Source: Pseudomonadota bacterium (GTDB lineage Bacteria; Desulfobacterota; JAPLJL01). Taken from it: a stretch of 38,761 bases of DNA. Positions 1 through 38,761 of this stretch are shown here, in pieces. Numbering within the stretch: the first letter of the stretch is position 1; the number at the start of each line of letters is the position of its first letter. Where the stretch lies: the NCBI GenBank assembly GCA_026388655.1, contig JAPLJI010000182.1:1-38761 (forward strand). Reading direction: 5' to 3'. Both the position numbers and the translations under genes were made by a program. The notes under the pieces were generated by a model, which was not told the origin of the DNA, ran no database searches, and saw nothing but the letters and a program-made list of their open reading frames with translations.

Positions 1-1067
1 CGGCAGGCCGTCCAGACGCTTTTCCCCTCCCATTTCTGATTTACCCTCCTCTGGACCTGTGAAACGATCACCCCCCGCCAGTATTTTTCATCATGGGAGG
101 CATCAACCTCCTCAAGCAGACGGCGAAAAGTTCGGGGGGAAGAAAGCCGGGCCTGGATCTCGCGGGAATCCCCGGCCAGGGCCCACTGGGGAAGGATGGA
201 GGACAGCCCGGTATTCGCGGCGGTGTAAGGATAGCGGTCCGCCGAGATCGGGTAATCTTTCCGGATGCAATCCTCGATCTTACTGAAAGCGGCGCCGAGT
301 TTTCCCCAGTTTTCTTCCCACATCGTCTTGAGATGAGAAATCTCCAGAGAGGCCCCGGTTTCCTTCCCTACCGCCAGGAATTCATCCAGGGCTTTCAGCA
401 ATCCTTTCCCTTCGCTCCGGATATGGGAGGAAAAAATCACGCCCCATTCCCGGGCCAATCTTCCCAACTCCATCAACTCGCGCTTCCCGGAAAAACAGGC
501 CGGCGCGTAAGCCAGCCCGGTGGAAAGCCCGATGGCCCCCGCCTCCAAGGCCTCCTCCGTCAGTGCCAGTATTTTTCGGAGTTCCCGGGAGTCGGGGGTT
601 CCCGGATCCCCGCCCATCACCGAGGCCCTGATGGTATTGTGCCCGCTGAGCAGGGCGAAATTTATCGAGATTCCCAGGTCTTCAAGGCAATTAAAATATT
701 CAGAAACTTTGCGCCAGGGATGTTTCAATCCGAAGGAGGAGGGAAAGCTTTTCAGCCTTTCCCTGGCCACCTCGTCATTCAAGGGAGCGGCCGAGTATCC
801 GCAGTTTCCCCCGACTTCCATCGTCACCCCCTGCCGGATCTTGCTCTCGGCCCGGGGATTGACCAGGAGATGATAATCGGAATGGGAATGGATATCGATA
901 AAACCGGGGGCGACCACCTTGCCCCTGGCCTTGATCGTTTTCCAGGCCCGCCCGAGGGATTTTCCCACCTCCGCGATCCGGTCGTCCCGAACGCCGATTT
1001 CGCCCGAGAAAGGCTCCCGGCCCGTTCCGTCAATTATCGTCGCCCCGGAAATTAAAATATCGAGCAC
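1..1067 (-). CDS. N-acyl-D-amino-acid deacylase / D-aminoacylase family amidohydrolase (3' end beyond window)
   Basis: Minus strand translated by hand from a GTG start at 1067: VLDILISGATIIDGTGREPFSGEIGVRDDRIAEVG...VVAPGFIDIHSHSDYHLL...GHNTIRASVMG; amidohydrolase HxH motif. Missing from the ORF track because it has no ATG start and runs off the window. Confidence 0.85.
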   Translation of the reverse strand, partial: MLDILISGATIIDGTGREPFSGEIGVRDDRIAEVGKSLGRAWKTIKARGKVVAPGFIDIHSHSDYHLLVNPRAESKIRQGVTMEVGGNCGYSAAPLNDEVARERLKSFPSSFGLKHPWRKVSEYFNCLEDLGISINFALLSGHNTIRASVMGGDPGTPDSRELRKILALTEEALEAGAIGLSTGLAYAPACFSGKRELMELGRLAREWGVIFSSHIRSEGKGLLKALDEFLAVGKETGASLEISHLKTMWEENWGKLGAAFSKIEDCIRKDYPISADRYPYTAANTGLSSILPQWALAGDSREIQARLSSPRTFRRLLEEVDASHDEKYWRGVIVSQVQRRVNQKWEGKSVWTAC

Positions 1068-1353
1068 GGGGTTATTGTATCATTACGGATATTTCCTCCC
1101 AACTCTGAAAACTGGTTTCGAGTTAAGAGTCTCAAATTTAGTCAACTGTTAACCTGATGTTCTGATATCCACAGCCTGGTTTCCTCATACCTCGATACCC
1201 TTCCTTTGACCCGTCGCTCTTTGCTCCCTGCTCTCTGTTCCTGCCGGGCAGGATGCCCGGCCCCCTGTTGGTCTGTTGGACCGTTGGTCTTTTTGCTTTG
1301 CGCTCTGCTCCTTGCCCCTTGCCCCTTCCCCGGGTTTTATTTAACCTCCTTCC

Positions 1354-2229
1354 ATGATTCCGAGCTTATCCACCCACCTTTTCGTCTTTTATGAATTGAA
1401 CGAGGAAATCCTCCGCCTGATTCGCACCGGCGGGTTTGAAAACATCGAGCTCTGGGGAATGGCCCCCCACCTTTCCCTGGACGACCCGGAAAAACTGAAA
1501 AACATCTCCCGGATTATTAACGATCACGGTCTCAAGGTTCGGAGCATGCACGCGCCTTTTTACCGCTCGATCTGGGACGCCTTTAACGGTAACTGGCTTT
1601 CCCTCTCCGATCCCGACGCGGGCAGGCGCCGGGAAGCCCTGGACATGGTTATCAAAGCCATCAAGGCCGCGGAAATTTTTGGGCACCGGGTCCTGGTCCT
1701 CCATTGCGGCTTTTCCGGGAAGAAGATAAGTCGGGACGAAAAAAATCTGGTCGGAAGCATCGAAAAGTTAACCGAGATCTCGCGGGATTACGGAGTAAAG
1801 TTGGCCCTGGAAAACAGTCCGGAGTCATATGCCGGGGTTTCCTCTGTCCTCAAGATTGTCCGGGAATTCGATCCGGAAACCCTGGGCTTCTGTCTGGATT
1901 TAGGCCACGCCAATCTGGAGCCGGGAATGAACCCGGTGGAGGCGATCGAGAAGGGAGGCTCCCGGCTGGCCAATCTTCACGTTTCCGACAATTCCGGAAA
2001 AATCGATGAGCATAATCTGCCCGGGCAGGGAAAAATCTCCTGGGATAAAGTCACAAAAAAACTGGGCACTCCTTTCCCCCTTGAAGAAAAAACCGTGAAT
2101 CCATCCCGCCCGGTTCTTTTCACCTTTGAGCTTGCCGATCCGGATCGGGGTCAACCCCGAACCATGGAAAGATTTGACCCGGTGGTCAAAAAATCCCGGG
2201 CTTTTTTTGAAAAATTCTTCCCCGGTTAA
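1354..2229 (+). CDS. sugar phosphate isomerase/epimerase (xylose-isomerase-like TIM barrel)
   Basis: Translation with VLHCGF, ALENSPES, LGFCLDLGHANLE and LHVSDNSGKIDEHNLPGQGKI, typical of the AP endonuclease 2 / IolE-like family. Confidence 0.8.
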   Translation: MIPSLSTHLFVFYELNEEILRLIRTGGFENIELWGMAPHLSLDDPEKLKNISRIINDHGLKVRSMHAPFYRSIWDAFNGNWLSLSDPDAGRRREALDMVIKAIKAAEIFGHRVLVLHCGFSGKKISRDEKNLVGSIEKLTEISRDYGVKLALENSPESYAGVSSVLKIVREFDPETLGFCLDLGHANLEPGMNPVEAIEKGGSRLANLHVSDNSGKIDEHNLPGQGKISWDKVTKKLGTPFPLEEKTVNPSRPVLFTFELADPDRGQPRTMERFDPVVKKSRAFFEKFFPG

Positions 2230-2255
2230 AATTCATTACAAAAAAACACCATTAT

Positions 2256-2284
2256 TTGACTATCTCTTACATTTTACCTAGAAT
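2256..2284 (+). promoter_or_regulatory. candidate sigma70 promoter TTGACT-N17-TAGAAT
   Basis: -35 TTGACT at 2256-2261, 17-nt spacer, -10 TAGAAT at 2279-2284, upstream of the CsgG-like gene. Confidence 0.6.
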
Positions 2285-2324
2285 ATTTATGCTGTAATTA
2301 ATAAGATAAATGGAGGGGAAAAAG

Positions 2325-3560
2325 TTGTATAACCAGTTAAAAAGTCTACTATTAGTGATCTTGACCATGTTACTGGTTTTAGGCATAACCAGGGTTTCTG
2401 CCGCCAATCCGGTTCGGGTGGGATGCATCCCCTTTGAAAATATCACCGGCATCAAGGACATGGCCTGGATTTCCGAGGGAATGCCCAAGGCTATCTCCCT
2501 GGATTTGGCGAAAAATCCCAACCTGAAAATTCTGGAAGCCGAAGAAATTAAAAGGGCTTTAAGCGAACTGGGGCTGCCGGTCGGTTCCGGGGTTAACGCC
2601 TCCAACGCCCAGAAAGTCGGGCAAAAACTCGGGTCCGAATACATCATCATCGGCAACTTCCAGCAATTCGGTTCCGACCTTAAAATCGATGTCCATGTAA
2701 CCGACGTTGCCAGCGGGGTAATCGTGGAATCGCAGAAGGTCACCGGCAAGGCGGATAACGTATTCGCCCTTCAGGACTCCCTGGTGGAAGCGGTTTCCAA
2801 CTCCATGAAGAAAGTCATCAGCTCGAAGGATAATGCTCCCAAGACTCCGGCTCCAGCCCCGAACCCGCCCGCCGCGGTTGTCCCCGCTCCCACGCTTGCC
2901 CCCCCTCCTCCACTTCCCCCGCCGCCCCCGCTTCCCAAGCCCACGGCCCAGGCCAAAAAAAATACGGAAAACGAAGCCACCCGCAACCTGATCGGCAAGC
3001 AACAGAAAAAAAACCCCGCTTCCTTTAAGCAGGCCGAGAACGACGCTACCCGGCAATTACTCGCCCAGCAAACCACGACCGGGACTCCGGCGGCCCCGCC
3101 GGCGGTACCGGTGGCGGTCACGGCCGCCCCCGCCCCGGGTACGCCCAAGACGGTTTCCCGGGCCCAGGAAGACGCCGCCACCAAAGAGCTGATGCAGGAG
3201 AAAAAGGCTGCCCTGACCGCTTCCGAGTGGTACAACAAGGGAGTCCGGCTAAACAACAATTCAGACGAGGAAATGGCTTATTACCGGGAAGCCATCCGGT
3301 CTGATTCCACCTTCGCCCCTCCTTATTACAATCTGGGCTTGATTCTTTATAACCGGGGCATGAAACAGGAAGCGACGGAGAATTTTGAGAAATATATCAT
3401 TTATTCCAAGGATGCCGCGGAAAAAGCCCGGGTGCAGGAGATTCTGCAAAAGATAAATTCCAATCAGCCGGCGCTGCCCGAGCCCAAGGTCAACACCCCG
3501 GCCAAGGGCCCGGACCAGATGCCCGTCCTGTACGAAGACAAGGGGCCGGGGATTAAATAA
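2325..3560 (+). CDS. exported CsgG/FlgO-like protein with proline-rich linker and C-terminal TPR
   Basis: ORF track starts at ATG 2310, but that ATG overlaps a GGAGGGG Shine-Dalgarno; TTG at 2325 with good spacing is the likelier start. Signal peptide, VGCIPFENITGIKDMAWISEGMPKAISLDL and LGSEYIIIGNFQQFGSDLKIDVHVTDVASG, Pro-rich linker, TPR-like C-terminus. Confidence 0.75.
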   Translation: MYNQLKSLLLVILTMLLVLGITRVSAANPVRVGCIPFENITGIKDMAWISEGMPKAISLDLAKNPNLKILEAEEIKRALSELGLPVGSGVNASNAQKVGQKLGSEYIIIGNFQQFGSDLKIDVHVTDVASGVIVESQKVTGKADNVFALQDSLVEAVSNSMKKVISSKDNAPKTPAPAPNPPAAVVPAPTLAPPPPLPPPPPLPKPTAQAKKNTENEATRNLIGKQQKKNPASFKQAENDATRQLLAQQTTTGTPAAPPAVPVAVTAAPAPGTPKTVSRAQEDAATKELMQEKKAALTASEWYNKGVRLNNNSDEEMAYYREAIRSDSTFAPPYYNLGLILYNRGMKQEATENFEKYIIYSKDAAEKARVQEILQKINSNQPALPEPKVNTPAKGPDQMPVLYEDKGPGIK

Positions 3561-3615
3561 CCCGCATCGGAATGAAATCTACCAGGAGGCCGGGTTGACC
3601 ATCCGGGTTTGAGCC

Positions 3616-5049
3616 TTGCCGGAAAATTCGATCATTATTATTAATCCCGATTCGGAATCCCGGGACCAGATCGCCAAAACCGTGGCCGGCCTGGGACATA
3701 AGCCCATGAACGCCGGGAGCGGTAAGGAAGGTCTCCAGCTTATTCTCGACGAAGAGGCCCAGATCGTTCTCTGCGATTTAAATCTGCCCGATACCGCCGG
3801 GCTGAACATTCTCCAGGAATCCCTGAAGGCAAATCCCGATATTGCCTTTATCCTCATTACTTCCGAAGGCACGCTCGACTCGGCCCTGCAGGCCCGGCGC
3901 CTGGGGGCCTATGATTATCTCGCCCGTCCTTTTCAACCCGGGGAACTGGAAAACGCCGTCCAGCGGGCCTCGGAAAGGACCAAGCTGCTTTACGAAAACC
4001 GGCTGCTCAAGGAGGAAATCGGTCTCCGTTATGATTTTTCCCGAATCATCGGGAAAAGCCGGCCGATCCAGGAAATCATTTCCTTGATTAAAAAGGTTTC
4101 CCTGACCAAAAGCACCGTTCTGATTACCGGGGAAAGCGGAACCGGGAAAGAGCTGGTGGCCAAGGCCATTCACTACAACAGCCGCCGGGCCTCCAAGCCC
4201 CTGGTAGTGGTTAACTGCGGGGCCATCCCGGAAAACCTGCTGGAAAGCGAAATGTTCGGCTACCGCAAGGGCGCTTTCACCGGCGCGACCGGCAACCGCC
4301 GCGGTCTTTTCGAGGAATCGAACGGGGGCACCCTTTTCCTGGACGAAATCGGCGAGCTTCCTCTCCAGCTCCAGCCCAAGATCCTCCGGGCCATCCAGGA
4401 AGAGGAAATCCGGCCCCTGGGAGGAAACGAGTCCATCAAGCTGGATTTAAGAATAATCGTCGCCACCAATAAAAACCTGGAAGAAGAGGTGGCGGCCGGA
4501 AGATTCCGGGAGGAGCTTTACTACCGCCTGAACGTTTTCAACATCCATATCCCCCCGCTCCGGGAACGCCCCGATGACATCGAGCCCCTGGTTCACCACA
4601 TCTGGCGCAACCTCTGCCAGCAGAACAACCGGACCTTCCGGGAAATCAGTCCCAACGCCATGGTCATGCTGAAAAACTTCCCCTGGCCGGGCAACGTGCG
4701 TGAAATCGAAAATGCCCTGGAACAAAGCCTGCTTCTCCTGGATGAACGAAAAATATTCCTGGAGGAAGAGGATCTCCCTCTCTTCCTGGAGCAGCGGATC
4801 TCCGAAAGAAAGCGCCGGTTCATCCGGGACTCGCTGGGCCACGCCCTTTCCCTCGACGAATACACCAAGGTTTTCATCCAGACCTTTGAAAAGGATTACC
4901 CGGATACCGAAATCGCGCGGATGCTGGGGATTAACCCCAAAACCCTTTGGGAAAAAAGGAAAAAATGGGGGCTGGTTAAAAAACGCAAGGTCCGCTCCGC
5001 CCCCGCCACCCAGGACCAGTCACAGCCCGTCGACAGTCCGGAAGCTTAA
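3616..5049 (+). CDS. NtrC-family sigma54-dependent transcriptional regulator (receiver-AAA+-HTH), TTG start
   Basis: GESGTGKELVAKAIH Walker A, GAFTGA loop, GGTLFLDEIGELPLQLQPKILR Walker B, C-terminal Fis-type HTH DTEIARMLGINPKTLWEKRKKWG. Confidence 0.95.
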   Translation: MPENSIIIINPDSESRDQIAKTVAGLGHKPMNAGSGKEGLQLILDEEAQIVLCDLNLPDTAGLNILQESLKANPDIAFILITSEGTLDSALQARRLGAYDYLARPFQPGELENAVQRASERTKLLYENRLLKEEIGLRYDFSRIIGKSRPIQEIISLIKKVSLTKSTVLITGESGTGKELVAKAIHYNSRRASKPLVVVNCGAIPENLLESEMFGYRKGAFTGATGNRRGLFEESNGGTLFLDEIGELPLQLQPKILRAIQEEEIRPLGGNESIKLDLRIIVATNKNLEEEVAAGRFREELYYRLNVFNIHIPPLRERPDDIEPLVHHIWRNLCQQNNRTFREISPNAMVMLKNFPWPGNVREIENALEQSLLLLDERKIFLEEEDLPLFLEQRISERKRRFIRDSLGHALSLDEYTKVFIQTFEKDYPDTEIARMLGINPKTLWEKRKKWGLVKKRKVRSAPATQDQSQPVDSPEA

Positions 5050-5241
5050 TCAATAAATTTCTAATTTCTTAAGACGAATTTCATCTTTAGTTTCTGGTTT
5101 CGGGTTTCGAGTTTCGAGTTTCGAGTTTCAATTGTGGAATTTGATCATTGGAATTTGTTTGGTAATTGAGATTTGGTTATTGGTCATTATTTGGTAATTG
5201 GTGCTTGGTCATTGGAATTTGATTGGTAATTAGTCATTGCC

Positions 5242-5985
5242 ATGAGATACATTAGATATTCGCTTTTCTTTCTCACCCTCTTGCTGCTCACCCCGGCCTT
5301 TACCGTCATCCTCGCCTTCCTCCGGATTTTCGGCCTGGCCTGGACCCCCGGAGGACACATCGGCAAGTTCTGGGCCAATGCCCTGCTCCTCTCCGCCGGG
5401 GTGAAGGTACAGACCTTCGGGATGGAGAACGTTCATCCCTACAAGAAATACATTTTCGTCTCCAACCACGTGAGCCACTTCGACACCCTGGTCCTCCTGG
5501 CCAAGCTGCCCCCCTCCTACCGTTTCCTGGCCAAGCGCGAGCTTTTCCAGATTCCCTTTTTCGGCTGGGCGCTGGCACTCGCCGGGCATATCAAAGTTTC
5601 CCGCGGCCGGAAGGGCGATATCCGGAAAATCCTGGACCAAACTGAAAAGGTTCTGCACAGGGGCACTTCCGTTCACTTTTTCGCCGAAGCGACCCGGAGC
5701 CCGGACGGAAAAATTTATCCCTTCAAGCCGGGGGCGTTTCTCCTGGCCCAGGAGACCCGCGTCCCGATCATTCCGGTGGGACTCCGGGGAACGCGGGATA
5801 TTCTTCCCAAGGGCGCCATGCTCCCCCGCCCCACGCAAGCGATTCTGACCGTGGGCAAGCCGTTCATGGTCCCGGAAGACGGCTCCCGGCTGGCGGAGGT
5901 TCTGGAAAGCGCCCGAAAAACCGTGTCCGCGCTTTCCGGCCAGGAACTCGGCACTTCTCGCCCGAAATCCAGTCACCAGTCCTAG
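5242..5985 (+). CDS. plsC: 1-acyl-sn-glycerol-3-phosphate acyltransferase (PlsC family)
   Basis: NHVSHFD (NHX4D), FAEATRS (variant of FPEGTRS), VPIIPVGLRGT. Confidence 0.85.
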   Translation: MRYIRYSLFFLTLLLLTPAFTVILAFLRIFGLAWTPGGHIGKFWANALLLSAGVKVQTFGMENVHPYKKYIFVSNHVSHFDTLVLLAKLPPSYRFLAKRELFQIPFFGWALALAGHIKVSRGRKGDIRKILDQTEKVLHRGTSVHFFAEATRSPDGKIYPFKPGAFLLAQETRVPIIPVGLRGTRDILPKGAMLPRPTQAILTVGKPFMVPEDGSRLAEVLESARKTVSALSGQELGTSRPKSSHQS

Positions 5986-6204
5986 GTCTCCAGTCCTAAG
6001 TCTTCGAAAATCAGTCCTTAGTTTCCGGTCATCAGTTTTCAGTCAGTATTTCGATTTTTTTCATTCTACCGATATGAGACATGGGCCAGGTGGCTGAGGA
6101 CTTCTTTATATTGACCTTGGACGCGGGATTTCTCCTGCTGGTCGCCAGTTTTATCGAGGGAAGCAAAACCGAAGGACTGAGGACTTAGGACTTTTTTACC
6201 GATT

Positions 6205-6972
6205 TTATTTGAGTTTGATTAATGGATACGACCCGACCACGGTCAGGGTCAGGGTGTGGCGTAAAAGTTTTTGGAGGGCTTCCTTGATCTTGGGGTTCTT
6301 CCGGTGGCCTTCAACCTCAACGAAGAAATTATATTCCCCGACCATTTGCGGTTTGGGCCGCGAGGGATTTCTCCCGATCACGAAAAAGTTGGTGATGTTC
6401 GTGCCCAGGTTTTCAATCTGGGGGAGGAGCACCTTCAAGCTGTAGATCCGCGCCGCCCGGAGGTTGGCGATGGCCGCACCCTGGGCATCCGCGGAAGCCG
6501 CCCGGGCTGCCTCCGACGTGCTGACCTTCTCCGTAAGTTTGGCACCCGGAATATTGTCCTGGACCCAATCGCGGCAAAAAGACAACGGAATGGGGTTGGA
6601 ATAAACCCGCTTGATCTTCCGGCTGGCCTCGGCAAAACGCGGAAAGGCCCTGGTCCCCGCCCCTTTTCCCTGGGTTCCCAAGACCTTGGGGTTAACCAGG
6701 AGGGATAGGACGATGGGAAGAGATAATTCCTCCAGGATGGAGAGCCCGCTCCGGCTGAAATCCTCCCGCATCACCTGGTCCACTACTTCGTAAACCGCGC
6801 CCCGGGCGGAATTCTCGATCGGGACCACCCCGATGGCCTGGGGATCCTTTGTCACCGCCCGGAAAACCCCGAAAGTTTCCCGGATGGGGAAATACTCGCC
6901 CCGCCGGCCAAAGCGCTGGAGGGCCGCTTCCTCGCTGAAACTTCCCTCCGGTCCGAAATAATAAATTCTCAT
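6205..6972 (-). CDS. prephenate dehydratase-like protein with truncated ACT region
   Basis: MRIYYFGPEGSFSEEAALQRF, GVVPIENSARGAVYEVVD, TNITNFFVIGR, NFFVEVEGHRKNPKIKEALQKL...LTVVGSYP. Confidence 0.8.
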   Translation of the reverse strand: MRIYYFGPEGSFSEEAALQRFGRRGEYFPIRETFGVFRAVTKDPQAIGVVPIENSARGAVYEVVDQVMREDFSRSGLSILEELSLPIVLSLLVNPKVLGTQGKGAGTRAFPRFAEASRKIKRVYSNPIPLSFCRDWVQDNIPGAKLTEKVSTSEAARAASADAQGAAIANLRAARIYSLKVLLPQIENLGTNITNFFVIGRNPSRPKPQMVGEYNFFVEVEGHRKNPKIKEALQKLLRHTLTLTVVGSYPLIKLK

Positions 6973-6988
6973 ATTTTGTTTTTATTCG

Positions 6989-7046
6989 AACCGTAACCGT
7001 ATGACCCAACCGAAACGAGTCGCGCAACCGCAACCGATTGACTCAA
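6989..7046. repeat. 58-bp dispersed intergenic repeat, copy A
   Basis: aaccgtaaccgtatgacccaaccgaaacgagtcgcgcaaccgcaaccgattgactcaa; ungapped 51/58 match to 15821-15878. Confidence 0.85.
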
Positions 7047-7092
7047 TTTTTTTTCGTTTGGTAATTGGAGCTTGGTAATTGGAACTTGCCTT

Positions 7093-7560
7093 TTAGAAGG
7101 GAATGTCTTCTTCCGGCCCTTTGGCGTGATCATCCCCGGGCGGCTCTTCCGAAGAATCCTTGCTGTAGCCCCGGGACTCTCCTCCCGAAGGCAGGAAGCG
7201 GACGGTGTTGGCCACCACTTCAATTTTATTGCGCTTCTGCCCGTCCTGGCTTTCCCAACGCCTTTGCCGGATCCGGCCCTCGACCAGGGCCAACCGGCCC
7301 TTGTTTAGATATTCCGCGCAGTTTTCTCCCTGTTTTCCGAAAACCACTATATCGATAAAGCTGACCTCTTCCTTGTAATCTTTGGATTTGTCCCCCTCGC
7401 CATGAGGGGCGGGGTCTTCTCCTCCCCCCGAAGCCCGATAGCGATGGTTAATCGCGAGGGAGAAAGAAGCCACCGCGGTGCCGCTGGGGGTATAACGAAG
7501 CTCCGGGTCCCGGGTCAGGTTCCCGAGCAGGATTACCTTGCTATAACTGTAGCTTCCCAT
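7093..7560 (-). CDS. ssb: single-stranded DNA-binding protein
   Basis: MGSYSYSKVILLGNLTRDPELRYTPSGTAVASFSLAINHRY...; acidic C-terminal tip EEDIPF. Confidence 0.97.
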   Translation of the reverse strand: MGSYSYSKVILLGNLTRDPELRYTPSGTAVASFSLAINHRYRASGGGEDPAPHGEGDKSKDYKEEVSFIDIVVFGKQGENCAEYLNKGRLALVEGRIRQRRWESQDGQKRNKIEVVANTVRFLPSGGESRGYSKDSSEEPPGDDHAKGPEEDIPF

Positions 7561-7602
7561 TCCCCCTCTCCTTTCGCGGAATCGTTTCCCCCCCGGAGAA
7601 TA

Positions 7603-8043
7603 TTATTTGTCTTCCCGCTTCCCCATCTTCTCGGAATCCTCCCCCCTTGGTTCCTCGGGTTCCCGGACCGGGGCCAGGACCTCCGGAGGCACGCCTTCCG
7701 CCTGGTGAGGCTTGTTCTCCCGGGCGAACGGTTCAGACGGTTCATACGGGGCAAAAACGCTCTCGCTCCTGACTTGGTGGGTCCGGAATCTGATCACCCC
7801 TTCCTGGAACCGGAGCGCCCGGTTGATTTCTCCCACCTGGGTGGGCGCGAGTTCGTATTCCAGGCGGATATAATTCCCCTGCTGCTTCCTCTTGATGTGG
7901 TAAGCCAGCTGCCGGGCTCCCCAATTTTCCACCTTCAGGAATACGCCCTGATTCTGCTCCACGACTTCCTTGACCCGGGAATTAATCTTCTCGACCAAGT
8001 CGGGCTGAGCGTCGCTGATGTAAAAAGTTTCGTACTTCCGCAT
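7603..8043 (-). CDS. rpsF: 30S ribosomal protein S6
   Basis: MRKYETFYISDAQPDLVEKIN...RQLAYHIKRKQQGNYIRLEYE; start at 8043 preceded by AGGAGG (CCTCCT on + at 8048-8053), so the track ORF to 8088 is over-extended. Confidence 0.95.
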   Translation of the reverse strand: MRKYETFYISDAQPDLVEKINSRVKEVVEQNQGVFLKVENWGARQLAYHIKRKQQGNYIRLEYELAPTQVGEINRALRFQEGVIRFRTHQVRSESVFAPYEPSEPFARENKPHQAEGVPPEVLAPVREPEEPRGEDSEKMGKREDK

Positions 8044-8187
8044 GTCACCTCCTGAATTAATAGGACAAAATAAATTACCTAAGGACATAATATTAGCATA
8101 TCTCGATGGTTGGTAGTAATACCCCGGTCAAATTTTTCGGTTTTCCTAAAAAGAATAAAAATACCACCCTCGTCCCCTTTTTTCCAA

Positions 8188-8203
8188 CCCCGCCATGGCG
8201 GGG
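8188..8203. repeat. perfect 16-nt palindrome CCCCGCCATGGCGGGG in a larger G/C-rich hairpin-prone spacer
   Basis: Read directly; lies between the lipid-kinase stop and rpsF start. Confidence 0.8.
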
Positions 8204-8244
8204 CTTTGGCAAAAGCGGGGTAAGGGGAGATTTGGAAAGATGGG

Positions 8245-9171
8245 TTAACCGACAACCAGGTTGATCCGCGGACCCGTCCGGATCTCAACCTCCCGGGCCT
8301 CAAAAAATTCTCCCTCCATCATCACCTTGCCCGGCTCCGGAAGTTCAACCCGGACGCAGCTCGCCACCTCATCCAATAGGCTCAGATTCTTGACCGCTTC
8401 CGCCTTCCGGAGGCTCCGGATGTTCCGGACAATCCGCCCCGGTTTTTCATCCGTGGCGAGAAGATGGAAACAGCCCGGCTTTTCCTCCGCCCGGTAAAAA
8501 GGATGGAATCCGAACCCGACATTATTGATGGTGGAGGCCAGGATCGCGGAAAAACTTTTCAAAGGCGCCTCTTTCCCTTCCACCCAGAGCCGGGCCGGAA
8601 CGGGGGCGAAAAGCCGGCGGGAATACTCCCCTTCCACGATGGAGGAAGCGATCAGGCGCGCCGTGATCCGGAAGGACTTGTTGATCCCGATGTCGCCGCC
8701 CTCCTGGTAGGCGGACACCAGTTTGGCCGGCATGGCGAGTCCGACGGTAAAACCGTAATAATCGTTGACCCGGAGGAGATTCACCGGGACGGTTTCGAAG
8801 GGCTCGCCTTTCCGGGCTTTTTCCAGGAGAATCTTGAACATCTCGGCCGGACCGGTCCCATTTTTAAAATAGGCGAGAACCACGTTCATCGTCCCGCCCC
8901 GCAACAGAAGCACCTTCGGAATGGGATGATATCCATCCTGATTTATATAACTGGTCAGGGTATGAAAAGCCGTTCCGTCCCCGCCATAAAGTCCCAAGAC
9001 GTCAAAATCAACATTCTTCAAACGGGAGATGGCCTTGGGAATGTCCTTGACGCTTTCGGTGACGATTATTTCCCCCTGCCCATCCATCACCGATTTGACC
9101 TCGGAAAGGAATTTTTTCCCTCCCCGGCCCTTCCTGGCATTAGGGTTGAAAATTAACGCTATTTTGCTCAT
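8245..9171 (-). CDS. diacylglycerol/sphingosine kinase-like lipid kinase (DAGK catalytic family)
   Basis: MSKIALIFNPNARKGRGGKK, LGLYGGDGTAFHTLT, LLRGGTMNVVL. Confidence 0.85.
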   Translation of the reverse strand: MSKIALIFNPNARKGRGGKKFLSEVKSVMDGQGEIIVTESVKDIPKAISRLKNVDFDVLGLYGGDGTAFHTLTSYINQDGYHPIPKVLLLRGGTMNVVLAYFKNGTGPAEMFKILLEKARKGEPFETVPVNLLRVNDYYGFTVGLAMPAKLVSAYQEGGDIGINKSFRITARLIASSIVEGEYSRRLFAPVPARLWVEGKEAPLKSFSAILASTINNVGFGFHPFYRAEEKPGCFHLLATDEKPGRIVRNIRSLRKAEAVKNLSLLDEVASCVRVELPEPGKVMMEGEFFEAREVEIRTGPRINLVVG

Positions 9172-9418
9172 TTTTTTCCATTCCTTTCCCTGGGGAAAGC
9201 AATTTTTTGAACGTAATAGCCCTTACTTATTTTCTATACTAATGCTCGTTTAACCGTTGAAATTATATCCCTCTCAATGCAATGTGGGCACAATAACCAC
9301 AAAAACAGGCCGATATTTTCAGCGAACGGTCATTTGGGGGATTAAATGGTCATGCGGATCGGGCAAAACCGATCCCAAACCTGAAGCTAATTGAAACTTT
9401 AAAAACTATCCATCAATT

Positions 9419-12073
9419 TCAAATCTGGTTTCTTCGTTTTTTCCGCGGGCGTAACCAACTGAAAAACAAATAAAAAATCATAACTATTACCAATGCTAAT
9501 ATCGATCCCGGCTGGTCCGGTTCCAGAACCGTGCACCCTTCCGACTGGGGAAGAGGGTAGAGAATAGAAAACTCATACAACCTTTGGACTTCCCCGGAAA
9601 TGGAGATAACCAGCCCGGTCTGGTCCTCCCCGATCGGGCCGGTCTTCAGCAAGTCCTTATCGGTTTGAATCCTGATTCTCAATCTCTGTGTTTCCCGATC
9701 GTAATACCAGGCCAGATCCGAATTCACAAAATCCCCGAAAGATCTCTGGGGGGGAATAATTTCCTGGCGGCGGCTGCTCTTCAAAGTAGCCGGCAGGATC
9801 TTCCAACCTCCCCTCTGGCCATTCAGGGAAATCTTGGTTCCATCCCCGAGCTCGAATATAGCTTCGCCCAAAGGATTGGTGTTCTCCGGAAGATAAACCT
9901 GGACAAAAAGTTCTCCTTCGCTATACCCCCTGACCCAGGGCTCTTCTACCGGGGACAGGGTTTCAATTTCGGAATTGAGCAGGGGAAGCAGTGTCCCGGA
10001 ACGGACAAACAGGGGAATCCGGTCTAAGGGAGCCGGCACCGTGATCCAGCCGGGGCCGGTATAGCTTTGATCGGTCCAGAAATCGAACCAGGTGCCGTAA
10101 GGAAGGTATAACTCCCGCTCCCGGGCTCCGGCGAAAATCACCGGGGCGACCAGGATCTCCTCCCCCAGAAGATACTCGTAATTTAAACCGAAAACCTCCG
10201 GGTCATTCGGATACTGGAGGAAAAGATGCCGCATGACCGGCAATCCCGTTTCGTGCGCCCGGGCGGCATAGGCGTAAAGATAGGGAAAAAGCCGCGTATG
10301 CAATTGCGCGTATCGCCGGTAAAACTCCAGGGTCTCCTGGTCGGTATCAAAGGACCAGTTCCCTCCCGGCCAGCCGTGGTGGGTCCTCATAATCGGCGAA
10401 AGCGCCCCCAACTGAACCCAGCGGTAAAAAAGCTCGCGGTCGGTGTTGGCGGAAAAAACGGAATGGGACCCGCCGATATCCGGGCCAAACAGGGCGACCC
10501 CGGAAAACCCCAGGGAAAGGCCGGCGGGAATGACCGAGGGAAGCCCGTCCGCGATTTCCCATGAAGTGTTTTGATCACCCGGCCGGGCAATATCCACCAG
10601 CCCCTGGGATCCCAGATATCCTGATCGGCAGAAAAAGGCAAAATCGCCATCCGGGCGCTCTTTCGCTAAAACCGAGCGGACCGCGCTCTGGGCAAAAAAC
10701 GGGTAGCGATTATGAAGTTCCCGGCCGCTCCGGCCGTCAAAGAAGCTGGCGGTAACCGGGGTATACTCGCCGAAGTCAAACATCCAACCGTCAAAGCCCA
10801 AGTCGGTCCCCCGCTTGAGCAGGGACTGATACCAGCCCGTGGCGAAGGGATTGGTAAAATCGACCTGGGCCACCCGGCGGAACATCACCGGAAAAACAAA
10901 AGGCTCCCCGTCCGGACGCCCCGCCACCAGCTTTTGTTGAATCCCCTCGGCAAATTCCGGGGTTCCCTCGATCAGGTAAGGCCAGTAATAGGTCAGGAAG
11001 CGAAAACCGTCATGGTGAAGATCGGTAACCAATTGCTGAAGGTTGGGATACAAATCCTGGTTGACCGCATAACTTCCCTGCGGGGAAGCCCAATCCTCGG
11101 TCCAGATCACGCTGGAGGGGATCCGGTTAGCCCGGATCGTCTCGGCTCGTTTCCGGACCGCCGCTTCCCCCCCAATCGCGTCGTTCCAGGGAGCAAAAAC
11201 CCAGCGGGGGGGAAGCGGCGGTTTTCCGCCCGCCATCAGGGTGTAATTGGAAATGATCTTCCCCGGGTCCGGACCGTAAAAAAGGTAAAATCTCAAACCC
11301 GGCCCCTCGGTTTCCACCCGGAAAGCATCCGGGTAAACCGAAGTCAGTTCAAAATTGGTCCGGTACCCGGTATCCACGAGCAGGCCGTAACCGCGGTTGC
11401 TGAGGAAAAACGGAACCGGCCAGTAAGTGGCCAGCGAACCGTCCGGGAAAGGGGGAACATCCCGGCTTTCTCCCAGTCCCACCGGCCCTTCCTCGCTCCA
11501 GCAATAAACCGTCCGGCCCTTCTGGTCGACCCCGTTGAACCTTTCCCCGAACCCGAAAAAATGGTCGTCGTCATTCGAATTGAAGGCCAGACTGACCCGG
11601 TCAATGGGCGGACTCGGTCCCGGCGTGATTTCCACCCGGATGATATTGAGATCCACCACCCGGATCTGGATTTCGACCCCGTTCTGTCCCGGGCCGGCCG
11701 GGGGACAGGAAATCACCCAGGTATCCGCCCCGGACTGGTCCAGCCCGACCGCCGGGCAGCCGTACCAGTCCCGTTTTTCCTCCCGGCGCAAACCCTCCCA
11801 GGCAAACCCGGGATAAAGAAAGCCGGGGTCCTCCGGAATCGACGGGGCGGGCGAAAAAGCCATTCCCTGATAGCGCGGATCGGAAAAAGTCCTAACCACC
11901 CCGGACAGAAATACCCGCCCCAGTTGATCCTGAAATTCCAGTTGAAAGGGATTCGGGGAAACCTTGATCCGGACGAGGCCGGTGTCCAGAACCTGCGCTT
12001 TCCCCGGCGAAGCCAGAAATAGGAGCCCCACCGCCACAAAAACCGTGATTTTTAGATAATGCCCGCGGACCAT
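9419..12073 (-). CDS. exported, C-terminally anchored glycoside hydrolase family 31 protein
   Basis: N-terminal signal peptide; HFFGFGERFNGVDQKG; GFDGWMFDFGEYTP nucleophile region; RTHHGWPGGNW; C-terminal TM LALVIVMIFYLFFSWL followed by RPRKKRR. Confidence 0.9.
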   Translation of the reverse strand: MVRGHYLKITVFVAVGLLFLASPGKAQVLDTGLVRIKVSPNPFQLEFQDQLGRVFLSGVVRTFSDPRYQGMAFSPAPSIPEDPGFLYPGFAWEGLRREEKRDWYGCPAVGLDQSGADTWVISCPPAGPGQNGVEIQIRVVDLNIIRVEITPGPSPPIDRVSLAFNSNDDDHFFGFGERFNGVDQKGRTVYCWSEEGPVGLGESRDVPPFPDGSLATYWPVPFFLSNRGYGLLVDTGYRTNFELTSVYPDAFRVETEGPGLRFYLFYGPDPGKIISNYTLMAGGKPPLPPRWVFAPWNDAIGGEAAVRKRAETIRANRIPSSVIWTEDWASPQGSYAVNQDLYPNLQQLVTDLHHDGFRFLTYYWPYLIEGTPEFAEGIQQKLVAGRPDGEPFVFPVMFRRVAQVDFTNPFATGWYQSLLKRGTDLGFDGWMFDFGEYTPVTASFFDGRSGRELHNRYPFFAQSAVRSVLAKERPDGDFAFFCRSGYLGSQGLVDIARPGDQNTSWEIADGLPSVIPAGLSLGFSGVALFGPDIGGSHSVFSANTDRELFYRWVQLGALSPIMRTHHGWPGGNWSFDTDQETLEFYRRYAQLHTRLFPYLYAYAARAHETGLPVMRHLFLQYPNDPEVFGLNYEYLLGEEILVAPVIFAGARERELYLPYGTWFDFWTDQSYTGPGWITVPAPLDRIPLFVRSGTLLPLLNSEIETLSPVEEPWVRGYSEGELFVQVYLPENTNPLGEAIFELGDGTKISLNGQRGGWKILPATLKSSRRQEIIPPQRSFGDFVNSDLAWYYDRETQRLRIRIQTDKDLLKTGPIGEDQTGLVISISGEVQRLYEFSILYPLPQSEGCTVLEPDQPGSILALVIVMIFYLFFSWLRPRKKRRNQI

Positions 12074-12110
12074 CTTCGCCTTCGGAGGTCTGGGGATATC
12101 CTAACCCAAT

Positions 12111-13661
12111 TTGACGCTAATCACCATTAAATCTAGAATGACCTACAGGCGTGAGCAAATTAACATGGAAGCCCTCAATCGTTCACAGGTCCTGGAATAT
12201 CTCTCCGAAAAAAAGGAACTGGTCGGGAAAAACCTGGCCGGGGCCGACCTTTCCGGGATGGATCTCTCCCGCCAGAATTTCACCTCCTGTATCCTCGCGG
12301 GCGCCAACCTGACCCGCGCTAACCTGTCTCAGTCTATTCTGGAAAAGGTTGACCTCTCCGGCAGCCAGCTGGACCGGGCCATCCTGGCCAAGGCCATGAT
12401 CAGGAACGCCAACCTCAAGGGCTGTTCCGGGGACCAGGTGGATTTTTCCGAAGCCAACCTCAGCGGCGCCAACCTGAGCCTGGCCAATTTCAGTCACGTG
12501 AATTTTTTCCAGGCGGACCTGAGCCAGAGCACCCTGATCCAGGCCAAACTTTCCAACGCCGATCTCTCCGAAACCAATTTGAGCAACGCCAAGCTGACCC
12601 GGGCCAGCCTGGAAGCGGTTCTGATTAAAAACGGGGATTTAACCGGCGTGGACTTTCGCGGCGCCGTTCTGAAAAAGGTCAACCTGAACGGGGCCGATTT
12701 GAGCCGGGCCAATTTTGAGACCGCCGAGACCAGCAACATCCTGGCCCGCACCGCCTGTTTTTTCCAGGCCAACCTGGTGAAAAACGTTTTCTCGCCGGCC
12801 GACTTTACCGGTTCCGATTTCGAGTCGGCGAACCTGGAGGAGGCCAATCTCTCCCAGTCCCAGATCGCTTTCGCCAACTTTCGGGGCGCTTCTTTAAAGG
12901 CCGCCGATCTCCGGAAATGCAACCTGGCCAAGGCCGAGTTCGCCTATGCCGACCTTTCGGCCGGCAATCTTTCCGACAGCAACCTGAACTCGGCTAATCT
13001 CAAGGGCGCCGGGCTTGCCTCCGCCGTCCTCCGGGGCATCAAGGGCATCGGGGCCGATTTCAGCGGGATCGACGGGGTAAAATCCAACTTCATCAATGCC
13101 CAGCTCCAGCGTTCCAAATTCCAGAACGCCAAACTGATCGGGGCCGACCTGACCGGGGCCGATCTTGAGGGCGCGGATCTTTCCCATGTTTCCTTCGAAG
13201 GGGCCGAATTGCAGGGAGCCAACCTGAACCAGGCCTTCCTGCCTTCCACCCGCCGCCAGGTCGAATGCCCCTTCTGCGGAATCCAGCAGGACCAGGGGGA
13301 AATCTGCATCCATTGCAATCGTCCGCTGGTCCGGAAATTTCTGGGCCGGAGGCGTTCCCGCCTGGCCTACACCGCGTTTATCTTCAGCCTGTTCTCCGGC
13401 CCGGTCTTCCTGATTTTCCTTTCCCTCTGGCGTAGCCTGCTTTCCCACCACCCGCTCGGCCCCCGAATTCTGGCCCTGGGCCTGGCCGTCGCCCTGGCCG
13501 CCGCCCTGGCCGCTTTCTTCCTGGGATCCGCCGCGTTCATCCTGCTCCGGCTCCGGACGGAGCTGAAGGGAAATTCCTATGCCCTGGCCGCGCTCTTCCT
13601 GGCGATCCTCGTTTTCGCGCTCCTGGGGATAATCCTAAAGCTTCCCCTGTGGCTTACCTGA
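12111..13661 (+). CDS. pentapeptide-repeat protein with zinc ribbon and C-terminal transmembrane helices
   Basis: Long run of A(D/N)LSxAxL repeats, then CPFCGIQQDQGEICIHC (CX2C-X9-CX2C), then about three hydrophobic helices. True start may be ATG at 12165 (MEALNRSQ). Confidence 0.9.
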   Translation: MTLITIKSRMTYRREQINMEALNRSQVLEYLSEKKELVGKNLAGADLSGMDLSRQNFTSCILAGANLTRANLSQSILEKVDLSGSQLDRAILAKAMIRNANLKGCSGDQVDFSEANLSGANLSLANFSHVNFFQADLSQSTLIQAKLSNADLSETNLSNAKLTRASLEAVLIKNGDLTGVDFRGAVLKKVNLNGADLSRANFETAETSNILARTACFFQANLVKNVFSPADFTGSDFESANLEEANLSQSQIAFANFRGASLKAADLRKCNLAKAEFAYADLSAGNLSDSNLNSANLKGAGLASAVLRGIKGIGADFSGIDGVKSNFINAQLQRSKFQNAKLIGADLTGADLEGADLSHVSFEGAELQGANLNQAFLPSTRRQVECPFCGIQQDQGEICIHCNRPLVRKFLGRRRSRLAYTAFIFSLFSGPVFLIFLSLWRSLLSHHPLGPRILALGLAVALAAALAAFFLGSAAFILLRLRTELKGNSYALAALFLAILVFALLGIILKLPLWLT

Positions 13662-15283
13662 TCCTGAAAGAAGCCTCGGATACCTATCAGATGTTCCCGA
13701 TCACGGGAGCGGAGTTTATTATCGGCCGGCTTCCCGAAAACCATCTCTGCCTTCCCGAGATCGCGGTTTCCCGGAAACACTGTCGGATTTATCGGGAGTT
13801 GAACGCCTTCCACCTGGCTGACCTGGACAGCTTGAACGGCACCACCCTGAACGGGGAAAAGGTTAAGTCGGCCCGGCTCCGGGACGGCGACGTAATCCAA
13901 ATCGGCAATAGCATCTTGATTTTTCACCACCCCGAGGAACCGCCTTCCCGGCCGGGACCGGAGCCGAAACCCTCGCCCGCGCCCCCGCCCCCGCCGTGGG
14001 GGGAAAAATCCGCCCCCGATCCCGATCTCGACTGGGCGGAAATCGCCCGCCGGGTCGAGGAGATGAGGCCCGACGATTCCAAGCTCTTGAAACCGGAGTT
14101 CCGAAATTTCCACCTTCTCCGCGATCTCTGCCGGGTGATTATCCAGGCCAACTCGGAAGAAGACCTCCTGGAGGCGGCCATGGACTGCATCTCCCGGGCC
14201 TTTTCCTTTCAGGTGGCGGGCATCTTCCTCCGCGATGCCAAGGCGAAAGATCGGCTCGTTCCGAAATTGATCCTGGGAACCAACCCCAGGAACCCGGAGA
14301 TCTCCACCACCATCCTCAAGTATGCCGGGGAGAAAAACCTGGTTCTGCTTTCCACCGACGCCCGCACCGATCCCCGCCTGATCAGCGGGGATTCGATTCC
14401 CGAGCTCGGGATCCACTCCGCCCTGGCCTCCCCCCTCTGGGACGGGGAGGAAAATTTCGGGGTAATCTATCTCTCCACCCGCAAACCGGAATGCAGTTAC
14501 CGGGAAATCGACCTGGAACTCCTCTCCGCCCTGGCCAACCTGGTCGCCCTGGGAATTCGCAAGCTCAAGCTCCGGGAAGGAATGGAAAAAGAAAAGCTTC
14601 TCCGCTCCCATCTCGAGCACTACCATTCCCCGGAGGTAATCGATCTGATCATGAAGCAGGCCCGCGACTCGGAAGGCAAGATCCCGGCCACGGTCCGGAA
14701 TATCACCATTCTCTTCGCCGATATCAAGAACTTCACCACCCTCTCGGAAAAGCTTTCCCCCCCGGAGATCGCCGAGCTGCTCAACGAATTCTTTGCCTAT
14801 TCCACCGAGGCCATCTTCCATCACCGGGGCTCCTTGAATAAGTTCCTGGGCGATGGGCTCATGGCTATTTTCGGGGCCCCCCTGCCCCTGGAAAACCACG
14901 CGGAATCGGCGGTGCGGGCCGCGCTCCAGCTCATCCAGGAAACCCAGAGCTATTGTCTCAAGCTTCCCGTTTCCAAACGCTTCGCGATCAAGGTCGGGAT
15001 CAACACGGGGGAAGTCGTGGTGGGATCATTCGGCAACCCCAAGCGGATGGAATACACCGCCCTCGGCGACGAGGTGAATACCGCTTCCCGGCTGGAAAGC
15101 ACCGCGGCGGCCAGTCAGATCCTGATCAGTGAGCAAACCCAGCGGATGGTCCAGGATCTCTTTCCCACCCGGGATATCGGCTACATTCCCCTCCGGGGCA
15201 AGGCCCGCCGGATCAAGGTTTACGAGGTCCTGGCCGGGACCGGCCAGCCCGAAAATCTCTCCGAACGCAAATACGGGGAATAG
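13649..15283 (+). CDS. FHA-GAF-class III adenylate cyclase, GTG start
   Basis: FHA: IIGRLPEN...VSRKHCRIYRE...LDSLNGTTLNG; Pro-rich linker; GAF region; cyclase: ITILFADIKNFTTLSE, GSLNKFLGDGLMAIFGAP, EYTALGDEVNTASRLES. Confidence 0.93.
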   Translation: MAYLILKEASDTYQMFPITGAEFIIGRLPENHLCLPEIAVSRKHCRIYRELNAFHLADLDSLNGTTLNGEKVKSARLRDGDVIQIGNSILIFHHPEEPPSRPGPEPKPSPAPPPPPWGEKSAPDPDLDWAEIARRVEEMRPDDSKLLKPEFRNFHLLRDLCRVIIQANSEEDLLEAAMDCISRAFSFQVAGIFLRDAKAKDRLVPKLILGTNPRNPEISTTILKYAGEKNLVLLSTDARTDPRLISGDSIPELGIHSALASPLWDGEENFGVIYLSTRKPECSYREIDLELLSALANLVALGIRKLKLREGMEKEKLLRSHLEHYHSPEVIDLIMKQARDSEGKIPATVRNITILFADIKNFTTLSEKLSPPEIAELLNEFFAYSTEAIFHHRGSLNKFLGDGLMAIFGAPLPLENHAESAVRAALQLIQETQSYCLKLPVSKRFAIKVGINTGEVVVGSFGNPKRMEYTALGDEVNTASRLESTAAASQILISEQTQRMVQDLFPTRDIGYIPLRGKARRIKVYEVLAGTGQPENLSERKYGE

Positions 15284-15311
15284 GTTAGCGACGCGGTGAT
15301 TATCGCGGAAA

Positions 15312-15725
15312 TTATTCAAATAATTCCGTGATCCGGCGGAAAAGCTCCTCCCGGATTTCGCGGAACTTAGCCCTTACTTCTTCTTCCGTTTTTTCCCAGC
15401 CCGGGTCGGGCAGAGGCCAGTGCAGTTGCCTGACTGCTCCGGGAACCACGGGACAATTCCCCTCCTCATTCATACAGAGAGTTACCACCAGGTCCACCCG
15501 ATCCATCGGGATTTCTTTCAACGTCTTGGAATATTGGCGGGATATGTCAATCCCCGCTTCCGCCATTATCTCCACCGCGATCGGGTTGACCTGGAAGGTC
15601 GGGGCCAGTCCGGCGCTGAAGACCTCCATCCCGGGCGGGGCCAGTTTCCGGGCGATCCCCTCCGCCACCTGGCTCCGGGCCATGTTGCCCAGACAAACGA
15701 AAAGAATTCCTTTTCGGGGTGTCAT
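15312..15725 (-). CDS. arsC: low-molecular-weight phosphatase-fold arsenate reductase (thioredoxin type)
   Basis: ILFVCLGNMARSQVAEG P-loop plus VVTLCMNEEGNCPVVPG second and third Cys. Confidence 0.85.
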   Translation of the reverse strand: MTPRKGILFVCLGNMARSQVAEGIARKLAPPGMEVFSAGLAPTFQVNPIAVEIMAEAGIDISRQYSKTLKEIPMDRVDLVVTLCMNEEGNCPVVPGAVRQLHWPLPDPGWEKTEEEVRAKFREIREELFRRITELFE

Positions 15726-15774
15726 TTCTCTTTCCCTTTATCGAAATCTTTTCTAATTATCGGACTACGTTGAT

Positions 15775-15862
15775 CGGTTGCGCTACTCGTTTCGTCTATC
15801 GGCTGTGTCCTTCGGCTTTTAACCGTAACCGCAAAACGCAACCGAAACGAGCCGCGCAACCG
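15775..15862. repeat. inverted repeat with 20-nt arms (18/20)
   Basis: cggttgcgctactcgtttcg (15775-15794) versus the reverse complement of cgaaacgagccgcgcaaccg (15843-15862). Confidence 0.85.
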
Positions 15863-15878
15863 TAACCGATTTACTCAA
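15821..15878. repeat. 58-bp dispersed intergenic repeat, copy B
   Basis: aaccgtaaccgcaaaacgcaaccgaaacgagccgcgcaaccgtaaccgatttactcaa; matches 6989-7046. Confidence 0.85.
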
Positions 15879-15945
15879 CCCTATTATTTAAATGAAAAGG
15901 CCGGCCCGGGAGGATTGGCCACCCCTCCGATTGCATTATTTGGGA

Positions 15946-16854
15946 TTAAATCCCCTCGAAATGGGAGAGGCGCTTGAATTGGCGGTAGCGCTCCTCGATC
16001 TCGGGATAGGTAAGCTTTACCAGGCGGTTCAGGCTGAAATCCTCGACGTTGAAGGACGCCATCACGCTCCCGAAGACGATCGCCCGCCGCAGGTTCTCGG
16101 AGCTGAAATTCCGGGTATTCACGAGATACCCCATAAACCCGCCGGCGAAGGTGTCCCCCGCCCCGGTGGGGTCGTAAACCGATTCCAGGGGATAGCCCGG
16201 GGCGGAAAAAATCTGGTCCCCTTCGAACATCAGAACCCCGTATTCACCCTGTTTGATCACCAGGATCTTGGGCCCCAGCTCCTGGATCCGACGGGCCGCC
16301 TTCACCAGGTTATATTCCTCGGATAGTTGCCGGGTCTCGGATTCGTTGATCGTGAGGATATCCACGCGTTTGAGCAGTTCGAGCAGGTCCTTCCGCTTCT
16401 CCGCGATCCAGCAATTCATCGTGTCGGCCGCGACCATATCCGGGCGTCGGACCTGCTTTAAAACCTGGAGTTGAAGATCCGGTTGAATATTGGCCAGGAA
16501 AAGAAACGGAGTCTCCCGGTAAACCTCCGGGATCTTGGGCTCGAAATCGGCAAAAACATTCAGGCCCAGAAACTGGGTCTGGGCGTCGGAGAGGTTATAT
16601 CCATACTTCCCCGTCCAGCGGAAAGTGGACCCGGGCTTCTTTTCCAGTCCCTGAAGGTCGATCCCGCGCCCCTGTAAAATCTGGACGTATTTATCGGAAA
16701 AGTCTTTTCCCACCACGGCGACCAGCCTGACGTCGGTGAAAAAACTCGCCGAAACCGAAAAATACGTGGCCGACCCGCCCAGGACCTCCTCCACCCGCCC
16801 GAACGGGGTCTCCACCGTGTCCAGCGCCACCGAACCCACCACTAAAATGCCCAT
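15946..16854 (-). CDS. PfkB-family carbohydrate kinase
   Basis: MGILVVGSVALDTVETPFG...LGGSATYFSVSASFF; DPTGAGDTFAGGFMGYL. Confidence 0.9.
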   Translation of the reverse strand: MGILVVGSVALDTVETPFGRVEEVLGGSATYFSVSASFFTDVRLVAVVGKDFSDKYVQILQGRGIDLQGLEKKPGSTFRWTGKYGYNLSDAQTQFLGLNVFADFEPKIPEVYRETPFLFLANIQPDLQLQVLKQVRRPDMVAADTMNCWIAEKRKDLLELLKRVDILTINESETRQLSEEYNLVKAARRIQELGPKILVIKQGEYGVLMFEGDQIFSAPGYPLESVYDPTGAGDTFAGGFMGYLVNTRNFSSENLRRAIVFGSVMASFNVEDFSLNRLVKLTYPEIEERYRQFKRLSHFEGI

Positions 16855-16869
16855 AATAATCCTTTTTCT

Positions 16870-17030
16870 TTAATGACTAATTCCTAATTTCTAATTCCTA
16901 ATTAAATCCCAATGACTAATTCCTAATTCCCAATAAGTAACCGAACCAAACATTTGAAATTTTACATTTGACATTAGACATTTTGAATTTGTTTATTGAT
17001 TAGAAATTCGTCATTAGAAATTAGATATTT
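16870..17030. repeat. degenerate AT-rich tract of CTAATTCCTAATT / ATTAGAAATT words
   Basis: taatgactaattcctaatttctaattcctaattaaatcccaatgactaattcctaattccc..., ending in the inverted sense as attagaaattcgtcattagaaattag. Confidence 0.75.
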
Positions 17031-18489
17031 ACAATTCCGGTATTCTTCTCTCCCACTTGATTTCCGACTCCAGGGCATAAGCCGCCGAGAAAATTTTTTC
17101 TTCCCCGAGCGGCGGACCGATTAAATGCACCCCGATCGGAAGCCCGGTCCGGCTCACCCCGCCCGGGAGGGAGAGGCCCGGAAGACCCGCCAGGTTCACG
17201 GGGATTGTGAATATGTCCGAAAGATACATCTGCAATGGATCCGTGGTCTTTTCCCCCAGCTTGAAGGCCGGAGTGGGAGAAGTCGGGGTCAGGATCAGAT
17301 CGCACTCTTTAAATGCGTTCTCAAAATCCCTCCGGATCAGCGTCCGCACCGCCTGGGCCTTCCGGTAATAGGCATCGTAGTAACCGGAGGAAAGCGTATA
17401 GGTACCGATCATGATCCGGCGCTTGACCTCGTGGCCGAATCCCGCGGTCCGGGTTTGAAAATAGGTGTCGATCAGGCCCTTGCCCTGGGATGAGCGGAGC
17501 CCATATTTAACCCCGTCGTAACGGGCCAGGTTGGAACTCGCCTCGGCCGGGGCGATGATGTAATAGCACGCCACCGCGTAGTCGGTATGGGGAAGGGAAA
17601 TCGAAACCGGCCTGGCCCCGAGCTTTTCCAGAAGCCGGACCGAATCCTGCACCACCCCGTTAACCTCCAGGTCCAGCCCCGGGGGAAAATATTCCCGGGC
17701 CAGCCCGACCCGGATTCCTTTGACCCCCGCCCGCAGAGACTTGCGGTAATCCGGAACCGGCTGGGGGATGGAGGTCGAATCCCGGGGATCGTGCCCGGCC
17801 ACCGCCTGGAGCATGATCGCCGCGTCCTCCACATCCTTGGCCAGGGGGCCGACCTGGTCCAGCGAGCTGGCGAAGGCGATGACCCCGTAACGGCTCACCC
17901 GCCCATAGGTCGGCTTGACCCCCACCACCCCACAGAGGGAAGCCGGCTGGCGAATGGAGCCGCCGGTATCGGTGCCCAGGGCGGCGACGCACTCGTCCGC
18001 CGCCACCGCCGCCGCCGATCCCCCGCTCGATCCTCCCGGGACCCGCTCCCGGTCCCAGGGATTCCGGGTCGGCCCGAAACCCGAGTTCTCGTTCGAACTG
18101 CCCATGGCGAACTCGTCCATGTTCAACTTGCCGGGAAAAACCGCCCCCTGTGACCGGAGTTTTTCCACCACGGTCGCGTCAAAAGGGGGGACAAAGTTTT
18201 CCAGGATCCGCGAGCCGCAGGTGGTTTTCACCCCCCGGGTTAAAAAGATATCCTTGAGGCCAACCGGAATACCGTCCAGAAGCCCCCGGGATTCACCGCG
18301 GGAAAACCTCTCCTCCGCGTCCCGGGCTTCCTTTAAAGCGGAATCGGCGGTGACTGTCAGGTAGGCGTGAATCTCCGGATCGAGTTTTTCCACTCGGGAC
18401 AGGACTTGCCGGGTGACCTCGACCGGGCTGGCCTTCTTCTCCCGGTACAGTTCGTTAAGCTCGTGAATGGTCAGTCGAAACAATTCCAT
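17029..18489 (-). CDS. gatA: Asp-tRNA(Asn)/Glu-tRNA(Gln) amidotransferase subunit A
   Basis: [68 protein letters not shown]. Confidence 0.95.
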
Positions 18490-18550
18490 AACAAAATCAA
18501 AACAGGTCTATTTGGTCTGTCTCGTCTATCTGGTCTATTTGGTCCATCAA

Positions 18551-18585
18551 TTCAATTTATGATTGTAGATTGACGATTGTGGATT
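18551..18585. repeat. 35-bp dispersed repeat, copy 1 (ttcaatttatgattgtagattgacgattgtggatt)
   Basis: 31/35 identical to 29472-29506. Confidence 0.8.
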
Positions 18586-18698
18586 GAATATTTAAATCAT
18601 CCGTATTCTCTTTTTTCCATTCGTAATTCGCAATTTAATCCGTCATTCCTTTTTGGTTTTCACTCGTCAATCGTCATTCGTCAATCGTCAATTGTTTC

Positions 18699-18998
18699 TC
18701 ACTCTATTACTTTCTTAACCTTGAACATCCCCTTCCCTCTTTCCGGAGCATTGGATAAAACCTCATCAACTGGAAGGGATGGCCGTGCCTCGTCCTCCCG
18801 AAACGGCCAGGTGAGTTCCACGGCGTGGGAGGTCGGCTCGATCCCGGTGGTGTCGATCTCTTTCAGTCGTTCAAAAAAACCCAGGATGGAATCCATCTCC
18901 CGGGTCAATTTATCGATTTCCTCCGGTGAGGGAGAAAGCCGGGCCAGGCGGGCGATGTGGAGAACCTCTTCCTTGCTGATCCGTGATCCGTTTTTCAT
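18699..18998 (-). CDS. gatC: Asp-tRNA(Asn)/Glu-tRNA(Gln) amidotransferase subunit C
   Basis: ISKEEVLHIARLARLSPSPEEIDKLTREMDSILGFFERLKEIDTTGIEPTSHA. Confidence 0.93.
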   Translation of the reverse strand: MKNGSRISKEEVLHIARLARLSPSPEEIDKLTREMDSILGFFERLKEIDTTGIEPTSHAVELTWPFREDEARPSLPVDEVLSNAPERGKGMFKVKKVIE

Positions 18999-19188
18999 CG
19001 AATTCCTCTTGAAAAGTCAGGAAATTATAAACCAAACCCTGTTTGGATGAAACCAAAGACTCTGATATATTAATCATTGGATTGAGTCTGGCACTTATTG
19101 GGATTTAATCCGGGGCTGCCATTCCCGTCCCGCTCCCCGCTTAAGACCTGTGGGGACAGGCTTGACGGGAGGGATCCAGGCCCTTTCC

Positions 19189-19279
19189 GTCATCCCCGTC
19201 CCGCATCAAAGTGCGGGATAAACTCCAGCGGGGATCCAGAGGCAAGAAATACTGGATTCCGGATCAAGTCCGGAATGAC
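19189..19279. repeat. GTCAT...ATGAC-bounded MITE-like repeat, copy 1
   Basis: gtcatccccgtcccgcatcaaagtgcgggataaactccagcggggatccag...ctggattccggatcaagtccggaatgac. Confidence 0.8.
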
Positions 19280-19386
19280 AATCGAAGAAAAGGGATTTAT
19301 CAAATATCACGTTTGGTTTTAATTATTATCTTGCTTGGTAATTGGATTTTGGTCATTGGTCATTGGTTTTATAGAGGAGGTATAAC

Positions 19387-19749
19387 ATGGCCATCAACGA
19401 TGTCCCCCAGAAATTCTTTTCCCGGCTCAATAGCGCGCTCAAATCCGGCGATTTCAGCCTGGTTCTGGACGTTTTCGTCCCGGCCTCGATCATGGAATAC
19501 AAAATGATCGGGCCCCAGAAATTCATCAACCCCGAACTGATCACGGACGGGCTCAAGTCCATCATCAAAAAAGGAGCGAATTTCGTGATTTCCGAATCGG
19601 CCGTCGGCGGCAACCGCGTGGCGGTCAACTTCGATCTCTACGGCTCCGGCCAGCGAAAGATCACCGGGACGACGATTTTTACCGTTAACGAAAAGGATAA
19701 AATCACCTACCTGGTTTTCGAGCCCGGCTGGAACAAATCCCAGGGATAG
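19387..19749 (+). CDS. small NTF2-like/SnoaL-fold-like hypothetical protein
   Basis: 120 aa ORF preceded by GAGGAGG; sequence pattern (FFSRLNSALKSGDFSLVLDVFVPASIMEY...TIFTVNEKDKITYLVFEPGW) suggests an NTF2-like fold. Confidence 0.6.
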   Translation: MAINDVPQKFFSRLNSALKSGDFSLVLDVFVPASIMEYKMIGPQKFINPELITDGLKSIIKKGANFVISESAVGGNRVAVNFDLYGSGQRKITGTTIFTVNEKDKITYLVFEPGWNKSQG

Positions 19750-19770
19750 ATCCAACGCCCTCTATCTCCC

Positions 19771-19854
19771 GGTAGCCGCAGGCTTTAGCCTGCGTTTTAT
19801 ATTAATAAATTTTCAAAGCGGATATCATGTCGCAACCTAAAGGTTGCGGCTACC
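19771..19854. repeat. 84-bp REP-like nested palindromic element
   Basis: Perfect terminal inverted repeat GGTAGCCGCA/TGCGGCTACC; internal hairpins CGCAGGC-TTTA-GCCTGCG and CGCAACC-TAAA-GGTTGCG. Confidence 0.85.
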
Positions 19855-19976
19855 ATTATTTTGCTAGTGTCATTCTGAGCCCTGAGCCTGTCGAAGGGCG
19901 AAGAATCTCGCCCTAGAACTTTGAACCCTGAACCTTGAACTTAAAACTTTAGACTTCGGACTTTGAGTCAAAAACC

Positions 19977-20255
19977 ATGAACGATGATCCTGAAATCGTT
20001 GAGCTTCCTATCGACGGCGAGCTGGACCTGCATACCTTCAAGCCGGGGGAAGTGAAAGATCTGGTTAGCGACTATATCGAGGCCGCCAAAAAGAAGGGCC
20101 TGCCCCAGATCCGGATCATCCACGGTAAGGGCACCGGAGCCTTACGGAAAACCGTCCACGCCCTGCTCTCCCGCCACCCCGATGTCCGGGAATTTCACCT
20201 CGCCGATGAAACCGCCGGCAGCTGGGGCGCCACGATCGTTAGTTTTAAAAAATAG
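19977..20255 (+). CDS. stand-alone Smr-domain protein
   Basis: ELDLHTFKPGEVKDLVSDYIEAAKKKGLPQIRIIHGKGTGALRKTVHALL. Confidence 0.85.
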   Translation: MNDDPEIVELPIDGELDLHTFKPGEVKDLVSDYIEAAKKKGLPQIRIIHGKGTGALRKTVHALLSRHPDVREFHLADETAGSWGATIVSFKK

Positions 20256-20273
20256 TTTTCAAAAAAATACGCA

Positions 20274-20301
20274 AAAAAAGGGAGGCTGTTGAAGGCCTCC
20301 C
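20274..20301 (-). terminator. intrinsic terminator downstream of the CCG-domain gene
   Basis: Minus strand GGGAGGC-CTTCAACA-GCCTCCC hairpin followed by TTTTTTT. Confidence 0.75.
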
Positions 20302-20348
20302 CCTACTTTGAACTTTGAACCTTGAACTTGAAACTTTGAACTCTTTAC

Positions 20349-21596
20349 TTAATCCTTGCCCTTTTCGAACCCCATCGACTCGGCCACCAACTGCATGATG
20401 TCCACCACCCGGAACTTGTGGTCTTCCCGGCTCTTGGCCGCGTCGCCCAGGTTGCTCTCGTAGAACGGGCAGCAGGATACGATCGTGTCCGCCCCGGTCA
20501 CGTCCTTAGCTTCGTCGAGCCTCCAGTTGGCCACCTCGAGCGCTAAATCCGGGTAAGCCGTCTTCACGCCTCCGCCGCAACCGCAGCATAAGGAATACTG
20601 CCGGATCCGCTCCATCTCCTTAAAGTTAATCCCGGGGATGGACTGGAGCACCCGCCGGGGCGGGTCGAAGATCTGGCTGTATCTCCCGATATGGCAGGGA
20701 TCGTGGTAGGTGGCCACGATCGGCAGTTCCTTTTCGAAGTTGATATCACCTTCCTGGATCAGGCGGTCCAGAAACTCGACCACGTGGAGGATCTCGAACT
20801 TCAGATCCCCGGCGTAATTATGGGAGAAGGTGGAATGGCATCCGGCACAGGCCGTGACCATCGTCTCGATTCCCAGGCTGTTCAGCATCGCGATGTTCTC
20901 CTGACGGTATTTCTCAAACATGTCAACGGCCCCGACCCGGAGCGCGGTCGAGCCACAGCACCTTTCCTTCGCCCCCAGGATCCCGAAATCCACCCCCGCC
21001 AGGCTTAAAACCCGCGCGGCGGTCTCGGCTACGGGGATCAAATCCGATACGTAGGACTCGTTGCAACCCACAAAGAAAAGCACCTTGACCTTTTCTTTGC
21101 TGGCATCCTTTATATTCACGTCGCGGAGCCTTTTCGCCCAGCGCGCCCGGGCGGCCCGTGGGGAAAGCCAGGGGTTGTCATAGTTCAGGATGGACTGGAT
21201 CAGGGTCTGGTGGGCGGGCATGGGACCCTCTTTTTTCACCACGTAGTTGCGGAGCGCCATCATGGCGTTGGACGGTTCCAGGTCCTTGATCGCGTTGCAG
21301 ATCTCCTGGCAGTTCCCGCAGATCGTGCAGGAAAAGATGATTTTCTTGAGATAATCGTCGATCTCGAGTTCGGGCGGATCGCAGGTCAGGGCTCGCACGA
21401 TCTCCTGGGTCCCCGTCCCGGCGTAAGACTCGAATACATACTTGATGTTCCGGGGACAAGCATCGGAATACTTATGGCTCTGTAAAAAATCGGGATGGGT
21501 CATCCGGCACATCCCGCACCGGATGCATTTCCAGGCCTCGTTGCGATACTCGAAAAGAGGCCGAATATTCCGCGCGATCTTTGCCTGAAATGCCAT
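20349..21596 (-). CDS. (Fe-S)-binding CCG-domain oxidoreductase subunit (GlcF/HdrB-like)
   Basis: Two N-terminal Fe-S motifs (CIRCGMC...CPRN; CTICGNCQEIC) and two CCG motifs (CCGSTALRVG; CCGCGGGVKT). Confidence 0.9.
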   Translation of the reverse strand: MAFQAKIARNIRPLFEYRNEAWKCIRCGMCRMTHPDFLQSHKYSDACPRNIKYVFESYAGTGTQEIVRALTCDPPELEIDDYLKKIIFSCTICGNCQEICNAIKDLEPSNAMMALRNYVVKKEGPMPAHQTLIQSILNYDNPWLSPRAARARWAKRLRDVNIKDASKEKVKVLFFVGCNESYVSDLIPVAETAARVLSLAGVDFGILGAKERCCGSTALRVGAVDMFEKYRQENIAMLNSLGIETMVTACAGCHSTFSHNYAGDLKFEILHVVEFLDRLIQEGDINFEKELPIVATYHDPCHIGRYSQIFDPPRRVLQSIPGINFKEMERIRQYSLCCGCGGGVKTAYPDLALEVANWRLDEAKDVTGADTIVSCCPFYESNLGDAAKSREDHKFRVVDIMQLVAESMGFEKGKD

Positions 21597-21623
21597 GGGT
21601 TTTCTCCTTCCTCAGTTATAACC

Positions 21624-24497
21624 TCATTTAACTGGAAACATGGTTTTAAAATCGATCACCCCCGGATGCATCAGGTCCGCCGGGTCCATCATCTTCCGGA
21701 CTTTTTTATAAATATCGGTGTAAACCCCCCAGCGGGAGAGCTGCATTTCCCCCAGGTCGTGCATGTTCCGGATGAAAAGCCCGCCGTGATCGAGCTGCAG
21801 CTCGGCCGCCTTGCGGATGATCTTGGTGGCCCGCTTGATCGAGTCCGGGTTCCCATGATCCCACCACCAGTCGAACTCGCAGGTCCCGCCGCGGGCGAAG
21901 GGCATCGGGCCCTGGATGTCGCAGCCGGACATCGCCATCTCGATGGTGAATTTGGGATCGGCCGGCTTCCAGTATTTGGCGATCAATTGTTTATATTGCT
22001 GGTCCATCTCCGGGACCTTCTCCACCTTGATGTAGCAGGCCAGCCACTGGAAAGCCCCCTGGAAAGCGGTGACCTTGTTCCCCCGGGTCCCGAGGCTTCG
22101 TTTCATCGGATCGTTGGTGGTCAATTCCGCCATCCCAAGCGTCATCGGGTCGATCATCGTCATCCCGTGTTTTTCCATTATCTGCTCGAGCTTCTTGGCT
22201 TTAATCTCCACCTGCTTTTCGTCCAAACCCGAAAAGAGGCTCAGAAGAAAATGCTTGGGGACCATCTGTACCAGATCGTAAGGGTTAGCGCCCACTAGCC
22301 CCGCGGTCCCGGCGGCCAGCACCCCGTGGTGGAACTTGTAGAGGAACTCGCAGAAATTCAGCTGGGAGAGATCGTAAATGGCATTGCAGGAGTTCACGCA
22401 GTCCGTGTAATCGTCCACGAAGGAGGCTCCCCCCAGGATCCGCTCGGATTTGAAATCGGGGAAGAGCTTCACCCTCATCTCCGTGCAGATCCCGAAGGCC
22501 CCGTCGGCGTTCAGGAACATTCCGGCGATCTCCGGACCCGGGCCGTATTGCAGGGCGATCCCCTCCACCCCCGGGACCGCGTTAGGGCCGATGTTGAGGA
22601 TCTCCCCGTTGGGCAGGACGAATTTCATGTCCACGATCAATTCGGCGTTCGGACCGTATTTGACCGCCGACCCCGCACCGCCCCGGGAAACGTAATTCGC
22701 CAGGATGGAAATGCTCCCGAAGGTCATCGGCAAAATCGGTTTCAGGGTGAAATCGTCGGTTTCATGCTTGCGCGCGTCCATCCAGAGCGCCCGCATCCGC
22801 ACGTGGGGTTCGACCACCGCGGTCATGGAATCGGGATCGATCTCAAGGAGGCGGGTCATCCGGCGGAGGTCCACCAGGATGCCCCCGTGCCGGGGCAGGG
22901 TCAGGCCCCCGTGGTTAAAGCCGGTGGAAAGGGGCACCACCGGCAGGCCGTATTCGTAAGCCACCTCCATGATCGCCTGGATGTCGGCGGTGTTTTTCGG
23001 CAGAGCCACGATATCCGGGCGCTGTCCGGGAGTAACGGTGAAGTCGCGGGCATAGCTGGAAAGATCAACGGGGTGATCGCTGACCCACTCATCCCCGAGA
23101 GCTTTTTTCAAAACCCCGACCGCTTCCGTCAAGGTATCCGTGGTCAGGGTGGGGATTTCAAACTGGGTCTTGATCTGCGCCTGGGGATCAAACAGGTAAT
23201 CCACCTGGGGGTTTAAAATCCCCTCGGGATCCATCAGCTGCTTGATCCGCCGGAGGTGCCGGCGATAGCCGGGAATGGACTTGTAGATCTCGCGGGCCAG
23301 CTCGCCCCGGGGCAGGTCAAAGAAGGCCCCGGCCTTGGCGAGTTTGAGGGAAATCTTTTGCGCGTCCACCTGCCCCCCTTCCGGGAACAGGTCGAAAATG
23401 GAATAACAGTTCCGGCCCCGGCAGATGGAAACCAGGCATTCCCCCACTTCCGAATCTCTGAACTTGGCCTCTTTCAGGCCGGAATACGCGGCCGCCCGCA
23501 GGCGGGAATTGTTTCGATATGCGGAGTAGTAAGCCACCTGGTTCGGGGAAGCCGGCCGCCAGGGCAGGTCGATCCGGTTGAGCAATTCCCCTTCCCACTC
23601 CCGGGCCTCTTTTCCGCCCTCTTTTTTCACATACCGGTCCGCCCACTCTTCCTCGTAATCGGCCAGCTCGGCGTAGGCCTCGAACCCGACGATCAGGAGA
23701 TAAAGGGGGAAATTCCCTTTCCCCAGAAGCCCGCGGAGGTAGCGGGCGTTACAGCCGATATATTCCTGCCCGACTTCGCGGCGGCAGGCGTCACGCATGA
23801 CCTTGACCAGGTCTTCGTATCGCCCGAAGGAGTAGCACCGGACCAAGCGTCTCTCCATGTTCGGATAACACATCAGGCTGGCCCGGGTGAAAATCCCGAA
23901 GGTGTCTTCCGAACCGTTATACCACTTCGACAGACTCGGGCCGGCGTCCTCCTTGTAATCCACCCCGTCCTCGGAAATCGAGTGGGTCCCGGTCTTGTGA
24001 ATCTGCCCGTCGGCCAGGACCACCCTGAGGTTCAGCACCTGGACCTCCGCGAATTTCCCCGCCGCCTTCAAAACATTCCGATGCACCAGGCATTCCGCGA
24101 CCGATTCGGAGCGGGCCGCCACCGGGGTAAACACCCGCATGCCGTGGGGTTTGAGATCCTGGTTGATCTGCTCGAAGCTCACCCCCCGCTGGACATGCAC
24201 GATCAGGTTCCGGCGGTCGATCTTCTCGATCTTGTTCTGTTTTTTAAAATTGATGATTATCCCGTCGCTCCCCGCGACCCGGGCGGGCAGGGGATAACCG
24301 AAACTGGTATAAACCGGGACCTTTTCCTTGCCGGCGAAGCGCACCACTTCCTGCACTTCCTCGGTGGAAGCGGGCAGGACCGCCACCGCCTTGGCCTCCA
24401 GAACCTCTCCATCGAAATAGGCGGAAAACGCCTGGGCATCAGATAATATCTTGTGCTTTCCGATTAATTGACCGATCCGATCGCTCAATCCGCTCAT
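21624..24497 (-). CDS. 957-aa fused tandem FAD-binding oxidase (two PCMH/VAO-type units)
   Basis: Unit 1 VLPASTEEVQEVVRFAGKEKVPVYTSFG...LMDPEGILNP; unit 2 ALPKNTADIQAIMEVAYEYGLPVVPLSTGFNHGG...MMDPADLMHPG. Confidence 0.88.
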   Translation of the reverse strand: MSGLSDRIGQLIGKHKILSDAQAFSAYFDGEVLEAKAVAVLPASTEEVQEVVRFAGKEKVPVYTSFGYPLPARVAGSDGIIINFKKQNKIEKIDRRNLIVHVQRGVSFEQINQDLKPHGMRVFTPVAARSESVAECLVHRNVLKAAGKFAEVQVLNLRVVLADGQIHKTGTHSISEDGVDYKEDAGPSLSKWYNGSEDTFGIFTRASLMCYPNMERRLVRCYSFGRYEDLVKVMRDACRREVGQEYIGCNARYLRGLLGKGNFPLYLLIVGFEAYAELADYEEEWADRYVKKEGGKEAREWEGELLNRIDLPWRPASPNQVAYYSAYRNNSRLRAAAYSGLKEAKFRDSEVGECLVSICRGRNCYSIFDLFPEGGQVDAQKISLKLAKAGAFFDLPRGELAREIYKSIPGYRRHLRRIKQLMDPEGILNPQVDYLFDPQAQIKTQFEIPTLTTDTLTEAVGVLKKALGDEWVSDHPVDLSSYARDFTVTPGQRPDIVALPKNTADIQAIMEVAYEYGLPVVPLSTGFNHGGLTLPRHGGILVDLRRMTRLLEIDPDSMTAVVEPHVRMRALWMDARKHETDDFTLKPILPMTFGSISILANYVSRGGAGSAVKYGPNAELIVDMKFVLPNGEILNIGPNAVPGVEGIALQYGPGPEIAGMFLNADGAFGICTEMRVKLFPDFKSERILGGASFVDDYTDCVNSCNAIYDLSQLNFCEFLYKFHHGVLAAGTAGLVGANPYDLVQMVPKHFLLSLFSGLDEKQVEIKAKKLEQIMEKHGMTMIDPMTLGMAELTTNDPMKRSLGTRGNKVTAFQGAFQWLACYIKVEKVPEMDQQYKQLIAKYWKPADPKFTIEMAMSGCDIQGPMPFARGGTCEFDWWWDHGNPDSIKRATKIIRKAAELQLDHGGLFIRNMHDLGEMQLSRWGVYTDIYKKVRKMMDPADLMHPGVIDFKTMFPVK

Positions 24498-24519
24498 GCA
24501 CCCCTCCTTCAGAATAATA

Positions 24520-24540
24520 TTTTGACTAGCTGCGTCAAAA
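24520..24540. promoter_or_regulatory. candidate operator TTTTGAC-N7-GTCAAAA
   Basis: Perfect 7-nt inverted arms about 22 nt upstream of the flavoprotein start codon. Confidence 0.45.
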
Positions 24541-24604
24541 ATAAGTATAAATCACTCTTTTTTTCTTGGGAAGGGGGGGAATCCGGTTCCGAGGGAAAAA
24601 ATGG

Positions 24605-26776
24605 CTACGGCGCTTTGTATTCAACTTTTAAGAGTTTTACCTGATGTTCTTCGAGCCGCAACGATATTTTTTCATCTTTAACCTTGATCTTTTCCCCGCT
24701 GAAAGCCTCGGTGATCTCCCGGGGGGATGAGGAACTGAGCCAAGCGGTATCGATTTCGAACTCCCGGGCCTCGCCTCTCCAGTTGAAGAAAGCCAGATAA
24801 CCTGCCTGATCTCCGCCGGCGAGCCACCAGATCGAAGGCGCCCGGCTTTCCCCCGCGAGATCCATCACGGGTGATGAAAAAAGGTTTTGACTCGGCGCAT
24901 CGAAAAGGTCGAGAGGAACCGCCGGTTTTCCAATTTTGGCGATTTCCAGAATGACCGGGTCGGTGGCAATTTTAAGCCGGTCTTCCTCCAGGCTGGCCAG
25001 ATTGTCCCCGAGCAGGAAAATCCCTCCCGCCATCACGTTGGCCACGGCGAACATTTTCGCCTCTTCGAGGGTCAGGGGATCCCGCAAAAGGAGCTGGTCG
25101 GGATCGTTCAGGAACCAGTTTCCCCCGGTGAAAAAGCGGGAAGCGGTATTCCGGGCTTCGTGGACGAGAAAGTTATAACTCGGGTTTCCCCCGCCGACCG
25201 CCTCGTAGGCAATATCGGGGCCGGTCCGGAAAGCATGGGCGTGTCCGAGGGTGGGAAGCATCGGAGCGCCGCAGGCGAGAATGAACATATCCTCCCCCGC
25301 CGCCTTCCTGATGATTTCCAGGCCGCGGTGGTAGGCCTGCATGCTGGTGATCTTGGGATCATGACGGACCCCTTCAAAGGCCTCGGCGAAAATGAAATCT
25401 ATTTTGAGCATCCGGAAACCGGCATCCCGAATCCCGCCGATCACGCCGCTCAGCCAGGTTTCCGCGTCCGGATGCGTCACGTCCAGGATGGCGTGGGTGG
25501 CGCGGAGCGGCTGTTGATTGGCAATCAGATCCCCGTTCTGGTCATGAAGAAACCAGTCGGGATGATCATCCACCAGGTCTGAATCCATGCTAACCAGGAA
25601 GGGAGCGATCCAGATACCCGGCCAGAGCCCGGCGGATTCGATCTCCCCCGCGACGGCGTCAAGCCCGGAGGGGAATTTTTGGTTGTTGGTCCATTCCCCC
25701 CAGCGGGGCATATAACCGTCATCAAGCTGGACCAGGTTGAAGCCATAGGTCGAAAGCTCCTCCCTGACGAAATTGAAATTTTCAAGTATGTCTTCCTCTT
25801 TCACCTGCGAATAATAGTAGTACCAACTCGCCCACCCCCAGGGACGGTCCCCCTTCCAGACCAGGGGCGGGGTTATCTCCGCCGCGGCCCGGGCGTAGCG
25901 GTTCAGTCCGGCAACCGGGTCCTGGTCCGCGCCCAGGTAAACCGGATCGAACTCCAGCGATTCACCCGGCGCGAGGGTTACCCGGTCTCCGGTCATCCCT
26001 TCCACCACCCGAAGGTCCACGAGCTCCGCATCATCCTTGAATTCCACCCCGAGATAGGTTTTAAAAAGATTCGCGGAAAGCGCCCCCATGATCAGGATCA
26101 GGGGTGAATGCGGTGACTTGAGGGCCGTCATCCACCAGGAAAGCCCCGGCTGATCCCCGAACCAATCATCATTATCACCGCCGGATTGAAAGGTTCCAGC
26201 TTCCCGAGGTAAACCCGGATCACCGAAGCTGATTTTTATCGGACCGGTAAAACTCCAGGATTGATAGCCGTTGTGCAAAATTGATAATTCATTTTCTTCA
26301 TTTCCGGCAAAATCAATTCCCTCATTCCCACTTGAGGATTCTGATTCAAAAGAAAGAATCTCCGCTCCCGGGATTATCATTTCGCTATTGGTTGAGTTTG
26401 TCGCTTTAAAACTGATTTGGAGATATTCACTGTTTGAGCCCTGAATCACCTTAAATTCAAGATCGGGCGCGCCGGATTTCCCTGAAAGTATCCAAGTCGT
26501 CCGGTCAGGAATAATATTCGTTACCTGGTTTGGATATTCGTTCGAAGAAAACCAGGCAACCCCGCCGGGTTGTGAGACCGCAATCCGGACATGCCCTACC
26601 CCCGCCAAACCTTGATCTTCCGAACCGAAAACAAAACCACCGTTTTGGGTATCGATAAAGTAACCCAGCGGAACAGCGGTTATCGGGGTTTCCATTTTTT
26701 TCGATTCCCCGCCACAACCGAACATCAGATGAAAAGCCAGCAAAACAGACAGAGTCAAGAAAAATGGTTTTCTCAT
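24605..26776 (-). CDS. lipoprotein glycoside hydrolase family 36 (alpha-galactosidase-like)
   Basis: Lipobox LMFGC; WGWASWYYYY, LDDGYMPRWGEWTNNQKFPSGLDAVAGEIESAGLWPGIWIAPF, RMLKIDFIFAEAFEG. Confidence 0.88.
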   Translation of the reverse strand: MRKPFFLTLSVLLAFHLMFGCGGESKKMETPITAVPLGYFIDTQNGGFVFGSEDQGLAGVGHVRIAVSQPGGVAWFSSNEYPNQVTNIIPDRTTWILSGKSGAPDLEFKVIQGSNSEYLQISFKATNSTNSEMIIPGAEILSFESESSSGNEGIDFAGNEENELSILHNGYQSWSFTGPIKISFGDPGLPREAGTFQSGGDNDDWFGDQPGLSWWMTALKSPHSPLILIMGALSANLFKTYLGVEFKDDAELVDLRVVEGMTGDRVTLAPGESLEFDPVYLGADQDPVAGLNRYARAAAEITPPLVWKGDRPWGWASWYYYYSQVKEEDILENFNFVREELSTYGFNLVQLDDGYMPRWGEWTNNQKFPSGLDAVAGEIESAGLWPGIWIAPFLVSMDSDLVDDHPDWFLHDQNGDLIANQQPLRATHAILDVTHPDAETWLSGVIGGIRDAGFRMLKIDFIFAEAFEGVRHDPKITSMQAYHRGLEIIRKAAGEDMFILACGAPMLPTLGHAHAFRTGPDIAYEAVGGGNPSYNFLVHEARNTASRFFTGGNWFLNDPDQLLLRDPLTLEEAKMFAVANVMAGGIFLLGDNLASLEEDRLKIATDPVILEIAKIGKPAVPLDLFDAPSQNLFSSPVMDLAGESRAPSIWWLAGGDQAGYLAFFNWRGEAREFEIDTAWLSSSSPREITEAFSGEKIKVKDEKISLRLEEHQVKLLKVEYKAP

Positions 26777-26932
26777 TTAAAGTTCCGTTATTTTTTCTTT
26801 CGCAGGTTCAATCTGGGTTCTTTAGTTTCTCTGGTTTCTCTGGTCTGTTTGGTTAACTGATCATCTGATGTCCAGATATCCAAATCCTGATTTCCTGATA
26901 ACCTGATTCCCTGTATTTTTCCGGCCACAATC

Positions 26933-26948
26933 GTCGAGCAAGCTCGAC
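26933..26948. repeat. short hairpin GTCGAGC-AA-GCTCGAC
   Basis: Perfect 7-bp stem in the GH36 / radical SAM intergenic gap. Confidence 0.7.
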
Positions 26949-26981
26949 CACTACATTCGATTACTTGCCACCTGCTACCTG

Positions 26982-27926
26982 CTACTTGTTTTTCGCTATC
27001 CAGTACCCCTTTTCCCCGTGCTGTTTGAGATTGATTTTGCCCTCTTCGAGAAGCCGGTTCAGGGCCTTCTCCGCCTCCTTCATTTCCAATCCCATCCCCG
27101 CGGCGATCTCCTCCGCGGTCACCGGCCGCCGGGAGGCGGTCTCCAGGATTCTCTCTTCCACCGGTCCTGATTGAACCTTCGCCGAAGAATGCCTGGACCC
27201 GGCGATTACTTCTGCCGGGGGCCCGAAAAATTCCTTGAGCTCCTGCAGATGCTCATCCACCAATGGCAAAGCTGAGCTTTCCGTGCCCGGGCGGGCGACC
27301 GTGTTCAATTGGATCCGATCCGGATGCAGGGAAAGGGCCACCTCCCGGAGCAATTCCACTTCTTCAGGTGTATCGTTTATGCCCCTGATCAGCAGGATTT
27401 CCAGCCAGATCTCGCCCGAGAATTCCTCCCGGAACTGTTGAAGGCCGGAGATAATCTGGTCAACCCGCAGGGAAGAATGCGGACGATTGACCCGGGCGAA
27501 AGCCTCCGGGCTGACCGCGTCCAGGGAAGGAAGAACGATATCCGCTGATTTTAAAGCACCTCTTACTCTGGGATCGGATAGAAGGGTCGAGTTGGTGATC
27601 ACCGCCAGGGGAATCGAGGTGATCTTTTTCACCTCCTGGATTATTTCTTCCAAATCCAGATGCAAAGTCGGCTCGCCCGAGCCGGAAATAGTTATGTAGT
27701 CCGGCCGGTTCCCGGTCCGCAGGAATTGAATCATCTCCCCTATAATTTCCCTGGGCGGAACGAAGGACTGACGCTTCACCACTTTGTCGGTGGTTTTGCC
27801 CAGCTCGCAGTAAACGCAGTCCAGGGAGCAGGTCTTGAAGGGAACCGGGTCTATCCCGAGGGAAAGCTTAAGCCGCCGGGAAACCACCGGCCCGAAAAGG
27901 TAATGGCGTTTTGAGGACTTGGTCAT
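26982..27926 (-). CDS. radical SAM protein with C-terminal winged-helix-like domain
   Basis: CSLDCVYC (CX3CX2C), ITISGSGEPTLHLDLEEII; C-terminal SGPVEERILETASRRPVTAEEIAAGMGLEMKEAEKALNRLLEEGKI. Confidence 0.9.
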   Translation of the reverse strand: MTKSSKRHYLFGPVVSRRLKLSLGIDPVPFKTCSLDCVYCELGKTTDKVVKRQSFVPPREIIGEMIQFLRTGNRPDYITISGSGEPTLHLDLEEIIQEVKKITSIPLAVITNSTLLSDPRVRGALKSADIVLPSLDAVSPEAFARVNRPHSSLRVDQIISGLQQFREEFSGEIWLEILLIRGINDTPEEVELLREVALSLHPDRIQLNTVARPGTESSALPLVDEHLQELKEFFGPPAEVIAGSRHSSAKVQSGPVEERILETASRRPVTAEEIAAGMGLEMKEAEKALNRLLEEGKINLKQHGEKGYWIAKNK

Positions 27927-27969
27927 TAAAACTGATTTGTTTTTTATTTATGGCTAATATCTTACGCCC

Positions 27970-27997
27970 GACCGCAGACCGCCGACCGCAGACCGCC
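27970..27997. repeat. two direct tandem copies of a 14-nt unit GACCGCAGACCGCC
   Basis: Read directly. Confidence 0.85.
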
Positions 27998-28068
27998 GAA
28001 AAAAAATTGTATGATCACTCATTGATTTCGCAGGCTAAAGTCTCTGGTTACCCTCGGACCCTGGAACC

Positions 28069-28683
28069 CTATTTTTTCTGCTTAAGCAGATTAACCACCG
28101 CCCGGGCGAATTCCCTCGCCGCCCCCGGACCGTTGCCGGTGATGATCCGCCCGTCCGTTTCCACGGGGTTACCTGTGTAGCTGGCCCCGGCCTTGGTCAA
28201 TTCTTCCTTCTCCGATTCGAAAACAGTGGCCCTCTTGCCCTTGAGCAGACCCGCCCGGGCCAGGGTAACGGGGGCGATGCATATGGCCCCGACTACCCCA
28301 CCCTGCTCCAGAACCTCCTGGGCCAGCACATGGGCGTCGTGATTATGAAAGTATTCCGACGCCCCCACTCCCCCGATAAAAAGGACGGCGGCCAGGCCCT
28401 GTGGTTTTAAATCCTGGAGCAAAACATCCGGTTTCACTTTCATCCCCAGCATCCCGGTCGCCTCGGTTAGCTTGGAGGAGGCAATTAGTACCATGGCGCC
28501 TGCCTGGATTAAAAGATTTCGGGGTTCTTTGAATTCTTCATCCCGGAATTTCTCGCTGGCGATGACCAGGGCGACCTTCTTTCCCGCCAGGGGTTTTCCC
28601 TCGCCTCCCAGAACTGTTTTCCCCGTGAGAAAACCGGATGCCAGAAAAACCAAGGCCAATGAAACCAGGCCAATTCTTTTCAT
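28069..28683 (-). CDS. exported DJ-1/PfpI family protein
   Basis: Signal peptide MKRIGLVSLALVFLASGFLTGKT; VALVIASEKFRDEEFKEP; GGVVGAICIAPVTLARAGLLKGKRATVFES. Confidence 0.85.
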   Translation of the reverse strand: MKRIGLVSLALVFLASGFLTGKTVLGGEGKPLAGKKVALVIASEKFRDEEFKEPRNLLIQAGAMVLIASSKLTEATGMLGMKVKPDVLLQDLKPQGLAAVLFIGGVGASEYFHNHDAHVLAQEVLEQGGVVGAICIAPVTLARAGLLKGKRATVFESEKEELTKAGASYTGNPVETDGRIITGNGPGAAREFARAVVNLLKQKK

Positions 28684-28764
28684 TTTTGTTTCCTTACTTA
28701 ATGAATGAATTCGGAAATATTCTAGCCGAATCGATTTTTGTTCTCCACGGAAGGATCCGACCGC

Positions 28765-29466
28765 TTACCGGATCATCGTGATCAGGTCTTTGATCTCGTG
28801 GGCGAACTTGTCCTTGCCTCCATCCGAGGCCCGGAGATCCTCAACCAGGCGGAGGAAGTAGGAAAGCGGGAGACTGAAAATAATATCATCATCCCCGAAA
28901 CCGCCGAATTCTTTTCCGACCGTTTCGGGATAAGTGACCGTGGGTTTATCCAGGGAGATTGGATTGGCGATCGCGCCCTGGCAGATGGCCGAATAAAAAT
29001 GCGGGATCATCAGATTACCTTCCCGAAAATTAATGATGGAATGGATCCGGTGCGCCTGGTGGGCGTTGATGAGCAGGAGGACCAGCTCCGGCTCGTCCAC
29101 CTCTTTTTCCAGCGGCTTTAAAACCAGGTAATCGCGGGGGGCCGGGCGGGGCTTGGGAATGGAATCAAACCACTTTTCCGCCAGTTCCTCGCTGGCGAAC
29201 AACTTTTCCCCGTGGGTCAGAAACAGGACCAGACCGGGGCGGTAATCGTCAAATCCGAACCAGTGAACCGCCCCGGGGCAGGTGGTGGATTCCCGGTTGA
29301 GGCTCATCACCCTTCCCTTGAAAGCCTGGAAGATGGCGTTGCAGCCGAACCGCTTGGAAACGGGCGCGGCCGGGTCCGGTTCAGCGCAGTAGCTGGCCGC
29401 GACCGGGGGATACCTCAACCCCAGGTAATCGCTGACTTCCTTTACCGCCCCTTCCCAGCGCGACAT
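28765..29466 (-). CDS. DUF169 family protein
   Basis: LGLRYPPVAASYC...CNAIFQAFKGRVMSLNRESTTCPGAVHWFGF...MIPHFYSAICQGAIANPI. Confidence 0.75.
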   Translation of the reverse strand: MSRWEGAVKEVSDYLGLRYPPVAASYCAEPDPAAPVSKRFGCNAIFQAFKGRVMSLNRESTTCPGAVHWFGFDDYRPGLVLFLTHGEKLFASEELAEKWFDSIPKPRPAPRDYLVLKPLEKEVDEPELVLLLINAHQAHRIHSIINFREGNLMIPHFYSAICQGAIANPISLDKPTVTYPETVGKEFGGFGDDDIIFSLPLSYFLRLVEDLRASDGGKDKFAHEIKDLITMIR

Positions 29467-29471
29467 CAGTA

Positions 29472-29506
29472 TTCAATTTACGATTTCAGATTGACGATTG
29501 TAGATT
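29472..29506. repeat. 35-bp dispersed repeat, copy 2
   Basis: ttcaatttacgatttcagattgacgattgtagatt; 31/35 identical to 18551-18585. Confidence 0.8.
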
Positions 29507-29562
29507 AATTTTTTCATTCTTTCGTAAATCGTCAATCGTCAATCAACAATCGTCAATTTTTC

Positions 29563-30372
29563 TTACTTCCTGCCGACCCACTTCTCCATGGACTTGCTCG
29601 TCCCCAGGAGGTGCGCGATCCGGTCAAACTGGTTGACGGGCAGGACCGCCTTGATGAGGGGAACAAACTTGACCATGAGCGGTTCCCGGATCATGGGGGC
29701 GTCTTTCTTGAAGGCCGCGTAAATCTTGTCCACCATCTGTTCCGGGGTGAGCCACTTGGTCATCTTGGGAGGCTTGACCCCCGCAAACATCCCGGTGGCG
29801 ACAAAACTCGGGCAGACCGTCGTGAATTTCACGTCTTTCAAACCCATTTTCTTGGTCTCCTGCCGGATGGCTTCGGTCATCCCGACCACCGCGAACTTGC
29901 TGGCGCAGTAGGCCGCCAGGTTTACCACCCCCATCAGCCCGGCCGCGGAGGCCAGGTTGATCACGTGGCCGGCCTTTTTCTCGTACAGGTCCGGCAGAAA
30001 CGCCTTCATCATCCACATCACCGCGTTCACGTTCACGTCGATAGTCTTGAAGAGTCTTTCGTCATCGGCTTCCACGAACGGGGCGCCCCAGACCACCCCG
30101 GCGTTGTTGACCAGGACATCGATCTTGCCGATTTTCTTGTGAATATCAGCGGCCATTTCGTAAACCTTTTTCCGGTCGGTGATGTCGCAAATGTATGTGT
30201 GTATCTCAGCTCCCATCTTCTTGAACTCGGCGGCGGTTTTGTCCAGCGCTTCCTTGTTCACGTCGATCAGGACCAGCCGCGCCCCGTCCTGGGCGAACTT
30301 GATGGACAACAGGCGCCCCATCCCCATCGCCGCCCCGGTGATCACCACGATTTTTCCTTTGACGTCTTTCAT
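29563..30372 (-). CDS. short-chain dehydrogenase/reductase
   Basis: MKDVKGKIVVITGAAMGMGRLL, DVLVNNAGVV, YCASKFAVVGMT. GGGAGGAGTG before ATG at 30372; the track ORF to 30681 is an out-of-frame extension into the upstream gene. Confidence 0.93.
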   Translation of the reverse strand: MKDVKGKIVVITGAAMGMGRLLSIKFAQDGARLVLIDVNKEALDKTAAEFKKMGAEIHTYICDITDRKKVYEMAADIHKKIGKIDVLVNNAGVVWGAPFVEADDERLFKTIDVNVNAVMWMMKAFLPDLYEKKAGHVINLASAAGLMGVVNLAAYCASKFAVVGMTEAIRQETKKMGLKDVKFTTVCPSFVATGMFAGVKPPKMTKWLTPEQMVDKIYAAFKKDAPMIREPLMVKFVPLIKAVLPVNQFDRIAHLLGTSKSMEKWVGRK

Positions 30373-30398
30373 CACTCCTCCCTTGGTAAGGATATTTT

Positions 30399-31361
30399 TC
30401 AACCCTGTAAATCCCGCCAGGCGGGAATTATACCAAAACCATCGGCGGCTTTTATCCCCCGGCGGATGGCGTCCGCCAGAAGGACGGATGCGGTATGCCC
30501 CAGGGCGTTGAGATCGGCGGACTCGGCGCCGGCTGAAAGGCAGATGACCAGGTCGCCGTCGTAAAGGGTGTGCGCCGGGGAGATCGCCCGGGAGATCCCG
30601 TCCTGGGCCATCTGCGCCACCTTGATCGCCTGCATCCGGTCCAGCCGGGCGTTGGTGGCGATTACTCCTAGGGTGGTGCATTCTCCTGTGGCTTCTTTTC
30701 CCTTTTCCCCGTGCATCAACCTATGCCCCATCCGAACAAATTCTTTCCCCTCGCGGGTGTTCCGGGCTCCCGCCAGGATTTTCCCATCGGTTTCGACCAC
30801 GTCCCCGTAGGCATTCACGACGGCCAGGGCCCCGATCACCAATCCGGAGGCCGGGGAAAAACTCGCGGTTCCAATCCCCCCTTTCATCCCGAAGGGAGCC
30901 CCAAAAATCTTGCCTACTACCGCCCCGGTCCCCGCTCCCGCGCTCCCCTCTTCCACCGGTCCCGAGGTGGCCGCCTGGCAGGCCCGGTGGGCCATGTCCG
31001 CGTCCGGTCTGCGGAGGGAAAGAAACAGATCGAAAATGACCGCCGTGGGAACGGTGGGAATGTAGGTCTGGTAGAGCAGAAGTCCCTGGCCCTTCTCCTC
31101 CAGGAATCTCATTACCCCGCCCGCCGCGTCCAGCCCAAAAGCGCTGCCCCCGGTCAAAAGCACCGCCTGGATCTCGGTAACCAGGTGAAAACCGGAAACC
31201 GAGTCAAACTGGCGGGTTCCGGTCGCCCCTCCCCCGAGATCGGCCCCGGCCACCGCCCCGGACTCGGTGAGAATCACGGTCAGACCGGTCCGGTTTTCCC
31301 GGTCGGTAAAGTGCCCGACTTTTATCCCCGGGACATCGGTAATGGCGTTATGCCAGTCCAT
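30399..31361 (-). CDS. P1 family peptidase (DmpA/S58-type)
   Basis: MDWHNAITDVPGIKVGHFTD, LLTGGSAFGLDAAGGVMRFLEE, GIGTASFSPASGLVIGALAVVNAYGDVV, CTTLGVIATNARLDRMQA. Confidence 0.93.
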   Translation of the reverse strand: MDWHNAITDVPGIKVGHFTDRENRTGLTVILTESGAVAGADLGGGATGTRQFDSVSGFHLVTEIQAVLLTGGSAFGLDAAGGVMRFLEEKGQGLLLYQTYIPTVPTAVIFDLFLSLRRPDADMAHRACQAATSGPVEEGSAGAGTGAVVGKIFGAPFGMKGGIGTASFSPASGLVIGALAVVNAYGDVVETDGKILAGARNTREGKEFVRMGHRLMHGEKGKEATGECTTLGVIATNARLDRMQAIKVAQMAQDGISRAISPAHTLYDGDLVICLSAGAESADLNALGHTASVLLADAIRRGIKAADGFGIIPAWRDLQG

Positions 31362-31495
31362 AAAAACATCCTAAGTCATCAGTTCTGAAGCTTTACCCGG
31401 GGTTAACCCCAGCAGGAACCCATTCTCCCCGATTGTCATTCCCATCCCGCATCAGAGTGCGGGATAAACTCCAGTGGGAATCAACCCCTTCGTCT

Positions 31496-31559
31496 GTCAT
31501 CCCCGCGAAAGCGGGGATCCAGAAAAAATAACTGGATTCGGCATCAAGTGCGGAATGAC
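31496..31559. repeat. GTCAT...ATGAC-bounded MITE-like repeat, copy 2 (partial related copy at 31435-31484)
   Basis: gtcatccccgcgaaagcggggatccagaaaaaataactggattcggcatcaagtgcggaatgac. Confidence 0.8.
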
Positions 31560-31693
31560 GGGAATAAATTAACTCAGCAAGATCACGGGAAATAAGTAGT
31601 GAAAAACCGGAATACTCTTCTATTGTCTACTCAACTGACCTTGATCGCTCGAACCCTGGAACCCTTGGACCCGTAAACCCTTGATTAGGCTAT

Positions 31694-33424
31694 CTATGGA
31701 AGTTTCGTCCGGTAAACCCCATGATACTCGGTGCCGATGTACAACCGATCCAGATTGTTGGGATCCACCGCGATCGATCGAATCGAAATCGAGTCCGGCA
31801 ACCCATTGTTCTGGGCGGTAAAGGTGGACCCCCCGTCCCGGGATCTCCAGACTCCTTTCTCGGTCAAGCCCACCAGAACCGTGCCCGGGTAATCATGATA
31901 AGCGATCGGCAGAATGGCCCGCGGATAGGAGTTGGTGTTGCCGATCTGGATCGGCAACAGCCAGGTATTCCCTCCATCCACGGTCCGATATATCCCTTGA
32001 TTTTCCACCCCCACGTAAATTTTTTGAGGATCGGCCGGATCAAAGGCGATAACTCGCGAGGTTAAACTTCTAAAAAAACTCATCTCCCCCCAGGTAGTTC
32101 CCAAATCCAAAGATTGAATTATTGTTTTATAGAAGATGTCTTCGGATTTCCAGAAGACGCTGGCCAGCATCTGATTGCCTCCGAAAGCAAGATTATAAAC
32201 CTGTTGAATATCAGTAATTCCGCTCGGATACCAGTTTTGTGAATCATCGCTGGAAAAGTACAGGGGACCGTTGAACCAACCCGGCCCCGCCCAGAGCTTT
32301 CCCTGGGAATCGAGCCCCAGGGAGAAAATCCGCCGGTATTTATGCGGGATGCCCGAACTCTCTTCCTGCCAGGAATGCCCGTCATAACGATAAATACCGG
32401 CCGTGGTGGCCGCAAAAACATAAAACTGAGTCAATTTTTCACTTAATCTGAGATCGAGAACCCGGAGTTCGGAGAGACCCAGTATTTCCTCCCAGCTGTC
32501 CGCCAAGGGGGAATAGGCGTACACTCCATAACCTTGATCTGGAATCGGATTTGAAACCGAAAGCGGGTCAAAGAAACTCGACAACCCCGCATACGCCCTC
32601 GACGAATAAGGATCCACCACCAGGGAATTAACCACCGCCTGCGAAACCCAGCTCGGGAATTCCCCCGCCTCCGTCCCCGCCTTTTCCCACAACAAGACAT
32701 CCTGAACTTCAAGCGGAATTGAGCAAGCAATGGTGTAGGACGGAACGCTCGGATCGGTTACGGAAAATTCCATGACATAACTGCCCCGCGCGCCAAAAAT
32801 CGGTGAATAGGAAAAATCCACTAAGTTGTCTAAATTGTTAAACGCAAAACCGGTAACCCCGCCCGGCATTTGCCCCTGCCATTTAAAGGTATACGCCAGG
32901 CGGAGATTATCCTCGATATCCGGGTCGGAAGCCCGAAAGGTGAAAGCCAGGGTGGAAAGCTCATCCACGGTCTGAAGCGGGTTGCCCGGGCACTGCGGGG
33001 GCCGGTTTACATTATTCACTTTGATCAGGATATCTTTTCTAACCGTGGTGATCTGTTGGTTGGGTTTGCCATCCTTGGTTTTTTCATCTATGGCCGCCAC
33101 CCAGACCGAATACTCCCCGGCGTCGTCATAGCTGGCGGTATACCTCCAGGTGGGAATGCTTAAATCCTTGGAATAACCCCCGGGAGCCCAACCCCCGAAA
33201 CTATATGTCAATATATCCCCATCCGGATCGGAAATCTGAGGTTCGATCACGATTTCCTCTCCCTCGTTGACGATCACCTGGGCGACGGGCTCAATAACTG
33301 GGGGCATGTTTTTTACGGGGGTAAATTCCTTGTCCGGGAGCTTGAGACAGGCCGGAGCAAAAAAAGCGAAGCACAAAGAGCAAAAGGCAAAAAATAAAAT
33401 AATTTTATTAGCAGCAACTTTCAT
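31694..33424 (-). CDS. surface lipoprotein: Ig/cadherin-like repeats plus sortilin/BNR-type beta-propeller
   Basis: Signal peptide with FFAPAC; NMPPVIEPVAQVIVNEGEEIVIEPQISDPDGD; repeated SxDxGxTW-type motifs (SLDLGTTWGEM, TVDGGNTWLLP, SRDGGSTFTAQ). Confidence 0.8.
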   Translation of the reverse strand: MKVAANKIILFFAFCSLCFAFFAPACLKLPDKEFTPVKNMPPVIEPVAQVIVNEGEEIVIEPQISDPDGDILTYSFGGWAPGGYSKDLSIPTWRYTASYDDAGEYSVWVAAIDEKTKDGKPNQQITTVRKDILIKVNNVNRPPQCPGNPLQTVDELSTLAFTFRASDPDIEDNLRLAYTFKWQGQMPGGVTGFAFNNLDNLVDFSYSPIFGARGSYVMEFSVTDPSVPSYTIACSIPLEVQDVLLWEKAGTEAGEFPSWVSQAVVNSLVVDPYSSRAYAGLSSFFDPLSVSNPIPDQGYGVYAYSPLADSWEEILGLSELRVLDLRLSEKLTQFYVFAATTAGIYRYDGHSWQEESSGIPHKYRRIFSLGLDSQGKLWAGPGWFNGPLYFSSDDSQNWYPSGITDIQQVYNLAFGGNQMLASVFWKSEDIFYKTIIQSLDLGTTWGEMSFFRSLTSRVIAFDPADPQKIYVGVENQGIYRTVDGGNTWLLPIQIGNTNSYPRAILPIAYHDYPGTVLVGLTEKGVWRSRDGGSTFTAQNNGLPDSISIRSIAVDPNNLDRLYIGTEYHGVYRTKLP

Positions 33425-33427
33425 CGC

Positions 33428-34210
33428 TTAGAACCTGATCTTGGTGGAAATCCCCATGCCCTCAATCCCCCCGGTGGAGCCAGTCTGGGGGAAAGGAGTC
33501 AGGCTCACCGGCCGGGAGGGAGCGCTCTTAGACCTCTGGATTATGTAGAGGTATGCCGCTATTCCCGCGAATAATCCGGTCACTGCCAGGGAGGTATAAT
33601 AACCATCCCGGTAACGGTTGAAATCCGTCCTGGCGCCACTGGCCTGGTTTTTATATTTATCCAGGTCGGGGTTTCCAGAACAGCTCCCCGTCGCCTCGCA
33701 GGCATTCTTGACCCCCGTGTAGTTATCCGCCGCCCGGGAATAACTGTCACCGGCCCGGCTCCCCAGGGAGTAAAGAATCCCGGCGCTCACCAGGGCCGCC
33801 CCGCTTAAGGCCAGGGCCCCCAGCCGGTAGGCGCGTTTCTGGCTGGCCGCCCTCAGGGCCGGGGGGATCTGAACGGAGATAACCAGGGTCGGCTGGGGGG
33901 ACTCGGTGGAGGTGATTGATTGTAAGTACCCACGGAGGATGATGCTTTTCCCGGCCTCCACCTTTATCCGGGTAGAAAACTCCTGGTAGCCTTCGTAACG
34001 AATCCTGAGTTCATGTTCCCCCGCCGGCAACGGCAATGATTCGAGGGGCGAGTTTCCCAGGAGCTTGCCGTCCACCCGGATCTCCGCCCCAAAAGGTTGG
34101 ATCATCAGGGAGACCTTCCCTTCCGCGGGTTTTTCCTGCGCCCACAAGGGAGAAACCCACCCCTGGATAAAAACCGGGATCAAAAGAAGAGAGATTAAAC
34201 GCTTAATCAT
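33428..34210 (-). CDS. PEGA-domain membrane protein
   Basis: Signal peptide; VSLMIQPFGAEIRVDGKLLGNSPLESLPLPAGEHELRIRYEGYQEF; later hydrophobic segments. Confidence 0.85.
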   Translation of the reverse strand: MIKRLISLLLIPVFIQGWVSPLWAQEKPAEGKVSLMIQPFGAEIRVDGKLLGNSPLESLPLPAGEHELRIRYEGYQEFSTRIKVEAGKSIILRGYLQSITSTESPQPTLVISVQIPPALRAASQKRAYRLGALALSGAALVSAGILYSLGSRAGDSYSRAADNYTGVKNACEATGSCSGNPDLDKYKNQASGARTDFNRYRDGYYTSLAVTGLFAGIAAYLYIIQRSKSAPSRPVSLTPFPQTGSTGGIEGMGISTKIRF

Positions 34211-34772
34211 TCAGATTAATAGTAAGATATTCCTCGATTTTGCTCAAGGATTTCGGCCCGATTCCCCGGACGTCGAGGAGACCGGATAATTCCCGGAAAT
34301 CCCCGTGTTCTTCCCGGTATTGAAGGATTCTCTCCGAAAGGCTCGGTCCAATCCCCGGGATGGCCTCTAGATCCCGACGGCCGGCCCGGTTAACATCGAT
34401 TTTCTGCCCGAAGAGCAAAAGATGACTCCCCGGCATTTTCTCCTCGCGGAAGTCCAGGGGTTCCCGGGAAAGAATCCTGACCCGGGTGCCGTTTTCCAGC
34501 CGTTTATCCTCTTCCCGCCCGGATCCCGGGATTAGCTCCGCCAGGGTGGGAGAACCGGCAAACCCATAAATGCAGGGGGGCCGGTCAGGATACTGCACCT
34601 CGATCCAGGAGCGAATATTTTCCTTCAGGGAAACCGGCGAGGCAGAAACCTCCCACCCTCCGGAATGCAGCTGCCCGGCAGTCAGGAAAGCGGCAACAAA
34701 AATCACCGGCAAGAAATCCAGGTTAAATCGTTTGTTTCCCTGCTCCTGAAGCAAACAATCCTCTGCCTTCAT
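34203..34772 (-). CDS. ComEA-like helix-hairpin-helix protein with N-terminal TM
   Basis: DVNRAGRRDLEAIPGIGPSLSERILQYREEHGDFRELSGLLDVRGIGPKSLSKIEEYL. Confidence 0.85.
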   Translation of the reverse strand: MKAEDCLLQEQGNKRFNLDFLPVIFVAAFLTAGQLHSGGWEVSASPVSLKENIRSWIEVQYPDRPPCIYGFAGSPTLAELIPGSGREEDKRLENGTRVRILSREPLDFREEKMPGSHLLLFGQKIDVNRAGRRDLEAIPGIGPSLSERILQYREEHGDFRELSGLLDVRGIGPKSLSKIEEYLTINLND

Positions 34773-34789
34773 TAATCTTTAATGAAACT

Positions 34790-34810
34790 CCCCGCGGCAA
34801 GACCGCGGGG
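34790..34810. repeat. hairpin CCCCGCGG-CAAGA-CCGCGGGG
   Basis: 8-bp perfect stem; sister hairpin at 34926-34946. Confidence 0.85.
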
Positions 34811-34844
34811 TATCTAAATCAAAAAGACTCTTATTTTGTCTATT

Positions 34845-34912
34845 GTCATTCCTGCGGAAGCAGGAATCCAGAAAAACAAAATAACTGGATTCCTCATCAA
34901 GTGCGGAATGAC
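34845..34912. repeat. GTCAT...ATGAC-bounded MITE-like repeat, copy 3
   Basis: gtcattcctgcggaagcaggaatccag...ctggattcctcatcaagtgcggaatgac. Confidence 0.85.
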
Positions 34913-34925
34913 AGAAATAAGGTAA

Positions 34926-34946
34926 CCCCGTGGCAAAACCACGGGG
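34926..34946. repeat. hairpin CCCCGTGG-CAAAA-CCACGGGG
   Basis: 8-bp perfect stem, same layout as 34790-34810. Confidence 0.85.
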
Positions 34947-35094
34947 AATTACCAGTTAAAGATAGATGGCTTCGCCTTTTCACTTTTCTTTTTTCTTCTC
35001 AATTATCAACCAACCCTGAATATTCTCCAACCGTAAACATGAAAATGTGATATAAATCTGAAATATTAAAGATGTTTGTAAAGGGGGGTTTTCC

Positions 35095-36189
35095 ATGAAT
35101 AAAAGGATCGGGATCCTGACCGGCGGGGGCGACTGCCCGGGTCTCAACGCCTTGATCCGGGCGGTGGTGAAATCCGCCATTCATGAACAGGGCTGGGAAG
35201 CGGTGGGAATCCTGGACGGTTTTGAAGGCCTGCTCTGGCCCGGCCGCTACACCAAGCTCAGCTATGACGATGTTTCCGGAATCCTGGCCTCCGGGGGAAC
35301 CATCCTGGGAAGCTCCAACCGGATCAACCCCTTCGCGGTCAAAGAAGAAAAAGACGGGCAGATTATCACTTCCGACCGGTCCGGGGAAGTGGTCCGGGTG
35401 ATCAAGCGGCTGGGCCTGGATGTTTTGTTTGTCACCGGGGGGGACGGGACCATGACGATCTCCGCCGGAATCAATGCGCTGGGGGTGCCGGTAATCGGGG
35501 TGCCCAAAACCATTGATAACGATCTGCGGGGTACCGATTTCACTATCGGGTTCGATACCGCGGTAACGATCGCCAGCGAGGCGATTGACCGGCTGCGCAC
35601 TACCGCGCAGAGCCATCACCGAGTTATGGTGGTGGAAGTGATGGGCCGGAACGCCGGCTGGATCGCCCTCGAGTCCGGAATCGCCTCCGGGGCGGATATC
35701 GTTTTGATCCCCGAAATTCCATTCTCCTATGAAAGCATCTGCCGGGCGATTGAACTCCGCAACCGGAAAGGCCGCCGCTACACCATCGTGGTGGTAGCCG
35801 AAGGCGCGCGCTGGCAGGGGGGGAAACCGGTGGTGCAGCGGGAAGTCAAAACCAGCGCCGAACCCATCCGCCTGGGCGGGATCGGTGAGGTAGTTACGCA
35901 CGAAATCGAATCCCGGACCGGGATTGAAACCCGGGTCACCGTTTTGGGGCACGTCCAGCGGGGCGGGACCCCGACTGCCCGCGACCGGAATTTAGCCACC
36001 CTTTTTGGAATCGAAGCGGTTCGCGCGGCGGGCGAGGGGAAAACCGGTATTTATGTCGTCCTGCACGGGAAGAAGATTACTCGTCTTCCGCTCCGCCAGG
36101 CGGCCCAGGGCATCCGCCGGGTTTCCTTGAATTGCCCCCAGGTCCAGGCCGCCCGGGCGATCGGGATGAGATTCGGAAACGAAAAATAA
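35095..36189 (+). CDS. pfkA: 6-phosphofructokinase (group III-like)
   Basis: RIGILTGGGDCPGLNALIR, VTGGDGTMTISAGI, PKTIDNDLRGTDFTIGFDTA, VEVMGRNAGWIA; strong SD upstream. Confidence 0.93.
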   Translation: MNKRIGILTGGGDCPGLNALIRAVVKSAIHEQGWEAVGILDGFEGLLWPGRYTKLSYDDVSGILASGGTILGSSNRINPFAVKEEKDGQIITSDRSGEVVRVIKRLGLDVLFVTGGDGTMTISAGINALGVPVIGVPKTIDNDLRGTDFTIGFDTAVTIASEAIDRLRTTAQSHHRVMVVEVMGRNAGWIALESGIASGADIVLIPEIPFSYESICRAIELRNRKGRRYTIVVVAEGARWQGGKPVVQREVKTSAEPIRLGGIGEVVTHEIESRTGIETRVTVLGHVQRGGTPTARDRNLATLFGIEAVRAAGEGKTGIYVVLHGKKITRLPLRQAAQGIRRVSLNCPQVQAARAIGMRFGNEK

Positions 36190-36241
36190 GCGGAATATAA
36201 ATCCGGAAAATGCATTTAGTATTTTCGAATATTATGTAGTT

Positions 36242-36284
36242 GCCCGATTTATCGGGCTCTTTAAAAAAACGCCGATGAATCGGC
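36242..36284. repeat. REP-like hairpin pair GCCCGAT-TT-ATCGGGC and GCCGAT-GA-ATCGGC
   Basis: Two perfect hairpins within 43 bp. Confidence 0.75.
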
Positions 36285-36369
36285 ACACTGCAAAAATATC
36301 CACTCGCGAAAGACGTTAGTGCAAATCCAACTGCATTTTTCTGGATAAATTCAAATTCACAATAATGAA

Positions 36370-36415
36370 AATCCCCCCTCTCCCCCCTTTTGACAAAGGA
36401 GGGAATGGGGGGATT
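36370..36415. repeat. C/G-tract inverted repeat AATCCCCCC...GGGGGGATT
   Basis: 9-nt perfect terminal arms; internal CCCCCCTTTT/AAAGGAGGG. Confidence 0.8.
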
Positions 36416-36435
36416 AGATTTTTTCTGCTGGTTAA

Positions 36436-37689
36436 TTACTTGGTGTACTTGTTGGCCAGATCGAGCGTGTTCTTGACCCGCAGGCGGTCGAAAATCAGGG
36501 CAAAGCGGGCCTCGAGTTCCTCCTCTAGTTTCCCCCGCACCTTTTCCGGAAGGTCCCAGAGCGCCTGCTTGAACGGGCCGTAAACCTTCTTCCGGGTTTT
36601 ATAAATGAATTGCTCCTCCGTCATCCCCGGTTTCTTCTCGTCGGCGCACTTCTGATCGAGGTACCGGTACATTTCCTCCCGGAGCTCCCGGGGAAAATTC
36701 GGGCTGTCGAGCAGGAGGTTCTGGAAACCGGTGGCCAGGTGCACCTCGGCGCACTCCACTTCGGGGAAAAGGTGAAAGGCCTCCTCGGGAAGCGTGGAGG
36801 CCCCGTGCTGGACCGCCCCGGCCATGCCAAACTCGGAACGGGCCAGCGCGGAAAGCTTTTTCAGGGTCTCAAAGTCCAGCTCCACCTTGGCCACGCTGCC
36901 GTCCGCGAGGGGAACTCCCCCGTGGGTGGTGCCGGTCTGGATGCTGATCTTGGAAATCCCCTCCAGTCTCTGACCTAATTTTTTCAGCTCCCGGGAATAA
37001 CCTTCCATGAAAGCCCGGAGATCCTCCTCGGTTGAGTTCTTGGCCCCCACCTCCCCGATCTCCCCCCCGATGGAAACCTCCTTGCCTTTGCTTTCCTTTT
37101 CCCGGATGAAGGCGGTGAGCTCGGCGGTGATCCGGCAGTTGTTTTCCTGCTGGGCGAGAATCGTGGGCTGTTTCAGATCCACCACGGTGGAGGCGTCAAT
37201 GTCGATATTGTAGAACCCCGCCTCCAGCGACTCGGAGATAAGCTTCTTCAGGTTTCCGATCTCGCCTTCCCGGTTTTCCCGGAAAAGCCGGGTCCGGACC
37301 TGGTAATGATCGCCCTGCAGGCAAACCGGCCCGGGGAATTTCTCCGCCGCCGCGGCGGCGATAATCTGGGAGGCGTATTCCGCCGGGTTCTGGAAGGTGT
37401 AATCCATCTCCGAGCGGGCGATCTCAAATACCAGGAGTCCCACCTTTTCCCGCTGGGCGGCCCGATAGGCCGCCCGGGCGGTGAAATAGGTCATCCCGCG
37501 GATGTTGCAAGCCGGCACGGAAAGCCCGCCGAATTCGCCCCGGCTCCTGGCTTCGTAAAGTCTTTTGACGGAGGCGATATTTACCCCTTCCTTGACCGCC
37601 TTTTCCCGGAGAGACTTCTGGGCGGCCTTCTTCTCTTCCTCTTTACTTGAGAGCGAAGCCGCGCGCGCCAATTTTTCCCACTCGTTCAT
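36436..37689 (-). CDS. class II fructose-bisphosphate aldolase family protein (divergent)
   Basis: LQGDHYQ, NIDIDASTVVDL, IGGEIGEVG, ISIQTGTTHGG, AVQHGASTLPEEAF. Confidence 0.75.
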   Translation of the reverse strand: MNEWEKLARAASLSSKEEEKKAAQKSLREKAVKEGVNIASVKRLYEARSRGEFGGLSVPACNIRGMTYFTARAAYRAAQREKVGLLVFEIARSEMDYTFQNPAEYASQIIAAAAAEKFPGPVCLQGDHYQVRTRLFRENREGEIGNLKKLISESLEAGFYNIDIDASTVVDLKQPTILAQQENNCRITAELTAFIREKESKGKEVSIGGEIGEVGAKNSTEEDLRAFMEGYSRELKKLGQRLEGISKISIQTGTTHGGVPLADGSVAKVELDFETLKKLSALARSEFGMAGAVQHGASTLPEEAFHLFPEVECAEVHLATGFQNLLLDSPNFPRELREEMYRYLDQKCADEKKPGMTEEQFIYKTRKKVYGPFKQALWDLPEKVRGKLEEELEARFALIFDRLRVKNTLDLANKYTK

Positions 37690-37826
37690 AACCCCCCCTT
37701 TTTAAAACCTTTCTCCCCCTGATTATCGCCTTTATATTTCTTCCGTAACCATCATCTTATAAAATCCCGGGCGGATCGTGCTTTTTCTTCCCCCCAACTC
37801 GAAACCAGAAACTCGAAACAACAAAC

Positions 37827-38761
37827 TTATTTTTTTCTTTTTCCGCTCCGTCCGGAAACGCTCCGGAGCTTGTATTCCAAGCTGTCCACCAGGGCCTGCC
37901 AGCTGGCCTCGATGATATTCCGGGAAACCCCCACCGTTCCCCAGCTCTTTCTCCCGTCGCTGGATTCGATCAGGACCCGGACCGGGGCGGCGGTGCCCTC
38001 CTTCTCCGAGAGAACCCGGACCTTGTAGTCCTCCAGGCGAATCTCGGAGAGCGGCGGGTAGAACTTCTCCAGGGCCTTGCGCAGGGCGTTGTCCAGCGCG
38101 TTCACCGGCCCGTTCCCGAGGGCCGCGGTGTGCTCCACCTTCCCGTTTACGTCCACCATGATCGTGGCCTCGGAAATGACCGGTTCATTCTCGGTGCGTT
38201 TCTCGTTGATCACCCGGAACCCGTGCAGCCGGAAATATTTCTTCTTCCCCTCGATCGCCCGCCGGAGGATCAGCTCGAAGCTGCCCTCGGCCCCCTCGAA
38301 TTGAAATCCCTCCTTCTCGAGCTCCTTGAGCTCCCGGAGGAGCTCGCCGGTCCGGGGATCGTCGGCCTTGAGCCTGATCCCGTATTCGCGGGCCTTGGCC
38401 ACCACCGTGGAACGGCCCGACTGGTCCGAAACCAGGACCTTCCGCCGGTTCCCGATCTTTCCCGGGTCAACATGCTCGTAGGTAGGCGAGTGCCGCTCGA
38501 CCGCGCTGATGTGCATTCCGCCCTTGTGGGCGAAGGCATTGGCCCCGACATAGGGCTGGTGCCGGTTGGGCACCTGGTTCAGGATCTCGTCCACGAAATG
38601 AGAAACCTCGGAGAGCCGGGAGAGCGCGCGGTCGGAGACGCAATCCACCCCCAGCTTGAGCTTGAGCGCGGGGATGATCGAGACCAAATTGGCATTACCA
38701 CAGCGTTCCCCGATCCCGTTGATCGTGCCCTGGACCTGGACCGCCCCCAGCCGGACCGCGG
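37827..38761 (-). CDS. cimA: (R)-citramalate synthase CimA, C-terminal part (5' end beyond window)
   Basis: Frame continues to the window edge: [37 protein letters not shown]...[46 protein letters not shown]...[27 protein letters not shown]. Confidence 0.9.

Follow-up and report, generated by a model that had tools for sequence, protein, structure and literature searches.

A gene pair for a predicted pentapeptide-repeat/zinc-ribbon membrane protein and an FHA-GAF-cyclase, conserved in two genera of one bacterial phylum

Why should a gene for a membrane protein with a long pentapeptide repeat share its last codons with the start of a cyclase gene? The window analysed here (the whole stretch of DNA, 38,761 nucleotides) contains two co-directional, overlapping open reading frames on the forward strand, one from 12111 or 12165 to 13661 and one from 13649 to 15283 (Table 1). 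The original prediction, made from the letters of the DNA, took them for a translationally coupled, membrane-tethered cAMP module with the β-helix as a scaffold. Both reading frames, their stops and the 13-nt overlap are present as predicted. Since a divergent GH31 gene lies on one side and a convergent low-molecular-weight (LMW) phosphatase gene on the other, the pair forms a two-gene unit. The start of gene 1 has to be revised, however. The TTG codon at 12111 that had been proposed is an unlikely start because it is the first triplet of a promoter-like match and thus falls within its −35-like hexamer, TTGACG, and because the gene 1 protein of the congener G001, which is also 498 aa long, begins with MEALNRSQ at the codon that corresponds to ATG 12165; the latter codon is therefore preferred. 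The region contains two such promoter-like matches against 0.6 expected. The overlap is kept in three of three congeners, and within this genus both genes are under purifying selection (dN ≈0.11, dS ≈0.5–0.6). In a second genus the genes do not overlap but are ≈91 nt apart (G032, with the ATG of MPNLLLKEK taken as start). Translational coupling through the overlap, as predicted, is thus plausible for a single genus and is not a property of the pair as such.

Table 1 Features of the gene pair and its neighbours (positions in the window)
Feature	Position	Strand	Basis or remark
GH31 gene	9419-12073	minus	Divergent neighbour of gene 1
Promoter-like match TTGACG-17-TAGAAT, 10/12	12111-12139	plus	Consensus match only
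Gene 1, pentapeptide-repeat/zinc-ribbon/3-TM protein, 498 aa	12165-13661	plus	ATG start
Uninterrupted pentapeptide β-helix, residues ~29-359, ~67 repeats (~17 coils)	12249-13241	plus	Pfam, register count
CX2C-X9-CX2C putative zinc ribbon (C368, C371, C381, C384)	13266-13316	plus	Four Cys invariant in 5/5 homologues
Three hydrophobic helices, residues ~400-423, 430-464, 467-498	13362-13658	plus	Hydropathy in homologues; low-confidence model
13-nt overlap, gene 1 stop (TGA)/gene 2 start (GTG)	13649-13661	plus	Same length in G000, G001, G002
Gene 2, FHA-GAF-class IIIb nucleotide cyclase, 544 aa, no TM	13649-15283	plus	GTG start; Pfam, alignments, hydropathy
FHA domain, pThr-binding residues R27, S41, H44, N63, G64, N68	13718-13906	plus	Pfam, alignment
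GAF domain, residues ~170-304	14156-14560	plus	Pfam
Class III cyclase domain: metal Asp358 and Asp402, Lys398, Thr470, Asn477, Arg481	14693-15223	plus	Pfam, alignment with P. aeruginosa CyaB and Spirulina CyaC
LMW phosphatase gene	15312-15725	minus	Convergent neighbour of gene 2

The architecture foreseen for gene 1, a pentapeptide β-helix followed by a cysteine ribbon and about three transmembrane helices, was borne out by Pfam, by the invariant cysteines and by hydropathy. The pentapeptide domain (PF00805) is matched with E = 6e-69, and its register is unbroken over ≈330 residues, with 60 positions fitting one frame and 0–6 fitting each of the other four. AlphaFold2, run on a two-row alignment, gave a confident model only for residues 1–≈140, i.e. 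the N-terminal coils, and this part matches solved pentapeptide proteins in a fold comparison. The ribbon cysteines lie in CPFC…CIHC and presumably bind zinc; no Pfam zinc-ribbon model scored above its cut-off on gene 1. Hydropathy picks out three segments in gene 1 and finds none in gene 2, and the transmembrane part corresponds to no known membrane domain in Pfam (a DUF4190-like domain was considered). A basic stretch, RKFLGRRRSR, precedes the first transmembrane helix and by the positive-inside rule would place the rod on the cytosolic side, less clearly so in the second genus.

Gene 2 likewise has the predicted combination of FHA (4e-19), GAF (GAF_3, 3e-10) and class III cyclase (Guanylate_cyc, 5e-33) domains in Pfam. 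Among seven aligned family members the catalytic residues D358, K398, D402, T470, N477 and R481 are invariant, as are G26, R27, S41, H44, N63, G64 and N68 of the FHA domain, in which the GR, SxxH and NG motifs are all present. The nearest solved relatives are of the GarA type for the FHA domain, which is predicted to dock phospho-threonine, and P. aeruginosa CyaB for the cyclase. Lys398 and Thr470 align with the Lys/Thr of CyaB and Spirulina CyaC, and this combination, with Thr replacing Asp, is the mark of class IIIb adenylate cyclases. By its signature gene 2 is thus probably an adenylate-type class IIIb cyclase with cAMP as the product. The AlphaFold2 model of the cyclase, again from a two-row alignment, reached a pLDDT of 36.

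Is this pairing an accident of one genome? A search with the cyclase covered 59 relatives, and inspection of the flanks located gene 1 upstream of the cyclase in G001, in G002 and in G032, a member of a different family; G068 joined them when the C-terminal domain of gene 1 (143 residues) served as query. Run against 396 genomes of the phylum, a profile of this zinc-ribbon/3-TM domain matched exactly these five, which belong to two genera assigned to different families, and the next gene downstream was an FHA-GAF-cyclase in all five, counting that of G001, whose contig ends after 145 residues of the cyclase. The adjacency that the original prediction suggested looking for is therefore conserved in all five genomes with the partner's C-terminal domain, and among the 396 genomes this domain was never found away from a cyclase. 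Four further C-terminal-domain matches to the single sequence (G214, G289, G322 and G384; E 2e-4 to 8e-4) were rejected as chance zinc-ribbon or transmembrane similarity, because they are without pentapeptide repeats and were all absent from the profile search at 1e-5. No plasmid matched the C-terminal domain, plasmid matches to the cyclase were confined to its catalytic domain or ran from GAF to cyclase, and a contig scan with the cyclase as sole query returned the known congener only. Searches by class gave one genus each, so sampling is thin.

One alternative is that the two genes share a transcript without sharing a function, gene 1 being a neutral operon neighbour that was kept by descent or co-transferred. 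The narrow distribution (five genomes, two genera) and the many cyclase relatives without the partner would fit this explanation. Yet the genes are only ≈30% (gene 1) and 43% (gene 2) identical between the genera, and the flanks comprise GH31, DAG-kinase-like (DAGK), LMW phosphatase and PfkB genes in the source genus and LpxC-like and CarD genes, with PIN-TRAM in G068, in the second. The pair remains adjacent and co-directional although the other synteny is lost, and thus behaves as a retained unit and not as the remnant of a long syntenic stretch; together with the exclusive linkage of the C-terminal domain, this makes a neutral neighbour unlikely in our view. That the pair is kept together in two distant lineages amid changed surroundings suggests one signalling unit. 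In a GatA comparison the second genus was the top match outside the source genus, by a very narrow margin. In both loci of the second genus (L052, 258–5301; L024, 8641–12323) a CarD-type regulator gene follows the pair in the same direction, and in G068 a PIN-TRAM gene is present as well.

The cyclase family is considerably broader than the pair. Counted from full-length profile matches that span FHA to cyclase, FHA-GAF-cyclases occur in ≈21 of 396 phylum genomes, and in ≈16 of these no pentapeptide gene is present in the readable flanks, some of which end at contig ends. The architecture is thus commoner without the partner, which indicates a lineage-specific addition and not an obligate subunit. 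A maximum-likelihood tree, in which G000 deviates in composition and several rows have long branches, unites the paired cyclases in a single clade (support 94/91; present in 94% of bootstrap trees), and a single change suffices to explain the distribution of the partner; most simply, an already existing cyclase family acquired the partner one time. Unlinked homologues, which would have spoken against the original prediction, are therefore common in the cyclase family at large, whereas the zinc-ribbon/TM pentapeptide family was never found unlinked. The neighbours of some unpaired relatives connect them with Ser/Thr phosphorylation. G002, one of the genomes with the pair, encodes a second FHA-GAF-cyclase, and two genes upstream of this copy lies a Ser/Thr kinase-PEGA gene (L054, contig C23, 4225–9191); in G349 a PP2C phosphatase gene is located directly upstream of an FHA-GAF-cyclase (L070, 3192–3947). 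Inspection by eye placed the FHA-GAF-cyclases of L099 and L100 (G386 and G311) near MglA-like small GTPase genes, a hint that this family may be connected with polarity or motility.

Ser/Thr kinase and CRP/cNMP-binding genes, which the original prediction had suggested looking for near homologous loci, are found neither beside the pair nor elsewhere on the contig; they occur elsewhere in the genome or near the unpaired relatives. The source genome encodes four Ser/Thr kinases, 11 cNMP-binding domains and two PF00211 cyclases. The other of these two is a CHASE2-cyclase, and its gene is followed by genes for a TPR protein that carries two cNMP-binding domains, for a GAF-GAF-HD protein and for another cNMP-binding protein (L053, contig C144, 4810–10844), a candidate for a self-contained cyclic-nucleotide operon. 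A second pentapeptide gene lies on contig C113, separate from the pair.

In a further explanation gene 1 is a target and not a scaffold: the FHA domain would bind a phospho-threonine of the gene 1 protein, or cAMP signalling would control its membrane function. An FHA domain that by its residues is an intact phospho-Thr reader, the Ser/Thr kinases of the genome and the fusion of pentapeptide repeats to Ser/Thr kinases in cyanobacteria (SpkB; PMC2176072) are all compatible with this. However, informal inspection of gene 1 revealed no conserved tail with Thr, and nothing specific favours a target over a scaffold, so that we regard this role, too, as doubtful.

The explanation that we favour, and to which we give an even chance, is a two-gene operon in which a soluble cyclase is positioned or informed by a membrane rod. 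The gene 1 protein would be anchored in the inner membrane by its three C-terminal helices and would expose the zinc ribbon and a rod of ≈17 β-helix coils to the cytosol. The gene 2 protein would be an adenylate cyclase of class IIIb, soluble and dimeric, with a GAF domain that may sense a small ligand and an FHA domain that may dock a phospho-threonine provided by a Hanks-type kinase of the cell. The rod, presumably in physical contact with the cyclase, would recruit or position it at the membrane or relay a membrane signal, like the built-in anchor of other class III cyclases, and the cAMP formed would act on the cell's CRP/cNMP-binding proteins. The linkage, which is exclusive and retained, the single paired clade, the overlap in congeners, the invariant catalytic and FHA residues and the Lys/Thr pair matching CyaB and CyaC argue for such an operon, and so do the kinases and cNMP domains of the genome and the kinase-PEGA and PP2C genes near unpaired relatives. 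On the other hand, most FHA-GAF-cyclases of the phylum do without the partner, which must be dispensable for that architecture; moreover, the partner is restricted to two genera, the second has no overlap, no kinase or cNMP gene is adjacent and the cyclase model is poor. Of the membrane cAMP module as originally predicted, the adjacency, the architecture, the adenylate-type signature and the confinement of membrane segments to gene 1 hold; as a description of the cyclase family, which is usually unpartnered, it does not. A more specific version, which we consider improbable, makes gene 1 a receptor or transducer subunit in trans, so that the pair would be a split receptor cyclase with the β-helix conducting a membrane or a metal/redox signal to a phospho-Thr-gated cyclase. 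Highly improbable, finally, is that gene 1 mimics DNA or modulates gyrase in the manner of Qnr or MfpA, without relation to the cyclase, since the sequence and fold matches to Qnr, MfpA and HetL reflect the common repeat, the curated cut-offs are far off (118 vs 240 bits for Qnr, 69 vs 360 for MfpA), and those proteins lack a membrane segment and a zinc ribbon and have shorter rods than gene 1.

Every domain of the pair is already known, and the pairing itself appears undescribed: the original prediction knew of no named system of this kind, and no paper was found in which a pentapeptide/zinc-ribbon/TM protein is the partner of a cyclase. With HetL, Qnr and MfpA (reviewed in PMC8145042) gene 1 has in common the repeat and the predicted right-handed quadrilateral β-helix, but it differs by the C-terminal zinc ribbon, the three transmembrane helices and a single rod of ≈17 coils. 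Most pentapeptide repeat proteins have no known function (PMC8145042), and the retained link to an enzyme of clear biochemistry provides a directly testable function for this branch. Pentapeptide repeats are also coupled to a signalling enzyme in the SpkB-type Ser/Thr kinases of cyanobacteria (PMC2176072, PMC1262709), where they are fused to the kinase, whereas here they belong to a separate membrane protein beside a cyclase. Gene 2 resembles the class IIIb adenylate cyclases P. aeruginosa CyaB and Spirulina CyaC in its core, with both metal Asp, Lys/Thr and Asn/Arg; in contrast to these types, its sensor is FHA-GAF, it has no membrane segment, and the membrane part is a separate protein. For class III cyclases with a 6TM membrane anchor of their own, this integral anchor has been argued to act as a receptor (PMC4821796). 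A cyclase and a membrane module are common to those enzymes and to the pair, but here the two are associated by gene linkage, and the anchor is encoded by a separate gene and consists of three transmembrane helices, a zinc ribbon and a β-helix. The retained link also raises the question of whether a class III cyclase can use a membrane module that has a gene of its own.
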